64,000 bases of DNA from Nautilia sp. PV-1 (GTDB taxonomy: Bacteria; Campylobacterota; Campylobacteria; Campylobacterales; Nautiliaceae). How positions within the stretch are numbered: the first letter of the stretch is position 1; the number at the start of each line of letters is the position of its first letter. This document shows, one piece after another, positions 1-64,000 of this stretch. A model generated the notes under the pieces. That model did no database searches. It was not told the DNA's origin and saw nothing but the letters and a program-made list of their open reading frames with translations. The stretch covers positions 1,230,501 to 1,294,500 of the forward strand of contig NZ_CP026530.1 in the NCBI RefSeq assembly GCF_004006315.1. The letters run 5' to 3'. Position numbers and translations under genes: made by a program.

Positions 1-765
1 CCGGAAGAAAAAACACCTGAACCCGAAGAAGAAAAAGAAAATAAAGACAAATTAATTAATATTGAAGAAGAAAAAATAGAATTTGAAATACCTCATGAAG
101 AAATTGCAAAAACATCGGAATCTGAACTCAGTGTTCCGGAAGACGGCATTATAGAAATTTCTTTTGAAGACGATCTTGAAGAAATAAGAAACATATTAAA
201 TATGAACAAAGAAGAATTCAATAAAGCCATAATTTCAGAATTAAAAAAAGCTTCTGAAGAATTGGGGCTTGATTATAATGAACTGCTTAACTGGCATGAC
301 CAGCTTATTGAACAAATAAAAGAAGAAAAAAAAGACATTTACAAATTTATGGAAAAAAAAGATTACACAAACCTACATGAAAGCTATCACAAATTAAAAG
401 GTGCAGCTCTTAATCTCAGACTCTCACAAATTGCTCTTGTCCTTAAAAAACTTGACGAACTCTCAAAAGCACATGAAGACATAGAAAAAATCAAAGCAAT
501 TACAGATGATTTTTATAAATTAATTGAAAACGAATCGGTTAATTTAGCCGAACAGCAGGCTGAAGAAAAAGAAGAAAACAAACAAGACTCAACAGACGTT
601 CAAGCTGACAAATTTGTTGAAAACATTATATTAAAAACAATACAGACATACCTGAATACACAAAACGAAGCACAATTCCAAAAAGATAAAAAATATATCG
701 AAAAGCTATTAAATACAAAGATCGATTCTATTGAAGATTTAGAAAAAATAGTTAAAGGAATGTAA
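1..765 (+). CDS. Hpt-domain phosphotransfer protein (3' part; start lies before the window)
   Basis: The reading frame is open from base 1, so this is the C-terminal part (254 residues seen) of a longer protein; the ATG at 202 is internal. The first 65 residues are a Glu/Lys-rich acidic linker. A histidine phosphotransfer (Hpt) domain follows, with the phosphoacceptor His in the motif HKLKGAALNL (His codon 388-390), then a polar tail. Hpt proteins relay phosphate between hybrid kinases and receivers. The genes that follow (Sel1 protein, hybrid kinase with receivers, stand-alone receiver) make such a relay likely. The stop TAA overlaps the next ATG by one base, which implies translational coupling. 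The missing N-terminus could hold a receiver or sensor domain. Confidence 0.75.
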   Translation, partial: PEEKTPEPEEEKENKDKLINIEEEKIEFEIPHEEIAKTSESELSVPEDGIIEISFEDDLEEIRNILNMNKEEFNKAIISELKKASEELGLDYNELLNWHDQLIEQIKEEKKDIYKFMEKKDYTNLHESYHKLKGAALNLRLSQIALVLKKLDELSKAHEDIEKIKAITDDFYKLIENESVNLAEQQAEEKEENKQDSTDVQADKFVENIILKTIQTYLNTQNEAQFQKDKKYIEKLLNTKIDSIEDLEKIVKGM

Positions 766-1151
766 TGAAAAAAATATTACTGATTTTTACTGTTTTTTTA
801 TCTGTTAATCTGTTTGCACAAAATTTATATTTTGAAGCTTTTAAAGATGTAAGAAAAGCCAAAAAAGTCATTAAAACAGATCCGGAAAAAGCGCAAAGAC
901 TCTTTATTGAAGCTTACAGTTATTTAAAACAGCTTGTAAACAATTCTATTAACAACAACAAACCTTCAGCCAATTCTTTCACATTACTCGGAAACATGTA
1001 CTTAAACGGATGGGGTGTAGATAAAAACGAAGACGAAGCGATAAAACTTTTATGCGGAGCAAAAATACTCGGAAGCAGAAAAGCTGCAAAAGAATTGAGA
1101 AAAATCGGGGCAAAATGTAAAAAAATTAATTTTAAGGAGCTTAAACAATGA
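765..1151 (+). CDS. Small secreted protein with a Sel1-like repeat
   Basis: A 128-residue protein with an N-terminal signal peptide (about residues 1-18, ending near LFAQN), so probably periplasmic. Residues about 67-110 match a Sel1/TPR-like repeat: LGNMYLNGWGV, an acidic link, then the alanine-rich AIKLLCGAKILGSRKAA helix. Such repeats are protein-protein adaptors. It sits between the Hpt protein and the hybrid kinase, overlapping the first by one base and the second by four (ATGA). It may therefore be an accessory factor of that signalling system, perhaps touching the kinase's periplasmic sensor domain. No enzymatic motif is visible. The partner is an inference from gene order. Confidence 0.6.
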   Translation: MKKILLIFTVFLSVNLFAQNLYFEAFKDVRKAKKVIKTDPEKAQRLFIEAYSYLKQLVNNSINNNKPSANSFTLLGNMYLNGWGVDKNEDEAIKLLCGAKILGSRKAAKELRKIGAKCKKINFKELKQ

Positions 1152-4100
1152 AAATGTCATTAACCAAACTGTTAGCATTAGCTATTTGGATACCTTCACT
1201 GGTATTAATCTCATTCAGTGGTTATTTTTTGTACAACAGTTATCAGAAATACGTTAAAACGGAAAAAAGTTTAAAATATTTGGAATTGGCAAAAAGAATT
1301 GAAAACATGCTTGTTGCCATTGGTCAGGAAAGGGGTACGAGCTCTATTTATTCAGTTTCAAAAGGACAGTTTCCAAATTCAAAAAAATTACTCAAAAGTA
1401 AAAGAATTTTAGTTGACAATTCTATTAGAGATTTTAAAAACTTCATCAAAAAAAATCCGGAATTTTATAACGAAACAAAACAGATAATCACTCTTATCAA
1501 TAAAATGCCTGAAATAAGAAGAAATATTGATCATTTTAAAGACAATTATATTAAAAACGAATTTTTTAATTACTATACCCAGTTATCAACACAGCTTATG
1601 AATACCGAAGGTAGAATCTTAAAAAGATTCCCTGACGAATTAAAACCTTATTATTTATTAAAACTTCAATTCGAAAAAATGGTTGACTACACCGGTATTA
1701 TTAGAGGTTTTGGTTCATACTATATTACTGCGGACGAACCTATCAGTGAAAAAGAATATAAACACATTTTATTAAAGTATTACCATGATACAAACATTCT
1801 GTTAACGTCTGTTTTAAAACACCAGTCTGCTAATGAACTTTATAACAGTAAACAGTTTAATAAAATTGAAAACGCTATTAAAGAGGTAATGTTCTACTTA
1901 CAACAAGCCAACCAAGAATATTACCTAACAAGCGAATTTAACGGTTATCCGATTGACTCATTGGATTATTTTAACTTATTTACCAAAAGAATTTCTTTCT
2001 TTAACCAGACTATTCACCATTTAAATAATGATATTACAAAAAGACTTCAGGAAATTGTTTCAAATGCAGTAAAAACGAGAAACATCAACATCATCGTTTT
2101 CGTTATCGCAATATTGCTATTAATCATCGGTTACTATTTACATAGAGCAATTTTAAGACATATTAAATCACTTTCTAACTTATTAACATCATTAACTCCG
2201 ATTACCGGTAAAGAAATTAAAGTTGACATCACTACTCCGGACGGAATGAACGAAGCATTAAGAATCGTGGATGAAGCTATTAAAGTCACCCAGGAATCTG
2301 TAAAAAAAGCGGAAGAGGCAACAAAGGCAAAATCTTTATTCCTTGCAAACATGTCGCATGAGATCAGAACTCCTCTTAACGGTATTTTAGGTTTCTTAGA
2401 GCTTTTAAACACTACAGAACTTACAGAAGAACAGTTAGACTATGTTAATACGATCTCTCAGAGTGCAAAAAACCTCTTACAGATCGTTAACAACATTCTT
2501 GACGTATCAAAAATTGAAAGTAACAAAGTTTCACTTGAATTAATAGATTTTAAAGCTGTTGATGAATTTGAAAACACTCTTGAACTGTTCGGTACACCGG
2601 CTGCACAGAAAAACATTGAACTCACAACCCAAATTTCTCCAAATATTCCTTCAGTAATTAAAGGAGATATTCTTAAAGTAAAAGAAATCCTTACAAACTT
2701 ATTGAGTAACGCTATTAAATTCACACCAAACAACGGCCATATACACGTTAAAATTCAACTTGAAAAAATAATAGACAATAAAGCAAAAATATACTTTGAA
2801 GTTAGAGACAGCGGTATAGGTATGAGTGAAGAACAAAAAGAGAAAATATTCGATGCTTTCTCACAGGCCGATGAATCTGTTACCAGAAAATACGGAGGGA
2901 CAGGCCTGGGTCTTACTATTGTAAAATCTTATGTAGAAATGATGGGTGGAAAAATTTACCTAGAAAGTGAACTTAACAAAGGTACAAAATTCTATTTTGA
3001 CATTTTATTTGACATAATAGATCCTACACCTAAATTTGCAAAAAACATTTTTGCTCATAAAGAAATCGCTATTTTAAATACTGTTACCGAATCATTAAGA
3101 AAAGAAACAACATTAGAATATCTTTCTTATTTCGGAGCTGAAAAAGTAGGAGTTAATGATGCAAATGAGCTTATAACTCTTCAAAACAGAGAAAAATTTG
3201 ACGGTGTAATGGTATTTTATGAAGAAAGCGACAGAAAAACGGTAGAAGAACTTGCAAAAGTAAATATTCCTATGATTTTCGTAGCTTCTTATGCAAAGAA
3301 AGAAGAAATTAACAAACTCGATTACCAAGCTGTAATATTCGATCCTAACGTTCCTTCTAAAGTATTTAAAGCATTAGAGGCAATCAGCGAAGCTCAGACA
3401 GAAACCGTTACTAAAACTCAAGCCGCAAAACCTCAGCATAAAGATATTTATTCACTTAAAGCATTAATAGCTGAAGACAATCCGATTAATCAAAAACTGC
3501 TTCAGACAACACTAAAATCTTTAGGTATTGAAAGCGATCTTGCCAACAACGGTCTTGAAGCATTTAATAAATATACGATTAACCCGGACAAATACGACGT
3601 AATCTTTATGGACGTACAGATGCCTGTTATGGACGGATTAGAAGCAACTCAGGAAATACTGGAATTTGAACAGGAAGAAGAAATAGATCATACTCCGATT
3701 ATTGCAGTTACAGCCAACGTATTAAAAGGCGACAGGGAAAGATTCCTAGGTGCCGGGATGGATGAATATATTTCTAAACCAATTTCAAAAGACGCACTTC
3801 TTAAAATTTTGGAAAGAGTCGCGCACGGAGACTTTAGTAAACACTTCACCGAAGCACATACACAAGAAGTGCCGCAAAAAGAAGAAGCTAAAAACAAAAC
3901 TGAGGAATCAGAGCTGCAGTCAACACAGCCTGAGGAAAAATCTTCAGTCATATTGGCAACTACAAGCCCATTCCTTTCTAGTTATATTAAACATATAATT
4001 AATGATATAATTACGGTTGAAAATATTGAAGAACTAACAAAAGCATTAAGCAAACACAGACATGCGATTATTATGATTGATGAAAATTTCGATAAAAGAG

Positions 4101-4246
4101 ACGAAATTAGATTTTTAATAAAATCTCTTAAAAAACTAGAACCTAAAAAAATAATAGTTTTAGGCGATGAAGAGGTTGAAGAAGCGGATATTACTCTGAC
4201 CGATCTTAAACCGGAAACAATACAAAACGTAATAACTAAAGGATAA
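1148..4246 (+). CDS. NIT-domain hybrid sensor histidine kinase with receiver domains
   Basis: 1032 residues. A transmembrane helix (about 10-30) and a second (about 313-332) flank a periplasmic region that looks like a NIT (nitrate/nitrite-sensing type) domain, with the IGQERGTSSIY signature near residue 57. Next come a HAMP-like linker, a HisKA box (MSHEIRTPLNG, His404), a HATPase domain (N box NLLSNAIKFTP, G boxes DSGIGMS and GGTGLGL), a degenerate receiver-like stretch (about 640-755), a true receiver with phospho-Asp822 (FMDVQMPVMDG) and a second degenerate receiver at the C-terminus (about 935-1030). The three-receiver layout plus the upstream Hpt protein suggests a multistep phosphorelay. 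The ligand is unknown; NIT domains are named for nitrate sensing but ligands vary. Confidence 0.85.
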   Translation: MKMSLTKLLALAIWIPSLVLISFSGYFLYNSYQKYVKTEKSLKYLELAKRIENMLVAIGQERGTSSIYSVSKGQFPNSKKLLKSKRILVDNSIRDFKNFIKKNPEFYNETKQIITLINKMPEIRRNIDHFKDNYIKNEFFNYYTQLSTQLMNTEGRILKRFPDELKPYYLLKLQFEKMVDYTGIIRGFGSYYITADEPISEKEYKHILLKYYHDTNILLTSVLKHQSANELYNSKQFNKIENAIKEVMFYLQQANQEYYLTSEFNGYPIDSLDYFNLFTKRISFFNQTIHHLNNDITKRLQEIVSNAVKTRNINIIVFVIAILLLIIGYYLHRAILRHIKSLSNLLTSLTPITGKEIKVDITTPDGMNEALRIVDEAIKVTQESVKKAEEATKAKSLFLANMSHEIRTPLNGILGFLELLNTTELTEEQLDYVNTISQSAKNLLQIVNNILDVSKIESNKVSLELIDFKAVDEFENTLELFGTPAAQKNIELTTQISPNIPSVIKGDILKVKEILTNLLSNAIKFTPNNGHIHVKIQLEKIIDNKAKIYFEVRDSGIGMSEEQKEKIFDAFSQADESVTRKYGGTGLGLTIVKSYVEMMGGKIYLESELNKGTKFYFDILFDIIDPTPKFAKNIFAHKEIAILNTVTESLRKETTLEYLSYFGAEKVGVNDANELITLQNREKFDGVMVFYEESDRKTVEELAKVNIPMIFVASYAKKEEINKLDYQAVIFDPNVPSKVFKALEAISEAQTETVTKTQAAKPQHKDIYSLKALIAEDNPINQKLLQTTLKSLGIESDLANNGLEAFNKYTINPDKYDVIFMDVQMPVMDGLEATQEILEFEQEEEIDHTPIIAVTANVLKGDRERFLGAGMDEYISKPISKDALLKILERVAHGDFSKHFTEAHTQEVPQKEEAKNKTEESELQSTQPEEKSSVILATTSPFLSSYIKHIINDIITVENIEELTKALSKHRHAIIMIDENFDKRDEIRFLIKSLKKLEPKKIIVLGDEEVEEADITLTDLKPETIQNVITKG

Positions 4247-4251
4247 AAACA

Positions 4252-4611
4252 ATGCCGAATAAAAAAGTACTAGTTGTAGACGACGATCCTATTAACAGAA
4301 AGCTGATCGTAAAAATACTTTCTAAAAAAGGTTTCGAGGCTATTGAAGCAGGCAACGGTGTTGAGGCTTTCAGTGTTTTAGAAAACAACGATATCAATAT
4401 AATTCTTCTTGATATCGTTATGCCGGTAATGGACGGTATAGAATTTTTAAAAGAAATAAAAACGAAACCTGAATACATTAATTTGCCGATTATTATTTTA
4501 ACTACTGACGACAGTAAAAAAATTGAAGCTATGTCTCTTGGCGCAAACGACGTTATTATTAAACCTATTTCGCCTGTAACTTTGCTCGAAACAATTGAAA
4601 AATACGTTTAA
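4252..4611 (+). CDS. Single-domain response regulator (CheY-like receiver)
   Basis: A 119-residue stand-alone receiver. It has the acidic pocket (Asp10-Asp12), phospho-acceptor Asp54 (LLDIVMPVMDG), the Thr of ILTTDD and the conserved Lys of IIKPIS. No output domain follows. It begins five bases after the hybrid kinase stop and ends four bases into the convergent mqnE gene. It probably is the terminal or shuttle receiver for the kinase and Hpt protein encoded just upstream. Without an output domain its target (motor, enzyme or another kinase) cannot be read from the sequence. Confidence 0.85.
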   Translation: MPNKKVLVVDDDPINRKLIVKILSKKGFEAIEAGNGVEAFSVLENNDINIILLDIVMPVMDGIEFLKEIKTKPEYINLPIIILTTDDSKKIEAMSLGANDVIIKPISPVTLLETIEKYV

Positions 4612-5672
4612 TAGATTTTTATCTCATTATACAGGCTGTCCCTTTCTACGGGGATAAAGCCGCTGTCCTTAATTAAATTCACCAAATCGTTTAACTTCAG
4701 TCCGTTTGAAGATTCCGCTCCCGCAGCTGAATTTATAGATTCTTTTTCAATAGTACCGTCAATATCATTTGCTCCGTATTCCTGAGCCACAAGCGACAGA
4801 TTAAGCGTAGTAGTAACCCAGTATGCTTTAATATTAGGTATGTTTTGAAGCAAAATTCTGCTTATTGCAATCGTTTTTAAAATTTCTACACCCGTTAAAA
4901 ATTTCTTTACATTCAGGTAGTTGTTTTTTCTTTGATAAACCAATGGTATAAAAGCGTTAAATCCGCCGGTTTCATCCTGCAGTTTTTTAATTCTAAGCAT
5001 ATGGTCTATTCTGTGAATTCTCTCTTCAATATGCCCAAAAAGCATCGTAACATTTGATTTTTTACCCATTTTATGCCAAATTTTATGGATTTTAAACCAG
5101 TCGTCACTGCTGACTTTACCTTTGCAGATTTTAGCTCTTATCTTTTCATCAAATATTTCCGCTCCTCCTCCAGGCATGGAATCAACACCTGCAGACGCCA
5201 TATCTGTTAAAACTTCCTCATATTTTTTATCGCTTAGTTCGCTAAAAAAATTCACTTCAGCTGCCGTAAAAGCTTTTATATGAATATCGGGCAGTTCTTT
5301 TCTGATTTCTTTAACTATATTCATATAATATTCATATCCTACTTCAGGATTATGAGCAGAAACCACATGAACTTCTTTTGCACCTTTTTTATAAGCGTTT
5401 TTTGCTATCTCAACACATTCGTCTATACTTAAAGTATAAGGATTAGGATTTTTTCTATGTGCGGAAAAAGCACAGAATTTGCATACATCTTTACAAATGT
5501 TGCTGGGATTAATATGTCTGTTTATATTAAAATAAGTTTTTTTACCGAATTTTTCCAATCTTATTTTTTGAGCTGCTTTTCCCGTTTCAGAAAGTGGCAA
5601 ATCATACAGTTTTACCGCTTCTTCAGCACTTACACTGTTTTTCTCTAAAATTTTTTCCAATATTACACTCAT
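4608..5672 (-). CDS. mqnE: Aminofutalosine synthase MqnE (radical SAM)
   Basis: A 354-residue radical SAM enzyme. It carries the CxxxCxxC iron-sulfur motif (Cys60, Cys64, Cys67 in CKDVCKFC) and the MqnE/MqnC-family glycine-rich segment MPGGGAEIFDEKIR. The length and the segment GKKSNVTMLFGH favour MqnE over the cyclase MqnC. MqnE forms aminofutalosine in the futalosine route to menaquinone, which Campylobacterota use. I place the start at the ATG at 5672, which has a GGAG ribosome site at good spacing. A longer reading from 5738 would overlap the divergent glnD start and add an unlikely hydrophobic leader. Confidence 0.85.
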   Translation of the reverse strand: MSVILEKILEKNSVSAEEAVKLYDLPLSETGKAAQKIRLEKFGKKTYFNINRHINPSNICKDVCKFCAFSAHRKNPNPYTLSIDECVEIAKNAYKKGAKEVHVVSAHNPEVGYEYYMNIVKEIRKELPDIHIKAFTAAEVNFFSELSDKKYEEVLTDMASAGVDSMPGGGAEIFDEKIRAKICKGKVSSDDWFKIHKIWHKMGKKSNVTMLFGHIEERIHRIDHMLRIKKLQDETGGFNAFIPLVYQRKNNYLNVKKFLTGVEILKTIAISRILLQNIPNIKAYWVTTTLNLSLVAQEYGANDIDGTIEKESINSAAGAESSNGLKLNDLVNLIKDSGFIPVERDSLYNEIKIY

Positions 5673-5723
5673 TGCAACTCCACTATAAAATATTTTCGAT
5701 AAAATAACATAAAAGGAGAGAAA

Positions 5724-8171
5724 ATGCAACTGCAACAAATCATTTATACCTCCGAAAACGACCTTGAAATAGCAAAAGCCATAAAAAAAGAGATAAAAGA
5801 GTATCTAAACAGCATAAAGGTTGAAGGTGGAAAAGATTTTTTTGTTAAACACACGAAAAAAATGGACGAATTTGTCAGTCTGATATATAAATATATTCTA
5901 AAAAAAACTTTCCATGAATTTCAGCCGCCTTTGAATAATATTCCGATTTCAATAATTGCTTTAGGTTCATACGGAAGAGAACAGCTTTCAATATATTCCG
6001 ATATCGATATTATGATCGTTTATAAAGATATAAAAGGCTATAATTTAAAAGAAATAATAGAACACTATATAACTATGCTTTGGGACTTGGGTCTTAAAAT
6101 TGGACACAGGGTCCACGAGCTTAAAGACCTGTTTCCCGCAAGCAATGAAGATATAACCATTAAAACCGCCATGCTTGAAAGCAGGTTTATATACGGAAGC
6201 AAGTTTTTATGGTACGAAATACAAAACGAACTAAATAAAATAAGAAACTACAATAAAAAAGAATATATTCTTGCCAAATATGAAGAAATGCAGCAAAGAC
6301 ACAAAAAATACCCTATTTCTATGGAACCGAATATAAAAGACGGATTTGGAGGTATAAGGGATTCAAATACGCTACTTTGGATTAATAAAGTAATTTTTAA
6401 TTATCCGAACAATTCTTACCTAGTGCCCAAATATGCCAGCGAGGAAGATTTTAAAGAATACAGAACATCTCTTGAGTTTTTATTTAAAGTTCGTGTTTTT
6501 TTACATATGGCCGCTAAGAAAAAAATCGACACGGTGCTGCTGACATATCAAAGAGACATCGCTTTAAAAATGGGATATACGGATTCTCCGAGATTAAAAG
6601 CGGAAAGAAAGTTCATAAAAGACCTTTTAAAAGCTTTATGGAGTATAAACACTTTCACATCAATTGTTATAAAAAAGATAATCAAACCGTATCTTTATAG
6701 ATATTCTTATTCGAAAATGAAAGAAAACAGAATAAAAGAAGATTTTTATATATGTAATGACACAATTTACAGCAGACTGTGCAGCAATAAAACTTTTAAA
6801 GAAAACATTAAAATACTAATAGACGCCGATTATAAAAAATGCGATATCTCCATAGTGGCAAACTTAAAAGAAAAAAAATATGCTTTTACAAAAAAACTGA
6901 AAAAAGAGCTTTTTTATAAATCAAACCTCTATCCTCTTCTTTTTTCTTTATATAAATCCAAAAAACTTGAAAAAATTATCCCAGCATTTGAAAAAATCAA
7001 ATACCTTGCACAGTTTGACGGGTATCATCAATATCCAGTAGACATACATTCATTATACACTGTTAAAGAAATTGAAACTTTAGAAGAATTTCAAAAAATG
7101 AATGAAACAGACAAAGCCATTTTAAGATTCACAGCCCTGTTTCATGATTTAGGCAAAGGCAGAATAGGAGACCATTCCATAGTCGGAGCAAAAATTGCAA
7201 AAGAATACGCTGAAAAATTCAATATACCTGAAAGCGATACTATTTTTAAACTGGTCAAATATCATACTCTTATGTCAAATACAGCCCAAAGGGAAGATAT
7301 TCATAACGATAAAGTAATACTGTCGTTTGCTCAGATAGTGCAAAACGAAAGATTTTTAAATCTTTTGTATTTGCTTACAATAGCTGACATAAAAGCAGTA
7401 GGAATCGGTATTTTTACACCTTTTAAAGCTTCTTTGCTTAAAACTTTATACTTTAACACATTAAATGCCCTGGAAAACAGAGAGCTTATAAACGAAATAG
7501 CTCAGAGGAAAAGAAAAGAAAAACTGCTTGAATCCAAAGAAGATTTTAAATCATTGCCTAAATCTTTCCAAAAAAAAGTACTATCTTCACCTTCAAACCA
7601 GCTATTTTTACAAAATTCAGTAAATGAAATAATAAAACTTTTAGACTGGATAAAAGATACAGAAACATTTAAATATAAGTTTGAAAACGACAAACACCTC
7701 GTCGTCCATATTGCCAAAGAGGATTCGTTAAACTTTTCATTAGGATGGTTTTTGGACAAACTTTCCAAACTGCAATTAAATCACCTCTCTATATATAAAA
7801 TTGGAAATATCAAATATTTTAAAATAGAGTTTAATGAAAAAGTAGAAGAGTTTGATCTTCCTATCATTGCAGAATATATTGAAAAAGCCTTTGGTGAAAA
7901 ACTCAAATCCAAACATAAAATCTCTTTCAAACCCGAAGAATTCGAAATAGACTGCAATCACTCCCAAAACTATGCGGCTGTCAAACTCAAAACGAAAGAC
8001 AAAAAAGGAATAGTCTCTACTATTATGCAGACTTTGGACGATTTTAACATAAGGGTTGAAGATGTTAAAATATCCACCCAGAAAAACATAGCAAGAGATC
8101 TGTTTATTATTTCAAAAGAAAATGGGTTCTGTAATAAAATAAACGATATCTTAAAAAGGCTCTGCGAATGA
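5724..8171 (+). CDS. glnD: GlnD-type PII uridylyltransferase / uridylyl-removing enzyme
   Basis: 815 residues. The N-terminal nucleotidyltransferase motif is GSYGREQLSIYSDID (Gly81-Ser82, metal ligands Asp93 and Asp95). An HD phosphohydrolase domain has HDLGKG at His474-Asp475, and a C-terminal ACT-like region carries KTKDKKGIVSTIMQTLDD near residues 752-769. This is the GlnD order: uridylylation of PII under nitrogen limitation and its removal when glutamine is high. The protein is somewhat shorter than enterobacterial GlnD (about 890), so one of the usual two ACT domains may be reduced. It overlaps the following diguanylate cyclase by four bases (ATGA). Ribosome site AAGGAG lies just before the ATG. 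Confidence 0.8.
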   Translation: MQLQQIIYTSENDLEIAKAIKKEIKEYLNSIKVEGGKDFFVKHTKKMDEFVSLIYKYILKKTFHEFQPPLNNIPISIIALGSYGREQLSIYSDIDIMIVYKDIKGYNLKEIIEHYITMLWDLGLKIGHRVHELKDLFPASNEDITIKTAMLESRFIYGSKFLWYEIQNELNKIRNYNKKEYILAKYEEMQQRHKKYPISMEPNIKDGFGGIRDSNTLLWINKVIFNYPNNSYLVPKYASEEDFKEYRTSLEFLFKVRVFLHMAAKKKIDTVLLTYQRDIALKMGYTDSPRLKAERKFIKDLLKALWSINTFTSIVIKKIIKPYLYRYSYSKMKENRIKEDFYICNDTIYSRLCSNKTFKENIKILIDADYKKCDISIVANLKEKKYAFTKKLKKELFYKSNLYPLLFSLYKSKKLEKIIPAFEKIKYLAQFDGYHQYPVDIHSLYTVKEIETLEEFQKMNETDKAILRFTALFHDLGKGRIGDHSIVGAKIAKEYAEKFNIPESDTIFKLVKYHTLMSNTAQREDIHNDKVILSFAQIVQNERFLNLLYLLTIADIKAVGIGIFTPFKASLLKTLYFNTLNALENRELINEIAQRKRKEKLLESKEDFKSLPKSFQKKVLSSPSNQLFLQNSVNEIIKLLDWIKDTETFKYKFENDKHLVVHIAKEDSLNFSLGWFLDKLSKLQLNHLSIYKIGNIKYFKIEFNEKVEEFDLPIIAEYIEKAFGEKLKSKHKISFKPEEFEIDCNHSQNYAAVKLKTKDKKGIVSTIMQTLDDFNIRVEDVKISTQKNIARDLFIISKENGFCNKINDILKRLCE

Positions 8172-9793
8172 AAAAAAAGATACTTTTTATAATTGCGGCG
8201 ATAATGATAATATCCACTCTTATCAGAACATTAATAATTACATATACTTTTTTAAATTTCTCAAATACTACTATTACAAACGAGGCAATTTTAATTAAAG
8301 ACATTCTAACCGAAGTAAAAGACAAAAACAGATTTTTAGAAATTATCAGAAATTCACAGCATATTTTAGATGTCAAGTTCATACCTGAAAAAACCAAAAC
8401 CGAATCCATATCGTTTAAAGAAAACAATAAAGCTTTCGAAGTAAAAATGCCTTTTAACGATTACGAAACACTGATTATTCTGTTTAACACCAAAGATTAT
8501 TACAAAAAACTTTCAAATGCGATATATCAGCTGATTGCCATTGCGGTAATATCATTAATAGTAATAATATTGACAGTCAATTACTTCCTTACTCCATATC
8601 TGGAAATTCTTGAAAACGTCAGAAGATCAACAGCCAGTATTCTAAAAGGCAACTTTAATGACACCTTAGATACTAAATTAAAAGGTGAGGCCAAAGATTT
8701 CGTTGATTCATATAATACTTTTTTGAAAAAACTTAAAGACAGTTTCGGCGTGATTGAAGAAAAATACACCTCTTTAATAGAAAAAGAAAAATCAGACGAT
8801 CCTTTAAACGACGCTAAAGAAACAATAGAACAGTTGGCTAATATATTTAAGTTTAAAAGACTTATAGAAGACGACAGCAGTTGCAATGATGTCTTTCAAA
8901 GACTTATCGACATATTAAACGGTTTTAATTTAAAACATTATGCATTAATAGGTATAGACAATAACGAAAAGAAAAGCACACTGATATACAAAAACGGTGA
9001 TATATGCTGTAATGTCGAAAATGAATTTTTAGAATGCAGGGCTTACAGACTCAGAAAAATGATTAATTCAATGCAGTATCCAAAAATCTGCAAACTTCAT
9101 ACATGCGATAATGATTATATATGCATTCCATACAGCGCGGGAGGAAATTTTACCGGTATTTTAAAAATAAACATGACTAAAAACGATGAAGAACACATAA
9201 ATAAAAACCTGCCTTATATTAAAGCTTATCTTAATGAGCTTTCAGCCATAATCGAGGCAAAATATACATTAGAACTGCTCCATAATCAGACTATCAAGGA
9301 TCCGTTAACAAATACGTACAACAGAAGATATCTAGAAAACATTCTGCCTATGCTGATAAATAACGCAAAAAGAAGAAACGGAAAAATCGCTTTTTTAATG
9401 CTGGATATCGACTACTTTAAAAAAGTAAACGATACATACGGTCACAAAGCCGGAGATACCGTGTTAAAAACCATTTCCGATATTATAAAAAAATCAATAA
9501 GAAAAAGTGATATTCTGATAAGATACGGAGGCGAAGAGTTTTTAATAATTCTTCAAAACGTTAATGATTATGATGATATATATAAAGTAGCCGAAAAAAT
9601 AAGATCATCTGTAGAGAAAACAAATATACATATAGACGAAAACATTATTCACAAAACCATAAGTATAGGCGTAAGTATATTCCCTGACAACTGCAGTGAG
9701 GGGAATGAATGTATAAAAGAAAGTGACATAGCTTTATACAAAGCTAAAGAAGAAGGAAGAAACAAAATAATATTTTATAAATCTAATCTTTAG
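8168..9793 (+). CDS. Membrane diguanylate cyclase with a Cys-rich cytoplasmic sensor region
   Basis: 541 residues. Transmembrane helices at about 5-30 and 122-145 enclose a short periplasmic domain. A HAMP-like segment and coiled coil follow, then a GAF-like region (about 225-365) rich in Cys (GDICC, EFLECR, PKICKLHTCDNDYICIP), and a C-terminal GGDEF domain (about 378-541). The active-site motif is RYGGEEF and an inhibitory RxxD site (RKSD) lies ahead of it, so it should make c-di-GMP and be feedback inhibited. The clustered Cys residues could bind a metal, an Fe-S cluster or heme, or act as a redox switch; this is inference. The gene is translationally coupled to glnD and overlaps the convergent exonuclease gene by 11 bases. 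Confidence 0.8.
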   Translation: MKKKILFIIAAIMIISTLIRTLIITYTFLNFSNTTITNEAILIKDILTEVKDKNRFLEIIRNSQHILDVKFIPEKTKTESISFKENNKAFEVKMPFNDYETLIILFNTKDYYKKLSNAIYQLIAIAVISLIVIILTVNYFLTPYLEILENVRRSTASILKGNFNDTLDTKLKGEAKDFVDSYNTFLKKLKDSFGVIEEKYTSLIEKEKSDDPLNDAKETIEQLANIFKFKRLIEDDSSCNDVFQRLIDILNGFNLKHYALIGIDNNEKKSTLIYKNGDICCNVENEFLECRAYRLRKMINSMQYPKICKLHTCDNDYICIPYSAGGNFTGILKINMTKNDEEHINKNLPYIKAYLNELSAIIEAKYTLELLHNQTIKDPLTNTYNRRYLENILPMLINNAKRRNGKIAFLMLDIDYFKKVNDTYGHKAGDTVLKTISDIIKKSIRKSDILIRYGGEEFLIILQNVNDYDDIYKVAEKIRSSVEKTNIHIDENIIHKTISIGVSIFPDNCSEGNECIKESDIALYKAKEEGRNKIIFYKSNL

Positions 9794-10553
9794 TTTTTTT
9801 CTTTTTTTTACATTTGTTTTTCGTAGGAGCTGCAAACTGTATCAGATCTTCCGCAGTTTTAATCTCTTTAGGAAGTTTTTCTAGACTCATTAAAAATATT
9901 CTCGCTGTAGTTTTTGCATCACCCAGGGCCCTGTGATGAGTTTCTTCCGGAAGCTTTAATTCCTGCATTAAATACTTAAGTCCGTATCTTTCCGCCTGAA
10001 GAGTTTTTTGAGAAAGTGTCAGTGTACATAAAAACCTGTTTAAAAGCTCTCCCAAATTTTCCTTTTCAAACTGATGGGCCAGAAAATTGTAATCAAAATC
10101 AGCAGCGTGCGCAACAAAGACACTATCTCCTAAAAAAAGCCTGAATTTTCTCAATATTTCTTTTTGGCTTGCCTGTCCTCTTAACATTCTTTGGTTAATT
10201 CCTGTAACTCTTTCAACGTATTTAGGCACGTCATCGGCATAAATTAAAAATTCGAAAGTATCAGTTATTTTTAAATCTTTTATTTTAACCGCTCCGATTT
10301 CTATTACCTGCCCTTCTTTGGGTTTTGAATTATTCACTTCAATATCTACCACACAGTATTCTATCTGATCATATGGCAAAACAGCGGTTTTTAATATAAC
10401 AATATCATCTTCTACAATTAAAGGAAGACCTTGAAACTTTAAAAAGTCAATTGCGTTTTCAAAGCTGAAATCCGGATAATATTCTGAAATAAACTGTAAA
10501 AATTCTTTTTTTTCAATCCCGTTTTTAAGTTTTTCAATTATTTTTTGTTTCAT
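9783..10553 (-). CDS. DnaQ-like 3'-5' exonuclease (DEDDh family)
   Basis: 256 residues. After an N-terminal region of about 70 residues without clear motifs comes a DEDDh exonuclease fold: ExoI CVVDIEVNN, where the usual D-x-E is kept as Asp-Ile-Glu; ExoII VAHAADFDYNFL; and ExoIII HRALGDAKTTARIF with the His/Asp pair. This is the proofreading epsilon-subunit family, but the unusual N-terminal extension and a basic Lys-rich tail (KNKCKKKKKTKD) suggest an accessory exonuclease rather than the main PolIII epsilon. The gene is convergent with the diguanylate cyclase and stands alone. The 250 bases upstream are shared with the divergent hao gene. Confidence 0.75.
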   Translation of the reverse strand: MKQKIIEKLKNGIEKKEFLQFISEYYPDFSFENAIDFLKFQGLPLIVEDDIVILKTAVLPYDQIEYCVVDIEVNNSKPKEGQVIEIGAVKIKDLKITDTFEFLIYADDVPKYVERVTGINQRMLRGQASQKEILRKFRLFLGDSVFVAHAADFDYNFLAHQFEKENLGELLNRFLCTLTLSQKTLQAERYGLKYLMQELKLPEETHHRALGDAKTTARIFLMSLEKLPKEIKTAEDLIQFAAPTKNKCKKKKKTKD

Positions 10554-10765
10554 TTCCGACTTTTTGCTGAAATTATATCATAAACACTGTTTACAGAATA
10601 TATTTATATATAAGTTAAAAAAAGCAAAATTACGGATCATAAAAATTGCAATACATATTATTTATTTATAATCTAATAATAATAAACATAAAAAAATATA
10701 TATAAAAATTCACTATTATAAAGTAATCTTTTTTCACTTGGCACTTTTGAGACACTTTTTTTAAT

Positions 10766-10771
10766 TACAAT
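10766..10771 (+). promoter_or_regulatory. hao: Possible -10 element of the hao promoter
   Basis: TACAAT, 33 bases before the hao start codon, sits in the T-rich context typical of sigma-70 promoters in Campylobacterota, which often lack a clear -35 box. The rest of the 250-base gap (10554-10803) is AT-rich with no visible gene. A strong AAGGAG ribosome site lies six bases before the hao ATG. Short CACTT-type repeats at about 10736-10760 could be regulator sites but match nothing I recognise. Confidence 0.35.
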
Positions 10772-10803
10772 ACTAAAGAGAAAAAAATCCTCAAGGAGCA
10801 AAA

Positions 10804-12339
10804 ATGAAAAAAGCACTTACAGCTGGGTTAAGCGTAGCGGCGATTGCAAGTTTTGCATTTGCAGCAAACAGCTTAGATTCAAACCCAAATTACCAAAAGC
10901 TTAAAAACTTTAAACCTAAAGGTGTAAGTAACGATCAATGTTTAATGTGTCATAAAGCTCAAGATCCTGGAATCGTAGCTGACTGGCAACACTCTAAACA
11001 CGCAAAAGTTGGTGTAGGATGTGTACAATGTCACGTTGTACCAAAAGATTATCCTACTGCATTCAAAGCTCACCCAATGCAAGGAAGCAACTGGACTGTA
11101 CAAATCGCAGTATCTTCAGTTACTTGTGCAAAATGTCACGCAAAAGAAGTTACTGAATACTTAAATTCAGGACATGCAAGAGGTGCGGCTCAATGGCTAG
11201 CTGGTAACGGCAGTAAACATGGTTACCTAATGAGTAAACTAGCTTATCACTTCGAAAGTTTAAAAGGTGCCAATCCAACTGCTGGTGTAAGCGGTAAAAA
11301 AATGGAAAAAGGAATTAGAACTGACGGTTCAGTATTCCAAGCTAATGGCAAAAATCCAAGAACAGCAAACCTAAATGTTGCAAATATTTGTATTCAATGT
11401 CATGGTACTGTAGTTAAACTTGATAAAGAAGGTAGACCTGATGCTGCAACTTGGCCAAGCGACGGTATTGCGGCACTTTATCCAGACGGTGGTGTTGGTA
11501 ACTGTCTTGCATGTCACAGCAGACATAAATTCTCAGCTGCTGAAGCTAGAAACCCTGCAGCATGTACAAACTGTCACTTAGGACCTGACCATCCGGATAA
11601 AGAAGTATTCGAATCTTCAGTTCACGGTCACGTATATGATACAAATGAAGAAGATTACAACTTTGAATCTGATAAAATCATCCCAGGTAAAACTGTTAGA
11701 GGTGCAACTTGTTTCGTATGTCACATGGGTGCAATTGGTGGAAACAAAGCAACTCACAACGTTTCACTTAGACTTAAATGGAACTTATGGGCACCTGCTA
11801 GTTTCTTAAGAACTGGCGGAGCAGAAACAGCTGGTTGGGCATTCTGGAAAGGTGCTGGTAAAGTTGAATGGGGTAAAACAGTAATTAGAGGTAACGCTAA
11901 AGCTGGTAACCCTCAAGGACCTGAAGCTGCTAGAGCAGAAATGAAAAAAGTTTGTATGGTATGTCACGAAGCTACATTTACTAACAACTACTTCCAAAGA
12001 GTAGATGCAGCTGTAACTGTATACAATCAATATAAAGCATTCGCAACTAAAATGCTTAAAGACCTTAAAGCTAAAGGTTTAATGAAATCTGACGTATGGA
12101 GCGATCCATTCTTCAAACTATACTACTACCTATGGCATCATGAAGGTAGAAGATTTAGACAAGGTGCAGCAATGGGATCACCTGACTATGCTCACTGGCA
12201 TGGTGTATTCCAGGTAATGCAGGATATCAGAGAAATGAAAGATATCTATGACTACAGAATGAAACTATACAAAAAATACGGTAGCGGAAAAGCAGCTCTT
12301 GAGCATGAAGTTCCTATGCCTGTAGTAACTCACGAATAA
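10804..12339 (+). CDS. hao: Octaheme hydroxylamine oxidoreductase-type cytochrome c (campylobacterial Hao)
   Basis: 511 residues with a cleavable signal peptide (about 1-20, SFAFA). There are exactly eight CxxCH heme motifs: CLMCH (Cys46), CVQCH (Cys73), CAKCH, CIQCH, CLACH, CTNCH, CFVCH and CMVCH. This matches the octaheme Hao family. In Campylobacterota, Hao lacks the cross-linking Tyr of nitrifiers and is thought to work reductively (nitrite or hydroxylamine towards ammonium); in Nautiliales it is proposed to replace NrfA in nitrate assimilation. Codon choice here is less AT-driven than in neighbours, consistent with high expression. No haoC/NapC-type quinol dehydrogenase lies next to it. 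The nearest cytochrome is the small monoheme protein encoded convergently downstream. Confidence 0.9.
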   Translation: MKKALTAGLSVAAIASFAFAANSLDSNPNYQKLKNFKPKGVSNDQCLMCHKAQDPGIVADWQHSKHAKVGVGCVQCHVVPKDYPTAFKAHPMQGSNWTVQIAVSSVTCAKCHAKEVTEYLNSGHARGAAQWLAGNGSKHGYLMSKLAYHFESLKGANPTAGVSGKKMEKGIRTDGSVFQANGKNPRTANLNVANICIQCHGTVVKLDKEGRPDAATWPSDGIAALYPDGGVGNCLACHSRHKFSAAEARNPAACTNCHLGPDHPDKEVFESSVHGHVYDTNEEDYNFESDKIIPGKTVRGATCFVCHMGAIGGNKATHNVSLRLKWNLWAPASFLRTGGAETAGWAFWKGAGKVEWGKTVIRGNAKAGNPQGPEAARAEMKKVCMVCHEATFTNNYFQRVDAAVTVYNQYKAFATKMLKDLKAKGLMKSDVWSDPFFKLYYYLWHHEGRRFRQGAAMGSPDYAHWHGVFQVMQDIREMKDIYDYRMKLYKKYGSGKAALEHEVPMPVVTHE

Positions 12340-12350
12340 TATTTCTTCTT

Positions 12351-12365
12351 CTCCCTTTTTGGGAG
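12351..12365 (+). terminator. Short stem-loop just after hao
   Basis: CTCCC-TTTTT-GGGAG, a five-base perfect stem beginning 12 bases after the hao stop, followed by TTATATTT. It is a weak terminator or an mRNA end-stabilising hairpin. A stronger terminator lies about 90 bases further on. Confidence 0.35.
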
Positions 12366-12386
12366 TTATATTTAAATACATAACAA

Positions 12387-12635
12387 AGTGTCTGTCACTT
12401 AAAATAGAAACGAATCTTTTAATCTAATAATAAATAATAATTGCTTTAGTAATTTTCAACAATTAAAGCAATTTTTTATATATGGACTCTTTCATATATT
12501 AAAAATAATCCTATATAACGTTTTATATGCACCCTAAATACGTATACCAGAAACATATATTATAATCTTATTTTTAACTCACAACACAAACGAAAGCACT
12601 TAAAATTTCTTTAACCTATATTGGTGACTGACACT
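12387..12635. repeat. Inverted pair of a dispersed 13-base word flanking a 250-base gene-free stretch
   Basis: AGTGTCTGTCACT at 12387-12399 and, in inverse orientation, GGTGACTGACACT at 12623-12635 (reverse complement AGTGTCAGTCACC). A third related copy, in the second orientation, is at 61306-61318 (GCGACAGACACTG). The pair brackets most of the 341-base gap 12340-12680, which otherwise holds only two terminators and AT-rich sequence. Words of this type accompany REP-associated or IS200-like transposase remnants in other bacteria, to my recollection, but no transposase is present here. It may be the footprint of a small non-autonomous element. Confidence 0.4.
12439..12477 (+). terminator. Rho-independent terminator downstream of hao
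   Basis: Ten-base perfect stem AATTGCTTTA / TAAAGCAATT (12439-12448 with 12464-12473) with a 15-base loop, followed by a T run to 12477. The T run is on the plus side, so it serves the hao transcript, about 100 bases beyond the stop codon. Confidence 0.65.
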
Positions 12636-12640
12636 ATTTT

Positions 12641-12673
12641 AAAACAAAAACTCTCAAACAAAAAGTTTGAGAG
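12641..12673 (-). terminator. Rho-independent terminator of the small cytochrome c gene
   Basis: Nine-base perfect stem CTCTCAAAC / GTTTGAGAG (12651-12659 with 12665-12673), loop of five bases. Read on the minus strand it is followed by TTTTTGTTTT. It begins seven bases after the stop of the cytochrome gene at 12681. Confidence 0.75.
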
Positions 12674-12680
12674 AATATTA

Positions 12681-12917
12681 TTATTTTTTACCGTATTTTT
12701 CAGCGTCAGCTTTGATCTCTTTTTCGCTCATTTGTTTAGCGATGTTAACCATCATTTGGTTACCTTTACCTGCTTTGAATTCTTTCATTTTTGCTTCAAT
12801 TTGTGCAGGTGTTAAAGTGTCAAGTTTTTTAGCCATTCCGCCGTTGTGGCACATTGCACAGTTTTGTCCTGCAAATGCAAACCCAGCTACTGCTAATACT
12901 GCTAATAATTTTTTCAT
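12681..12917 (-). CDS. Small monoheme class I cytochrome c
   Basis: 78 residues starting at the ATG at 12917, which has a good GGAG site; a reading from 12965 would add an improbable leader. A signal peptide (about 1-18, FAFAG) precedes one CxxCH motif (CAMCH). A Met in MMVNIAKQM is the likely second heme ligand. It resembles cytochrome c-553 and c8 types that shuttle electrons in the periplasm. Being convergent with hao, it could be its electron partner, but it has its own terminator and there is no direct proof. Confidence 0.8.
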   Translation of the reverse strand: MKKLLAVLAVAGFAFAGQNCAMCHNGGMAKKLDTLTPAQIEAKMKEFKAGKGNQMMVNIAKQMSEKEIKADAEKYGKK

Positions 12918-12992
12918 AAAAGCTCCTTTTTTGTGATTTAAAGTGATATTATAATATAAAAACATTAAATTTTACAAAAATAATACAAATAC

Positions 12993-13466
12993 CTATCTGT
13001 TATTATATTTTTTTATAACCTGTTTTAATAATTTAAAAAACGTATTTTTATCTCTTGCACCTATTATTTTATAAAATATTTTTCCGTCAGGAGTTATAAA
13101 CAGTATCGAAGGAGCCACTTCATTAAAATATTTTGCAAAAGCAAAAGGAACTTTTTCTTTATCAACCATATAAAAAGCCGGAATAAAGTTATCATTGATA
13201 AATGCGGCTATTTGTGAATCCTGATAAACAATATCATATAGATATTGGCACGGAGGACATCCCGTTTTGCTTATATCAACCATTATAAGCTTATTATTTT
13301 TTTTAGCCAGCCTAAAAATATGTTTTGCATTTTTCAGCCATTTTACTTTATGAGGAAGTTCTTTAGGATTTGTAGTTAGTATGGTATGCATATCTGCATG
13401 ATTCATAAAACCTATATTAGCACCATATATTGATACAAAAAAAATAAAAAATAATAATTTCTTCAT
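12993..13466 (-). CDS. Secreted thioredoxin-like protein (CPPC), last gene of the ccdA operon
   Basis: 157 residues. A signal peptide (about 1-16) is followed by a thioredoxin fold with CPPC (Cys70/Cys73) and the cis-Pro region VAPSILFITPDG. It belongs to the thioredoxin_7/SoxW-like group of periplasmic thiol proteins. It starts three bases after the ccdA stop, in the operon lgt, HemY-type oxidase, thioredoxin-like, ccdA, thioredoxin-like. CcdA passes reducing power across the membrane, so this is probably one of its periplasmic acceptors, used for example in cytochrome c maturation or thiol repair. The upstream paralogue at 14159-14557 shares the CPPC motif and the preceding MVDISK segment. 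Confidence 0.75.
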   Translation of the reverse strand: MKKLLFFIFFVSIYGANIGFMNHADMHTILTTNPKELPHKVKWLKNAKHIFRLAKKNNKLIMVDISKTGCPPCQYLYDIVYQDSQIAAFINDNFIPAFYMVDKEKVPFAFAKYFNEVAPSILFITPDGKIFYKIIGARDKNTFFKLLKQVIKKYNNR

Positions 13467-13469
13467 ATC

Positions 13470-14159
13470 TTAAATCGCTTTAAATAAAATATATATACCA
13501 ACACCCATTAACAGCAAACCTGAAATTTTTTCAATTATACCCATGTAATTTTTCATTTTTTCAATCAGTTTCATACTCCAAACCGTAAATAAAGCCATTA
13601 ATATAAACGGAGTAGCCAGACCGAGCGTATAAAGAACCATCATTGAGATAGCTTTTCCCGGTTCAGTTGCCGCCATTCCGATTATAGTTCCAAAAATAGG
13701 CCCTATACACGGAGTCCATCCGAATGCAAAAGAAAATCCGAGTAAAAACGCGCCGGCATTTTGAAGATTTAGTCTTTTTTCATACTGCATAAATCTGAAT
13801 TTTATAAATCCGGCAACATTTATACCGAATAATATAATAATTAATGCCATTAAAATATTTACCCATTTATAAGCAAAAATATTGCCTATTAAATTTGCGC
13901 TTGCCGCACCAATTAATATAAACACCGATGCAAACCCCGCAATAAACAAAGCGGAATTTATAAATATTTTTATTCTTTCTTTTGAAGTAAGTTCTTTTTC
14001 TTTAATTTCTTTGGCGCTGATACCCGTTATATAGAAAAAATAAATAGGCACAAGCGGCAATACGCAGGGAGATAGAAATGATAAAAGGCCGGCAATATAA
14101 CTGACTATAAATGGCATTTTGTCAAAATAATCAAACAGTTGAAAAGTTAAATGCTCCAT
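13470..14159 (-). CDS. ccdA: CcdA/DsbD-type thiol-disulfide transmembrane protein
   Basis: 229 residues with about six transmembrane helices. The two family motifs with redox Cys are visible: LSPCVLPLVP near the N-terminus and GWTPCIGPIFG in the middle. CcdA moves electrons from cytoplasmic thioredoxin to periplasmic thiol proteins and is needed for cytochrome c assembly, which fits the nearby octaheme and monoheme cytochromes. The gene overlaps the preceding thioredoxin-like gene by one base and is followed after three bases by a second one. CcdA is thus sandwiched between its two presumed partners. Confidence 0.85.
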   Translation of the reverse strand: MEHLTFQLFDYFDKMPFIVSYIAGLLSFLSPCVLPLVPIYFFYITGISAKEIKEKELTSKERIKIFINSALFIAGFASVFILIGAASANLIGNIFAYKWVNILMALIIILFGINVAGFIKFRFMQYEKRLNLQNAGAFLLGFSFAFGWTPCIGPIFGTIIGMAATEPGKAISMMVLYTLGLATPFILMALFTVWSMKLIEKMKNYMGIIEKISGLLLMGVGIYILFKAI

Positions 14160-14557
14160 TATCTGTTTCCTTTAACGATTTGTTTTAGTACGCTTAAAAA
14201 ATTTTCATAACTTGTGGCACCGTAAACGCCTCTTATAAATTTGCCGTCAGCCGTATAAAACTGAATTGCCGGAGTAAAATTAAAAAAGTGTTTTCTGAAT
14301 TTTTCAGGTATGTTGTCAGTATCCGCATAATAATCGACTAATACGAAATTTTTCAGCAATATATCTTTAACCTCTTTACCGCTCATTACATTCTGCTTCA
14401 TAAAATCACACGGCGGGCAGTCATGTTTGCTGATGTCAACCATTACAAGCTTGTGCTCTTTTTTTGCAACATTAAACGCTTTTTGATAATCCGAATACCA
14501 ATTCAGGTTTTGGGCAAATAAAAACACGGAAATAAATAAAAAAATTAACTTTTTCAT
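14159..14557 (-). CDS. Secreted thioredoxin-like protein (CPPC), upstream of ccdA
   Basis: 132 residues: signal peptide (about 1-15), a thioredoxin-like fold with CPPC (Cys47/Cys50) after MVDISKHD, and the cis-Pro segment FTPAIQFYTADG. It is a paralogue of the protein at 12993-13466. Start and stop each overlap the neighbouring genes by one base, indicating tight coupling with the oxidase gene upstream and ccdA downstream. It probably accepts electrons from CcdA in the periplasm. Its specific client is not visible. Confidence 0.75.
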   Translation of the reverse strand: MKKLIFLFISVFLFAQNLNWYSDYQKAFNVAKKEHKLVMVDISKHDCPPCDFMKQNVMSGKEVKDILLKNFVLVDYYADTDNIPEKFRKHFFNFTPAIQFYTADGKFIRGVYGATSYENFLSVLKQIVKGNR

Positions 14558-15786
14558 TATTTTTCCTTTATGATTTTTTGTGCTAACTCATAAGAATTTT
14601 TAATACAGTCATTAAAGCTTACACCATTATAAGCATTTCCTATTAAATAAACATTAACATTTTTAGCCTCATTCATAATTTCTTCAACCAGTTTTTGATG
14701 TCCTAAAGAATAATTAGGTATTGCATTTTTATGCATTTTTATCCATTTAATTTTCGGTTTTGCGTTTTTAATTATCTCATAAATATCTTTTTCTGCAATA
14801 TTTATTATCTCTCCCTCACTCATATCTTTTATTTCAGGATATCTTGCTCCTCCAACCATCACACGGATACCGTTTCTGTTTGGAAAAATATATTTATCCA
14901 TTAAAATACCCAGTGTTTTATTCTCAACCGTAAGAATTCCGAAGCACACAGGAGATATGCTTTCATAATCAAAACCTACAATTGCCACGGGATTATAAGG
15001 TATTTTATTCAGCAGAGCGCTTAATTTATTATATTTGCTTAATATTTCAGCCGCGCTGTATGCAGGTGTGGCTATAACTACTTTATCAAAATCTTTAAGT
15101 TCGTCTATGTCTTTGATCTCTTTTTTAACAAATTCGGCTTTTGTTTTTTCTTTTAGTTTCTCTATCATTTCGCTCATACCGTGTTCAAATGAATGAAGCT
15201 CCCCAGTAGGCTGACCTCCTCTTTTTAATTTAATCATTCCTTTAAAAAGCGAACCGTATTCGCATTCTATTTTTTTAAGTTTCGGAAACGCTGCATTCAT
15301 GGAAGTAATTTCCGGAGTTGATGCGTATATGCCGGCCAGCATAGGAGTCATCATTCTTCTTGTAAACTCAGCGCCTAATCTTCTGGTGGCAAACTCGGCA
15401 ACCGTTTCTTCCCTGTCACAAACCGGTTTTTTGAAAAACTCCATAGCAACTTCAAACTTCCCTTTCCATGAGAGAATATCGCTTGTAATAAAATCAAACG
15501 GTTTAAGAGGTATTTTTATAAGTTTGTTATCGTATATGTATCTTATTTTGGAGTTGTCGTTGGCTTTAATAGGTGTAATGCCGATTTCATCACAAAGCTC
15601 CATTGTTTTTGGAGAATTGTTCAAAAACCCGTTAACCCCTTCTTCCATTAAATAATCGCCGACTTTCGCCGTATAAGCTTTACCTCCCCATTTTTCTTTT
15701 TCAAAAACGGTTATTTCAAAATCGTTTTGTAAATAATATGCAAGACTAAGTCCGCTGATTCCTCCGCCTACTATTGCTACTTTCAT
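14557..15786 (-). CDS. Protoporphyrinogen/coproporphyrinogen oxidase-like FAD protein (HemY family)
   Basis: 409 residues. An N-terminal FAD-binding Rossmann motif (VAIVGGGISGLSLAYYL) is followed by an amine-oxidase type body and the C-terminal FAD segment YLIGNAYNGVSFNDCIKNS. This is the HemY/PPOX type that oxidises porphyrinogens late in heme synthesis. I chose the ATG at 15786 because GGAGAG lies at good spacing; an ATG four codons earlier sits inside that site. HemY enzymes normally use oxygen, so in an anaerobe another acceptor or a different substrate is possible. It lies one base after lgt and one base before the thioredoxin-like gene. Confidence 0.75.
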   Translation of the reverse strand: MKVAIVGGGISGLSLAYYLQNDFEITVFEKEKWGGKAYTAKVGDYLMEEGVNGFLNNSPKTMELCDEIGITPIKANDNSKIRYIYDNKLIKIPLKPFDFITSDILSWKGKFEVAMEFFKKPVCDREETVAEFATRRLGAEFTRRMMTPMLAGIYASTPEITSMNAAFPKLKKIECEYGSLFKGMIKLKRGGQPTGELHSFEHGMSEMIEKLKEKTKAEFVKKEIKDIDELKDFDKVVIATPAYSAAEILSKYNKLSALLNKIPYNPVAIVGFDYESISPVCFGILTVENKTLGILMDKYIFPNRNGIRVMVGGARYPEIKDMSEGEIINIAEKDIYEIIKNAKPKIKWIKMHKNAIPNYSLGHQKLVEEIMNEAKNVNVYLIGNAYNGVSFNDCIKNSYELAQKIIKEK

Positions 15787-15787
15787 T

Positions 15788-16600
15788 TTACTCTCCATTT
15801 AATTTTTTTCTTTTTATAAATATAACTATACCAAACAAAATCATAAAAAAGCTTAAAATCTCACCCATTGTAAAATGCCCTATTATAAACCCGAGCTGTG
15901 GATCGGGTTCTCTGAACATCTCACAAAAACTTCTGAAAACCCCATACAAAATCATATAAAGCCCTATAAGCTCGCCTTTGTTTTTGTACCATTTTTTATA
16001 ATAAATATAAATAAGGACAAACGTTAAAAAACCTTCGAAAAACGCTTCATAAATACCGATAGGATGTCTTAAAGCTCCGTCAATATACACACCCCACGGC
16101 ACATCGGTAACTCTTCCGACTATTCTGCCGTTTAAAAAATTGCCAATTCTTCCGAATATATATCCTATAGGAATAGCAAGTGCGGCTATATCAAGTATTT
16201 TCCACATATCCGCTTTTTTTATTTTCCAGAAAAGATATGTAGCTATCGCGAATCCTATAACCGCCCCGTGGTAACTCATACCGGATATCCCGACAAACCG
16301 CCCGTTTGAAAAAGGATTAAACATCTCCCACGGATGCAGAAGATAATATCCGTTATTAGGAACGTAAAATATAAAATACCCTATTCTCGCACCCAGTATA
16401 ATTCCGACTTCCGCCCATACGAAATAATCGTCTATTATTTTTTTGTCTATTCCTTCTTTTTCAGCAAATTTTACCGCCGCATAGTATCCGGTAACCAGCG
16501 CCAAAACGTACATTATACCGTACCAGTGGACTTTAAAGACACCTAAATCAAATGCAACGGGATTAAAATGGGAATATATATGCTGCCAATAATCAAACAT
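15788..16600 (-). CDS. lgt: Prolipoprotein diacylglyceryl transferase Lgt
   Basis: 270 residues, about seven transmembrane helices, with the Lgt signature GRIGNFLNGRIVGR near residue 150 and the conserved GISYHG-like segment (GISGMSYHGAVIG). Lgt adds diacylglycerol to the lipobox Cys of prolipoproteins; a candidate client is the lipoprotein at 51681-52526. It is the first gene of the minus-strand operon that continues with the HemY-type oxidase and the CcdA set. Confidence 0.9.
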   Translation of the reverse strand: MFDYWQHIYSHFNPVAFDLGVFKVHWYGIMYVLALVTGYYAAVKFAEKEGIDKKIIDDYFVWAEVGIILGARIGYFIFYVPNNGYYLLHPWEMFNPFSNGRFVGISGMSYHGAVIGFAIATYLFWKIKKADMWKILDIAALAIPIGYIFGRIGNFLNGRIVGRVTDVPWGVYIDGALRHPIGIYEAFFEGFLTFVLIYIYYKKWYKNKGELIGLYMILYGVFRSFCEMFREPDPQLGFIIGHFTMGEILSFFMILFGIVIFIKRKKLNGE

Positions 16601-16794
16601 ATCAAAAATACCTTTTATTCAATAAACTATATGATTTTAATTTAAAAAATTATAACACAAATATTTTCTTCATATTTTTTTTATTTTGATTAAAAAAATT
16701 TATTATTTTGATTTATTTAACTAATTTATCTGCAACCGTTCTTCTTGACATAATTCAAATAGTATGATAAATTGCACTTCAAAAAGGAACTGCT

Positions 16795-18069
16795 TTGTTT
16801 AAGTTTTCCGATACGTCCGATATGTGTATAAAATGCGGAAAATGTATTCCGGGCTGTACGATTCACAGAATAAATCCTGACGAAACAACTTCTCCCCGCG
16901 GATTTTTAGACCTGCTTAAAGGTGTGGAAGAAGGAGAAATAGAACTCGATAAAAACGCAAAAGACATATTTGAGAGCTGTTTTTTATGCAACCAGTGCGT
17001 AGAAGTCTGCCCTAATTCTCTTCCGACGGATTTTATGATTGAAAACGTCAGGAAAAAAATCGCCGACAAATACGGAATAGCGTTTTTTAAAAGAGCATTT
17101 TTCTTTCTGCTTAAACACAGATGGGCATATGATATCGTAAGCAAACTGGGCTTTATGTTCCAGACATGCGGATTTAAAATAGAAGCCGACAAAAACGCAA
17201 TGAGAAGCCGTTTTAATATCCCTATGCTTAAAAAAGGAAGACTTCTGCCTTCTATGAAACAGACTTCATTTTTAAAAAAATACCCGGAACAAATACCTGC
17301 CAAAAACCCTAAAAAAAGAGTGGCTATATTTATCGGATGTATGGCAAACTACAATTATACAGAAGTAGGTGACGCACTTATCAGTATTTTAAAATTCCTT
17401 GACATTGACATATTCATACCTAAAAAACAGCTCTGCTGCGGTGCTCCGGCGTATTTTACGGGTGATTTTAAGACTGTTGACGAACTGGTAAGATACAATA
17501 TAGAATATTTTGAAAGCTTCATCGACGAAGTGGACGCCATTATCGTTCCGGAAGCCACATGTACCGCAATGCTGAAAAAAGACTATGAAGAGTATATCCA
17601 CGCACATATGGATGAAATCTGGACTGAAAGACACAGAAAAATAAAAGCCAAAATATTCGGAACAACCGAATGGCTTTATAAACACACAGACCTTAAAGCA
17701 AAACTTGCAAATAAGCAAAAACAGCCTGAAGTTATCACATATCACAACTCATGCCATTTCGGAAGGGTTTTCAATATAAAAAAAGAACCGAGAGATTTAC
17801 TGACACAGGTATATCAGATTAATGAAATGAGCGATCCTGATATGTGCTGCGGATTCGGAGGCATTACTATCCAGACCGAAAAATTCGACCTGGCCGTAAA
17901 AGCCGGACAGAAAAAAGCCGAAATCATTAAAGCCGTGGATGCGGATATTGTAAGCGCAGAATGTAGCGCATGCAGAATGCAGATAACAGAACAGCTTGAT
18001 AAAGCCGGAGACAGTAAAATATTCAAACACCCTCTTGAGCTTATCGCAAAAGCGATAAATGAAGAATAA
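16795..18069 (+). CDS. GlcF/HdrD-like iron-sulfur oxidoreductase subunit (two 4Fe-4S, two CCG domains)
   Basis: 424 residues, TTG start preceded by AAGGA. Two ferredoxin motifs are present near the N-terminus (CIKCGKCIPGC from Cys11; CFLCNQCVEVCP). Two CCG cysteine-rich domains follow (CCGAPAYF; HNSCHFGR with CCGFGGI). This is the glycolate/lactate oxidase Fe-S subunit and heterodisulfide reductase D-type architecture. No flavin dehydrogenase subunit lies beside it, so the electron donor is unknown. A TATGAT element at 16763-16768 may be its promoter. Downstream is a gap with a strong hairpin (18122-18142). Confidence 0.8.
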   Translation: MFKFSDTSDMCIKCGKCIPGCTIHRINPDETTSPRGFLDLLKGVEEGEIELDKNAKDIFESCFLCNQCVEVCPNSLPTDFMIENVRKKIADKYGIAFFKRAFFFLLKHRWAYDIVSKLGFMFQTCGFKIEADKNAMRSRFNIPMLKKGRLLPSMKQTSFLKKYPEQIPAKNPKKRVAIFIGCMANYNYTEVGDALISILKFLDIDIFIPKKQLCCGAPAYFTGDFKTVDELVRYNIEYFESFIDEVDAIIVPEATCTAMLKKDYEEYIHAHMDEIWTERHRKIKAKIFGTTEWLYKHTDLKAKLANKQKQPEVITYHNSCHFGRVFNIKKEPRDLLTQVYQINEMSDPDMCCGFGGITIQTEKFDLAVKAGQKKAEIIKAVDADIVSAECSACRMQITEQLDKAGDSKIFKHPLELIAKAINEE

Positions 18070-18115
18070 TTAAACTTTCTGGAAAAATATTGCTTTGAGA
18101 AAACATCTGCAGCGT

Positions 18116-18150
18116 AACGGTCGAAATTTCTGTGAAATTTCGGGAACCGT
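18116..18150. repeat. Nested palindrome between the Fe-S gene and selD
   Basis: CGAAATTTC-TGT-GAAATTTCG (18122-18142) is a nine-base perfect stem, flanked by ACGGT and ACCGT arms (18117-18121 and 18146-18150) that extend it. No U tract follows directly on either strand, so it is not a standard terminator. It resembles in style the palindromes in the array at 37532-37819; both also contain AATCCG just after a stem. A second pair, TTTTTTTTCAGT / ACTGAAAAAAA, spans 18173-18226 towards the selD stop. Confidence 0.4.
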
Positions 18151-18246
18151 AGCGAATCCGTTTGAAAAAAGTATTTTTTTTCAGTAACAGAAATTATAAA
18201 ATTATCATAATATTCACTGAAAAAAACGGTTTAATTTTCCATTAAA

Positions 18247-19290
18247 TTACACCACTTTTATAAATTTATCCTCTTTTTCTTTCACGTTTCCTATAATTTT
18301 TGCAAAAACACCTTCGTTTTGCGCTCTTTTTAGATATTCTTCCGCTTTTTCCTGAGGTAGACTTATTAAAAGTCCTCCGCTTGTCTGGGCATCAAACAGA
18401 ATCATCTGCTCTTCAAAACTCAGCTCTTTAACAAATTCCACATATTTTTCTACAAAAATCTGGTTGTTGTAGCTTCCGGCAGGTATAATACCCATGCTTG
18501 CCTGATTGATCGCTTCTTTAATAAACGGCACTTTTTCAAACTCCACTTCAATTGTGAATTTTTTACCGCTCATTTCATAAAGATGTCCCAAAAGTCCGAA
18601 ACCGGTAACGTCGGTCATGGCGTTTACTCCTATTTCCCTGGCTATAATGCTCGCTTTGAAATTCAGGGTTCTTAATATTTCGGCTACTTCGCTCGCAATT
18701 TCGTCACTTACCAGATCCGCTTTTATAGCGGTTGTAAGAATACCCATTCCGAGAGGTTTTGTAAGTATTATTACGTCATCTTTTTCTAAAGTGTTGTTTC
18801 TTATCATTTTATCAGGATGTACCACTCCCGTCACACTAAGGCCGTACAGCATTTCCGGCGTTTCTATGGTGTGTCCTCCGGCAAGTACTCCTCCGCACTC
18901 TTTTATTTTGTCTTCACCGCCTCTTAAAATCTCTTTTAATATTTCCCTGGAATGATGACAAGAATCAAACCCTACAAGATTAAGTGCCGTTTTAACGTCT
19001 CCTCCCATTGCAAACACGTCGCTTAACGAATTAGCCGCCGCAATCTGTCCGTAAACAAAAGGATCGTCAACCACGGGAGTAATAAAATCAACCGTCTGAA
19101 CAAGCGCAATATCATCTGTTATTTTATAAATGCTCGCATCTTCATTGCCTTCGAATCCCACAAGCAGGTTTTTATGTCTTCCCTCCAAGGTGCATGTTGT
19201 GTCGTTTAGCTCCTCCGGAGCCAGTTTGCCCGCTCAGCCGGCCGCTCTGACATATTTTGTAAGTTTTGCCTCATTGTTTAATTTCAGCAT
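18247..19290 (-). CDS. selD: Selenide, water dikinase SelD, a selenoprotein with in-frame UGA at codon 19
   Basis: 347 residues if the UGA at 19236-19234 is read as selenocysteine; the piece without UGA begins only at a TTG (19188). Upstream of the UGA the frame continues to an ATG at 19290 and encodes KYVRAAG-U-AGKLAPEEL, the conserved SelD N-terminus whose catalytic position (Cys or Sec) is exactly here. The downstream body has the ATP-binding and selenophosphate synthase motifs (EGRHKNLLVGFEGNEDAS; DVTGFGLLGHL). SelD makes selenophosphate for SelA and SelU. It is the last gene of a seven-gene minus-strand operon that starts with yedF. A conventional annotation would truncate it by 34 residues. 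Confidence 0.92.
19208..19236 (-). promoter_or_regulatory. selD: Sec UGA and putative bacterial SECIS hairpin in selD
   Basis: The UGA is at 19236-19234 on the minus strand. After 11 bases, a stem G-GCTCC / GGAGC-T (19222-19217 with 19213-19208; outermost pair is G-U) encloses a GGA loop. The distance is that of bacterial SECIS elements, which recruit SelB directly 3' of the UGA. The loop is shorter than the classic E. coli fdhF loop, so the exact fold is uncertain. Confidence 0.55.
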
Positions 19291-19345
19291 TAAAGACCTT
19301 TTTATTTTTATTCGAATTTAAGCATAAAAAAAGAAAAAAAAGAAG

Positions 19346-19702
19346 TTAAAAAGTAAGAACCTGATCGCACTCTTCCACCCAGTCTGCCAAGTCGTTCATA
19401 GTCGCTTTGATTTCAGGCGCAAAATAAGGCTCGTTTTTGTAAATACCGCATCTTGCCTGGCATGTTCCGCAGACTTTCAGTTTAACTCCGTTTTGATACA
19501 TCTCTTTTAGCATCGCAACCAGATCGTTGTCGTAATTATCCGGTTTTTTATTGCAGTCTCTTGCCAGATCCACGGAATCGTTCATAAGAAATATTCTTAC
19601 GTCATGCCCGCGTCCATGCATATTTTTGGCAAGTCTAAGCCCGTTCCATGCCACATCGCTTCCGTCATACGGTTCATGGTTAAATATAAAAAGCACTTTC
19701 AT
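19346..19702 (-). CDS. DsrE-family protein (chalcogen-transfer-like) in the selD operon
   Basis: 118 residues from the ATG at 19702, which has GGAG at good spacing; the GTG at 19708 overlaps that site. The fold is DsrE/DsrF-like (MKVLFIFNHEPYDGSDVAWNGLRLA at the N-terminus, residues 1-25). A Cys cluster CGTCQARCG lies near residues 77-85, where related proteins carry the persulfide-forming Cys. Family members accept sulfur from TusA-like proteins. Here it lies 55 bases upstream of selD and downstream of the MerP and TusA-MerT genes, so a role in handing selenium to SelD is plausible but inferred. Confidence 0.7.
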   Translation of the reverse strand: MKVLFIFNHEPYDGSDVAWNGLRLAKNMHGRGHDVRIFLMNDSVDLARDCNKKPDNYDNDLVAMLKEMYQNGVKLKVCGTCQARCGIYKNEPYFAPEIKATMNDLADWVEECDQVLTF

Positions 19703-19735
19703 TTCCACTCCTTTAAATTTTTTTATAAATTCCTT

Positions 19736-19783
19736 ACAACTTCACAACTTACCTACTTTACAACTTACCTACTTCACAACTTT
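19736..19783. repeat. Tandem 16-base repeat at the merP-like stop
   Basis: Two exact-but-one copies of ACAACTTACCTACTTY at 19744-19759 and 19760-19775, flanked by the half units ACAACTTC (19736-19743) and ACAACTTT (19776-19783). The array overlaps the stop codon of the MerP-like gene (TAG at 19771-19769), so the last residues Val-Val-Lys are encoded by repeat sequence. The word CAACTTCACAACT recurs in the 3' end of selA at 58069-58081. Confidence 0.6.
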
Positions 19784-20044
19784 TATTATTTTTCCTTTGT
19801 ATCCCACAACTTCAATCGCATGCAAAAGTTTTTTTATATTCGTTTTGGTATCGTCAAAGATTACTGTCGCGGTTTTTGTATTTAAAATAACCCTGGCCTT
19901 TATTACACCAGGTGTAGTTCTCAATGACTGTTTAACCGCACTTGTGCATAAAGGGCATGTCATTCCCTCCACATGAATTATTGCCACTTTTTGAGCCGCA
20001 AAAAGCAGCGTAGAAAAAATAAGCCCGATAAAAAGTTTCCTCAT
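19769..20044 (-). CDS. MerP-like periplasmic metal-binding (HMA) protein
   Basis: 91 residues: signal peptide (about 1-17) and one heavy-metal-associated fold with GMTCPLC (Cys30/Cys33). MerP proteins bind Hg(II) in the periplasm and pass it to MerT. Here there is no merA or merR, and the partner MerT domain is fused to TusA in the gene two bases upstream. In the selenium operon the cargo may be another soft ligand partner such as a selenium or sulfur species, or a copper-like metal; this is inference. The C-terminal codons run into a tandem repeat. Confidence 0.75.
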   Translation of the reverse strand: MRKLFIGLIFSTLLFAAQKVAIIHVEGMTCPLCTSAVKQSLRTTPGVIKARVILNTKTATVIFDDTKTNIKKLLHAIEVVGYKGKIIKVVK

Positions 20045-20045
20045 A

Positions 20046-20642
20046 TTATTCTCCTGTCAATAAATACTGCGCCCAGTAAGGATATGTAAGCATAATTGCC
20101 ACAAACACAGTACCTATACTTAAATATTTTACATAATTTTTGCAAATGCTGCCTTCACACACAGGCCTTTTTCTTAACCTGAAAAACCAGTTCCACCACA
20201 AATAGCCTATTATTATAACAGCCGCAACCGTAAAATAATCTCTGTACGGAGCAAACACATGTAAAAAAGAAAGGCTTCCCACACTGACTCCGAACATCAA
20301 AAATAAAAGCGGTCCAAGGCAGCATGTACTTGCTAAAATTGCCGTTACGGCAGCTCCGGCTATCAAAGCCCAAAATGATCTGCTCTCTTTCTCGCCTCCG
20401 CTTTGCGGCAGGTCAAGCTCACATTCATAACCTTTTACAATTCTGATAACCGTATTTTTACCTTCTTTTTTTGTATCGACATAAAGCCCCTGATTTTGTG
20501 CAAATCTCTTAACGTTTTGAATAGAGGAGAAAGAGTTTACCTCAACTTCGAGTATCCCCTCTTCCATTGAATCGAGTGCGTCTTTGGTCCTGAGAACCGG
20601 CTCGGGACATGCCAAATCTTTACAGTCGATTCTTTTTACCAT
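20046..20642 (-). CDS. TusA-MerT fusion protein
   Basis: 198 residues with two joined parts. Residues 1-76 are a TusA/SirA domain with the active CPxP motif (Cys12 in ACPEPV; also Cys7). Residues 87-196 are a MerT-like membrane transporter with three helices: the paired Cys107-Cys108 in STCCLGP of helix 1 and a cytoplasmic Cys162/Cys167 pair (VCEGSIC), as in MerT. TusA domains carry sulfur or selenium as a persulfide or selenopersulfide. The fusion places a chalcogen carrier at the inner mouth of an importer that normally relays a soft ion through Cys pairs. The gene overlaps the transglutaminase-like gene by one base. No mercury-resistance gene is nearby. I do not know a characterised homologue with this layout. 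Confidence 0.8.
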   Translation of the reverse strand: MVKRIDCKDLACPEPVLRTKDALDSMEEGILEVEVNSFSSIQNVKRFAQNQGLYVDTKKEGKNTVIRIVKGYECELDLPQSGGEKESRSFWALIAGAAVTAILASTCCLGPLLFLMFGVSVGSLSFLHVFAPYRDYFTVAAVIIIGYLWWNWFFRLRKRPVCEGSICKNYVKYLSIGTVFVAIMLTYPYWAQYLLTGE

Positions 20643-21757
20643 TAAAACAGCTCTTGAGACGTAATTTTATATTCAAAACTTTTCGGTGCGTAATAGTTAA
20701 GAACATCGTCGTTCACTTCAGCATAAGGATATCCGAACATATTAAGCGGATATTGAGTAGGTTTCGGATACAGTACGAAATCTCTCGCATGATTGAATCC
20801 GACCCAGTTCATTTCCCATGAATGCAGATATCTTTTTACAAGTTCCTGAACTTTCGGGTCGTCATATTTTAAACCTTCAACAAGTTCAAGTTTAGTAATA
20901 TCCGCAGGATCCGCCGGAATCCATCCAGCTCCAGGAATATAATATTCGGCTCTACAGTGCTGCCATGTCGTAATAGTGGCGAAACCATTTTTATCACTCT
21001 TACCGAGAGCTTTATCGAAATGGCTTTTACCGAGTCTGATACCGAACACTTCTCTTGCAGGAACACCCGCAGCTCTTACAAGTGCGGTAAACAGTGAACT
21101 TAAATCCGTACATTTACCGCCGAAATATCCGTTTTTGTAAATATCGTCGACATTTTGTTCTTTAACCATTTTTTTAACGTCACCCTTACCGCAGCCGATT
21201 ACTTTAGGATTTCTGAATGTATGAGCCGTACACCAGTAATAAATGGCTTTTACTTTTTCAAATCTGTCGGTTTTTCCTGCGGTAATTTTATCTGCAAGCT
21301 CTTTAATAATACCTGTGGTAGGAATATGAGCAGTCGGTTTTAAAAACTTTTGCGCTTCTTCCGGAATAGGAAGATTTTCTTTACTCGCAGCTTCTATTTT
21401 TTCAATCGGAACGATTCTCGGTTTAGTCTCTATTTCCATTTCAAGATATGCGAGTTTTCTTTTTGGAGATTTGTCCCACTCGGCATAAAACGTATTTGCG
21501 TTGTATTCGTTTTTGCAGTTAATGTCGTAATCATTGTAATTACCAGAAAATTTCAGGAATTTCACTCTTTGATAATCCGCATTGAAAGGCAGAGGATTCC
21601 AAAGTCTTGCAGGATAGTCTTTTTCATAATATTTAATATCAAACGCATAATTAACTTTAAATCTTCTAACCTTGTCTTCATTAGCACTCAATACGCTAGG
21701 CATTGACGCTACAATTCCTAAAGCTGCACTAGTTTTTAAAAATTCTCTTCTTTCCAT
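20642..21757 (-). CDS. Tat-exported transglutaminase-like protein
   Basis: 371 residues. A twin-arginine signal (RREFLKTS, then a hydrophobic stretch ending SVLSA) directs folded export. The C-terminal half has the papain-like transglutaminase triad: Cys in GGKCTDLSSLF, His in QHCRAEYY, Asp in PADPADI. The N-terminal half resembles the beta-rich domain preceding such folds. Family members are proteases, amidases or inactive scaffolds. It lies between the molybdopterin reductase fusion (10-base gap) and the TusA-MerT gene (one-base overlap), which suggests maturation or anchoring of the exported reductase. Its role here is unknown. Confidence 0.75.
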   Translation of the reverse strand: MERREFLKTSAALGIVASMPSVLSANEDKVRRFKVNYAFDIKYYEKDYPARLWNPLPFNADYQRVKFLKFSGNYNDYDINCKNEYNANTFYAEWDKSPKRKLAYLEMEIETKPRIVPIEKIEAASKENLPIPEEAQKFLKPTAHIPTTGIIKELADKITAGKTDRFEKVKAIYYWCTAHTFRNPKVIGCGKGDVKKMVKEQNVDDIYKNGYFGGKCTDLSSLFTALVRAAGVPAREVFGIRLGKSHFDKALGKSDKNGFATITTWQHCRAEYYIPGAGWIPADPADITKLELVEGLKYDDPKVQELVKRYLHSWEMNWVGFNHARDFVLYPKPTQYPLNMFGYPYAEVNDDVLNYYAPKSFEYKITSQELF

Positions 21758-21767
21758 AATAACTCCT

Positions 21768-24700
21768 TTATATTTTTATTATTTTTACTTTTGTCGAACT
21801 GAAATCAGGAATACCGCCTAGTAAATCCAAAAGCGGCAGATCATACATATCTTTATCAAGGTATGTTATAAGATTAGGCGTAATCCCCACACCTCTTGTC
21901 GGATTTGACAATACTTTATCACCTTTGCAAACTTCCGCACCTCCTTTTAATATATTTTTTGCGTTTTTAATTTCAATTTCACTCGCACCGTGCTGCCAGT
22001 GTCCGAAATGATGTGAATATGCAACATTTCCTTCAGTTACAAAGTTTGTAATTTTTACTTTTGTTTTAAGTTTTTTGTTTTGCATATTGTCTATAATAAC
22101 TTCATCTCCTTCTTTTAACCCTAACCGTCTGGCGTCGTCAGGATTGACTTTAAGCTCAAAATCAGGTTCGTAAAACAGAGCTCTTTCATAACATATGGTT
22201 CTTGACTGCGTGTGAAGGGAGGATTTGTATGTTGTAATGTTAAATCCGTCTTCAGGAAGTTTTTTCCCTCTGTATGTCACAAAATCAGGATATTTAAGCC
22301 CACCGTAATATTTCTGGCCGGTTATGGTATTAGTTGATTTGGCAAGTCTTTCGTTATAAAGATAAATTTTTTCAAATCCGAACGTGTAGTTTCCGTTTTT
22401 ATCAAACCAGCTGTTGTTTTTAAACACCCCGCCCCTTGCAACGACCGAACATAAAGCCGTCCACTCGTCTTTGGAAAACATATCTTTATACCTGCTTACA
22501 GGATAGTTTTTCTCAACGGCTGTAACGTCTTCTTTATTTCCTTTAACTCCGGAAGTTAAAGCAAGATTATAAATTCCCCTTAAATAATAATCTTCCGCTT
22601 TATACAGAGGATAATAATTCCCGTTTTTATCTTTAATCGCTTTTTCACCGTAACCCGGAAGATTCAGTTTTAAAGCCAGATCAATTAAAAACGTCTCAAG
22701 ACAGATAGGTCTATTGTTTATTTTCGGAGTCTGAGCATCTATAAGAGGCGTTCTCACTCCAGTAAAATGCCCTCCGGGCGCATGAGGAGTTAAAAATCCG
22801 TACTGCCCTTCCATATAGGTAATATCCGGAATAATATAATCAGCATAAATATTCGTCTCGTTCACGGTTGTATCTATTGATACGAAAAGAGGCACTTTGT
22901 TGTGGTCTTTAAGAGTCTGCTTAAACCTGTATCCTCCCGGCATTGAATATATAAAATCGCTGAAATACGCAAACACTATTTTTGCAGGATACGGGTATTT
23001 TAAATCAATTCCGCTTATGGCGGAAACGCTTAATCCCCCTTTTGTAAATTCAAACCAAGGAAGTTTGGACGGATATCCGTGTTTTTTAAATTCGGACGAA
23101 TGTTCGTATTTTGCTTTCTCCCTGGAAATTTTAACGCCCTTCGGTTTAAGCATTCCGTCGAATTTTTTAAGGTCGTATTTACCTTCTCTCCATTTGCCGG
23201 CACCCTTGCCTTTACCTAAATAACCGCCTTTGCGGTTTACGTTTCCGACAAGAGCGTTTAATATCGCAATCGCAAAGCTTGAATACGCCCCGCCGACGTA
23301 ATTTCCTCCGCCGTGATATGCAAACGCCACGCTTTTCGGAGCGTTTTGCCAAAATTCTCTGGCAAGCGTTTCTATTTCGCTTACATCGATACCGCACTCT
23401 TTTGAATAAAATTCAAGCGAGTGTCTGTTTACTTCCTTTTGAAGCAGTGAAAATACGCTTTCACACTTAAACCCTTCTATTTCTCCTTTCCAGAAAAGTT
23501 CAGGATTATCAGCATCCGAAGCAAATACAGGCTTTGCATTTTGTATAACAATCTCTTCATCAGAGCCTTTTTTCAAATGTGACGCTTTTAATATCTCACC
23601 CTCGTGTTCACCATCCGTAATTACCAGATGAGCCGCGTTTGAATATGTTTTTCTTCCGGCTTTTTCAGCACTTTTTTGCGAAGCGAGTTTTAAAAATTTT
23701 TCATCATACCAGCCGTTTTTCAGCATTATCTTAATCATAGCCATTGCAAGAGCTCCGTCTTTTGTAGGTTTTACCGGCACCCATCTGTGAGCCACATGCA
23801 CGGCTTTAGGAGCTTTAGGGTCTACTAAAACTATTTTAAGCTCGCCGTTTGCAACCCTTCTCGCAATCATTGCACCTGAAGTCGCAACCCCCGGCTGAAG
23901 TGCCGAATAGATGTTGGCACCGAAAATCAGCATATATTTTGAATTTTCAAAATCGGCTTTAAGTTCCACTTCCCTGCCGTCTGTGAAAATATAATTGCCC
24001 ATCCTAAACCCTATACCGCATATATCCGTATGTCCGATATAGTTTTTAGAACCTACTGAATTTAAAAACCATCTTTTAATAAAATGGCTCCTTCCTCCCT
24101 GGGATCTCCCGGTAAACCACACAAACTGGTTTCTTTTAGGTCCTAGTTCCGGAGCGTTTTTATCAATAGGCTCGTCGCTTAAAATATCTTTTATTCCCGG
24201 ATAATATCTATCGTCTCCTAAATGTTTGAAGTTTTTGCCTCCGTTGGCTATTTCGTTAATCAAATCTTCCCATTCGATTTCAACAAATTTGCCTTCCCCT
24301 CTTTTTCCGGCTCTTTTGAGAGGTTTTAAAATCCTGTAAGGGTTATTGATATAATCGTTTACCATCTGAGGTTTAGAACACGTTCCCGCTGCATATTTCA
24401 TTGAATCTTTCACAGGCGTGTCATACGTAATCTGATTAAAACTTCTGTTATAAGGATGGTAAGGGTTGCCGTCTACCTGAACTATTTTATTACCGTTAAT
24501 CCCGACTCTAAGCCCGCATCTTGCGTTACAGTCAAGACAAACCGTATGTGCGACCTTTTCCGTTTTAGGTCTGTTTTGTTCGGGATAAACGTAAGGATTG
24601 GAATATTTGGCTCCTTCAACAAACGTATGATGATGCTGAAGCAGAATATATTTAAGTCTTGGATTGTTATTGAGAAGTTCTTTTAAAGCACCCTCGGGTT

Positions 24701-25235
24701 TTTTAAGATTTCCGTATATAATTGCGCCTGCCGGACATACGGCTGCACATCTCGGAATATCCCCTTTTGTTATTCTGCTAAAACACATATCGCATTTTTT
24801 TGCCTTGCCGTCAATAACAATAGCGTCATGCGGACATGAAGCGACACATGGAGGATTGTTTTGGGCGCATGAAGCCTCACATCTGTTTTCATCTATAAGC
24901 ACTACCGAATCTTCGATTTTTATCGCATTATACTGACATGCGTCTTTACAAGGCTTATGAAGACACTCTTTACACATATTTTCAAGTTCAAAATTAAGCC
25001 TTGCATGAGGATAGCTTCCTTCTTCATTTTCACTCATTTTAAAAAGCAGCGTTTTTACAGGCAGGTCTTTTTCAAGCTGACAGGCCGCCATACATGCTTT
25101 ACAGTCCATACATCTGCTTTTGTCGTAAATAAGAACAGGCAAAAAATCATCTTCAACATTAATAGCGGCGCCTTTTAAAGTACTTCCGAGAAAAATACTC
25201 AATCCGCCCAGTTTTAAAAACTCTCTTCTTTTCAT
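21768..25235 (-). CDS. Tat-exported fusion of a four-cluster ferredoxin subunit with a TtrA-like molybdopterin reductase
   Basis: 1155 residues. A Tat signal (MKRREFLKLGG) leads into an NrfC/TtrB-like ferredoxin part (about 30-200): Cys motifs starting CMDCKACMAAC (Cys42, 45, 48, 52), then CKECLHKPCKDAC, CEASCAQNNPPCVASC and CDMCF...CAAVC. A complete molybdopterin catalytic part follows with CLDCNARC (Cys233, 236, 240) for its own 4Fe-4S cluster, FVWFTGRSQGGRS, the presumed Mo/W ligand Cys406 in HTDICGIGF, and the C-terminal dinucleotide-binding fold (HHFGHW). Best family match from memory is tetrathionate reductase TtrA and the related selenate reductases. TtrA and TtrB are normally separate, and a TtrC/NrfD membrane anchor is missing here. 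Substrate unproven; operon context (yedF, selD) points to a selenium or sulfur oxyanion. Confidence 0.8.
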   Translation of the reverse strand: MKRREFLKLGGLSIFLGSTLKGAAINVEDDFLPVLIYDKSRCMDCKACMAACQLEKDLPVKTLLFKMSENEEGSYPHARLNFELENMCKECLHKPCKDACQYNAIKIEDSVVLIDENRCEASCAQNNPPCVASCPHDAIVIDGKAKKCDMCFSRITKGDIPRCAAVCPAGAIIYGNLKKPEGALKELLNNNPRLKYILLQHHHTFVEGAKYSNPYVYPEQNRPKTEKVAHTVCLDCNARCGLRVGINGNKIVQVDGNPYHPYNRSFNQITYDTPVKDSMKYAAGTCSKPQMVNDYINNPYRILKPLKRAGKRGEGKFVEIEWEDLINEIANGGKNFKHLGDDRYYPGIKDILSDEPIDKNAPELGPKRNQFVWFTGRSQGGRSHFIKRWFLNSVGSKNYIGHTDICGIGFRMGNYIFTDGREVELKADFENSKYMLIFGANIYSALQPGVATSGAMIARRVANGELKIVLVDPKAPKAVHVAHRWVPVKPTKDGALAMAMIKIMLKNGWYDEKFLKLASQKSAEKAGRKTYSNAAHLVITDGEHEGEILKASHLKKGSDEEIVIQNAKPVFASDADNPELFWKGEIEGFKCESVFSLLQKEVNRHSLEFYSKECGIDVSEIETLAREFWQNAPKSVAFAYHGGGNYVGGAYSSFAIAILNALVGNVNRKGGYLGKGKGAGKWREGKYDLKKFDGMLKPKGVKISREKAKYEHSSEFKKHGYPSKLPWFEFTKGGLSVSAISGIDLKYPYPAKIVFAYFSDFIYSMPGGYRFKQTLKDHNKVPLFVSIDTTVNETNIYADYIIPDITYMEGQYGFLTPHAPGGHFTGVRTPLIDAQTPKINNRPICLETFLIDLALKLNLPGYGEKAIKDKNGNYYPLYKAEDYYLRGIYNLALTSGVKGNKEDVTAVEKNYPVSRYKDMFSKDEWTALCSVVARGGVFKNNSWFDKNGNYTFGFEKIYLYNERLAKSTNTITGQKYYGGLKYPDFVTYRGKKLPEDGFNITTYKSSLHTQSRTICYERALFYEPDFELKVNPDDARRLGLKEGDEVIIDNMQNKKLKTKVKITNFVTEGNVAYSHHFGHWQHGASEIEIKNAKNILKGGAEVCKGDKVLSNPTRGVGITPNLITYLDKDMYDLPLLDLLGGIPDFSSTKVKIIKI

Positions 25236-25244
25236 AGCACCTCT

Positions 25245-25841
25245 TTATAAACTTATGACTTCGGTATGTAAAAGCATATCCATGGTATCGTAGGCATTGC
25301 CGATTTCGCCGACTTTTAAATCTTCTGCGGGAATATTGTAATGATTCATACAAAGTCCACATGAATAGATCTTTACACCTCTTTTTTCAAATTCTTTAAG
25401 TATTTCTATTACTTCGGCATTTTCTTCTTTTGTGGTTAAAAAAACGCCTTCGTTAACAAAAATAATATTCTTAGGCAGTTTTTTAAATTCTAGCGTTGTT
25501 TTTAAAAAGCCTTTCATTAAAACGCTTCCGAGTTCTCCGTTTCCGACTTTATCCGTTTTTATAAACAGTGATTTGTTTAAAAATTTTTCTTCGTCTTCGT
25601 CATCCGCAACTATCGCACATTCATAACCTTTAACAATGGTTATCAGCGTATCGCCGTTATCCAGTTCTTCAACTTTGGGTTCAAATCCGTTATTCATTGC
25701 GTATCTTTTCACATTTTGCACTGAAGATACGGAATTAACCAATACTTCCAGAATTCCCTCATCCATTTCTTCAAGCGCTTTTTTGGTTTCAAGCACAGGC
25801 TGAGGGCATGCCATATTACGGCAGTCAATCTTTTTATTCAT
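25245..25841 (-). CDS. yedF: YedF-type selenium metabolism protein (TusA plus DsrE domains)
   Basis: 198 residues. The N-terminal TusA/SirA domain has ACPQPV (Cys12, and Cys7) and the C-terminal DsrE-like domain has the Cys pair in SCGLCMNHYN. This two-domain form is the YedF family, which comparative genomics ties to selenium use in many bacteria. Its N-terminal domain is clearly related to that of the TusA-MerT protein (shared GILEVxVNSxSSxQNVKR). It is the first gene of the operon, followed after nine bases by the reductase fusion. It probably receives and passes selenium in the cytoplasm; the exact step is not settled. Confidence 0.8.
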   Translation of the reverse strand: MNKKIDCRNMACPQPVLETKKALEEMDEGILEVLVNSVSSVQNVKRYAMNNGFEPKVEELDNGDTLITIVKGYECAIVADDEDEEKFLNKSLFIKTDKVGNGELGSVLMKGFLKTTLEFKKLPKNIIFVNEGVFLTTKEENAEVIEILKEFEKRGVKIYSCGLCMNHYNIPAEDLKVGEIGNAYDTMDMLLHTEVISL

Positions 25842-25957
25842 AATACTCTCCTTTGGTTTTAAAAAGATTTAAATATAAAACACCCCGGTAATGAGAATTT
25901 TATGCATGTAAAATAACAACAGGTTAATTAAAAATTAAGAATTTGCTTGAAGTACAT

Positions 25958-26029
25958 CATGAAGCTATTAGAAGTTGCTGCTTCATGTGTGTCTCTGAAC
26001 CTCAGAGCTTACAGCGTCAGAGAATTATA
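25958..26029 (-). promoter_or_regulatory. Structured leader or small RNA and a TATAAT box upstream of the yedF-selD operon
   Basis: The 279-base gap between yedF and fdhD holds several perfect stems: CATGAAGC/GCTTCATG (25958-25965, 25980-25987), CTCTGA/TCAGAG (25993-25998, 26002-26007) and the competing TCTCTGA/TCAGAGA (25992-25998, 26017-26023). On the minus strand TATAAT at 26029-26024 could start a leader of about 175 bases for the selenium operon. If transcription begins close to 26017, the outermost pairing would be lost, so the fold is uncertain. I do not recognise a known riboswitch or a tRNA here. Confidence 0.4.
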
Positions 26030-26090
26030 GCTCACTATTCTTAAAAATCTCTTAAACTTTTAAAAAATCAAAAATATATTATCCGTTTTT

Positions 26091-26099
26091 TGATATCAT
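26091..26099 (+). promoter_or_regulatory. fdhD: Extended -10 promoter for fdhD
   Basis: TGA-TATCAT, an extended -10 element 22 bases before the fdhD ATG, implies a very short leader. It means the structured segment at 25958-26023 is upstream of, not inside, the fdhD transcript. Confidence 0.4.
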
Positions 26100-26120
26100 A
26101 TAAAAAACAAAAGGCCTGCT

Positions 26121-26912
26121 ATGGAACCGGTGTATAAATTTAAAATAAAAAAAGTCAAAAACGGAAAAAAATTCGATTTTGAAGACACTTTGATCAGGGA
26201 AATAAGAACCGACATACATATAAACGGACAAAAAACCGTATCAATGATGGCGACACCAGTAGATCTCGAAGCTTTGGCCGTGGGATACCTGATAAGCGAA
26301 GGAATAATAAGCTCATTTAACGATATTGAAAAAATCGAACTTAAAAACGACGGACTTATTATTGACGTTACGGCAAAAGCCGACACCAAAAAAATAGAAA
26401 AACTGAACGAAGAAGCCATAATAGTTAGCGGATGCGGCAAAAGCGTCACATCAAACATAGATATCGATCCTTCGAAAATAGAAGCTGAAAAAATCGATTC
26501 CGACATTACAATAAAAATTTCCGATATTTCAAAACAGATGGGCGAATTTTACAAATCATGTCCTTTGTATGAAAAAACAGGATGCGTCCACACGGCAAGA
26601 CTCTATTTTGACGAACACACATATTTCGATGCCGAAGACATAGCACAGCATTCAACCGTAGACAAGGCTGTCGGAAAGGCGATAATTGCGGGATACTCTC
26701 CCAAAAACGGTATAATGATGGTAAGCGGAAGGCTTAGCAGCGAAATGGTAGTCAAAGCCGTTATGCATAAAATACCGATATTGATATCAAGAACAGCTAC
26801 AACATGCCTCGGTGCAAAAATAGCAGATACGTTCGGCCTAACGCTTGTAGGTTTCGCAAGAGGCGAAAGAATGAACATATACACCCATGACTGGAGAATT
26901 GAAGAAGGATAA
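26121..26912 (+). CDS. fdhD: FdhD formate dehydrogenase sulfurtransferase
   Basis: 263 residues matching FdhD, which transfers sulfur to the molybdenum or tungsten bis-MGD cofactor before insertion into formate dehydrogenase. Visible family segments are EALAVGYLISEGII, VSGCGKS (Cys105, the reactive Cys region; many FdhD have CxxC here, only one Cys is present), GCVHTARLY, AVGKAIIAGY and GFARGERMNIYT. It starts an operon with a ModE-like regulator (three-base gap) and moeA. The clients are probably the formate dehydrogenases at 38-41 kb and 46-48 kb. Confidence 0.9.
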   Translation: MEPVYKFKIKKVKNGKKFDFEDTLIREIRTDIHINGQKTVSMMATPVDLEALAVGYLISEGIISSFNDIEKIELKNDGLIIDVTAKADTKKIEKLNEEAIIVSGCGKSVTSNIDIDPSKIEAEKIDSDITIKISDISKQMGEFYKSCPLYEKTGCVHTARLYFDEHTYFDAEDIAQHSTVDKAVGKAIIAGYSPKNGIMMVSGRLSSEMVVKAVMHKIPILISRTATTCLGAKIADTFGLTLVGFARGERMNIYTHDWRIEEG

Positions 26913-26915
26913 AAA

Positions 26916-27641
26916 ATGGAAAATATTAAAGAACTTATTGAAAAATATAAAAACGAAGAAAACAGACTCACATGCGCAAAAGCATATGTAGTGGCAAAAA
27001 AAGCGGGAGTTGAACCTATTGTTGTAGGAAAAGCGGCGGATGAAATGGGTGTTAGAATTACAGACTGCGGACTCGGACAGTTTGGAAAACTGGATTTTAC
27101 GGACAGTTACGAAAAAGAAATAATTGACGAGCTTCAACAGCTGGCCGATGAAAAAAACAGGGTCTTTTGCAAAGATGCCAGAAAACTTGCAGAAAAATAC
27201 AATCTAAAAAAAGTCAGAAGCGCAATAAAAGACAACGGCTTTGAAGTAATATACTGTGAACTAGGCGTATTTAAAGAAAAAAAACGTCCAAGAGCTTTTA
27301 TAAAAACAAAAATATGGATTGAAGACAATAAAGGAAATTTGCTGTTTGGAAAAGGTAAAACAGAGATTTTGGAACTTATAGAAAAAGAAGGATCCATTGC
27401 AAAAGCGGCTGAAAAAATGGGACTAAACTACAAAAAAGCTTGGAATCATATTAAAATTCTGCAAAAAAACCTTGAAGACGAGCTTGTTACGGTTGAAAAA
27501 GGAGTAAAAGGAGGCACATATCTCACTCCTAAAGCAAAAGAATATATAGAAGTTTACAAACAGCTGGAAAATGAAATTCAGGATTTTGCGAATAAAAGAT
27601 TTAAAGAACTTTATTTAAAAAAATTAAAAGGAAAGAAATGA
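26916..27641 (+). CDS. ModE-like winged-helix regulator with a duplicated N-terminal Cys module
   Basis: 241 residues. The C-terminal part (about 130-220) has the ModE/LysR-type winged-helix motif EGSIAKAAEKMGLNYKKAWNHIK and the wing LVTVEKGVKGGTYLT. The N-terminal part is an internal duplication: C-x(30)-C-x-L-G-x-F with Cys20/Cys51 and C-x(28)-C-x-L-G-x-F with Cys85/Cys114. It lacks the usual C-terminal molybdate-binding Mop domains, so the duplicated module may be the sensor, possibly for metal or redox state. Placement between fdhD and moeA (four-base ATGA overlap with moeA) supports control of Mo/W or formate genes. A candidate target is the palindrome upstream of wtpA. Confidence 0.7.
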   Translation: MENIKELIEKYKNEENRLTCAKAYVVAKKAGVEPIVVGKAADEMGVRITDCGLGQFGKLDFTDSYEKEIIDELQQLADEKNRVFCKDARKLAEKYNLKKVRSAIKDNGFEVIYCELGVFKEKKRPRAFIKTKIWIEDNKGNLLFGKGKTEILELIEKEGSIAKAAEKMGLNYKKAWNHIKILQKNLEDELVTVEKGVKGGTYLTPKAKEYIEVYKQLENEIQDFANKRFKELYLKKLKGKK

Positions 27642-28873
27642 TAACACTTGATAAGATTTCTTTTTCCCAGGCATTGGATTTATGTCTTGAAAACACATCT
27701 GAAACAATTATAAAGAAGCAGGTTTTTATATACGACGCATTAAAAGAGTTTATTGCCGAAGACGTAAAAGCCGAAAGAAACTCCCCCGCTTTTACCAATT
27801 CCGCAATGGACGGCTTTGCTTTTAAACATTCGGATAACAGAAAACTGAAAGTAGTTAAAACAATCTATGCGGGAGACAAATATGAAGATTTTGACATTAA
27901 AGAAAACGAATGCGTGCGGATTATGACGGGAGCAAGAGTGCCTGAAGGGTTAGATACGGTTATTCCGATTGAAAAATGTATAAGCGTTACAGACAATGAA
28001 ATAGAAATACCGGAAATAAAAAAAGGCTCAAATGTAAGGCTTAAAGGAGAAGAATTCGCTAAAGGCGACGTTTTAATCCAAAAAGGCACGGAAATAACCC
28101 CGGAAATTATAGCTATGCTTGTAAATCAGGGAATAGTAAACGTAAATATTTACGTAAAACCCAAAATAGCCATTTTATCAACCGGAAACGAACTCAAAGA
28201 CCCGTGGGAAAGCGCGGATGAGGACGAAGTGTACAATATAAACTCGCATGCAATAAAAATGCTTTTACAAAAACACGGATTCAAAGCCGATATTATAGGA
28301 ATAATTCCCGACACCCTAGATAAAACCGTCGAATTTATAAAAACGCTGAAAACAAAATACGATGTAATCATCACAAGCGGCGGAATCAGTTTCGGAGATG
28401 CCGACTTTTTATACGAAGCTTATCTTAAAAACGGTCTCAAACCTCTGTTTCACGGAATAATGGTAAAACCCGGACGTCCTACAATGGCAGGAATTATGGA
28501 TAACGTATTTGTATTTGCGCTTCCGGGAAATCCTTTGAGCTCATATATAAACGCATTCGGTCTGGTTATTCCGACTTTAAGAAAATTAAGCGGCGCAGAT
28601 GCCTATTATCATAACATCGTTTTAGCGGAAAACCTGAAAGATTTTAAAGTAAATCCGAAAAAAGACCACACTATTCTCGGTAAATATGAAAACGGAAAAT
28701 GGGAAGCATATAACGGCTACAAATACGGTTCGGGGATGCTGAGCCCGCTTATAAATTCTAATTCGCTAATGATTTTAAACAAAGGAAAAGAAATTATTAA
28801 AAAAGGCGAAACAGTAAGAATAGTTCCTTTTGAGTGCTCATTCGGTAAAAAATGTTTTACTTTTAACACATAA
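27638..28873 (+). CDS. moeA: Molybdopterin molybdenumtransferase MoeA
   Basis: 411 residues with MoeA signatures: NSPAFTNSAMDGFAF, IMTGARVPEGLDTVIP, ILSTGNEL, TSGGISFGDADF, KPGRPTMAG and ALPGNPLSS. MoeA inserts molybdate (or tungstate) into adenylated molybdopterin. It overlaps the ModE-like gene by ATGA and is probably co-transcribed with fdhD. The cofactor is needed by the three molybdopterin enzymes in this window. Confidence 0.9.
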   Translation: MITLDKISFSQALDLCLENTSETIIKKQVFIYDALKEFIAEDVKAERNSPAFTNSAMDGFAFKHSDNRKLKVVKTIYAGDKYEDFDIKENECVRIMTGARVPEGLDTVIPIEKCISVTDNEIEIPEIKKGSNVRLKGEEFAKGDVLIQKGTEITPEIIAMLVNQGIVNVNIYVKPKIAILSTGNELKDPWESADEDEVYNINSHAIKMLLQKHGFKADIIGIIPDTLDKTVEFIKTLKTKYDVIITSGGISFGDADFLYEAYLKNGLKPLFHGIMVKPGRPTMAGIMDNVFVFALPGNPLSSYINAFGLVIPTLRKLSGADAYYHNIVLAENLKDFKVNPKKDHTILGKYENGKWEAYNGYKYGSGMLSPLINSNSLMILNKGKEIIKKGETVRIVPFECSFGKKCFTFNT

Positions 28874-28876
28874 TAG

Positions 28877-28884
28877 TGTATAAT
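28877..28884 (+). promoter_or_regulatory. Promoter -10 element for the first sensor diguanylate cyclase
   Basis: TG-TATAAT ends 34 bases before the ATG at 28918, just after the moeA stop. It suggests that the cyclase is transcribed independently of the fdhD-moeA operon. AAGG at 28908-28911 is a modest ribosome site. Confidence 0.45.
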
Positions 28885-28917
28885 AAATTAAATATACATT
28901 AAATTTTAAGGTTATAT

Positions 28918-30303
28918 ATGAAAAAGTTGCTTTTATTGTTATGTGTATCTCTTATATATGCCGCAGAGGTGAATTTAACAAAAGACGAAAGTGAGTTTAT
29001 CAAAACTCACACCGTCAAATGCATTACGACAGGGAGCTGGGCACCTTTCAATACCGTAGAAAACGGTAAGCTTGTCGGCATCTCGGTTGACATATGGAAT
29101 ATAATAAAAAAGAGACTTCACATAAAATCAGAATGTTTAATTACTTCATGGCCAAATGTAATAGACGCAATCAAACATCAAAGAGCCGATTTGACAATCG
29201 GTACAAGCAAACTACCCTCAAGAGAAAAATTTGCTATTTTTACAAAACCGTATGCAGAGTTTCCCATTGCCATCGCAACAAAAAACAACGTAGGTTTTAT
29301 AGGTTCTATGAATTTTTTAAAAAATAAAAAAATTGCGGTAGGGAAAAACTACACTGCAGATTTATTATTAAAAAAACATTATCCAAATTTTCAGATTATA
29401 GAAGTCGAAAACGTTAAACAGGCCCTCAAACTTGTAAGTGAAGGCAAAGCCTACGCAGCTATAGACATTATGCCTGTACTTGTTTACAATATAAACAAAT
29501 ACTCATTTGCAAATCTGAAAATTGCAGGCAAAACGCCTTGGAAATTCGAATTACGATTTATGCTTTCAAAAAATAACAAACTTTTGGCATCCGCTATTAA
29601 TAAAGTAATAGATACAATCACACCCCAGCAGAAAAAACAGATTTATAAAAAATGGGTTCATGTTACTTATCAGGAAGGCTATTCTTTGAAAGAAATACTT
29701 TCAGTTATATTTATAGCTTCAATAATTATCGGACTTTTATGCGTTTATATATTTTCTTTAAAAAAAGAGATCAAAAAAAGAAAACTGCTCGAAAAAGAGC
29801 TTCAGAAACTTTCCATAATAGATTCGCTGACCGGAATTTTCAACAGGTATAAAATAGATATGGCATTAAAACAGCAGATTTCTTATGCAAAAAGAAACAA
29901 AACCCCTCTTAGCATCATATTTTTTGATATTGACCATTTTAAAAAAATAAACGACAACCACGGGCATAAAATCGGAGATGAAATATTAATGGAGTTAACC
30001 GAACTTATAAAAAATAATGTAAGAGAATATGACATATTCGGAAGATGGGGAGGTGAAGAGTTTATTATTATTCTTCCTAATACGGATCTAATACAGGCGT
30101 TAAAAGTAGCAGAAAAACTTAAAAACAAAATTGAATCATATCCTTTCAAATACATCCATCATTTAACATGCAGTTTCGGTGTTACCGAACTTACGGAAGA
30201 CGATACCAGCGACAGTATCGTCATTAGAGCCGACAATTATATGTACGAGGCTAAAAAACGGGGAAGAAACAGAATCGTTTCCGATTTAAACTATCATTTT
30301 TAA
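28918..30303 (+). CDS. Solute-binding-domain diguanylate cyclase (first of tandem pair)
   Basis: 461 residues: signal peptide (about 1-16), a periplasmic SBP_bac_3-type binding domain (about 20-250, with GSWAPFNTVENGKLVGISVD and AYAAIDIMPVLVY), a transmembrane helix (about 258-280), a short coiled coil and a GGDEF domain with GRWGGEEF and the inhibitory-site REYD. It should make c-di-GMP in response to a small periplasmic ligand, possibly an amino acid-like molecule. It is a paralogue of the next gene, with conserved architecture and high visible similarity. Confidence 0.85.
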   Translation: MKKLLLLLCVSLIYAAEVNLTKDESEFIKTHTVKCITTGSWAPFNTVENGKLVGISVDIWNIIKKRLHIKSECLITSWPNVIDAIKHQRADLTIGTSKLPSREKFAIFTKPYAEFPIAIATKNNVGFIGSMNFLKNKKIAVGKNYTADLLLKKHYPNFQIIEVENVKQALKLVSEGKAYAAIDIMPVLVYNINKYSFANLKIAGKTPWKFELRFMLSKNNKLLASAINKVIDTITPQQKKQIYKKWVHVTYQEGYSLKEILSVIFIASIIIGLLCVYIFSLKKEIKKRKLLEKELQKLSIIDSLTGIFNRYKIDMALKQQISYAKRNKTPLSIIFFDIDHFKKINDNHGHKIGDEILMELTELIKNNVREYDIFGRWGGEEFIIILPNTDLIQALKVAEKLKNKIESYPFKYIHHLTCSFGVTELTEDDTSDSIVIRADNYMYEAKKRGRNRIVSDLNYHF

Positions 30304-30358
30304 CTTTTTAAAAATTTTTATATACTTTCATTAAAGTTAGAAAAAGGGCGGGGTTTTT

Positions 30359-31747
30359 ATGCGGAGATTTTTAATATTTTTATTTGTTTCATCGGTTTTT
30401 TTATACGGTAAATTAAATCTTACAAAAGAAGAAAACAACTTCATTAAAACACACAGCGTCAAATGTATTTTAACTCCCAACTGGGCTCCGTTTAATACTA
30501 AAATAAACGGTAAAATCGCCGGTATATCGGTTGATTATTGGAATCTGATAAAAAAAAGACTTCATTTAAAATCCGATTTTATAATCACAGACAAATGGGA
30601 AACGGTCTTAAATAAAATAAGACTTAAACAGGCCGATGTTGCCCTTTCCGCCAGCAAAACAAAAGACAGGGAAAAATATTCCATATTCACAAAACCATAT
30701 GCGGTTTTTCCTATTGCAATAGCTACAAGAAACAATATCGGCTACATAGCTTCCATGCAGTTTTTAAAAAATAAAATCATTGTAGTGGGTAAAAACTATA
30801 CTGCAGCCAGGCTTCTTAAAGAAAAATATCCGAAATTCAACATACTTGAAGTAGAAAATATTAAAACAGCCCTTAAAATGGTAAGCGAAGGAAAAGCCTA
30901 CGCAGCCATAGACATTATGCCCGTACTTATATACAACATAAACAAATATGAATTTGCAAATTTGAAAATCTCAGGCAAAACACCTCTTAAATTCAAAATG
31001 CAGTTTATGGTAAGAAATGACTATAAACCTCTTGTATCAGCGATAAACAAAGCAATTGACACAATCACACCCCGGGAAAAAAACAAAATATATTCTAAAT
31101 GGATATATGTTAATTATCAAAACGGTTTCAGTTTAAAGCAGGTGCTTATAGGCTCTTTGATAATAGGGATAATGGTTACCGTTTTATTTATTTACTGGAT
31201 TATAAGACTGAAAAAAGAAATCAAAAAAAGACACCAGCTTGAAGAGGAACTCAGAAAAATATCTTTTTACGATTCTTTGACATCAATATACAACAGATAT
31301 AAAATAGACATGTCTTTAAAAACCCAAATAGAACTTTCAAAAAGATACAAAACGCCTCTTAGCATTATTTTCTTTGATATTGACGATTTTAAAAAAATAA
31401 ACGACACTTACGGACATAAAATAGGTGACGAAGTATTAATAGAACTTTCAAAAACAATAAAAGAAAACATCAGACAGACTGACATTTTCGGAAGATGGGG
31501 AGGCGAAGAGTTTATTATTATTCTTCCAAACACTAACGTTACCGTTGCGCAAAAAATTGCTCAGAAACTAAAAAGAGTCATTGAAAATCATAATTTCCCT
31601 TTTATAAAAAAACTTACCTGCAGTTTCGGAGTTACCGAAATGAAAGAAAACGACTCAATTAACACTCTGACCGTCCGGGCGGACACTCTGCTTTATGAAG
31701 CGAAAAAACAGGGTAAAAACAGAGTTATTTCAGATTTGAACTCATAA
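30359..31747 (+). CDS. Solute-binding-domain diguanylate cyclase (second of tandem pair)
   Basis: 462 residues with the same plan as the preceding protein: signal peptide, SBP_bac_3-type domain (NWAPFNTKINGKIAGISVD; AYAAIDIMPVLIY), transmembrane helix (about 259-281) and GGDEF domain with GRWGGEEF plus inhibitory-site RQTD. The two genes arose by tandem duplication and differ mainly in the binding pocket region and tail, so they may sense different ligands. TATACT about 40 bases upstream could be a separate promoter. The 3' end overlaps the convergent response regulator by 23 bases. Confidence 0.85.
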   Translation: MRRFLIFLFVSSVFLYGKLNLTKEENNFIKTHSVKCILTPNWAPFNTKINGKIAGISVDYWNLIKKRLHLKSDFIITDKWETVLNKIRLKQADVALSASKTKDREKYSIFTKPYAVFPIAIATRNNIGYIASMQFLKNKIIVVGKNYTAARLLKEKYPKFNILEVENIKTALKMVSEGKAYAAIDIMPVLIYNINKYEFANLKISGKTPLKFKMQFMVRNDYKPLVSAINKAIDTITPREKNKIYSKWIYVNYQNGFSLKQVLIGSLIIGIMVTVLFIYWIIRLKKEIKKRHQLEEELRKISFYDSLTSIYNRYKIDMSLKTQIELSKRYKTPLSIIFFDIDDFKKINDTYGHKIGDEVLIELSKTIKENIRQTDIFGRWGGEEFIIILPNTNVTVAQKIAQKLKRVIENHNFPFIKKLTCSFGVTEMKENDSINTLTVRADTLLYEAKKQGKNRVISDLNS

Positions 31748-32402
31748 ATATTTCATCTAATTTATTGATATTTATCCTGTATTTTCTTTTTGGAAGTTTT
31801 TGAAGCACCTCTTTATCCTGTAAATCTTTAAAAAGTTTAATAAGCGTTGGTTTGCTTATATTTATTTCTTCCATTATATCGTTATAAGAAAGTGAAAAAG
31901 AATATTCGTCGTCCATGTTTTTAACTATCATTTTAATAACTTCAAGCTGTTTGCTTTCGCATATAACTGAAGCTATTTTAAATAAAAGCGTACTGTTTAC
32001 AAGCTCTTTTTCCTGATATACAGGTAAAAGCACTTCGTAAAGACTGTCTAAAAGTTCTTTTATTTTTATAGGTTTAACCAGATAATTAACGGCTTTAAGT
32101 TTTATTGCATCAAGCAGATAATCCGTTTCCGTATAAGCCGTTGTCAATATAAACGGTATGTCTATTCCGTTTTGTTTTAAAAAAGATATAAATTCAAGAC
32201 CGTTTTTATCGCCTATTAAAATATCGCTTATTATTACGTCTACATGTTTTTCTTTTATTATTTTATACGCATCGGTCGTATTTTCGGCAACAAAAAGATT
32301 TTTTACGAAATCCTCCAAAATTTCACTCAGATTTTTTAGAAGACTGCTGTCGTCTTCAATATACAATATCTTAAACTCTTTTAAAATATCATAATTTTTC
32401 AT
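31725..32402 (-). CDS. Response regulator with C-terminal helix-turn-helix
   Basis: 225 residues. The receiver domain (about 1-125) has phospho-acceptor Asp in VIISDILIGD and Lys in YLVKPIKI. The C-terminal part (about 150-225) contains a winged-helix-like motif (YNDIMEEINISKPTLIKLFKDLQDKEVL), so it probably binds DNA. It overlaps the kinase gene by 14 bases and forms a minus-strand trio with the kinase and a periplasmic binding protein. Its target genes are not evident. Confidence 0.8.
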   Translation of the reverse strand: MKNYDILKEFKILYIEDDSSLLKNLSEILEDFVKNLFVAENTTDAYKIIKEKHVDVIISDILIGDKNGLEFISFLKQNGIDIPFILTTAYTETDYLLDAIKLKAVNYLVKPIKIKELLDSLYEVLLPVYQEKELVNSTLLFKIASVICESKQLEVIKMIVKNMDDEYSFSLSYNDIMEEINISKPTLIKLFKDLQDKEVLQKLPKRKYRININKLDEIFMSSNLK

Positions 32403-33879
32403 GAGTATCCTTTATAGGAATAGTAATTTCAAACATGGCGCAATTATACATAATTTCCGTTCCCATTTTATGTCTGATATTCATAGCTTTAATTTTACCG
32501 TGCATGTGCTCTTCGATAATCTGTTTTGCCATATAAAGCCCTATTCCGCTTCCTTTGTCCTTTAATTTCGTAGTAAAATACGGTTCGAATATTTTTTCCA
32601 GATGTTCCTCTTTTATTCCTCCCCCGTTGTCGATTACACTGATTATTATTGAATTTTTTTCTTTTTTGATTATTACAAGAATCTTTTTGGGCTCAACACT
32701 GCTTTCTTTTAACGAATCTATTGCATTGTTTAATATATTCAGACACACATGTGAGAGTTCATTTTTATACCCTACAATTTTAATGTCGTCTTTTATATGT
32801 ACTTCCAGCACTATTTTATATTTTTCAAGCATGTGAGAAACCAGTTTTTTAGAATGAAATATACATTCTTTTATACTAAGAGTCTTTTTTGTCTTATCGG
32901 GTCTGAAGAAGTTTTTAAAATCATCTATAGTTTTAGACATATTATCAGCGAGTTCAAGCGCTTCTTCCGTTTTCCTGTCTATATATTCAGGGGTCAGTTT
33001 ATTCATTTCATTTTTAAGTTTTATAGACTGAAGAATCAAAGATATACTACCGAGCGGCTGCCTCCACTGATGTGCAATATTTTGAAGCATCTCACCCATT
33101 GCGGCGAGTTTGCTCTGCTGAAACATTATTTTATCTTTTTTTCTGTTTTCTTCAACGGCCTTTTTAATTCTTTTTTCAAGGTTTCTGTTTATTTTTTCAA
33201 GCTCTTTTGTTTTTTCTTTTACGGTTTTCTCAAGATCAATATGTATTTTTTTGAAATTCTCTATTATAAGTATCATAAGCGTTATACTGAAAACAAAAAC
33301 GATTACAATACTTATTATCGAAGCTTTTATTACAAAAGCAAATCTTTTGTCAGTTTTGTTTTTACGCTCAATAGCTTTTTTAATATTTGCGTTAATAATA
33401 TCCGAAAGATAAATATTTATAGTATTGATATTGTTTTTAAGATTGCCGTAATCCACAAAAGATGTATTTAAAAATTTGTCTATCTGTCCGTTAATTCTTT
33501 TCTTAAGATTCAATATATTCTGCATGACAAGAGCTTCAAATCCGAAAACATTCATTTTTTGGGAAAGATATGATTTCCATTCTTTATTAATAAGCTCTTT
33601 GGCAAGAGAAATCACCTCTTTTGCCTGTTTTAAATTTATTTCTCCGTTTTTATACTGGTTTATCGTTTCGTAAACGTTTATTTTGTATAAGTCTTTTATA
33701 TTCTCGAGTTTAACTACCGGAACCGTTCTTTTTTGAAAAAGCGTATCGATATCGTTTTTAAAAGTAAAAATAGAATACTGAGACAAAATTATAATAGTTA
33801 TCATCGCAAACAGAATAACAAATATTAAAAGTTTTGTTTTTGCAAAAAATCCGAGTCTGTCTAGGAACTTAAAATTCAT
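32389..33879 (-). CDS. Sensor histidine kinase of the binding-protein trio
   Basis: 496 residues: transmembrane helices at about 13-34 and 180-205 around a mostly helical periplasmic domain, then a coiled coil and a kinase core with the H box NIAHQWRQPLGS, N box CLNILNNAIDSL and G boxes DNGGGIKEEH and GSGIGLYMAK. The HQWRQPL form is common in Campylobacterota kinases. It overlaps the upstream binding-protein gene by four bases and the downstream regulator by 14, so the three act as a unit. The likely stimulus is relayed from the binding protein encoded at 33876-34973. Confidence 0.85.
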   Translation of the reverse strand: MNFKFLDRLGFFAKTKLLIFVILFAMITIIILSQYSIFTFKNDIDTLFQKRTVPVVKLENIKDLYKINVYETINQYKNGEINLKQAKEVISLAKELINKEWKSYLSQKMNVFGFEALVMQNILNLKKRINGQIDKFLNTSFVDYGNLKNNINTINIYLSDIINANIKKAIERKNKTDKRFAFVIKASIISIVIVFVFSITLMILIIENFKKIHIDLEKTVKEKTKELEKINRNLEKRIKKAVEENRKKDKIMFQQSKLAAMGEMLQNIAHQWRQPLGSISLILQSIKLKNEMNKLTPEYIDRKTEEALELADNMSKTIDDFKNFFRPDKTKKTLSIKECIFHSKKLVSHMLEKYKIVLEVHIKDDIKIVGYKNELSHVCLNILNNAIDSLKESSVEPKKILVIIKKEKNSIIISVIDNGGGIKEEHLEKIFEPYFTTKLKDKGSGIGLYMAKQIIEEHMHGKIKAMNIRHKMGTEIMYNCAMFEITIPIKDTHEKL

Positions 33880-34973
33880 TTTATTTCTTTAAACTGTCTG
33901 TTTTTATATATGTATAAATATGTTTTGTTAAGAAGCTGATTGTTTTTATAATTTATTTTAATTCCTTGTAGAAAGTTTTTCGGCGTGTTTTTAATTATAC
34001 TAATTAAATGAAAAGGCGTATACGGAAATGAAAGTTTTTCAAAAGCCCTTAATAGTATTTTATTGGCCAGATACGCCTCAAAAGCAAAAAAAGTCGGCTG
34101 TTTTTCAGGATATAATTTCTTAAGCTCTTTTTTAAACAGTACCGCTTCTTTAATGTTTTTATCGTTGTAATAAGGCACAACTTCCGAAAAGATAATATTT
34201 TTTTTATTTTTCAAAAGTTTAACCAATATATCGGGATTGACAAAGGAAATTGTACAAAAAACCGTTTTAGGATCAATTTTTCTGTATTTTTCAATAAACA
34301 TGGCGCTGACTTTAGAAGTACTGCCCATTATTATAGCCTGAGGTCTGTTGTGAGATATTTCATTAAGAGCGGAAGTTATAAAAAACGTATTTCTTTTGTA
34401 TGTTCCGACACCGTTAAGTTTTAAATTTCTGTTTTTCAATATTTTATACGTCTGATAGTAAATCTCGTTTCCGTATTCGTCATTCTGATAAAAAACACCG
34501 ATTTTCTTAATATTGTGTTTTAAAAGATATTTTACGATTTTTTTTATTTCATCTTTATATGACGCCCTGAAGTTTATTACATATCTGTTTTTTCTTAAAA
34601 ATTCGGCCCCAGTAAACGGAGCATACAGATAAATTGAATTATCATTCAAAAAAGGTAAAATTTCTTTTACCGTAGGTGTTCCGACAATACCGTACATTAA
34701 AAACACATTCTGTTTATAAAGTTTTTTTATATTTTCTTTTGTAAGTTTAGGCTCATATTTATCATCTAAAAACTCATATTTTATTTTCTTTCTAAAACCG
34801 TCGGAATAAAAATCAAAGCTAATATCAGTTCCCAGTCTTACGGTATTTCCCATTTCATTCATAATACCTTTCAAAGGCAGGGATGAACCTATTAAATAAA
34901 CTTTTCTGGAGTTATTAAAATAATAAAAACCGATAAGAATAATTAATATAGACAAAGCTGCTATTTTTTTCAA
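33876..34973 (-). CDS. Periplasmic LivJ/urea-type ligand-binding protein of a sensory trio
   Basis: 365 residues with an N-terminal hydrophobic segment (signal or anchor, about 3-20) and a type I periplasmic binding fold like LivJ and AmiC-type proteins (LIGSSLPLKGIMNEMG; IGVFYQNDEYGNEIYYQTYKIL). No ABC transporter genes are adjacent. Because it is translationally coupled to a histidine kinase and response regulator, it most likely serves as a sensor subunit that presents a ligand to the kinase. The ligand is unknown. Confidence 0.75.
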   Translation of the reverse strand: MKKIAALSILIILIGFYYFNNSRKVYLIGSSLPLKGIMNEMGNTVRLGTDISFDFYSDGFRKKIKYEFLDDKYEPKLTKENIKKLYKQNVFLMYGIVGTPTVKEILPFLNDNSIYLYAPFTGAEFLRKNRYVINFRASYKDEIKKIVKYLLKHNIKKIGVFYQNDEYGNEIYYQTYKILKNRNLKLNGVGTYKRNTFFITSALNEISHNRPQAIIMGSTSKVSAMFIEKYRKIDPKTVFCTISFVNPDILVKLLKNKKNIIFSEVVPYYNDKNIKEAVLFKKELKKLYPEKQPTFFAFEAYLANKILLRAFEKLSFPYTPFHLISIIKNTPKNFLQGIKINYKNNQLLNKTYLYIYKNRQFKEIK

Positions 34974-35071
34974 CTTTTCATCCTTTTAATTAATTTAATC
35001 AAAAAAAAGTGCTTCTAATGTGCCTTTGATTTTGTTTGATTTACTATTTAAGCTTCATTTAAGTTTTATAG

Positions 35072-35080
35072 TGATATAAT
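35072..35080 (+). promoter_or_regulatory. Extended -10 promoter for the polyferredoxin-fdhM operon
   Basis: TGA-TATAAT ends 26 bases before the ATG at 35107; AAAGG follows as ribosome site. The same TGA-TATAAT form occurs on the minus strand before the Gln-rich gene (53747-53739). Confidence 0.5.
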
Positions 35081-35106
35081 GTTTTTATCAAACTTAAAGG
35101 TTCACA

Positions 35107-36759
35107 ATGATTGAATACGTATATTTTTCAAATGAACTTGAATTCCCTTTGCCAGAAAGCATTACCTTCACTAACAACAGTTCCGAAAAAGCCATTATAT
35201 CCAACTCGAAACAGATTGAAGCGGAAATTTACGCTCCGGAAATAGATTTTTATATTAAAAATAGTGAAGACGAAACTCTGAAAAAAATAGAAAACATTGA
35301 AAAACTTTACCAAATCAGAGGTATTAAATTCGACAGTGCGAAATACAACGAATATGAAAAAGAAATCGGCAACAAAGTTTTAGTTATAGGCAATAAAGAA
35401 CAGGCCGAAAAACTTTCCTTGGATGATTTTGAAGTTTATTACGCCCTTCCGGAATGGATTAAAAACATTACTGGAACAATAGGCGCTCTTGAATTTACCA
35501 TAGATAAAAACGGAGAAACAATAAAACTCTCAGTCGATCAGGCAATATGGTTCAATGCTCCCGATGCTGCTTATAAACAAAGAGGAATTGTAGACCCGGA
35601 AGACATCGGAATTGAAAAAAGCACCGAAATATTAAAAAAAAGAGCAGGAATATACGGCTACCGAAACTATATAACATACGACATAAACATATGTCAGTAT
35701 AACGGCCGCGTACTTAAAGAAACATGCGGAAATTGTGCTGATGTATGTCCGACAAACGCAATTTTAAAAATAGACGAAGAAAAAAAACTTCTTTTTTCAC
35801 ATATAGACTGTGACGGATGCGGAGGATGCGTAAGCGTATGTCCAAGCGGAGCGCTTGATTTCTCAGCTGTTCCGAGAGACACTTTTGAAGAAATATCGAA
35901 ATTTTATAAAAACACAATACCTTTAATACTTCCTGAAGATTTAATTGACAGTTTAAATATAAAACTAAAACCAAACGTTTTGCCTCTTGCAATAGAAGGC
36001 GCGAAATTCTTGGATGAAACACATTTTTTAACCTTAGTTCAGGAAAGTTCTTCACAGATTGTTTTCTATACCGACAGACTCTCAAAAGGGGAAAAAGAAG
36101 CAATTGATCTGATAAATGCCGTTTATGAAAAAATATACAATAAAAAAGCGGTTCTTTTAGCCCAAAATGAAGAAGAACTAAAATCCGTATTAAATAAAGC
36201 CGAATTATCCCCTGAATTCTCATACACTATAAATCCACAATCTGCAAAAAAAAGAGAAAAATTCGCAATGAGACTTTCCGCGGTTGTAGATAAAGATTAC
36301 GGTATTATCGACCTTAACGGCAACAGTTATATACATTACGGAAAAATAGAAATAGATGCTGATAAATGTACACTTTGCATGGGATGCGTAAGCGTATGCA
36401 ACGCCGGAGCATTAACAGCTCATCCTGAAGACAATTCCCTTAAATTCGATGCAGGCGTATGTACGGACTGCGGATATTGCGAAATAGCGTGTCCGGAAAA
36501 ATGCATTGACGTTATTTATGACAGACTTGAGTTAAATCCAGAATATTTCGGCCAGAAAACAATGGCGGTTGACGAGCCTTTTTACTGCATAATGTGCGGT
36601 AAACCGTTTGCCACCAAAAAATCAATCGCAAAAATCGCTTCAATGCTGCTGCCTGTTTTTACGGATGAAATAAAGAAAAAATCTATTTACTGCTGTCAGG
36701 ATTGCAAAGCAAAACTAGTATTTAGCGACTATTTAGAAAGGAAACTTAATGAAAAATAG
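35107..36759 (+). CDS. Multi-cluster ferredoxin-like protein of the formate dehydrogenase locus
   Basis: 550 residues. It contains four 4Fe-4S-type motifs: CGNCADVCPTNA and CDGCGGCVSVCPSGA in the middle, and CTLCMGCVSVC and CTDCGYCEIACPEKC near the C-terminus, followed by an extra CIMCG...CCQDC pair that could hold zinc or another cluster. Campylobacter genomes carry a similar ferredoxin near sel and fdh genes. It is probably an electron carrier or maturation factor for formate dehydrogenase rather than a catalytic subunit. The fdhM-type chaperone gene begins 11 bases before its stop. Confidence 0.75.
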   Translation: MIEYVYFSNELEFPLPESITFTNNSSEKAIISNSKQIEAEIYAPEIDFYIKNSEDETLKKIENIEKLYQIRGIKFDSAKYNEYEKEIGNKVLVIGNKEQAEKLSLDDFEVYYALPEWIKNITGTIGALEFTIDKNGETIKLSVDQAIWFNAPDAAYKQRGIVDPEDIGIEKSTEILKKRAGIYGYRNYITYDINICQYNGRVLKETCGNCADVCPTNAILKIDEEKKLLFSHIDCDGCGGCVSVCPSGALDFSAVPRDTFEEISKFYKNTIPLILPEDLIDSLNIKLKPNVLPLAIEGAKFLDETHFLTLVQESSSQIVFYTDRLSKGEKEAIDLINAVYEKIYNKKAVLLAQNEEELKSVLNKAELSPEFSYTINPQSAKKREKFAMRLSAVVDKDYGIIDLNGNSYIHYGKIEIDADKCTLCMGCVSVCNAGALTAHPEDNSLKFDAGVCTDCGYCEIACPEKCIDVIYDRLELNPEYFGQKTMAVDEPFYCIMCGKPFATKKSIAKIASMLLPVFTDEIKKKSIYCCQDCKAKLVFSDYLERKLNEK

Positions 36760-37486
36760 AGAAATAAACGAAGCCAGAGCTTTTTATTACGGATTTTTTT
36801 CAAAACTTTTTACGTTCAGTTATGATAAAAACAGATTTGAAGGCGTTAAAGAGGCGGCTGAGCTTTTATATCAAAACGCTCTTGAAGAAAACTCCAAAAA
36901 AGCGCTGGCACACTTTATAGAAAACTTTAATGAAAAAAAACTGGCAGACGAATATGACGAAATATTCTACGACCTTTCACAGGATCCCGTGCCTACAACA
37001 GCTTCATTTTACGATGAAGAAATAGAAAACGGAAAAATGAAAGTAAAAATGGTTGATATAGTATTAGGCTCAAAATTCAGGAAAAACGAAGAATACAAAG
37101 ACAGCGAAGACGATATCGGTTTTATTTTTCCTTTCATGCAGCATCTAATACTTGAAAAACTCAAAGGAGATGAAAAATCCGAGTGGCTTGAAAATAAAAC
37201 ATTCGATATTTTAAATACATTTATCGACGAATTTACGGAAAATGTCTATATGCATCAGGCTTCGGATCTTTACAAAGACATAGCAGTGGTGTTAAAAGCT
37301 TTTACAGAAACGGAAAGACTGTTTTTGGAAAAACCTAAACCTGTAATAGAAAAAATAAAAAAAGAAAGTTGTGAAGTCTGTATAGCAGACGAAGAAGCGG
37401 CTATCAGAAAAAGAAACAAAAAAAGACAAAACAATACAATGGTATGTAATCTTGAAGAAGGCGGAGATGTTGAAGATGAAGTTTAA
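36749..37486 (+). CDS. fdhM: TorD-family chaperone for formate dehydrogenase (FdhM-like)
   Basis: 245 residues, mostly helical, with TorD/DmsD-family features (RAFYYGFFSKLF at the N-terminus; DEIFYDLSQDPVPTTASFYDE). The C-terminus has two Cys (CEVC) and a basic, then acidic tail. Such chaperones bind Tat signal peptides and deliver cofactor to molybdenum enzymes. Its position between the polyferredoxin and fdhXABC suggests it serves FdhA. It overlaps the polyferredoxin gene by 11 bases. The hairpin array follows the stop codon. Confidence 0.75.
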   Translation: MKNREINEARAFYYGFFSKLFTFSYDKNRFEGVKEAAELLYQNALEENSKKALAHFIENFNEKKLADEYDEIFYDLSQDPVPTTASFYDEEIENGKMKVKMVDIVLGSKFRKNEEYKDSEDDIGFIFPFMQHLILEKLKGDEKSEWLENKTFDILNTFIDEFTENVYMHQASDLYKDIAVVLKAFTETERLFLEKPKPVIEKIKKESCEVCIADEEAAIRKRNKKRQNNTMVCNLEEGGDVEDEV

Positions 37487-37524
37487 AAAATTGAGAATTG
37501 AGAATGGAGAATTGAGAATTAAAA
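37487..37524. repeat. Copy of a GAATTGAGAATGGAG-type low-complexity repeat
   Basis: The segment contains TTGAGAATTGAGAATGGAG followed by AATTGAGAATT. A closely matching copy in inverse orientation lies at 60092-60130, and a degenerate copy (AAGAATGGAAAATGAAGAATT) at 59920-59940. All three are directly beside stop codons or in gaps, so they look like dispersed intergenic repeats. Confidence 0.5.
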
Positions 37525-37531
37525 TATTACT

Positions 37532-37819
37532 GCAAAATGCATATTTTGCGGGGCATTGCCGGGGTTCCCAGAAAGTCTTTAGACTTTTTGGGGTGTAAAA
37601 GATAACCGCAGAGCTTGCCGAGCTTTGCCGTTATCTCTTACGAGATAAATCCGAACGTTGTATTCCTAAAAGTTTTTTAGGAATCCGGCCTTATAAATTC
37701 TAAAGTTTATAAGACCGGCATTGTAAATTTTGAATTTACAATGCAGTTAAAAGATTGCTCCGGAAAAAACTTTTGGAGCAACAAAACGGAGGTCACCGCA
37801 AAACCATAATTTTGCGGTG
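37532..37819. repeat. Array of about eight consecutive palindromes upstream of the fdhXABC operon
   Basis: The 353-base gap between fdhM and fdhX holds no gene but a run of hairpins. Stem arms: 37532-37538/37543-37549 (7 bp); 37567-37577/37582-37592 (about 10); 37601-37615/37621-37635 (13 with mismatches); 37631-37637/37642-37648 (7, competing with the previous stem); 37662-37671/37675-37684 (10, perfect); 37685-37697/37706-37718 (12, one mismatch); 37718-37729/37733-37744 (12, perfect); 37755-37761/37775-37781 (7); 37794-37803/37810-37819 (10, perfect). Stem sequences differ from one another. The last ends about 10 bases before the fdhX ribosome site, so part of it is probably in the operon leader. 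Confidence 0.75.
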
Positions 37820-37839
37820 TATCAAAAAAAGGAGTAAAA

Positions 37840-38031
37840 ATGAAAAGAAGAAGCTTTCTTAAAGGAGCTCTCGGAATCGGAGCACTGAGTGTCGCTTCTT
37901 CAACACTGAGTTTTGCCAAGTCCGCTCAGCCGGAATATGACAACGGTGTAGTAAGAGGACACTCTCCTAAAAAAGAGATTCTTTACCGCAAAACCAAATA
38001 TTGGGAAATTTATTACAAAAATGCCATTTAA
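37840..38031 (+). CDS. Formate dehydrogenase region small Tat-target protein (FdhX)
   Basis: 63 residues: a twin-arginine signal (KRRSFLKGALGIGALS...SFA) and a short polar tail (HSPKKEILYRKTKYWEIYYKN). It matches the small Tat-target family that sits immediately before fdhA in Campylobacterota and other Proteobacteria (TIGR02811-type). Its role is not firmly known; it may help export or assembly of the FdhAB complex. It has a strong GGAG site and lies 10 bases before fdhA, downstream of the hairpin array. Confidence 0.8.
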   Translation: MKRRSFLKGALGIGALSVASSTLSFAKSAQPEYDNGVVRGHSPKKEILYRKTKYWEIYYKNAI

Positions 38032-38041
38032 GGAGTAAAAA

Positions 38042-40867
38042 ATGAGCTCACTTGAAAAAATGAATCCAAAAGTGGGTAGAAGGGCCTTTTTAAAAATGGC
38101 AGCACTATCCGGAGTTGCAGGGGCTACAATGCTCAGCGCAGCACCGGCACTTAGAAATGCTACCGATGAAGAGATCAAAGACCCTTACCCGGGAAGTAAA
38201 AAAGTTAAAACAGTATGTACTACCTGTTCGGTAGGTTGCGGAATTATTGCAGAAGTTTATAACGGCGTGTGGGTAAGACAGGAAGTCGCTCAAGACCATC
38301 CAATCAGCCACGGAAGCCACTGCTGTAAAGGTATAGATTCAATCGATTATATAAGAACTGAAAAAAGGGTAAAACACCCTCTTAAAAAAGTAAACGGAAA
38401 ATGGAAAAGAATAAGCTGGGAAGAAGCTATTAACGAAATTAGCGAAAAAATGCTTCAAATCAGAAAAGAAAGCGGACCGGATGCCGCAATGTTCCTCGGA
38501 AGTGCGAAAATGAGCACAGAGCAGGCATATTATTTCAGAAAATTTGCCGCAATGTGGGGAACTAACAATATAGATCACCAAGCGCGGATCTGACACAGCG
38601 CAACAGTCGCGGGGGTCGCGAATACATGGGGTTACGGCGCAATGACAAACCACCTTGGAGATATCCAAAATTCTAAAGCAATTATTATATTCGGTGCAAA
38701 TCCTGCTGTTAACCATCCTGTCGGATTTAAACATATATTAAAAGCAAAAGAAAGAAACAATGCAGTTTTAATCGTGGTAGATCCTAGATATACCAAAACA
38801 GCTGCAAAAGCGGATATTTATGCAAGAATAAGACCTGGTACGGATATTCCTTTTATGTACGGTATGCTTCATCTGATCTTCAAAAACGGATGGCACGATC
38901 CTGATTACATCAAAAACAGAGTATTCGGAATGGATCATGTTATTAAAGAAGCCAAAAAATGGACACCTGAAAAAGTTGCCGACGTTACAGGAGTTCCTGC
39001 GGACTTAATTTATAAAATAGCAAAAGTTTATGCTACAAACAAACCTGGAACACTTCTTTGGGCAATGGGATTGACTCAGCACTCAATAGGTTCATCCAAT
39101 ACAAGAATGGCACCTATACTTCAGTTAGCACTTGGAAACATGGGTAAATTCGGAGGAGGATGTAATATTTTAAGAGGTCATGACAACGTACAGGGTGCAA
39201 CTGACATGTGCTGTCTGTCACATACACTGCCTGGATATTACGGTTTAAGTGAAGGCAGCTGGAAATATTTTGCTCATAACTGGGGTGTTGATTTTAAATG
39301 GCTTCAAAACAGATTTGCCGCTAAAAAATGGATGCATACAAAAGGCTTCACATTGGCAAAATGGTGGCAGGGAGTATTACAGGAAGAAAAAATATACTCA
39401 ACTTCACCGATAAGAGCTTTATGGGTACAGGGTAACGGTATTACTTCAATTTCTCAAACTGCAAAAGTACAACAGGCACTTGATAAACTTGATTTATTGG
39501 TAATTGCCGAACCTTTTGCAAACGAAGCTGCCGTTATTACCAACAAAAAAGACAATGTTTATATCCTTCCGACTGCCAGCCAGTTCGAATGTGAAGGAAG
39601 CGTAACCGCTACAAACAGGACGGCTCAATGGAGAAGCAAAGTAGTTGATCCTTTATATGAAAGTAAAACAGATGAAGACATTATGTTTACCTTCGCTAAG
39701 AAATTCGGCTTTTACGATGAATTCGTAAGAGGCATGATGATGGGCGTAAAAGACGGAAAAGCGGTTAAAGTTAAAAACAGCTTTAAATGGCCTGAAGACG
39801 CAACCAGAGAAATAGCAAGAATTATAAAAACCATAGGTCTTACCGGATGGACTCCTGAAAGACTTAAAAAACATCAGCAAAACTGGCATATGTTTGACGA
39901 AGTCACACTTAAAGGTATCGGACCAATGAAAGGCGAATACTACGGACTTCCATGGCCATGCTGGACTGAAACTCACAGCGGAAGCCCTGTACTGTACAAC
40001 ATTGATATCCCTGTAAGCGAAGGAGGTATGGGATTCAGAGCCAGATTCGGTACAGAATATAAAGGTGAAAACCTCTTAGCCGGACCTAGAGCGACAATCA
40101 AAGGAGCTAAAGTAAGAGGAGGATACCCTGAACTTACAAAAGAAAATATTGAAAAAGTTCTCGGAATTAAACTTTCACCTCATGAAAAAGCTATTATGGG
40201 TAAAAACTGGAAAGTGGATTTAAGCGGACTTATCGCAAAATACGCACTTAAAGCAGGCGTAGCGCCTTACGGTAACGCAAAAGCCAGAGCATACGTATGG
40301 ACATTCCCTGATAAAATACCTCTACACAGAGAACCGCTCCATACACCAAGATATGATTTGGCTAAAAAATATCCGACTTATCCTGATAAAAAAGATCAGT
40401 ATAGAGTTGATACAAAATTTGCATCAATTCAAAAAACAGACTGGGCAAAAGAGTTCCCTATCATTCTTACAACAGGCCGTCTTGTAATGTACAGCGGTGC
40501 CGGTCTCATCGAAAGAGAAAGCAAATACCTCTCAGCTCTTCAGCCTGATATGTTTGCAAGTATCAATCCGGAACTTGCTTATAAACACGGTATCAATGAC
40601 GGGGATATGATATGGATTCATGCACCTGAAGGCACTAAAATAAAAGTAAAAGCAAGATTTACCTATGCAGTGTCACCGGACAGAATCTTCTTGCCGTTCC
40701 ACTGGGCCGGAATTATGCAGGGCGTTGATATGAGTGCAAATTATCCGGAAGACACAAAACCGTATACAATAGGCGAATCAGCCAATACGGTGGCAAACTA
40801 CGGATATGACATTGTTACCCAGATTCCTGAAACAAAAGCGGGCTTAGTCCGTATTGAAAAAGCGTAA
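38042..40867 (+). CDS. fdhA: Formate dehydrogenase catalytic subunit FdhA, selenocysteine-containing
   Basis: 941 residues when the in-frame UGA at 38591-38593 is read as Sec184. The context NIDHQARI-U-HSATVAG is the conserved active site of Sec formate dehydrogenases (Sec binds Mo/W, next to the catalytic His). A Tat signal (GRRAFLKMAALSG) precedes the CTTCSVGC...C 4Fe-4S motif near residues 60-90. The frame before and after the UGA is intact, so this is not a frameshift. A naive caller would report two genes (38042-38593 and 38642-40867). It oxidises periplasmic formate and passes electrons through FdhB and FdhC to menaquinone. Confidence 0.95.
38591..38621 (+). promoter_or_regulatory. fdhA: Sec UGA and SECIS hairpin in fdhA
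   Basis: UGA at 38591-38593; 13 bases later a stem TCGCG / CGCGA (38607-38611 with 38617-38621) encloses loop GGGGT. Position and G/U-containing loop resemble the E. coli fdhF SECIS, the SelB-binding signal. It is locally much more GC-rich than the surrounding gene. Confidence 0.7.
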
Positions 40868-40877
40868 GGAGTAGAAA

Positions 40878-41474
40878 ATGTATGATTATGCAAGAATGAA
40901 ATTTTACTGTGACGAAGACAGATGTATAGAATGTAACGCCTGCAGTGTAGCTTGTTCTGAAGCTCACGAACTGCCGGTAGGTATACACAGAAGAAAAGTT
41001 GTTACGCTTAACGAAGGAATCGAGGGTAAAGAATTTTCAACGTCAATAGCATGTATGCACTGTACCGACGCTCCATGTGCCCAGGTATGTCCGGTTGAGT
41101 GTTTTTATATCAGAGAAGACGGTATCGTACTTCATGATAAAGAAAAATGTATCGGATGCGGTTATTGTCTTTACGCCTGTCCTTTTGGTGCACCTCAGTT
41201 CCCGAGAGACGGTGCGTTCGGTATTAGAGGGGTAATGGATAAATGTACTATGTGTGCAGGAGGACCTGCTCCTACCAACTCAATAAAAGAATTTGAACTT
41301 TACGGACAAAACAGAATAGCAGAAGGAAAAGTTCCTATGTGCGCAGCAGTTTGTTCAACAAACGCATTATTAGTGGGAGATGCCGACAGCGTATCTACAA
41401 TTATCAGAGAAAGAAACGCAGCAAAAGGTAAAGGCCCTATGACACCATACGGTTGGGATGTAGCCTATAAATAA
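40878..41474 (+). CDS. fdhB: Formate dehydrogenase iron-sulfur subunit FdhB
   Basis: 198 residues with four 4Fe-4S motifs: CIECNACSVAC, CMHCTDAPCAQVC, CIGCGYCLYAC and CTMC with CAAVC. There is no signal sequence, so it is probably exported by riding with FdhA through Tat. It links FdhA to the cytochrome b subunit. It is 10 bases after fdhA and nine before fdhC, with a GGAG site. Confidence 0.92.
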   Translation: MYDYARMKFYCDEDRCIECNACSVACSEAHELPVGIHRRKVVTLNEGIEGKEFSTSIACMHCTDAPCAQVCPVECFYIREDGIVLHDKEKCIGCGYCLYACPFGAPQFPRDGAFGIRGVMDKCTMCAGGPAPTNSIKEFELYGQNRIAEGKVPMCAAVCSTNALLVGDADSVSTIIRERNAAKGKGPMTPYGWDVAYK

Positions 41475-41483
41475 GGATCTGTT

Positions 41484-42404
41484 ATGAAAAAATTATTGCC
41501 TTTTATTGGCAGTCTGTTACTAGCTGGCGAAGTTCCTTTGGCAGAGCCTAATATGGCTCCTGCTAAAGACGGATTAATTTCCCCGCAAATGATAGAAGCC
41601 ATCCCTAAATGGAATCATTACGGGGAATTATTCGTATATTTACAGACACATTGGATTAAAATGCTGTTTTTAATTATATTAATTGCAGTACCAACCGTAT
41701 TTTTACTGCACTATTTAATAATAGGACCTAAAAAATTTTCTCATGAAGGAAGAAAATTTTTAGTTTTTCCGAGCTGGCAAAGAATAATTCACTGGATTGC
41801 AGCTTTAGGATTTATATTTTTAATTCCTACCGGAATATTAATAATATACGCCAAATTTTTTGGAGGAGGAAGTTTTGTAAGATTTGCAAGATACCTTCAC
41901 GACATAGGTGCAGCACTTTTTGCCGTTGCTGTAATTCCTATGTTTTTAATGTGGCTCAAAGACATGCTTCCTAAAATCTGGGATATTAAATGGTTTATGA
42001 TTTTAGGAGGATATCTAAGTAAAGAAAAAAAAGAAGTTCCGGCAAGCAAATTCAACGCCGGACAGAAAATGTGGTATTGGATTGCTACAATCGGAGGAAT
42101 CGTTATGATTACGACTGGTCTTATGATGTATGTACAGGATTTTGATATAACCCTTCTTAAAAGCTTTAATTTATATCAAATCGATTTATTAAGACTTGCC
42201 GTCATAACTCATCTGTTTTTGGCGATGCTTATAATCGCATTTTTCATGACTCACCTTTATATGAGTGTTTTTGCGATCAAAGGTTCATTAGACAGTATGA
42301 TTGACGGATGCAAAAGTGAAGATGAATTAAAATATCTTCATTCGGTGTTTTATAAAAAAATAATCAAAGAAGGCAAAGACAAAGAGTTAGCCGAAAAATG
42401 TTAG
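41484..42404 (+). CDS. fdhC: Formate dehydrogenase cytochrome b subunit FdhC
   Basis: 306 residues: an N-terminal hydrophobic segment, then four main transmembrane helices of the FdnI/FdoI-type cytochrome b family. His residues are suited to heme ligation (WQRIIHWIAA; HDIGAALFAV; THLFLAML; MTHLYMSV). It anchors FdhAB at the membrane and reduces menaquinone. It is the last gene of the operon, followed at once by a strong terminator at 42404. Confidence 0.88.
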   Translation: MKKLLPFIGSLLLAGEVPLAEPNMAPAKDGLISPQMIEAIPKWNHYGELFVYLQTHWIKMLFLIILIAVPTVFLLHYLIIGPKKFSHEGRKFLVFPSWQRIIHWIAALGFIFLIPTGILIIYAKFFGGGSFVRFARYLHDIGAALFAVAVIPMFLMWLKDMLPKIWDIKWFMILGGYLSKEKKEVPASKFNAGQKMWYWIATIGGIVMITTGLMMYVQDFDITLLKSFNLYQIDLLRLAVITHLFLAMLIIAFFMTHLYMSVFAIKGSLDSMIDGCKSEDELKYLHSVFYKKIIKEGKDKELAEKC

Positions 42405-42430
42405 GGAGTTTTGTCTCCCTTTTTTATTTT
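42404..42430 (+). terminator. Rho-independent terminator of the fdhXABC operon
   Basis: GGGAG (42404-42408), loop TTTTGT, CTCCC (42415-42419), then TTTTTTATTTT. The first stem base is the last base of the fdhC stop codon. It separates the formate dehydrogenase operon from the tungstate importer. Confidence 0.85.
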
Positions 42431-42452
42431 TTAATTCGGATTTATTTTAAAA

Positions 42453-42480
42453 TATGCAAAAAAAGCATAAAAAAATATGC
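42453..42480. promoter_or_regulatory. Candidate operator upstream of wtpA
   Basis: TATGC-AAAAAAA-GCATA (42453-42469) is a perfect inverted repeat, followed by a further half site TATGC at 42476-42480 in AT-rich promoter sequence. It lies 24-51 bases before the wtpA start. A Mo/W-responsive repressor is the natural candidate; the ModE-like protein at 26916-27641 is the only such regulator in the window. No experimental link is visible. Confidence 0.4.
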
Positions 42481-42503
42481 AAATTTAACATAAAAGGCTT
42501 AAA

Positions 42504-43439
42504 ATGAAAAAAACAGCTTTGATTTTAATACTTTCGATACTTTGCTTTGCAAAACAGCAGATTATAATATTTCACGCAGGCAGTTTAAGCGTGCCGTTTT
42601 CAGAAATGGCAAAGGCTTTTGAAAAAAAATACCCCCAATATGACGTCATAAGAGAAGCTGCTGGAAGCCGAGCATGTGCCAGGAAAATAACGGACCTTCA
42701 CAAAAAAGCCGATATTATGGCAAGTGCGGATTACAAAGTAATTGACAACCTTTTAATGCCCAAATACGCCAAATTCAACGTGCTGTTCGCGACAAATGAA
42801 ATGGTAATAGCTTATACACCTAAATCAAGATATGCAAACATCATAAATCAAAACAATTGGACCCAAATACTTCTAAAACCAGATGTAAAAGTCGGACACT
42901 CAAACCCTAATCTTGATCCGTGCGGATACAGAAGCGTACTTGTTGCCAAGCTAGCGGCAATTTATTACAAAAAACCCGATTTTTATAAAAATCTTTTAGG
43001 CTACGGAGATTTTTATAAAAACGGGGAAGAAAATCCAAAAATTATAGTCAGACCGAAAGAAACGGATCTTTTAGGACTTTTGGAAGCCGGAGCGTTTGAT
43101 TATCTATTTATTTATAAATCAGTGGCTATTCAGCATCATTTAAAATTCATACAGCTTCCTCCCCAGATAAATCTGGGCAGTAAAAAATATACTAATTATT
43201 ACAAACAGGTAAGTTTCAAAGTAACCGGCAAAAAACCGGGTACATTTATTGTAAAAAAAGGCGCCCCTATGGTTTACGGTATAACGATGGTGGAAAATTC
43301 AAAAGAAGGTCTGCCTCCAAACGAAAAAGGAGCAGAACTTTTCTTAAAATTTGTACTCTCACCTCAGGGAGAGGCCATAATGAAAAAAAACGGACAAGGA
43401 GTCATTAACCCTCCTGTAATTGAAGGTAAATGGGAATAA
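42504..43439 (+). CDS. wtpA: Tungstate/molybdate-binding protein WtpA
   Basis: 311 residues: signal peptide (about 1-16, LCFAK) and an oxyanion-binding fold of the WtpA/ModA family, with the hallmark segments FHAGSLSVPF, EAAGSRACARKI, IMASADYKVI and LDPCGYRSVL. These match the archaeal-type WtpA that binds tungstate and molybdate tightly. With the ATPase and permease that follow it imports the metal for the molybdopterin enzymes. The location just after fdhC suggests the formate dehydrogenase may prefer tungsten, an inference consistent with a thermophilic vent lifestyle. Confidence 0.88.
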   Translation: MKKTALILILSILCFAKQQIIIFHAGSLSVPFSEMAKAFEKKYPQYDVIREAAGSRACARKITDLHKKADIMASADYKVIDNLLMPKYAKFNVLFATNEMVIAYTPKSRYANIINQNNWTQILLKPDVKVGHSNPNLDPCGYRSVLVAKLAAIYYKKPDFYKNLLGYGDFYKNGEENPKIIVRPKETDLLGLLEAGAFDYLFIYKSVAIQHHLKFIQLPPQINLGSKKYTNYYKQVSFKVTGKKPGTFIVKKGAPMVYGITMVENSKEGLPPNEKGAELFLKFVLSPQGEAIMKKNGQGVINPPVIEGKWE

Positions 43440-43440
43440 A

Positions 43441-44424
43441 ATGAACAATAAACTGCTTGAAATAAAAGACCTGTTTTTAAAAAAAGGCAAATTTAAATTA
43501 AATATTCTCTCTTTGGATATTTACAAAAACGAATATTTTGTTCTGCTGGGGAAAACGGGCAGCGGAAAAACGCTGCTGCTTGAAAGTATCGCCGGATTTC
43601 AGACAATTGAAGGCGAAATTCTTTTCAAAGAAAAAGAGATCACAAACCTCCCTCCTGAAAAAAGAAATTTCGGCTTTTTATATCAGGATTTTGCATTGTT
43701 TCCCCACCTGAATGTAGAACAAAATATACGTTTTTCGGAAAAATATCATAAAAAAAACGAAGAACTTTTTAACGATCTTGTCTCTTTTTTGGAGCTCAAA
43801 AAAATACTTAAAAGAGACATAAAACACTTAAGCGGCGGTGAGAAACAAAGAACGGCGCTAGCAAGAGCGGTATACTCACAGCCTGAACTGTTACTTTTAG
43901 ACGAACCTCTAAGCGCCGTCGATCCTACTATAAGAAACGAAATTATGAAGAACTTAAAAAAACTGCCGGGAAGATATAATCTCTCCGTCATTCACGTAAC
44001 GCATAATTTCAGAGAAGCGTCATACCTGGCAGACAGACTGGGAATCATTCTAAAAGGCACACTTCTTCAGGCAGGAGACGCCAAAGAGGTTCTAAAAAAC
44101 CCGAATTCAATTGAAGTGGCACAGTTTCTGGGATTTAAAAATCTTTTTGATATTGCGCTTCTTGGATTTGAAAACTCTCACAAATATTTTTCTATTGATC
44201 CAAACCAGATAACAATTTCAAAAGAGCCTCTAAACAGCGATTACTGTTTTGAAGGAATTATTGAAGAGATAATGGGAATAACAGACCATTACAAAATATT
44301 CGTAAATGTTCGAAAAAACCAGTTTTTTATTAAATCGCCTAAAAAAACATTTGAAAAATTAGGATTAAAAAAAGGTGACAAAATATATATTTGTTTCAAT
44401 AAAAAAGATATAGTGTTTATATAG
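43441..44424 (+). CDS. wtpC: Tungstate/molybdate ABC transporter ATP-binding protein
   Basis: 327 residues from the ATG at 43441, which follows the wtpA stop by one base; a start at 43420 would lie inside wtpA. Walker A is GKTGSGKT, the signature LSGGEKQR and Walker B LLLLDEPLSAVD. A C-terminal TOBE-like extension (about 250-327) could bind the oxyanion and regulate activity, as in ModC. It energises uptake through WtpA and WtpB. Confidence 0.88.
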   Translation: MNNKLLEIKDLFLKKGKFKLNILSLDIYKNEYFVLLGKTGSGKTLLLESIAGFQTIEGEILFKEKEITNLPPEKRNFGFLYQDFALFPHLNVEQNIRFSEKYHKKNEELFNDLVSFLELKKILKRDIKHLSGGEKQRTALARAVYSQPELLLLDEPLSAVDPTIRNEIMKNLKKLPGRYNLSVIHVTHNFREASYLADRLGIILKGTLLQAGDAKEVLKNPNSIEVAQFLGFKNLFDIALLGFENSHKYFSIDPNQITISKEPLNSDYCFEGIIEEIMGITDHYKIFVNVRKNQFFIKSPKKTFEKLGLKKGDKIYICFNKKDIVFI

Positions 44425-44453
44425 GGTGAAGGAAAAAGGATGAAGGAGGGAAA

Positions 44454-45215
44454 ATGATGAAAAAAATTTTTATAATATTAGCCGCATGTTTAATGCTGTT
44501 TTTAACTTTGCCTTTACTGAAACTGATATTTGGGGTAAATGCTATTTCATATATTGAAGCCTTAAAAGACACAGAAGTTTTAAAATCTATTTTCCTTACT
44601 ATGAAGGTCTCTTTCTTTGCAACTCTGTTTGTTTTATTTACCGGTCTGCCTCTTGCGTATATTATCGCAAGATACGATTTTTTCGCTAAAAGTCTGCTTG
44701 AGAGTATGATAGACATTCCGACAATGGTTCCGCATACGGCTGCAGGTATTGCTTTACTGATGACGTTCGGAGGAGAAAATATTCAAAATTTTTTAAGTAA
44801 ACTAGGCCTGGGATTTATCGATTCGACAACCGGCATAATGGCTGCAATGATGTTTCTTTCGGCGCCATATTTAATAAATTCGGCAAAAGAAGGATTTAAA
44901 AACGTAGACGTAAAGCTTGAAAATATTTCCCGCTCTCTTGGAGCCGGGCCATTTGAAACCTTTATTAAAATAGTTATTCCTAACGCAAAAAAAGACATTA
45001 TTAACGGAATGCTTATGATGTGGGCAAGAGGTCTTGGAGAATTCGGAGCTGTGGTAATAATCGCTTATCATCCGATGATTGCACCGGTACTTATTTATGA
45101 CAGATTCGTAAATTTTGGACTCAATTATTCCGCTCCGGTGGCGGCGTTGATGATTATTTTTTCTGTTATTATTTTCTCAACAATCAGATGGCTTAACAAC
45201 AGATTCGGCAATTGA
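44454..45215 (+). CDS. wtpB: Tungstate/molybdate ABC transporter permease
   Basis: 253 residues, about six transmembrane helices, with the permease loop motif SLGAGPFETFIKIVIPNAKK (EAA-like) that contacts the ATPase. Two successive ATG codons are possible starts after a GGAGG site; the first is given. The gene order is wtpA-wtpC-wtpB. Its 3' end overlaps the convergent selU gene by 39 bases. Confidence 0.85.
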   Translation: MMKKIFIILAACLMLFLTLPLLKLIFGVNAISYIEALKDTEVLKSIFLTMKVSFFATLFVLFTGLPLAYIIARYDFFAKSLLESMIDIPTMVPHTAAGIALLMTFGGENIQNFLSKLGLGFIDSTTGIMAAMMFLSAPYLINSAKEGFKNVDVKLENISRSLGAGPFETFIKIVIPNAKKDIINGMLMMWARGLGEFGAVVIIAYHPMIAPVLIYDRFVNFGLNYSAPVAALMIIFSVIIFSTIRWLNNRFGN

Positions 45216-46178
45216 TTTTATTTCTTTGATAGTTTCTTCTTTTATTTTGTTTTTTATTACAAAATCCGGCTCTTTTTTTTTGTAAACTTTATCATAATAC
45301 CTAATTAAAAGTATTTCGGCAACTTTCCTTAAATCTCCGTTTTTATAATATTCTTTAAGTTCTTCAAGCGTTTTTTTGGAAATATGTTTTTTTATTTTTT
45401 CCAGATTGCCGACAAATTCATTTTCATCAATATCGCCGTAATAACTCAAAATCCTCTCAATCCTGTCTTCCAAATCGGCTGTAATTTCTATATGTATTCC
45501 ATCCTGCATCCTTTTATATAAAAGATTCGGCACAAAAAGATCTCCTATTTTATGTCCTTCCGCTTCGGTATAAATCATCTCTTCCGGATCGGTTTTATAT
45601 AAAAAATCGGCTATTTCGTTTTCAAACTGTTTTTGGGAAGGCTGGTAACCTTTGCCTCCGAATACGCTTCCGTAATGATTTGCAAGTCCCTCAAGATCAA
45701 GGGAAGGTGTCAGATATTTCAGCAGTTCGCTTTTACCGCATCCGCTGTTTCCCCTTAAAACCACAAATTTTTTATGAGGAAAACTTTCCAGATAATTCAC
45801 AACCCATTTTCTGTATGCTTTATATCCTCCCTCAAGCTTAAAAACCTGATAATCAAGCTGTGAAAGTATCGTGAACAGAGCGTTTGAACGCTGCCCTCCC
45901 CTCGCACAGTATACGCCTATTCTGCTTCCGGGTTTTGCATCGAAATCCTTAAGCTGCTTGGATATATTTTCAAGCATAAACCCGACACCCTCTTTTTTCG
46001 CCTGAAATTTGGATATGTTTTTATATATATTGCCTATATATGCATGCTGTTCGTTATTCAAAACATAAAAATTAATACTTCCCGGTATATGGGATTCGCT
46101 GTACTCCCTCGGACTTCTGGCGTCTAATATATAATCGAATTTTTTTTGTAGAAATTCTTCAACTTTAATTATTCTCAT
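45177..46178 (-). CDS. selU: tRNA 2-selenouridine synthase (SelU/MnmH)
   Basis: 333 residues. An N-terminal rhodanese domain (DARSPREYSESHIPGSIN; catalytic Cys in VYCARGGQRS) joins a P-loop domain (VLRGNSGCGKSELL). This is the SelU/MnmH family that replaces sulfur with selenium in wobble 2-thiouridine using selenophosphate from SelD. It shows that selenium is used for tRNA as well as for protein. The start overlaps the upstream formate dehydrogenase-like gene by 14 bases, indicating one operon. Confidence 0.9.
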   Translation of the reverse strand: MRIIKVEEFLQKKFDYILDARSPREYSESHIPGSINFYVLNNEQHAYIGNIYKNISKFQAKKEGVGFMLENISKQLKDFDAKPGSRIGVYCARGGQRSNALFTILSQLDYQVFKLEGGYKAYRKWVVNYLESFPHKKFVVLRGNSGCGKSELLKYLTPSLDLEGLANHYGSVFGGKGYQPSQKQFENEIADFLYKTDPEEMIYTEAEGHKIGDLFVPNLLYKRMQDGIHIEITADLEDRIERILSYYGDIDENEFVGNLEKIKKHISKKTLEELKEYYKNGDLRKVAEILLIRYYDKVYKKKEPDFVIKNKIKEETIKEIKSIAESVVKPSDC

Positions 46179-48204
46179 TTAACACCTCAACCTTGACACT
46201 TTTAAATCTTGCCGTTTTAACTTTATGGTCGTGTTCGTCTCCAAAAAGAGAATTTATACTGTTTTTTGCAAAATGAAAAGTCGTATAAAGCGTATAAGGT
46301 CTGACGGTATCTGTAAACTTAACTTTCAGCCTGCCGCTTTGTCCGTATTTTGATCTCAAAACGACATATTCGCCTATTTCATCTTTATGAACGCTGTTTA
46401 CAAGAAGCAGATCATCATCATATTTTTTACTGAGTTTTTCGCTGATTTTGGTCTGTGCAGCATTGTTATACTGGGCGAGTTCCCTTCCGGTATTCAGATA
46501 CCAGTATCGTCTGTTTTCCAGAATGTCTTTAATCTCTCCTCTGATATGACACGGATGATAATGAAAATGCCCTTTTCCGTCAGGCGTGCTGAATTTTTCC
46601 GTATGAAGAACCGGAGAGTCGCTTCCGTCTTTTTTTACAGGCCAGCAGAGAGGTTTTTTATCCAGCCTTTCATATGTTGCGCCTTCAAATCTTTTAACCT
46701 CTTTTTTAACATCTTCAAAAACTTCCTCGCTTGATTTATAATCAAACCCGGAATCTAATTTTTTTGCAAGTTCATTAATCACTTCCCAGTCATCAGGCAT
46801 GCCGCTTCGGACCAAAGGTCTGCTTAAATGAAGTCTTCTTTCCGCATTTACGTAAACTCCAGTTTTTTCGTAAGCGCTTTTTACTCCGAAAACAATATCA
46901 GCAACTTCCGTTATTTCGTTTCTCATAACTTCCATAACCATTAAAAATTCTAAATTTTTAAAAGCTTTTTTTACTTTATTAAGATTAGGATGTACATGAA
47001 GGATATCTTCTCCCATATTTATAACCGCTTTTATTCTTCCGTCACTCATATGCTCTATCACGTCGGGAGTCATAAGCCCTATTTTTTCGGGAATGGTATA
47101 ATCAGGCCCGTAATACGGCAGACACCCTACATCACATGCTCCCTGAACGTTATTTTGTCCCCTTAGCGGAAGCACTCCCGCCCCTTCGCCGAAATTGCCG
47201 CTAAGCATTGCAAGATTGCTGATAGCGTTTACTGCTTCGGTTCCGTCTATGTGTTCGGTAACACCCAGCCCCCATGCAAAAACAGTTTTATTTTTACTAA
47301 TGAGTCTTGCAATTTCTTCTATCTGTCCGGAAATATGTTCAAACCCTTTAAGCTGCTCGAAAAACTCTTTGCTGTCCGGATGTTTTAATATGTTTTCTTT
47401 ATATTCTTCAAATTTTACGCATCTGTTTTTTATAAAATCTTTATTGATAAGATCTTTTTCGATCATCTCCTTTGCTATGGCGTTTAAAAACAGAAGATTT
47501 GATTCAAAAGGCAGAATAACGCTGATATCGGCAAATTTCATAATAGGGATTTCCCTCACATCCGCCACTATAATTTTAGCGCCTCTTCTTTTTGCCTTAA
47601 TTATTCTGCTGGCTACCATAGGATGTGCCTGCGTTGTATTTGAGCCGATTATAAATATTACGTCTGTTTTAAACAGTTCGTCAAACTCCACACTGCTCGC
47701 ACCTTCTCCTATACTCATTTTAAGACCGCTGAGACTCGGAGAATGGCAGATTCTGGCACAGTTGTCCACATTTGGAGTTTTTAGTACGTTTCTTGCAAAA
47801 TGCTGAAAAAGCCATGCGCTCTCTATACTCGTTCTCGCACCGCCTATTGCCGCAACGGAATTTGGCGAATATTTATTTAAAATATCTTTAATTTTCCATG
47901 CGGCGAGATCTGCGGCAAGTGTAAAAGGAGCTTCATAAAATTTTTCGTCGTATTCAGTTAAATTTGCAATTCTGACCGACAGTTCAAAAGGAAGAGTGTC
48001 TGCGTTTTTTTCGATAAATCTATAACTGACAAGGTGTCTGTCTATTCTTGCGTTTAAAAACTCATATCCGTATCTGCCTTTTATACAAAGCTCGCCTCCG
48101 CTTGATTTGCCGTTTTTCACAGGAGTGATTTTATTTATTTTATTATTAGCCACATCAGCGTCAATCTCACATCCGACACCGCAGTATGTACAGACACTTA
48201 TCAT
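46165..48204 (-). CDS. Cytoplasmic FdhF-like molybdopterin oxidoreductase with Cys at the Sec position
   Basis: 679 residues, no signal peptide. The N-terminal CTYCGVGC with a later Cys (GGELCIKG) binds a 4Fe-4S cluster. The active-site segment NVDNCARICHSPS has Cys where FdhF-type enzymes have Sec, followed by the catalytic His. FdhF-like glycine- and Asn-rich motifs follow (LPLRGQNNVQGACDVG). It is probably a soluble formate dehydrogenase or a related CO2 reductase module. The electron partner is not adjacent. It is co-transcribed with selU, so a selenium-linked operon carries a selenium-free enzyme. Confidence 0.8.
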   Translation of the reverse strand: MISVCTYCGVGCEIDADVANNKINKITPVKNGKSSGGELCIKGRYGYEFLNARIDRHLVSYRFIEKNADTLPFELSVRIANLTEYDEKFYEAPFTLAADLAAWKIKDILNKYSPNSVAAIGGARTSIESAWLFQHFARNVLKTPNVDNCARICHSPSLSGLKMSIGEGASSVEFDELFKTDVIFIIGSNTTQAHPMVASRIIKAKRRGAKIIVADVREIPIMKFADISVILPFESNLLFLNAIAKEMIEKDLINKDFIKNRCVKFEEYKENILKHPDSKEFFEQLKGFEHISGQIEEIARLISKNKTVFAWGLGVTEHIDGTEAVNAISNLAMLSGNFGEGAGVLPLRGQNNVQGACDVGCLPYYGPDYTIPEKIGLMTPDVIEHMSDGRIKAVINMGEDILHVHPNLNKVKKAFKNLEFLMVMEVMRNEITEVADIVFGVKSAYEKTGVYVNAERRLHLSRPLVRSGMPDDWEVINELAKKLDSGFDYKSSEEVFEDVKKEVKRFEGATYERLDKKPLCWPVKKDGSDSPVLHTEKFSTPDGKGHFHYHPCHIRGEIKDILENRRYWYLNTGRELAQYNNAAQTKISEKLSKKYDDDLLLVNSVHKDEIGEYVVLRSKYGQSGRLKVKFTDTVRPYTLYTTFHFAKNSINSLFGDEHDHKVKTARFKSVKVEVLNENN

Positions 48205-48237
48205 TTTTCTCCTTTTTTATTCTTAACTAAATATATC

Positions 48238-48948
48238 TTATTTTGCCACTTTTTGCAATAATTTATCCTGAACATTTAACGGCAACATATTAAAAAGTTT
48301 AATTAAGTAATAAAATCTTTTCGGAAACGCATATTCTTTTTTTTCTTTTTCTATCGCATATACTATATTGTCTACTCCGCTTTGCAAATCCATTAAAAAA
48401 GGCATATAAAAATCATTTTTATCAGTCATATCCGTTTTAATGAATCCTGGCAGTATGTTTATTACTTTAATATTGTCTTTTTCAAGCATATTTCTAAGTG
48501 ACTGCGCGTATGAATTAATAGCCCTTTTACTGGCACTGTAAGGCATTGAGCTTGGAGCCCCTACCAGTGAAGCGAGGGATGATATTAAAACTATTTTGCC
48601 TTTTTTTCTCTTTTGCATATCCGGTACAATTCCTTCAAGCAGCGCGTGAATGCTTAAAAAATTCACGTCAAACGTTTTTTTAAAATCCTCAAATGGTGTA
48701 AAATCGGGTGAATGCGGAAGGGATATCGCCGCGTTTGCTATTACTAAATCTATATTTTTCAGACTTTTTGCAAATTCTCTTACTTTATCCAAATCGGCAA
48801 GATTGAGATTTACAGGTTCTACGTTTTGTAAATTTTTTAAACGGTCCGTATTTCTTGCCACTGCATATATTTTATCGGCTTTTTTAAGATAACGGTTTAA
48901 AAGCTCCCTTCCGATACCCCTGCTCGCACCCGTTATAAGTATATTCAT
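48238..48948 (-). CDS. Short-chain dehydrogenase/reductase
   Basis: 236 residues with the SDR nucleotide motif TGASRGIG at the N-terminus, NAA (ANAAISLP), the catalytic Ser (LISSLAS) and YxxxK (YSASK). Substrate cannot be told from sequence. It ends 33 bases before the FdhF-like gene and may be its upstream operon partner, though no functional link is clear. It is divergent from the DUF218 gene at 49009. Confidence 0.8.
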   Translation of the reverse strand: MNILITGASRGIGRELLNRYLKKADKIYAVARNTDRLKNLQNVEPVNLNLADLDKVREFAKSLKNIDLVIANAAISLPHSPDFTPFEDFKKTFDVNFLSIHALLEGIVPDMQKRKKGKIVLISSLASLVGAPSSMPYSASKRAINSYAQSLRNMLEKDNIKVINILPGFIKTDMTDKNDFYMPFLMDLQSGVDNIVYAIEKEKKEYAFPKRFYYLIKLFNMLPLNVQDKLLQKVAK

Positions 48949-49008
48949 TAATATCCTTTTGTTAATATATCAGGATTTTTTCAATATAATTTCATAAAAA
49001 GGCGTATT

Positions 49009-49734
49009 ATGTTTATTCTTTCAAAACTTTTCACTTATATTTTTCTTCCGCCCGGAATTTTTGTAATTATACTTTTTTTAGCCGGATTTTTTGCAAAAAA
49101 GGCAAAATATCTCTTTTTTTTATCCGCAGTGTTACTTTGGGCTCTCTCTACAAAGTTTATAGCAAACGCACTTTTATATCCGCTGGAACACGGATATAAA
49201 CCGGACAGTATCACACCTTCGGCGGTTGTAGTGCTGGGAGGCGGAACAAACCCTGCCGATCCTGTAAAAGCCATGCCGGAAGCTTTTAAAAGAGAGGTTT
49301 ACGGCCTGCTCATAGCAAAACAGGAAAATCTGCCTTTTATATTTACAGGAGGAGGGATATATAAAACAAAAGAAGCCCAAAACGTCAAAAAAGACATCGA
49401 ACTTATAACAAAAACCTGCGGTTGCAGCATTAAAGCCTATTTTGAAGGAAAATCGTTAAATACATATCAAAATGCCAAATTTACATCTAAACTTTTTACA
49501 AGATTAAACCTTCCTAAAAAAATATATCTCGTAACAAGCGCATATCATATGAAAAGAGCCGAAATGCTGTTTAAACGTTTCGGATTTAAAATAATCCCAA
49601 AACCCGTAGGTTTTTATTATGACCCTGAATACAGTTTTTGGGATGTATTTCCAAATATGGGCAGTTTATATCGTTCATACAAAGCAATACATGAATATTT
49701 CGGTATTTTAAGTGTATATTTAAGAAAGATGTGA
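49009..49734 (+). CDS. DUF218 (YdcF/ElyC-like) membrane protein
   Basis: 241 residues: two N-terminal transmembrane helices (about 10-28 and 33-52) followed by a DUF218 domain with VVVLGGGT, FTGGG and the SAYHMKRAEMLF segment. ElyC-like members act in cell-envelope metabolism around undecaprenyl carriers. Its 3' end overlaps the convergent GGDEF-EAL gene by 15 bases. The function here is a family-level inference. Confidence 0.75.
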   Translation: MFILSKLFTYIFLPPGIFVIILFLAGFFAKKAKYLFFLSAVLLWALSTKFIANALLYPLEHGYKPDSITPSAVVVLGGGTNPADPVKAMPEAFKREVYGLLIAKQENLPFIFTGGGIYKTKEAQNVKKDIELITKTCGCSIKAYFEGKSLNTYQNAKFTSKLFTRLNLPKKIYLVTSAYHMKRAEMLFKRFGFKIIPKPVGFYYDPEYSFWDVFPNMGSLYRSYKAIHEYFGILSVYLRKM

Positions 49735-51684
49735 TTTTGCAAATTTTTCGAATTCATCTTTCGGAAGAGGTTTGGCAAAATAATATCCCTGATAATATTC
49801 ACATCCCAGAGATTTAAGTATTTCAAACTGCTTTCTTGTTTCAACCCCTTCGGCAATTGTTTCAAGATGCAGGTTTTCCGCCATATTCAAAATAGTCTGT
49901 ACGTATATTTTCCCCTCTTCACTGTAAATTTCATCTACAAATGATTTATCTACTTTTAACACATCTATTTCAAATTCTCTTAAAAACGACAAAGAAGAAT
50001 AACCGGTACCAAAATCGTCAAGGCTTATTTTTAAGCCGTAACGTCTGATTTCTTCAATTATTTTTTTTGCCTTTTCTCTTTCCTGAATAAAAACTGATTC
50101 CGTTATTTCCATTTCAAAAAGTTTTCTGTTGGTATCCTTAAAACACTTTTTTAAATCATTTAAAAAACTGTCGCTTCTGAACTGTACAGGTGAAACGTTA
50201 AAAGATATTCTGAGATTTTTAAGAGGAGTATTTTCCCACTCTTTTTGAGTTTTTACAACTTCCTGCATTACCCAGTTTCCAAGTTTAATAATAAAACCGC
50301 TTTTTTCCGCAATGGGAATAAAGTCCGCCGGCGAGATAACTTTTCCGTTACGGTTCCATCTTATTAACGCTTCACATCCTATAATTTTTTCGTTTATATC
50401 AAATTTACCTTGATAAAAGAGCTCAAATTCGTTATTTTCCAAAGCTTTGTTCATTGTCGTTTTGATTTCGATCTCTTTATTAACGTCTTGTTTTAATTTT
50501 TCGTCAAATATAACATATTTGTTTTTACCTCTATTTTTGGCCTCATACAGTGCGATATCGGCAAACTTCAAAAGTTCCTCCACGCTTTTTGCGGTTTTAG
50601 GAAATTCCGCCACACCCATACTGACCGTTGTAGAAATAGTTTGATTATGAATAGTCCAGGTTCTGTTTAAACTGTCTAGCAGCAAGTTAAGTCTTTTTAA
50701 AAGCTCTTCATTGTTTTTATACTCCTGAAAAACAATTACAAATTCATCTCCTCCTATTCTCGCAACTATTTCACCGTTTTTAATATGTTTTGCAAGTATG
50801 GCCGATATTTCTATAATTATTTCATCACCAACGGAATGTCCGAAAAAATCGTTAATATCTTTAAAATTGTCTATATCAATAAAAACAAGGGCAAATTTCT
50901 GATTTTCATTTATCAGTTTTATAAGATATTTATTAAGATAATTTCTGTTTTTGAGTCTTGTCAAAGGATCTGTAATGGCGCTTATTTTTAATTTTTCAAT
51001 ATATTCGTTTAAAGCGTTAAACGTTTCTGCCAAAGTTTCTTTAATATCGTTAAACTCATAAATTAAAAACTTCTCCGGTTTTGTTGTTCTTTTATCCGCG
51101 TACTGTTTAAGCTTTAAAAGAGGATTCACTATAACCAGTTTATAAACAGAACGCAGCACAAAAACAAAAAATATCAATACTAACACAAATAAAACTATAT
51201 ATTTTATTTTCAGATACGTAAACACTTTTTCAAGATAGTCTTTGCTTGGGAAAAGATAAAGTTTTAACGTTTTAAATTTATTGTTTTTATAATACTGAAT
51301 TGTAATTACATAGGCCTTTTTATGCAGAAGTGTATTAAGGCCTATTTTATTTAAATTATACTGTATTTTCTCAGGCTGGGGAATTTTAAGACTCATATCT
51401 CCGCTTTTAAACAACACCCTGTCATCCGAAGTTGCAAGAATGAACCCGTCAAAAAAATCGCTGGTGCTTTTTCTGTCCAAAATAGGCTTTAAAATCATAT
51501 AATCGGAATTATTATTCATAACTTTGCTGAAACTGTATGAAACGTTGTTTAAAGTCTGAAAAATGTCATTTGATATCACTTTTACGAGTTCTTTTTTCTG
51601 CTGAACGTAAATGTAATAAAACATTCCTAAAAATACAGTCATAACAAACAGATTGACAAGTATCAGAAAATTTTTAATTTTCAT
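49720..51684 (-). CDS. Membrane GGDEF-EAL c-di-GMP protein
   Basis: 654 residues: transmembrane helices at about 5-22 and 160-182 enclosing a periplasmic domain, a short HAMP-like linker, then GGDEF (RIGGDEF; no RxxD inhibitory site ahead of it) and EAL (CEALIRW, with the metal-binding LDDFGTGYSSLSFLREF and YYQGYYFAKPL). Both active-site motifs look intact, so it may make or break c-di-GMP; EAL activity may dominate. It is coupled by a four-base overlap to an upstream lipoprotein that resembles a solute-binding protein, which is probably its periplasmic sensor partner. Confidence 0.85.
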   Translation of the reverse strand: MKIKNFLILVNLFVMTVFLGMFYYIYVQQKKELVKVISNDIFQTLNNVSYSFSKVMNNNSDYMILKPILDRKSTSDFFDGFILATSDDRVLFKSGDMSLKIPQPEKIQYNLNKIGLNTLLHKKAYVITIQYYKNNKFKTLKLYLFPSKDYLEKVFTYLKIKYIVLFVLVLIFFVFVLRSVYKLVIVNPLLKLKQYADKRTTKPEKFLIYEFNDIKETLAETFNALNEYIEKLKISAITDPLTRLKNRNYLNKYLIKLINENQKFALVFIDIDNFKDINDFFGHSVGDEIIIEISAILAKHIKNGEIVARIGGDEFVIVFQEYKNNEELLKRLNLLLDSLNRTWTIHNQTISTTVSMGVAEFPKTAKSVEELLKFADIALYEAKNRGKNKYVIFDEKLKQDVNKEIEIKTTMNKALENNEFELFYQGKFDINEKIIGCEALIRWNRNGKVISPADFIPIAEKSGFIIKLGNWVMQEVVKTQKEWENTPLKNLRISFNVSPVQFRSDSFLNDLKKCFKDTNRKLFEMEITESVFIQEREKAKKIIEEIRRYGLKISLDDFGTGYSSLSFLREFEIDVLKVDKSFVDEIYSEEGKIYVQTILNMAENLHLETIAEGVETRKQFEILKSLGCEYYQGYYFAKPLPKDEFEKFAKSHLS

Positions 51685-52526
51685 TTCAGCTCTTTATACG
51701 AAAGTTTTATTTTTTCAAGCAGTTTTTTAACATGAGCGTCCGGTTTTACTATCCAGACGATATTTTTTAAATCTGCTTTGAAATCGCTGTAACTGTATCC
51801 CGGAAGATACTCTTTAACAGCTTCATAAAACTCTTTTGGATTTTGTTTTAACACTTTTAACGCTTTTATGGTAAATTCTCTTATTTTAATAAACTGTTCT
51901 TTGTGTTTTTGTATATTTGCTGCATCGCTGAAAAGCGCGTCAATAACAATAAGAGAGCTTGAGTTTTTTGTCGAGTCTATAACTTTAAAGCCTTTTTTCT
52001 TAAGTTCCGCGTCATAAGGTGCGTATGTAACAATCAAAGTAGGCTTTGAATAGTTTTTTTTAGCGATCTGTCCCTGGTCAAGGTTATGAATATTAAACAT
52101 GTTCTGTTTCAGATTTTTTTCTTTCAAAAAATATTTAAACAGCAGATAATTAACCGAATCCACTTCCATATATGCGTCTATTTTAGAATGTAACTTCCTG
52201 AAATCAAAATTTGACATAATCATATCAGCTCCGTTTGATCTGTCAAAAAGCATAATTGCGTATACATCTTCCCTGTTTAACAAAAAATATTCATACTGGG
52301 TTGCGGCCATCGCGTCTACAAAATTTTTCTTATAAAGATCAAGGCTTTCAGCAAGCGAAACGGTATTTATCAGTTTTATTTTTTCTTTTTTAAGCCAGCC
52401 TTTTTTATCGGCGTAAAACAGAGGCACGTAACCTATCCATGAATTTGCGGCTACTTTTAATTCTTTTTTTTCACTGCACGATACAAAAAACAGAGCTATA
52501 ATTAATATAAAAAAAATCCTTTTCAT
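51681..52526 (-). CDS. Solute-binding lipoprotein (NMT1/SsuA-like), partner of the GGDEF-EAL protein
   Basis: 281 residues with a lipoprotein signal ending FFVSC (lipobox Cys17). The mature part resembles NMT1/SsuA-type binding proteins (KVAANSWIGYVPLFYADKKGWLK). No ABC ATPase or permease is adjacent. The ATGA overlap with the GGDEF-EAL gene suggests that it senses a small molecule outside the membrane and controls c-di-GMP turnover. The ligand is unknown. Confidence 0.75.
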   Translation of the reverse strand: MKRIFFILIIALFFVSCSEKKELKVAANSWIGYVPLFYADKKGWLKKEKIKLINTVSLAESLDLYKKNFVDAMAATQYEYFLLNREDVYAIMLFDRSNGADMIMSNFDFRKLHSKIDAYMEVDSVNYLLFKYFLKEKNLKQNMFNIHNLDQGQIAKKNYSKPTLIVTYAPYDAELKKKGFKVIDSTKNSSSLIVIDALFSDAANIQKHKEQFIKIREFTIKALKVLKQNPKEFYEAVKEYLPGYSYSDFKADLKNIVWIVKPDAHVKKLLEKIKLSYKELK

Positions 52527-52568
52527 CCCTAATCCCTTTGCATATTAACTTTAATTATACATTATTTT

Positions 52569-53441
52569 TCATATAATTAAAAACACAACTCCTAAAAACA
52601 GTACGGAAGTAACAATTACAAGCATTGCCACTTTTCTCGGATATAAATCAAAAAGAGCCGAAAGATTTACGTTCGTAACGGCAAGAGGGGTCAGTATTTC
52701 AAGCATAACGGCTTTAAAAAAAAGAGTGTTTAAATGAAACAGTTTTAGAACAAAAAAACTTACGGCAGGAAAAATGATAAATTTGTTAAATACGGTGATA
52801 ATTCCGAGTTTGAAACTTATTTCCCTTGTTTTTATTTCAGCTACGTATATTCCGAATATTAACAGCTGCACGACTATAGATGCAAACGCCCCCATCTGAA
52901 GTATTTTCATTATATCTTTACTAAAAGTAACACCGCTTATGTTTAATACCAGAGCCAGAATACCAAACCACATAACCGGTATTTTTACGATTTTTTTAAA
53001 AGCGTCTTTAAATGAATATTTTCCGCTCGCAAAGAAAAACACCCCGAAACTGTATATAAAAAATATATTTGCAAGATTGACTATAGTTGCAATACTCGCT
53101 CCGATATCCCCAAACAGGGCATATGAAAGAGGTATTCCGAGATTACCCGTATTTCCTATTAACGGAGTTAAAGCCGCTATTATCCTCTCTTTTTTATCTT
53201 TTAAAATTAAGGACAGAGTAAATGTAAAAACAAGACTGAAAAAAACGGCCGCAAGATACGCAACCGGAGAAATTATTAAATTATAATCCAAAGGTATAAG
53301 CATAATGCCCCAAAGGGTCAAAAAGGGCTGTAGAAAATAAGTTGAAAGAAGAACTAAAGTTTTACCGTCTATTTCATTAAATGTTTTTTTTGCAAAAAAA
53401 CCTAAAACAATAAATATATATATGCCTACTACGGTTATCAA
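52569..53441 (-). CDS. AEC-family (auxin efflux carrier type) transporter
   Basis: 290 residues with about ten transmembrane helices and AEC features (LTPLIGNTGNLGIPLSYALFG, the central Asn/Gly loop). Family members move organic acids or amino acids. It appears to start with TTG one base after the stop of the Gln-rich gene, probably by translational coupling. The substrate cannot be told. Confidence 0.75.
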   Translation of the reverse strand: MITVVGIYIFIVLGFFAKKTFNEIDGKTLVLLSTYFLQPFLTLWGIMLIPLDYNLIISPVAYLAAVFFSLVFTFTLSLILKDKKERIIAALTPLIGNTGNLGIPLSYALFGDIGASIATIVNLANIFFIYSFGVFFFASGKYSFKDAFKKIVKIPVMWFGILALVLNISGVTFSKDIMKILQMGAFASIVVQLLIFGIYVAEIKTREISFKLGIITVFNKFIIFPAVSFFVLKLFHLNTLFFKAVMLEILTPLAVTNVNLSALFDLYPRKVAMLVIVTSVLFLGVVFLII

Positions 53442-53442
53442 A

Positions 53443-53718
53443 TTAAGCCATTAAATTTAAATTAGCTCCGATTCCGATAGCTTCCGCAGCCTGCTGCTGA
53501 ATCTGCTGCTGGTTTTGCTGCTCCTGCTGCTTCTGGGCATCGATATTCTGCATTTCTCTTTTTTGCAGTCTTTTTTGCTGCTGCATCTGCTGTTGCTGAG
53601 CCTGGTCGATTTGCTGCTGCTGTGTTTTTTGGGCGTCAGGTCCGCCGGCTTTCGCCTGGCCGTTCATATTTCCGGCAGGCATATTCTGTAACGAATTCAA
53701 ACTGCTGTCTACTCTCAT
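53443..53718 (-). CDS. Glutamine-rich low-complexity small protein
   Basis: 91 residues, about one third Gln, with tracts such as QQQIDQAQQQQMQQQKR and an alanine/glycine-rich end (IGIGANLNLMA). No signal peptide or known domain. It is probably real: a strong GGAGGGG ribosome site stands just before the ATG and an extended -10 (TGA-TATAAT, 53747-53739 on the minus strand) lies just upstream. Gln codons are largely CAG, which gives a CTG-rich stretch unlike the AT-rich neighbours. It could be a coiled-coil or phase-separating protein; no function can be assigned. Confidence 0.6.
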   Translation of the reverse strand: MRVDSSLNSLQNMPAGNMNGQAKAGGPDAQKTQQQQIDQAQQQQMQQQKRLQKREMQNIDAQKQQEQQNQQQIQQQAAEAIGIGANLNLMA

Positions 53719-53738
53719 TTCCCCTCCTTTTTTTATTT

Positions 53739-53747
53739 ATTATATCA
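53739..53747 (-). promoter_or_regulatory. Extended -10 promoter for the Gln-rich gene
   Basis: On the minus strand TGA-TATAAT occupies 53747-53739, 20 bases before the ATG. It lies in the 53-base gap after thrC. Confidence 0.45.
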
Positions 53748-53771
53748 TACTTGTCAAAACCGTATCTAAAC

Positions 53772-55292
53772 TTATTTTTCCGTTACGAATTTAATAATGT
53801 TTTCTTTTATTTCGTTTTTGTTAATTACCGTTTCGTTAATGTCTTTGTCAAACAGCTCTCTTATAGATTCAGGAGCCATTACTTTATAATGGGCTTCTAT
53901 ATAAGCTATTGCGTCTTTATCCGCTATCGTTTTTTCTTCAAGTTCAGCTATTTCCCTGTTAATATCTTCTTTGGTAAGGGCTTCGTAAACACTAGGAGCG
54001 AATTTTGTCCATTCGGCGGTAGAATATGCGACAACTTTATTTTTTATTTCGCCTTTTTCGCTCAGATATTCATATGCTTTAATGGCAGTCGCCGTGTGAG
54101 CATCCATAATGTAATTGTTTTCTTTTGCGTATTTTGCGATTATTTCCTCACATTCTGCGTCAGTAGCGAAATCCGCTAAGAAATCTTCTTTAATTGCTTC
54201 ATGCTCTTTTTCCGTAAGTTCGAAAAACCCTTCACTTTCCAGGTTTTCCATAAGTTCTTTCGTTCTTTCTTCTCCGAATTTGTCAAAAAGAACCCTTTCT
54301 ACGTTTGAAGATTTCAAGATATCCATTGCAGGTGAAATTGTATGAATAAGGTTTTTATCTCTTAAATCGTATTTTCCGTATTTTATAAATTCGTAAAGGA
54401 TGTTGTTTTTATTAGACGCGATTACTATTTTATTTATAGGAAGCCCCATTTTCTTCGCATAATAAGCACCCAGCGCGTTTCCGAAATTACCGCTAGGAAT
54501 TATTACGTCAATCTCGTCTAAAAGATCGATTTCCGCACTTTCTGCCAGCTGCATGTAACTCCAGAAATGATAAATAATCTGAAAAATAATTCTTCCGAAA
54601 TTCACACTGTTTGCGGCGGAAAGCTTAATATTGTTTTCTTTAAGAGTATTTCTGAAATCATCATCTTTAAGAAGTGACTTAAGTGCACTTTGCGCATCGT
54701 CAAAATTACCGATTATTCCTAAAACTTTTTCATTTTTCGCATCGGTTGTCACCATCTGAAGTTTTTGAACTTCGCTTGTGCCTTCATGAGGATAAATACA
54801 AACGACTTTTATATTATCTCTGTTTTCAAAAGTTTTAAGCGTAGCAGGTCCCGTATCACCGCTTGTTGCCGCAAGAATCAGATAATTTTCGCCTCTTTGT
54901 TTGGCAAGTGATGAAAGTATAACACCAAACGGCTGAAGAGCCATGTCTTTAAAAGCTCTCGTCGGCCCGTGCCACAATTCTCCCACAAAAAGGTTTTTAT
55001 TAAGTCTTACAACCGGAACGACATCCGGGTCGTCAAACTCTCTTAAATATGTATACAAAGCTTTTTCTATAAGCCTTTCGTCAATATCTATTTTAAATAA
55101 CTTAAGAATTCCCCTGGTTATATGGGTATACGGTTTTTCATCCTGAACATCATAATATCTGTGTAAAAATTTTTCGTTTATTTTAGGCAGTTTGCTTGGA
55201 ACGTAAAGTCCTCCGTTCGGTGCCGCCGGATTTAATATAACTTCACTAAAACTCTTTTTTTCATCAGTCCCGCGAGTTCCTATAAATTTCAT
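53772..55292 (-). CDS. thrC: Threonine synthase
   Basis: 506 residues with the PLP-binding Lys in GPTRAFKDMALQPFG, the glycine-rich phosphate site ATSGDTGPATLK and the ThrC N-terminal segment FIGTRG. This long form converts O-phosphohomoserine to threonine. It is a single gene with its own upstream gap to yfdX (divergent). Confidence 0.92.
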   Translation of the reverse strand: MKFIGTRGTDEKKSFSEVILNPAAPNGGLYVPSKLPKINEKFLHRYYDVQDEKPYTHITRGILKLFKIDIDERLIEKALYTYLREFDDPDVVPVVRLNKNLFVGELWHGPTRAFKDMALQPFGVILSSLAKQRGENYLILAATSGDTGPATLKTFENRDNIKVVCIYPHEGTSEVQKLQMVTTDAKNEKVLGIIGNFDDAQSALKSLLKDDDFRNTLKENNIKLSAANSVNFGRIIFQIIYHFWSYMQLAESAEIDLLDEIDVIIPSGNFGNALGAYYAKKMGLPINKIVIASNKNNILYEFIKYGKYDLRDKNLIHTISPAMDILKSSNVERVLFDKFGEERTKELMENLESEGFFELTEKEHEAIKEDFLADFATDAECEEIIAKYAKENNYIMDAHTATAIKAYEYLSEKGEIKNKVVAYSTAEWTKFAPSVYEALTKEDINREIAELEEKTIADKDAIAYIEAHYKVMAPESIRELFDKDINETVINKNEIKENIIKFVTEK

Positions 55293-55416
55293 TTATAGCC
55301 TTTTTTTGTGGAATTATATCATATAAACTCACCTTATATATAAAGCGTTACGATTAAAAAAATTTAAAAAAAAAATTAAGAAATGATTAAATTTTAGCAT
55401 ATTTCAATCAAAGAAC

Positions 55417-55446
55417 TTGACAAGCTTACACTAAATATTTTATAAT
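55417..55446 (+). promoter_or_regulatory. Sigma-70 promoter of yfdX
   Basis: TTGACA (55417-55422), 18-base spacer, TATAAT (55441-55446); both boxes match the consensus, the best promoter in the window. Transcription would start near 55453, with AAGGAGG before the ATG at 55477. Confidence 0.7.
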
Positions 55447-55476
55447 ACGGGCACTAAAACATTTAAGGAGGGACAT

Positions 55477-56343
55477 ATGAAAAAACTATTGACATCAATA
55501 GTAGCCGCTAGCTTATTAGTAACAAGCGCTATGGCAGCAGACGCAAAAACAAATGCGGTATCAAAAAACGCAGTTGTAAAAGCTGAACAAAAAGCTCAAA
55601 GCACACAGCTTATAAAAGAAGCTATAAGGGCAATCCAGTATACACAGGATGCGTTAATTTATCTGAACAATAAAAAAACAGATAAAGCAAAAGAATCACT
55701 TAAAAAAGCGGTAGGAGAGCTTGCTGTAGTATTAAATACGCCAAACGCACCGTATTTATTACCTGTGGACGTACAAATTAACGCATATCAGTTTGTCGGA
55801 GATGTACATAAAATTAAAACGTTAATCGCAGAATCTAAAAAACTTATAAATGAAAATAAAATTCCGCAGGCCAGAGAAGTTTTAAATTCATTAAGAAGCG
55901 AAATTGTTATTAAAACAGTTAACCTGCCTTTAGCAACATATCCTGCAGCGTTGAATCTGGCAATTAAATATATTAACGAAGGAAAAGTAAAAGAAGCTAA
56001 AGACGTACTTTCTATGGCTCTTTCAACACTTGTTGAAGTAGACAACGTGATTCCTATTCCGTTAATCAAAGCCCAGGCTCTTGTTCAGGAAGCTAGTAAA
56101 ATTATCAAAAAAGACAAAAAAGAAGCTCTAAGATATCTTGACGAAGCAAGAAGACAGTTAACAATAGCTCAGGCTTTAGGATATACAAGTACAAGCGACA
56201 CAACATATAAAATGCTTGAAGACGAAATTACAAAACTTGAAACAGCAATTCACAAAGGTCACAAAACCGCTTCAATATTCAGCGACCTTATCGAAAAACT
56301 TAAAGAGTTCAAAGAAAAAGCAATCAGCGTTATTCACAAATAA
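55477..56343 (+). CDS. YfdX-family secreted protein
   Basis: 288 residues: signal peptide (about 1-20, SAMAA) and an all-helical YfdX-like body with repeated Lys/Ala-rich helices (KTDKAKESLKKAVGELAVVL; KQALRYLDEARRQ-like segments). YfdX proteins are periplasmic and linked to acid or multidrug stress in enterobacteria; their biochemical activity is not established. A consensus promoter and strong ribosome site suggest high expression. The gene is convergent with the NifX-like gene, separated by a small hairpin. Confidence 0.75.
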   Translation: MKKLLTSIVAASLLVTSAMAADAKTNAVSKNAVVKAEQKAQSTQLIKEAIRAIQYTQDALIYLNNKKTDKAKESLKKAVGELAVVLNTPNAPYLLPVDVQINAYQFVGDVHKIKTLIAESKKLINENKIPQAREVLNSLRSEIVIKTVNLPLATYPAALNLAIKYINEGKVKEAKDVLSMALSTLVEVDNVIPIPLIKAQALVQEASKIIKKDKKEALRYLDEARRQLTIAQALGYTSTSDTTYKMLEDEITKLETAIHKGHKTASIFSDLIEKLKEFKEKAISVIHK

Positions 56344-56363
56344 GAGGATTAATTCTCCTCTTT
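56342..56363. terminator. Small bidirectional hairpin between yfdX and the NifX-like gene
   Basis: AAGAGGA (56342-56348) / TCCTCTT (56356-56362) with a seven-base loop overlaps both stop codon regions of the convergent genes and is followed by TATATTTC on the plus strand. A weak terminator. Confidence 0.4.
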
Positions 56364-56645
56364 ATATTTCATTATTACATCTTCAACACTCAAATTTCCA
56401 TCATTTACCTTAAAAACTTTAAAATAATTATCTTTGACATCTTTACCGGTAATTATATGTTTTATCAATACGGCTTTTAAAAATTTTATTAAATCTTCAG
56501 GGTTTTTTGAATAATAAGATGGAGATTTTCTTGACGCGTATTCTTTGGTTTTGGTATCGTATATTATGAGGTATTCACACTCTTCAAAACCCGGACAGTA
56601 ACCTGATCCTATATAAGCCCCTGACGCAGTAACGGCAATTTTCAT
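56349..56645 (-). CDS. NifX/NifB-like iron-molybdenum cofactor-binding domain protein
   Basis: 98 residues with the start MKIAVTASG and the fold features of the dinitrogenase iron-molybdenum cofactor family (segment DTKTKEYASRKSP, then a LLIKHIITGK-like region). Such small proteins bind metal clusters; stand-alone copies occur outside nitrogen fixation. No nif genes are visible, so a general Fe-S or Mo role is possible. The assignment rests on short similarity. Confidence 0.55.
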   Translation of the reverse strand: MKIAVTASGAYIGSGYCPGFEECEYLIIYDTKTKEYASRKSPSYYSKNPEDLIKFLKAVLIKHIITGKDVKDNYFKVFKVNDGNLSVEDVIMKYKEEN

Positions 56646-56709
56646 ACTTTAAACCTTTTTTGTTACAATATTACCAAAAAATGCCGGCGGCATTTCACAA
56701 AGGTAAAAA

Positions 56710-58095
56710 ATGAATCTATTCAGACAGATACCCAAAGTTGACAAAATAGAAAAAATCCTCTCACACATACCTAAAAAAGTATTAATTCCTATAATTCAAC
56801 AGACACTGGAAAACATAAGAAACGGAATTAAAAACGGTAAAATCACTGAAATAAACGAAAAATCTATTATTAAAGAAATTGAAAAAAAAGCAAATGATAT
56901 TCTTTCACCCTCAATCGTAAACGTAATAAACGCCACGGGAATAACGGTCCATACCAATCTCGGACGAAGCCTGATAGATCCTGAAATTTTCGATTATGCC
57001 AAAGAACGCTCAACCCATTACTGCAATCTCGAATACGACCTCGAAAAAGGAAAAAGAGGAGACAGATATCACCACAGCGCCAAAATACTGAGCCATCTTT
57101 TCGGAAGCGAAAGCGCGCTTATTGTAAACAATAACGCCGCAGCCGTGTTTTTGATACTAAACACATTCGCAAAAGATAAAGAAGCGATAGTCTCAAGAGG
57201 CGAACTTGTAGAAATCGGCGGAAGTTTCAGGGTACCTGAAGTTATGAAAGCAAGCGGCGCGAAACTCGTAGAAGTTGGAACGACGAATAAAACAAAAATC
57301 AAAGACTACGAAGAAGCAATAACAGAAAATACATCAATGCTTATGAAAGTGCACAAATCAAACTATTCTATAGAAGGTTTCAGCGCCGAAGCGACACTTG
57401 AAGAGATAATCAGCCTCTCAAAAGAAAAAGGCGTTTTGGACTATTACGACTTAGGAAGCGCATATGTGCCGAAACTCCCTTACGGACTTACAAATTACGA
57501 ACCTCCTATAAGCGATATTATGAAACTAAACCCTTCTCTTGTCAGTTTCAGCGGAGATAAACTTTTCGGAAGCGTTCAGGCGGGAATAATACTCGGAAAA
57601 AAAGAACTTATTGACAGACTCAAAAAAAACCAGATTTTAAGAATGTTCAGGGTTGACAAAATAACCCTTTCACTGATAGAAGCCACCGCTTTGGCGTATA
57701 TAAAAGAAGAATACGATAAAATTCCGACTTTGAAATCTATCTTCCAGACAACAGACGAGCTTAAAGAAAAGGCCCAAAAACTTTTAAATTTATGCCCGGG
57801 CTTAAAAGCCGAAATTAAAGAATCGCACACATATGTCGGAGGCGGAACGATGCCTAACCGCAAAATTCCGACAATTGTGGTGGAAATTAAAGGCAATGCA
57901 AAAAAATGGGAAGAAAATATGCGTAAAAACCTTGTAATCGGAAGAATAGAAAACGAACATTTCGTACTCGATATGAGAAGCGTCCAGGAAGACGAAATAG
58001 AAAAACTGTCAGAAATTATTAATAATATTATCAGCTGTGAAATTCCTTCACAGAATAACAACATAGCAACTTCACAACTCAAAGGTCAAAAATGA
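56710..58095 (+). CDS. selA: L-seryl-tRNA(Sec) selenium transferase SelA
   Basis: 461 residues, PLP-dependent. Features: VINATGITVHTNLGRSL near residue 80, NNNAAAVFLIL, and the PLP Lys284 in SGDKLFGSVQAG. SelA converts Ser-tRNA(Sec) to Sec-tRNA(Sec) with selenophosphate. It overlaps selB by four bases. Its last codons contain the dispersed word CAACTTCACAACT (58069-58081), which suggests a small repeat insertion at the C-terminus. The tRNA gene selC was not seen in the window. Confidence 0.95.
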   Translation: MNLFRQIPKVDKIEKILSHIPKKVLIPIIQQTLENIRNGIKNGKITEINEKSIIKEIEKKANDILSPSIVNVINATGITVHTNLGRSLIDPEIFDYAKERSTHYCNLEYDLEKGKRGDRYHHSAKILSHLFGSESALIVNNNAAAVFLILNTFAKDKEAIVSRGELVEIGGSFRVPEVMKASGAKLVEVGTTNKTKIKDYEEAITENTSMLMKVHKSNYSIEGFSAEATLEEIISLSKEKGVLDYYDLGSAYVPKLPYGLTNYEPPISDIMKLNPSLVSFSGDKLFGSVQAGIILGKKELIDRLKKNQILRMFRVDKITLSLIEATALAYIKEEYDKIPTLKSIFQTTDELKEKAQKLLNLCPGLKAEIKESHTYVGGGTMPNRKIPTIVVEIKGNAKKWEENMRKNLVIGRIENEHFVLDMRSVQEDEIEKLSEIINNIISCEIPSQNNNIATSQLKGQK

Positions 58096-59921
58096 GAAAC
58101 ATAATCATAGGAACGGCGGGTCACGTAGACCACGGTAAAACGTCTTTAATAGAAGCACTCACCGGATATAACGGAGACGAGCTTAAAGAGGAAAAAGAGC
58201 GCGGCATAACAATAGATTTAAGTTTTACCAATATGAAAAGGGACGACGTAAACGTAGCGTTTATAGACGTTCCGGGACATGAAAAACTTGTCAAAAACAT
58301 GATCAGCGGAGCTTTCGGATTTGACGCCTCGCTTTTTGCCATAGACGCCAACGAAGGAGTTATGCCGCAAACCGTAGAGCACCTTGAAGTTTTAAATATT
58401 TTAAGGGTTAAAAACATAATAGTCGCACTTACCAAATGCGATCTCGCTGACAGAGAAACAATTGAAAAAAGAAAACAGGAAATCAGGGATTTAATAGCAA
58501 AATATAAAAACCTCCGCCTTCTAGAAATATTTGAAACATCTATCTACGACAAACAAAGCATCGAAAAACTTAAAGACTACCTTTTCAACCTGCCTCCTAG
58601 AAAAATCACCCACTCGAAATTCTTCAGATACTATATAGACAGGGTTTTCAGCTTAAAAGGTATAGGTACAGTCGTTACGGGGACGGTTCTAAGCGGCAAA
58701 GTAAAACTCAAAGACAAAATATACATCAACGAAACAAAAACGCTCACAACCGTTAAAAACCTACAGGTACACGGCGAAGATGTGGAAGAAGCATACACCC
58801 ACCAAAGAGTTGCCATTAACCTCAATATTTCGCATAAAGAGCTTAAAAAAGGATACCTGCTCTCAACAAAAGGCTATTTAAGAGGATTCAGACTTATTGA
58901 CGTATTCGTAAAACCTGTCGAAGGAAAAGAGCTCTTTCACAATATGGAAGTGCTTTTCATAAGCGGCGCCAAAAGAATTCCCGGCAAACTTTTAATGTTT
59001 AACCCGGAAGACAAAAAAGGCTATGCAACCATCAAACTCGAAGAAAAAGCGTTTTTAGTATTTGAAGATCCGTTTGTAATTCTCCATAACGGCCGTGTAA
59101 TAGGCGGAGGAGAAGTGTTAAACCCTATCAGCGATCCGATTAAAAAAAGGAAAAAATTAGCACTTCTTAAAGCTTTAAACAAAAAAGACTTTAAAAAAGC
59201 CTTTGAAATACTTGTACAAAACCATAAAAGAGGATTCGGACTGCTTCAAAGCTACCAGAGATTCAACCTCTCCCCGCAAGAAGCGCTTGAAATAGCAAAA
59301 ACCCTTGATAATGTGTTTATAGACGAGGAAAACTATAATATTTTTTCGATCGACGTAAAAAAAGAGATTGAAAAAATAATTAAAGACACATATGAAAAAA
59401 ACAGATTCGCATTCCTCTCCCCTGCATCTCTTAAACTAAGACTTAAATGGGCAAGCGCCGAACTTATACAAAGCGTACTTGACGAGTTTGTAAAAGAAGG
59501 TTATCTGATAAAAGAGGACAATATCTACAAAAGAAAAGATCTCGGCGAAGTAGACGTAACCAAATCGGTTGAACATAGACTCTACCAGCTGCTTGACAAC
59601 TCCGGACTGACCCCGGACGCACCATACAATATATATGAAAAACTGAATATTGACAGAAAAGTCGGCGACAACGCCATGAAGAAACTAACCACATCCAAAA
59701 AAGTGATACGTCTGGCACATAATCTTTTCGTAACTGATAAAAACATTAATATAGCGCTTAAAAAAATGAAAGAAATTATGCAAAGAGTCGGTTATATCGA
59801 TATTAAAACATTTAAAGAAGAAATGCCTATGAGCAGGAAATACATAGTGGCGTATCTCGATTATCTCGATCAGCTCGGAGATGTGGAAAAACGGGACAAT
59901 AAAAGATACCTCAAAAATTAA
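58092..59921 (+). CDS. selB: Selenocysteine-specific elongation factor SelB
   Basis: 609 residues. G-protein motifs: GHVDHGKTSL, the switch ERGITIDLSF, DVPGHEKLVKNM and TKCD. EF-Tu-like domains follow, then a C-terminal region with winged helices (about 420-609; LTPDAPYNIYEKLNIDR) that bind the SECIS element. It delivers Sec-tRNA to UGA codons such as those in fdhA and selD. It starts within the selA stop (ATGA). Confidence 0.95.
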   Translation: MRNIIIGTAGHVDHGKTSLIEALTGYNGDELKEEKERGITIDLSFTNMKRDDVNVAFIDVPGHEKLVKNMISGAFGFDASLFAIDANEGVMPQTVEHLEVLNILRVKNIIVALTKCDLADRETIEKRKQEIRDLIAKYKNLRLLEIFETSIYDKQSIEKLKDYLFNLPPRKITHSKFFRYYIDRVFSLKGIGTVVTGTVLSGKVKLKDKIYINETKTLTTVKNLQVHGEDVEEAYTHQRVAINLNISHKELKKGYLLSTKGYLRGFRLIDVFVKPVEGKELFHNMEVLFISGAKRIPGKLLMFNPEDKKGYATIKLEEKAFLVFEDPFVILHNGRVIGGGEVLNPISDPIKKRKKLALLKALNKKDFKKAFEILVQNHKRGFGLLQSYQRFNLSPQEALEIAKTLDNVFIDEENYNIFSIDVKKEIEKIIKDTYEKNRFAFLSPASLKLRLKWASAELIQSVLDEFVKEGYLIKEDNIYKRKDLGEVDVTKSVEHRLYQLLDNSGLTPDAPYNIYEKLNIDRKVGDNAMKKLTTSKKVIRLAHNLFVTDKNINIALKKMKEIMQRVGYIDIKTFKEEMPMSRKYIVAYLDYLDQLGDVEKRDNKRYLKN

Positions 59922-60130
59922 GAATGGAAAATGAAGAATTATTATTAAAAATCATAATTATTTTATAAATTTTAACCTTTTTTTCTTTACAATTTTTATC
60001 TCGGCAAAAAATTTCATTATATTTGGAAAATAATAAAACTAAAAATTTTTTATTCCAGAAAAATCCGACAATTTTAGAAAATATTCTCTTTTTAATTCTC
60101 CATTTTCAATTCTCAATTCTCCATTCCTTA
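59918..60130. repeat. Inverted low-complexity repeats in the selB-rpmE gap
   Basis: The 297-base gap 59922-60218 has AT-rich sequence with no gene. A degenerate copy of the GAATGGAGAATTGAG-type repeat stands at 59918-59941 and an inverse copy at 60092-60130. The latter closely matches the copy at 37487-37524. No tRNA or terminator was found. Confidence 0.45.
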
Positions 60131-60218
60131 AAACTTGCTTAATTTAAGGATACTTTAAGATTAAATATGTAGAATTTCGAACTAATTTTGAATAAACAAT
60201 AATAAAAAAGGATAATGA

Positions 60219-60419
60219 ATGAAAAAAGGTATCCATCCTGAATACGTAAAATGCCAAGTTACATGCACATGCGGTCATCAGTTTGAAATTTTATCAACTA
60301 AAGAAACTTTAAGAGTTGAAGTTTGTGATAAATGCCATCCGTTCTATACAGGTCAGGAAAGAAATATTGACAGAGGCGGAAAAGTAGATAAATTTAAGAA
60401 AAAATACGGTCTTGCATAA
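60219..60419 (+). CDS. rpmE: Ribosomal protein L31
   Basis: 66 residues; zinc-type L31 with Cys in CQVTCTCG and CDKCHP, the usual metal-binding pattern. The start is MKKGIHPEY with AAGGA ribosome site. It is directly followed by rsmI, whose TTG start abuts the stop codon. Confidence 0.95.
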
Positions 60420-61208
60420 TTGCTTAGCCTAGTTCCTACTCCAATAGGAAATCTTAAAGACATATCCCAAAGAGCCCTTGAGGCTCTTAAAACTGCCCAG
60501 ATAATCTTCTGCGAAGACACAAGAATTACAAAAAAGCTTTTAAATCTTTTAGAAATCCCTCTTAACAAAGAATTTATATCAATGCATTCGCATAATGAAA
60601 AAGAAGCGCTTTCAAAATTAAACCCAGAACTTTTAAAAACAAAAGAATGTGTTTATGTCAGTGACGCCGGAATGCCCGGTATTAGCGATCCCGGAAGCAA
60701 ATTAATTCAATACTGCCAGAAAAACGGCATACCATATACGGTAATACCGGGAGCCAATGCGGCGCTTACAGCATATGTGGCCAGCGGATTTGAGGGTGAA
60801 TTCTGTTTTTGGATGTTTCTGCCTCATAAAGGGAAAGAGCGTTTAGATAAACTGAACGAAATAATAAATTCCGGCAAAATAGCCGTGCTTTATGAATCCC
60901 CTCACAGAATTGAAAAACTGATAAAAGAATTAAAAGAGCTTATCCCCCAAAGAGAAGTATTTCTGGCAAAAGAAATGACTAAAGTTCATGAAACATATAT
61001 AAAAGCAAAAGCAAAAGATTTAAACCTTCCGAACACAAAAGGAGAATGGGTTGTAGTAATCGATAATGGCGAAAGCAAAAAAGATTTAACCCTCACTTAT
61101 GACGATATTTTAAATCTTTCACTGCCTCCTAAAGAAAAATCAAAACTTCTGGCAAAAATATCCGATAAATCCGCCAAAGAAATTTATAAAGAACTTCAAA
61201 ACGGTTAA
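60420..61208 (+). CDS. rsmI: 16S rRNA 2'-O-ribose C1402 methyltransferase RsmI
   Basis: 262 residues, with TTG start immediately after the rpmE stop (no gap), so translation is probably coupled. The family motifs PTPIGNLKDIS, CEDTRITKKLL, SDAGMPGISDPG and VIPGANAAL are all present. It methylates C1402 in the ribosomal decoding centre. Confidence 0.93.
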   Translation: MLSLVPTPIGNLKDISQRALEALKTAQIIFCEDTRITKKLLNLLEIPLNKEFISMHSHNEKEALSKLNPELLKTKECVYVSDAGMPGISDPGSKLIQYCQKNGIPYTVIPGANAALTAYVASGFEGEFCFWMFLPHKGKERLDKLNEIINSGKIAVLYESPHRIEKLIKELKELIPQREVFLAKEMTKVHETYIKAKAKDLNLPNTKGEWVVVIDNGESKKDLTLTYDDILNLSLPPKEKSKLLAKISDKSAKEIYKELQNG

Positions 61209-61305
61209 TTATTTCTATATTTTTAGCTTTAAAATAAACATTTCTAAAACTCAATTTAAACTATTTATTTTACTTTTAAAATAAATCCATTATTTTCAAA
61301 GTCTA

Positions 61306-61318
61306 GCGACAGACACTG
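61306..61318 (-). repeat. Third copy of the AGTGTCTGTCAC-type word
   Basis: GCGACAGACACTG at 61306-61318 has reverse complement CAGTGTCTGTCGC, matching the pair at 12387 and 12623. It lies in the gap before trpB, and AGTC/GACA bases around it could pair locally. Confidence 0.4.
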
Positions 61319-61345
61319 ATAAAGTACAACTTAAACAGACTATTA

Positions 61346-61354
61346 TGCTAAAAT
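61346..61354 (+). promoter_or_regulatory. trpB: Extended -10 promoter for trpB
   Basis: TGC-TAAAAT ends 26 bases before the ATG at 61381; AAAGGAG follows as ribosome site. It implies that trpB is transcribed alone. Confidence 0.45.
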
Positions 61355-61380
61355 ACTTTAAATGAGACAAAGGAGAAAAA

Positions 61381-62592
61381 ATGAAAAAATCACATTTGCA
61401 AAAATTTCCTGACAGTGAAGGATTTTTCGGAAGATTCGGAGGAGCATATATTCCCGATGTATTACAAGAAGAGTTTGAAAGAATCACAAAAGCGTATATG
61501 AAACTCAGACGCTCACACGATTTTTTAAGTGAACTTAGAAGAATCAGAAAACATTACCAGGGACGCCCTACTCCCGTATATCATGCCAAAAGACTCTCAG
61601 AAGCGCTTGGAGGAGCACAGATATATCTTAAAAGAGAAGATCTGAACCATATGGGAGCACACAAACTGAACCACTGCATGGCAGAAGCGCTGCTGGCCAA
61701 ATACATGGGCAAAAAGAAACTGATAGCAGAAACCGGTGCAGGACAGCACGGCGTTGCGCTTGCTACAGCGGCAGCTTACTTCGGAATGGAATGTGAAATT
61801 CACATGGGTGAGGTTGATATAGAAAAAGAACATCCGAATGTCGTAAGAATGAAAATATTAGGAGCCGAGGTGATTCCGGCCACACACGGGCTGAAAACAC
61901 TCAAAGAAGCGGTTGACAGCGCGTTTGAAAGCTATGTAAAACAGATAGACACGGCTCTTTACGCAATCGGAAGCGTTGTGGGACCTCATCCGTTTCCTAT
62001 GATGGTAAGGGATTTTCAAAGCGTTGTGGGATTTGAGGCAAAAGAACAGTTTACAGAAATGGTCGGTTTCCTGCCCGATAACGTTGTGGCATGTGTAGGG
62101 GGCGGAAGCAACGCCATGGGAATTTTCAGCGGATTTATAGACGACGAAGTGGAGCTGTATGCGGTAGAGCCTCTTGGCAAAGGAACTAAACTCGGAGAAC
62201 ACGCAGCAACTCTTATGTACGGTGACGAGGGAGTGATCCACGGATTTAACACTATAATGCTAAAAGATGAAAACGGAGAGCCTGCCCCTGTTTACTCAAT
62301 CGCCAGCGGACTTGATTATCCGGGTGTTGGACCAGAACAGGCGTATCTGAAAGAAAGCGGCAGACTAAATATAGCGGCAATCACCGATGAAGAGACAATA
62401 GACGCGTTTTATGCTCTCAGTCAGTATGAGGGAATAATTCCGGCACTTGAAAGCGCTCATGCGGTTGCATTTGCTATGAAACTGGCAAAAGAAAAACCAA
62501 ATGACACAATTCTTGTTAATTTATCCGGAAGAGGAGACAAAGACATAGATTACGTGGTTGAAAATTACGGAGTCAGGGAAATTAAACTCTAA
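61381..62592 (+). CDS. trpB: Tryptophan synthase beta subunit (divergent, stand-alone)
   Basis: 403 residues with the TrpB PLP motif in modified form: [19 protein letters not shown] (PLP Lys in HKLNH; the usual form is TGAHKINN), then [36 protein letters not shown] and LSGRGDKD. It condenses indole with serine. Only the beta gene is here, not the rest of a trp operon, and the extended N-terminus ([17 protein letters not shown]) is unlike standard TrpB. It may be a second TrpB paralogue. It overlaps the convergent rhomboid gene by four bases. Confidence 0.85.
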
Positions 62593-63155
62593 CCGTTTTT
62601 TTCTTCCGGTTCAATAATATTTTTCTTGACAAAACCTTTAAAAAAAATATAAAAAAGACCTGCGATAAAACCTGCTATTGCCCCGCCTAAATGCCCGAAC
62701 CACGCAATATTCATATTAAACATAAATACGGCTCCGTTGTATATAACCGCAAAAATAATAAAATCTTTAAACTCTTTCGTAATTAACGAATAAAACGCAT
62801 ACAGCCCGAATATAGCCCCCGAAGCGCCTATTACGTAAACATTCCAGTGGTTTTGAAGATAATAGTAATTAGCCAAATCGGCACCTAATATAGAAACAAG
62901 ATAAACTATAAAAAACCAAAACGTATTAGTAACTTTTTCCGTTGCGAACCCTACTTCCAAAAGTGCCAGCATATTCATTGCTATATGCCCCCATCCCCCG
63001 TGAATAAAAGCGTTAGTAATCCATACGACGGGATCGTCCCTGTTTTGTGCAGTCATACCGTAATGAACCATATAATCAGCCGCATAAGAGCCGTTATGTA
63101 TATTGATATACCAAAATACGACAGCATTGATTAAAAAAATTAAAAGAGTCCCCAT
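62589..63155 (-). CDS. Rhomboid intramembrane serine protease
   Basis: 188 residues, six or so transmembrane helices. The catalytic dyad is visible: Ser in [10 protein letters not shown] and His in [12 protein letters not shown], plus the oxyanion region [11 protein letters not shown]. It cleaves transmembrane segments. I prefer the ATG at 63155 because the ribosome site AAGGA overlaps the alternative ATG at 63161. It ends a short stretch before lepA on the same strand. Confidence 0.85.
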
Positions 63156-63175
63156 TTTCATCCTTAAAAAAAAGA

Positions 63176-64000
63176 TTAATCTATCTTCAGAACGCTTAAA
63201 AACGCCTCCTGAGGAATATTAACCTTTCCGATCGCTTTCATTCTTTTTTTACCTTTTTTCTGCTTTTCAAGAAGTTTTCTTTTTCTGCTTATATCTCCCC
63301 CGTAACATTTGGCGGTTACGTCTTTTCTTAGAGCTTTTACCGTTTCACGGGCGATAATTTTATTGCCTATACTTGCCTGGATTGCAACTTCGAAAAGCTG
63401 TCTTGGAATCAGCTCTTTCATAACCTTGATAAGCTCGCGCCCTCTTCTTTCGGCTTTATCTTTAGGAACGATTACGCTTAAAGCGTCTACAGGCTCTCCA
63501 GCAACCCTGATATCCATTTTTACAAGGTCTCCTTCCCTGTAGCCTATAGGTTCGTAATCGAAACTCGCGTATCCTTTGGTAAGCGTTTTAAGTTTATCGT
63601 AAAAATCCGTAACTATTTCATTCAGAGGTATTTCATATTCTAGCAGCACCCTCTCAGGAGAAAGATAGTCCATTTTTACCTGAACCCCTCTTTTTTCATT
63701 TAAAAACTGAATTAAATTTCCTACAAATTCATTCGGTGTTAAAATGGTGGCTTTTACGTAAGGTTCGTAAATTTTATCTATTTTATTCGGAGCCGGAAGC
63801 TCGCTCGGGTTGCTTATTTCCAGTTCGCTGCCGTCTGTAAGTTTAACTTTATAAGTAACGCTCGGAGCCGTTGCGATAAGTTCTATTCCAAACTCTCTTT
63901 CAAGTCTCTCTTTTACAACCTCCATATGAAGCATACCTAAAAATCCTACCCTGAAACCGAATCCCAAAGCCTGTGAAGTTTCAGGTTCGAACGTAATGGA
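63176..64000 (-). CDS. lepA: Elongation factor 4 LepA (3' part; start lies beyond the window)
   Basis: 274 residues of the C-terminal portion. The frame continues open to base 64000, so the protein (usually about 600 residues) begins outside. Family segments seen are [24 protein letters not shown], the long LepA-specific domain and the C-terminus [26 protein letters not shown] with a basic tRNA-binding tail. The stop is followed 20 bases later by the rhomboid gene. Confidence 0.92.

Follow-up and report, generated by a model that had tools for sequence, protein, structure and literature searches.

Does the DNA between yedF and fdhD in Nautilia sp. PV-1 encode a regulatory RNA, and what would such an RNA respond to? 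The genome comprises 1.79 Mb, and the window, that is, the whole stretch of 64,000 nucleotides that was analysed, covers its positions 1230501-1294500. The gap at 25842-26120 of the window lies between two divergent transcripts, one headed by yedF on the minus strand and the other comprising, on the plus strand, fdhD, a ModE-like gene and a moeA-like gene (the latter so called from reading its protein). The regulatory network of selenium metabolism was called "not clear" in the accessible portion of a comparative study (PMC5322559). The segment upstream of yedF is a real, conserved leader RNA, probably with a regulatory role, and the presence of similar hairpins before selenium-handling genes in many relatives suggests that this RNA tunes the uptake and use of selenium.

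The leader and the operon behind it

Table 1. Coordinates (window positions) of the leader elements and of the genes on their 3' side.
Feature	Position	Strand	Remarks
-10 box TATAAT	26029-26024	minus	letters checked; start expected at ~26016-26018 (predicted)
Conserved GCUGU near the leader 5' end	26011..26015	minus	invariant in 6 leaders of alignment A1
P2, SECIS-like hairpin	25993..26007	minus	CUCUGA-GGU-UCAGAG, 6 bp
P3, hairpin	25958..25987	minus	CAUGAAGC-(14 nt)-GCUUCAUG; 8-bp inverted repeat 25958-25965/25980-25987
Conserved UGUUGUUA 3' of P3	25914..25921	minus	GUUGUU invariant in 6 leaders; also in G003, G008
yedF, first gene 3' of the leader	25245..25841	minus	TIGR03527, 194 bits, cut-off 110
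TtrA-like molybdoenzyme	21768..25235	minus	1155 aa; N-terminal ferredoxin-like part; best NCBIfam match TtrA, under its cut-off
Tat-signal transglutaminase-like protein	20642..21757	minus	PF01841
TusA-MerT fusion protein	20046..20642	minus	TusA/YedF-like domain + MerT; PF01206 + PF02411
selD	18247..19290	minus	in-frame TGA 19236-19234; coding SECIS ~19205-19225

A preliminary description of this DNA had presented the segment as the leader of a yedF-selD operon. The leader of a selenium operon is retained, but yedF and selD are not neighbours: an interval of ~6 kb separates them and holds further genes of the minus strand, of which that of the TtrA-like molybdoenzyme is closest to yedF, and small genes are found between the TusA-MerT fusion and selD. 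In selD the in-frame TGA encodes Sec and the coding SECIS reads GGCUCC-GGA-GGAGCU; a plain list of open reading frames shortens this gene to 313 aa. FdhA, at 38072-38624, also contains an in-frame TGA, with the SECIS hairpin UCGCG-GGGGU-CGCGA at 38604-38624.

The minus-strand TATAAT on which the same description relied is in place and makes a plausible -10 box, with TATAAT-like boxes at a comparable distance in relatives; a good -35 partner was not found for it, and a consensus scan of 25700-26300 gave no sigma-70-type promoter. Two of the stems that had been listed, CTCTGA (25993-25998) with TCAGAG (26002-26007) and an eight-base stem at 25958-25987, are present in the letters and conserved in relatives (P2 and P3, respectively), and the proposed comparison of the gap in related genomes bears them out, with compensatory changes in both. 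The SECIS-type loop of P2 and the similar hairpins before other selenium genes had been overlooked. CTCTGA had also been said to pair with TCAGAGA at 26017-26023. These letters are in place as well; the arm lies directly behind the TATAAT, so that the transcript should begin beyond most of it, and its counterparts in G002 and G014 show no complementarity to P2. This mutually exclusive stem was rejected for its position after the -10 box and its lack of conservation. What remains of the idea of a regulated leader with competing stems is a regulated selenium leader with two stems, and not that specific competing pair. Better candidates for an alternative fold are offered by GCAGC, on the loop side of P3: the six closest Nautiliaceae leaders allow it to pair with GCUGU on the 5' side or, as judged by eye, with UGUUGU on the 3' side. 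A pseudoknot between GCAGCA of P3 and UGUUGU is plausible in six leaders and weak in G004 and G008.

The fold energy of 25842-26030 is unremarkable (z -1.94; 7 of 200 shuffles at least as good), the trimmed window leader has a z of -0.76, and the z-scores of single leaders are mostly unremarkable, the only exceptions being G002 (z -4.19) and L294 (z -2.08). Intrinsic terminators or attenuators, scored as a G+C-rich hairpin plus a T run, gave 0 sites in 25700-26300. In agreement with the earlier statement that no riboswitch family is recognised, Rfam 15 returned nothing credible in the window at gathering or lax thresholds, and on 12 leader loci no leader family at the gathering score, with only a tRNA being found. 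A degenerate tRNA was considered and discarded, since ARAGORN finds none in the window.

Conservation of the hairpin in Nautiliaceae and across the phylum

Five further genomes of the family Nautiliaceae share a common order of elements, namely -10 box, GCUGU, P2, ACA(C)AUGAAGCAGC, P3 and UGUUGUU. The leader is recognisable but altered in G003, G004 and G008, and in the last two it precedes a double-cubane-type gene ~2 kb upstream of yedF. R1, a covariance model built from six leaders, matches all nine family genomes with a strong yedF match (eight at E <= 8.6e-6 and G003 at 0.0027), six of which supplied its training sequences; in the other 12 family genomes it gave three weak matches (E 0.0115 or worse). 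When the leaders are fitted to the R1 structure (alignment A6, 24 rows, one of them an antisense low-scoring match in L251), changes on both sides are observed in five of the six pairs of P2, the sixth never varying, and in six of the eight pairs of P3, with 43 both-side-changed cells against 8.4 in shuffled data. Alignment A5, which omits G313, G250 and the duplicate G039, entered none of the counts. The yedF leader of G003 (L009, 1375-1430) contains two tandem SECIS-like hairpins, with a sequence upstream that is, by resemblance alone, similar to tRNA-Sec.

Beyond the family, yedF scored above its cut-off in 143 of 298 genomes, and the upstream DNA was read in 70 of these. Within 150 nt upstream of yedF, 22 of the 70 have a GGN triloop on a stem of at least 6 bp, compared with a mean of 0.67 and a maximum of 4 in 200 shuffles; two of the 22 (f14/g43), located far upstream, are taken for chance. 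This feature is strictly polar, GGN occurring on the sense strand in 22/70 upstream regions and the mirror NCC in 0/70. Under looser rules (5 bp, GGN or GUN loop, last 150 nt), the hairpin appears in several genera of f11, by inference the Campylobacteraceae (g15, 4/8; g28, 2/2; g31, 2/2; g32, 6/7), in nine of ten genomes of f20, the family that contains Sulfurospirillum (the tenth, G087, has it at -150), and also in G084 and G003. The same rules pick up 6 of 15 genomes of f14, most of them unconvincing, with only G108 judged leader-like. In f11/g27, no hairpin precedes yedF in any of the 21 genomes read, and many hairpin-less genomes of f11/g27 and f14 possess SelB and a Sec-containing FdhA. 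In 23 of the yedF hairpins counted as leaders, the loop starts at -30 to -43, measured in G212 to the match start.

In the 38 hairpins of alignment A4, all six P2 pairs present both-side changes and 98.1% of the cells are paired. Both-side-changed cells number 75, against a shuffled mean of 21.9, and 0 of 500 shuffles reach this value; judged by how many pairs carry a change of this kind (6), the alignment does no better than shuffles (232/500). It is important to note that pairing was a criterion in selecting the A4 rows, which makes the shuffle test of the 22/70 and the polarity count the fairer tests. The hairpin is preceded by AG in 32 of the 38, and all of them have G as the first base of the loop (column 10), the rows having been chosen for such loops. 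In a manual count of 80 named-record loci, with the phylum taken from titles (a few of which name none), 21 of the 39 Campylobacterota loci had within the last 180 nt a hairpin with a GGN triloop and a stem of at least 6 bp, versus 0 of 41 others; two of the 39 have only 0 and 2 nt of upstream DNA.

Some variants deserve mention. In L143, L144 and L147 (G284, G217 and G192), yedF is preceded by P2-like stems that have a GG start and are enlarged at the apex, where they apparently contain an inner hairpin. Upstream of yedF in L309 and L310 (Campylobacteraceae, Nitratifractor MAGs), CUGCG-UGGAU-CGCAG is followed by AGACAUAC; the former is possibly a P2 form with a 5-nt loop that the triloop count misses.

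Hairpins before other selenium-linked genes

Run over the 298 genomes, R1 gave a second match in six f20 genomes (E 0.003-0.043), which corresponds to the leader of a double-cubane-cluster reductase (NF040772, 457 bits, cut-off 350). A total of 23 double-cubane loci were read, and 21 were counted for polarity after leaving out two distant homologues. Among the close homologues, from 21 genomes, the leader contains P2 with a GGN triloop in 17, and the remaining four (G188, G087, G294 and G230) have a similar stem with a 4- or 5-nt loop; for hairpins of at least 5 bp, GGN occurs in 17/21 and the mirror NCC in 1/21. GCUGU is also found in most of the double-cubane gene leaders read, and most of them, when trimmed to GCUGU...ACAGC, fold as a three-way junction. 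The CAGC partner that closes the enclosing helix, P1, is selected by the longest-helix rule in 14 of 17 leaders (six loci were out of this count: the two distant homologues, G190, G145, G004 and G008). P1 is not significant in individual genomes, with shuffle fractions of 0.07-0.68, and 1.0 in G313; the three-way fold is the energy minimum for the trimmed segment only, and in L243 a longer flank yields a minimum without P2. Two Campylobacterales yedF leaders (L308 and L305) fold likewise, one of them with UGCC/GGCA instead. The double-cubane leader of G250 (L250, 2842-2952) carries a perfect 9-bp hairpin between GCUGUU and P2, as if the junction tolerated insertions.

R3, a model trained on the 38 yedF hairpins alone, gave 28 matches in ten genomes at E <= 0.5, ten of which are training rows. 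Nine of the 18 non-training matches immediately precede genes that are tied to selenium on independent grounds, namely five double-cubane genes (three placed by coordinates), three transglutaminase-like genes and one yedE (TIGR04112, 486 bits). The three transglutaminase-like genes are homologues of the one in the window operon, whose protein shares 48% identity with that of G039, and a P2-type hairpin of their own stands upstream of the homologues in G030, G039, G232 and G269. Two further matches precede genes whose only link to selenium is the leader, one for a rhodanese lipoprotein and one for a MetN-like ABC protein that stays below the MetN cut-off; the remaining seven look unrelated. The f20 double-cubane hairpins closely resemble training rows in sequence and are thus not fully independent. 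In G269 (contig C1, 2578991-2580751), three leader hairpins (L285, L297 and L300) are found within 2 kb: two tandem double-cubane genes have a leader each, and the third hairpin lies before an opposite-strand MetN-like ABC gene.

In 31 relatives, R3 gave 54 matches at E <= 1. From this search 30 loci were taken, three of which, at contig edges, were skipped; the 27 examined comprise seven training leaders, one yedE/fdhT (G028, NF033796, 596 bits), one transglutaminase-like gene (G030) and 18 that are neither. The yedF hairpins of G002, G004 and G030 were missing from the output, although all of them are in the training set. In relatives that lack the leader, the matches are mostly inside or opposite reading frames; single matches mean little. 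According to an association table in the consulted part of a comparative study (PMC5322559), YedF and YedE are linked with a transglutaminase as well as with 2-hydroxyglutaryl-CoA dehydratase subunits and their activase.

What may read the hairpin

The rules for bacterial SECIS elements, as given in the accessible text of one source (PMC13188914), are a loop of 3-9 nt with a G in the first two positions, often followed by G/U, and a stem of 4-16 bp. With 6 bp and the loop GGU, P2 of the window agrees with both the loop and the stem rules, and the coding SECIS loops of selD and fdh in the phylum are likewise of the GG or GU type. Epsilonproteobacterial coding SECIS, according to the part consulted of another source (PMC4607533), are 5-6 bp hairpins with an invariant loop G and in this resemble P2; unlike them, P2 lacks an in-frame UGA, lies outside a reading frame and is unrecognised by R2, a model made from 17 coding SECIS of selD and fdh. 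That source obtained 131 further candidates from its own model, and the follow-up described in the part consulted is of the protein-coding ones. R2 does not report the window hairpin at E <= 10, and on 40 loci it gave 13 matches, hitting 2 of 20 A4 hairpins and one at the G057 leader. Because the stem sequences in R2 come from two genes and are constrained by the proteins these encode, the negative outcome is not decisive, yet it counts against a SECIS-like P2. A SelB-level match (E <= 1e-74) is present in all 33 hairpin genomes included in the SelB draw; this co-occurrence has little power, since among the yedF genomes read only G199, which is also without the hairpin, was noticed to lack such a match.

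A hairpin with GU in a 5-nt loop, CCUUCUC-CGUGU-GAGAGGG, precedes E. coli selA, its loop starting at -33. Thanbichler and Bock reportedly found in 2002 that a SECIS-like element in the 5' leader of E. coli selAB is bound by SelB and represses translation, and we take the hairpin before selA to be that SelB-binding element. The yedF leaders are similar in having a GU-loop or related hairpin in a selenium-gene leader with the loop at a comparable distance (-33 versus -30 to -43 in 23 leaders). They differ in the genes (yedF, yedE, double-cubane reductase, transglutaminase-like), in the phylum, and in that several operons of some genomes are involved; the Nautiliaceae and double-cubane leaders are, moreover, larger multi-helix RNAs, and the P2 loop of the window starts 160 nt ahead of the yedF start codon.

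Taking all this together, we lean towards the reading that the segment is the ~175-nt minus-strand leader of a selenium operon and belongs to a regulon of several families that share a SECIS-like P2 (~6 bp, GGN-type loop) that is probably bound by SelB carrying Sec-tRNA, as reported for E. coli selAB. At the level of sequence, this is favoured by the conservation and compensatory changes of P2, its sense polarity, its leader position, its recurrence before different selenium-linked genes and the absence of a recoding context; by analogy, we infer the involvement of SelB and Sec-tRNA and the sign of control.

According to a second explanation, rather unlikely in our judgement, the P1/P2/P3 fold is a riboswitch that needs no SelB and itself binds a metabolite of selenium (selenophosphate, selenide or a selenium-charged carrier). 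The window leader resembles the riboswitch-type leaders of Rfam 15 in being structured, with possible alternative folds, and differs from them in that no family reaches the gathering score in the window or the 12 leader loci. The three-way folds with an enclosing P1 in trimmed double-cubane leaders and two Campylobacterales yedF leaders, the conserved bases beyond P2 (GCUGU, AUGAAGYAGC) and the lack of an Rfam match fit such an aptamer; many members, however, are a 15-nt hairpin beside the ribosome site, too small for one, the loop is of SECIS type, and P1 is poorly conserved in Nautiliaceae. It is quite unlikely that a dedicated regulator, an RNA-binding protein other than SelB, recognises P2: the failure of R2 on the leaders and the SelB genomes without an element before yedF would be accounted for in this way, but the loop type is common to P2 and the coding SECIS of the phylum, and the position resembles that of the hairpin before E. 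coli selA. A DNA operator for a transcription factor acting beside the promoter is very unlikely, despite perfect dyads such as GTCTAA-N3-TTAGAC and their closeness to the -10 box in several leaders; the asymmetric GGN centre keeps to the sense strand upstream of yedF, and stems differ within one genome while the loop is constant, as in G030 (UUCGC-GGU-GCGAA before yedF, AGCUAA-GGU-UUAGCU before the transglutaminase-like gene). Finally, a recoding SECIS of an overlooked short selenoprotein frame is most improbable even though the loop type is that of coding SECIS, since no conserved frame was found, a UGA at the recoding distance, 16-37 nt ahead of the loop, occurs in no more than 8 of 38 leaders (two of them at 19-22 nt), none behind an open frame longer than 14 codons, and the UGAs of the window leader, at 18 and 33 nt, lie behind 5 and 1 open codons without a start, outside a recoding context.

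If P2 is indeed read by SelB, plentiful selenium would lead SelB, loaded with GTP and Sec-tRNA, to bind it, and the bound hairpin would lower the translation of the selenium-supply genes. In the yedF leaders of Sulfurospirillum and f11, the bound hairpin would be just upstream of the ribosome site. In the Nautiliaceae and double-cubane leaders, P2 is predicted to belong to a larger fold that includes P3 and, except in Nautiliaceae, often an enclosing P1 as well; since it is part of such a fold, SelB binding would act there by favouring one fold, and the switch in Nautiliaceae may consist of the choice of GCAGC between GCUGU and UGUUGU. G004 and G008 have a second hairpin, AGGAUAA-GGC-UUAUCCU, with a 3' arm complementary to the ribosome site AGGAUAAG, so the opposite sign of control would be allowed. 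In these genomes (L094 and L093, respectively), the ribosome site AAGGAUAAG is duplicated upstream inside the GGC-loop hairpin, the 3' arm being an anti-ribosome-site.

On a wider scale, it appears an evenly balanced question whether several families of Campylobacterota place a selenium-supply regulon (transport, reduction, trafficking and selenophosphate synthesis) under one hairpin that borrows the Sec-decoding machinery as a sensor, with a larger multi-helix switch, absent from Rfam, in the Nautiliaceae and double-cubane leaders. The leader would then be a variation on an already known SECIS-like leader control, with different genes, another phylum and a larger fold. No description of it was recognised in the literature covered, mostly without subscription papers, which is weak evidence of novelty. 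Selenium sensing in bacteria is poorly known, and a regulon with a shared hairpin offers a testable sensor, namely Sec-tRNA via SelB. The regulon also points to selenium roles of the double-cubane reductase and the transglutaminase-like protein, and perhaps of the rhodanese lipoprotein and the ABC transporter. In Campylobacter jejuni, FdhTU is involved in the post-transcriptional control of formate dehydrogenase, according to the consulted portion of the source (PMC6682613), and the hairpin regulon may bear on this control.

Follow-up and report, generated by a model that had tools for sequence, protein, structure and literature searches.

A conserved RNA element with two competing predicted folds between fdhM and fdhX of Campylobacterales and its hairpin-rich form in Nautilia

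The fdh locus and its row of hairpins

The window analyzed here, a stretch of 64,000 nucleotides from the complete 1.79-Mb genome of Nautilia sp. PV-1 (G000), contains a gene cluster for a formate dehydrogenase (Table 1). The product of fdhM was assigned to the TorD/NarJ chaperone family by its Pfam match; its match to the NCBIfam TorD model (E 2.3e-8) is under the model cut-off. FdhM (Cj1514) of C. jejuni is a formate dehydrogenase-specific chaperone (PMC4148689). The match of the short fdhX product to the Pfam TAT_signal model (E 8.5e-4) is also under the cut-off. In fdhA, an in-frame TGA at 38591-38593 was read as selenocysteine (Sec184, ..QARI-U-HSATV..), and ORF callers divide the gene into two at this codon. 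A tungstate transporter locus, WtpA-WtpC-WtpB (42504-45215), adjoins fdhC on the downstream side. The genes at 31725-34973, for the response regulator and histidine kinase of a two-component system and for a periplasmic binding protein, are divergent from the fdh cluster, and the system is a candidate regulator.

Table 1. Features of the fdh locus, in window coordinates; the dispersed copies in the last row are given as positions in the genome.
Feature	Position	Strand	Basis or remark
Polyferredoxin gene	35107-36759		upstream of fdhM
fdhM, TorD/NarJ-family chaperone	36749-37486	+	Pfam PF02613, E 5.5e-12; stop codon 37484-37486
7-mer minisatellite GAATTGA/GAATGGA	37487-37522	+	dispersed repeat
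H1 hairpin, CTGCAAAATGCATATTTTGCGG	37530-37551	+	Nautilia layer
H2, member of dispersed 41-nt palindromic family	37560-37600, stem 37567-37592	+	model R3, 53 bits, E 8.7e-13
P1, core hairpin, long form	37595-37641	+	pairing in orthologs, compensatory changes, same place in 21 genera
A, strand at P1 base	37599-37605		
A', strand at P1 base	37631-37637		
P2, core hairpin, alternative form	37631-37648	+	A' (TTATCTC) pairs with A'' (GAGATAA)
A'', downstream copy of A	37642-37648	+	
H4 hairpin	37662-37684	+	common to G002
H5 hairpin	37685-37717	+	common to G002
H6 hairpin, perfect 12-bp stem	37718-37744	+	common to G002
H7 hairpin	37755-37781	+	
H8 hairpin	37794-37819	+	ends 20 nt before fdhX start codon; weak member of dispersed family (18.5 bits)
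Shine-Dalgarno AGGAG of fdhX	37830-37834	+	sequence
fdhX, 63-aa TAT-signal protein	37840-38031	+	first gene 3' of the element
fdhA, formate dehydrogenase alpha, selenoprotein	38042-40867	+	
fdhB	40878-41474	+	
fdhC	41484-42404	+	
Dispersed 41-nt palindrome copies, G000	92674, 378238, 881106, 1323179, 1519716		

A sequence-only reading of the window had pointed to an array of palindromes directly before the formate dehydrogenase operon. Its position was found to be inside the gene cluster, with fdhM on one side and fdhX-fdhA(Sec)-fdhB-fdhC on the other. The arrangement with fdhM upstream and fdhX-fdhABC downstream on the same strand spans a gap of 62-100 nt in most genomes. To our knowledge, no mechanism has been established by which formate dehydrogenase subunits and their chaperone are balanced from a single operon, and no account of such balancing was found in the literature searched.

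The segment 37530-37819 is filled by eight hairpins and one competing hairpin, P2, and four of the stems are perfect over 8-12 bp. Folding of the RNA from 37500 to 37850 gave a minimum free energy of -120.3 kcal/mol, compared with -74.2 ± 5.4 kcal/mol for 100 dinucleotide shuffles (z = -8.6; 0/100 as good), which confirms that the row of hairpins is real. With DNA parameters the z score of the array was -9.2, and four strict perfect hairpins were observed where 0.065 were expected. In the 864 kb scanned (48% of the genome), the array was the sole cluster of at least five hairpins at score thresholds of 8 and 7; at threshold 9 it counted as a cluster of four and was the sole cluster of at least three. 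A direct-repeat search found no near-identical units, in agreement with the earlier view that the array is neither a tandem repeat nor a CRISPR array.

A promoter-like match, TTGAGA-16-TAAAAT (37498-37525), overlaps the minisatellite and was rejected as a chance-level match, no better than those in shuffled sequences.

A core element conserved in Campylobacterales

Comparison with related genomes separated two layers at the locus, a core at 37595-37648 and hairpins confined to Nautilia around it. The entire gap in the sister genera G003, G004, G008 and G009 measures 62-70 nt and holds the core alone, in the order GAGATAA, variable stem, TTATCTC, short spacer and GAGATAA, followed by the Shine-Dalgarno sequence. 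The gaps of Nautilia add hairpins on both sides, indicating that the core is older and the rest is an expansion in Nautilia.

The hairpin P1 is supported by pairing in 91% of cells in the Nautiliaceae alignment, and by six pairs in which both partners have changed; its covariation score was 0.268, compared with 0.149 in shuffles. P2 is invariant within Nautiliaceae, with the GAGATAA of A'' constant there, and is therefore uninformative in this family alone. Of 399 Campylobacterales genomes sampled, 168 have an fdhX ortholog, and 89 gaps upstream of fdhX were examined. P1 was over threshold in 61 of the 89, from 21 genera and six families (f1, f9, f10, f14, f16 and f20). Carriers include Malaciobacter halophilus, Arcobacter cryaerophilus, Poseidonibacter lekithochrous and Sulfurospirillum arcachonense as well as Sulfurimonas and Sulfurovum bins. 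Campylobacter (f11), f15 and one Helicobacteraceae-like genus, whose gap measures 8 nt, have either no core or a degenerate one; some Helicobacter and the fdhX relatives in Desulfobulbales and Desulfurellaceae are also without it. Comparison of the gaps in relatives, as the sequence-only reading had proposed, thus revealed compensatory changes in P1, joint change of three strands (below) and turnover of the outer hairpins. That reading would have been refuted if no other array occurred in the genome and pairing was not conserved in relatives: the 48% of the genome scanned contained no second array, but the pairing is kept.

Within Nautiliaceae, the model R1 matched the core solely at the fdhM-fdhX gap (next best match E 9e-4), indicating a one-locus element in this family. 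Searches of the window and 19 orthologous loci with 4227 Rfam models gave no match at the gathering threshold; RUF2 and the Na+ riboswitch appeared at E ≤ 5, under gathering, and were rejected as chance-level matches. The element is not described in the literature searched, whose coverage ended short of subscription papers on Wolinella fdh transcripts. A riboswitch for a metabolite or metal (tungstate or molybdenum cofactor, selenium) would suit a tungsten- and selenium-dependent enzyme, given that FdhA is a selenoprotein and that the Wtp tungstate transporter lies downstream. Against this, loops and stem sequences vary freely, conserved unpaired residues for a binding pocket are missing, and Rfam was silent at its gathering thresholds; we regard a riboswitch as very unlikely.

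The two neighboring stems that had been noted to compete (37601-37635 and 37631-37648) are this conserved core, and their two folds are predicted to be mutually exclusive. For the analysis of the third strand, A' was taken as the basal 12 nt of the P1 3' arm, set blind to the downstream sequence, and was scored by its best helix with the sequence after P1, up to the Shine-Dalgarno region. The automatic "best fold" of P1, which often merged A'' into P1, was kept out of the statistics. The A'-A'' complementarity was 7.29 with the element's own downstream sequence versus 4.56 with those of other families (per-genus mean), and it was higher in 21 of 21 genera (Wilcoxon p 6e-5). When ranked against shuffles of its own downstream sequence, the complementarity was far from uniform (KS 1e-10), with 72% of the elements at rank ≤ 0.1 compared with 12% of 85 strong hairpins elsewhere in G000 (p 8e-15), related genomes being non-independent events in these three-strand statistics. 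The A'' site was located by search and the controls were searched identically; the control hairpins matched the chance expectation for third-strand pairing.

The letters of the three strands change together. Across the elements 26 different A' hexamers were counted, and A and A'' are 79% identical within one genome versus 33% between families. One f14 genus has the strands GTAGGG/CCCTAC, in which purines and pyrimidines are swapped, indicating that complementarity and not sequence is conserved. This bears on the possibility that GAGATAA forms half-sites of a DNA operator for a transcription factor: the constancy of the A'' letters in Nautiliaceae would fit such sites, but between families the letters are wholly different while complementarity is kept, and we consider an operator extremely improbable. 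A three-strand element found at one locus in most families with 26 sets of letters makes an unusually clear case that competing RNA folds are under selection. As judged from these sequence comparisons, the core is an RNA element conserved through most Campylobacterales families, with two competing predicted folds.

Dispersed palindromes in the Nautilia layer

The array was compared among three Nautilia genomes, namely G000, G002 (1,676,444 bases) and G001 (a 7714-base contig). All keep the core and carry extra hairpins on both sides; H4, H5 and H6 are common to G000 and G002, and the rest differ. A model built from array modules (R2) matched other sites in Nautiliaceae genomes, consisting of the palindrome CGGGGTCCCC-GAAAAATCGTAAGATTTTTT-GGGGTATAGAG, often beside GAATTGA/GAATGGA minisatellites. 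The minisatellite itself is dispersed in Nautiliaceae, a query bearing it giving 25 matches in G000 and 39 in G002. A regular array with a 21-nt period was also seen in G002 (725819-726144).

A further model, R3, was built from the dispersed copies alone, with array members excluded. R3 recovered H2 as its match in the window's array and also matched two modules of G002 and three of G001 (E 1.5e-4 or better); it matched H8 weakly and gave no match to H4-H7. The claim that the stem sequences differ therefore holds for most of the row, with the exception of H2 and, weakly, H8, which belong to one diverged family of dispersed palindromes. R3 matches numbered at least about six to nine per Nautilia genome and at least a few in most other Nautiliaceae, these counts being lower bounds from 150 candidates scored per genome. 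The palindrome modules were paired in 95.5% of cells, with a covariation score of 0.477 versus 0.286 in shuffles.

Short intergenic palindromes that are dispersed in the genome, and clustered at the fdh locus in the Nautilia layer, are reminiscent of REP/BIME elements. They differ in their number, at least about 6-9 matches in a complete Nautilia genome, and in that none lies beside the sole Y1 transposase gene. That gene (Y1_Tnp, 415866-416195, in a 251-aa frame) is the single one of its kind in G000, and a REP/RAYT link was rejected when the 20-kb stretch around it yielded no R3 match. Most Nautiliaceae genomes have one copy of a Y1 transposase-domain gene.

The Nautilia array could be nothing but a landing place for such palindromes in a tolerant gap, with function residing in the core at most. 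H2 and the modules of G001 and G002 were matched by a model built without them, palindrome copies are dispersed in most Nautiliaceae, and the hairpins differ among the three Nautilia species, all of which would be expected of a landing place. It would not account for the last hairpin of the array, whose end lies 20, 22 and 23 nt from the start codon in the three species (H8 in the window), nor for the finding that 7 of 9 changed pairs between G000 and G002, a small sample, still pair; the core is also left unexplained, as it predates Nautilia. We judge this explanation somewhat unlikely for the array, and passive accumulation confined to the outer hairpins would leave room for a functional core. 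Among the roles offered by the sequence-only reading, a structured leader or processing element agrees with the core, as a structured mRNA element, and a mosaic of mobile palindromes agrees with the outer Nautilia hairpins.

Geometry of the element and a proposed cut-and-refold mechanism

The length of P1 is held at a median of 22 bp (10-90% range 19-25) while its sequence varies. A transcription attenuator or terminator would account for two mutually exclusive hairpins, and a terminator-like match lies at 37608-37628. However, a U-run of at least five was found behind P1 in none of the 61 elements, terminator-like matches were not above those in shuffles, and a Shine-Dalgarno sequence rather than a U-run follows P2 in most genera. 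These results bear out the earlier statement that the array is not an ordinary terminator, and attenuation is highly improbable. Attenuators share three strands and two exclusive hairpins with the fdh element, which differs from them in lacking a terminator U-tract and a leader peptide and in lying inside a putative operon.

The strand shared by P1 and P2 is the basal 7-11 nt of the P1 3' arm, the part expected on the 3' product after a cut in P1. In 39 of the 55 cases outside Nautilia, the distance from the end of A'' to the start codon is 20-24 nt, compared with 24% (maximum 38%) for shuffled downstream sequence. This spacing is not kept in Nautilia, where A'' lies 106-236 nt from the start codon (191 nt in the window). 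The old place of A'' appears to be held by a new hairpin there, as the last Nautilia hairpin ends at that distance from the start codon. The predicted probability of P2 was 1e-4 in uncut RNA versus a median of 0.90 in a modelled 3' product starting 12 nt above the P1 base, with 0.86-0.96 in all seven Nautiliaceae; for 17 of 58 elements, the modelled cut product favored a fold other than P2. G002 has a disturbed P1 base. Since P1 is far more stable than P2 (medians -21.8 and -6.6 kcal/mol), P2 is predicted hardly to form without a cut.

Some Arcobacteraceae (three loci) carry an extra hairpin between A' and A'', and A'' (GGGGCTTA) stays near -22; this is a second, independent hairpin insertion in the core element. 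A palindrome of the type ATATGC-N(4-8)-GCATAT was noted upstream of fdhX in genomes that resemble Sulfurospirillum, Arcobacter and Desulfobulbales, particularly where the gap is long, and looks like a shared operator.

P1 and P2 might also exchange without a cut, through a ribosome ending at the fdhM stop codon or through a protein, with P2 tuning the initiation of fdhX. In favor of such a translational switch, the fdhM stop codon and the start of P1 are separated by a median of 11.5 nt, and A'' keeps a constant distance to the start codon, close to where an initiating ribosome would have its upstream edge. In a quarter of the genomes, however, P1 is more than 37 nt (up to 225) from the stop codon, beyond the reach of the terminating ribosome; the Shine-Dalgarno sequence lies outside P2, and the difference of about 15 kcal/mol in favor of P1 would have to be overcome. 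We consider a switch of this kind unlikely.

The reading we prefer involves cleavage. In the full-length transcript, A would pair with A' to form P1, a stable hairpin with about 22 bp. An enzyme specific for double strands, most likely RNase III, would cut within P1, splitting the gene groups and parting A from A'. Once free, A' would pair with A''. The resulting P2 would stand at the 5' terminus of the shortened fdhX-fdhABC message, close to the ribosome binding site but not overlapping it, and may serve there as a cap that hinders RNase J from degrading the RNA in the 5'-to-3' direction. Messages for the enzyme would thereby outnumber those for the chaperone, by selective RNA processing and stabilization (SRPS). 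In Nautilia, the space before and behind P2 has been filled with hairpins, some from the dispersed family, and the array may act as a series of reserve 5' barriers.

The observed and computed basis of this proposal comprises the anatomy, the predicted competition of folds, the conservation, the three-strand co-variation, the spacing and the genes for both nucleases. RNase III was chosen as the putative cutter because of the helix length of P1 only. G000 encodes RNase III and an RNase J-type enzyme, and no RNase E/G was found above the cut-off in any of 31 relatives. It counts against the proposal that Campylobacter, some Helicobacter and the relatives in Desulfobulbales and Desulfurellaceae manage without the element. 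The whole chain, in which we infer the P1 cut, RNase III as the enzyme, protection by P2 and the stoichiometric purpose, is quite possible, if a little short of probable.

In position and form the element resembles SRPS elements such as those of the cip-cel operon of Ruminiclostridium cellulolyticum, where intercistronic stem-loops of an operon for a multi-subunit complex guide a cut and then stabilize the processed ends (PMC4423207, PMC10311766), and it would likewise suit cutting and end protection. P1 is, as expected of such elements, a stable and conserved non-terminator stem-loop in the gap. In cip-cel, the stem-loop that guides the cut itself protects, whereas in the fdh element the protecting hairpin would form after the cut by exchange of the third strand; cutting has been shown for the former and is predicted for the latter. 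The element would act in an SRPS-like manner, and its membership of the class hinges on the inferred cut.

In Bacillus subtilis cggR-gapA, the transcript is cut between a first gene of low demand and a second one of high demand, and a hairpin stands at the new 5' end. The cut proposed for the fdh element would likewise fall between genes of presumably low and high demand and leave a hairpin at the new 5' end. In cggR-gapA, RNase Y cuts outside a pre-formed hairpin and no competing long hairpin is involved, unlike in the fdh element. In the metastable type I toxin mRNAs (hok and H. pylori aapA), processing triggers refolding of the mRNA, a feature shared with the proposed mechanism. These differ in that 3'-end processing controls toxin translation, and their sequence and setting are unrelated to those of the fdh element.

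It is possible, though doubtful, that the element represents a new class of mRNA element in Campylobacterota, a cleavage-activated self-capping switch maintained in most families of the order by three-strand co-variation and extended in Nautilia to a row of caps through captured palindromes. Formate dehydrogenase is a main electron-donor enzyme of Campylobacterota, and the element yields a concrete prediction for its message, a cut in P1 followed by refolding. The Nautilia array shows dispersed palindromes added to a conserved RNA element.
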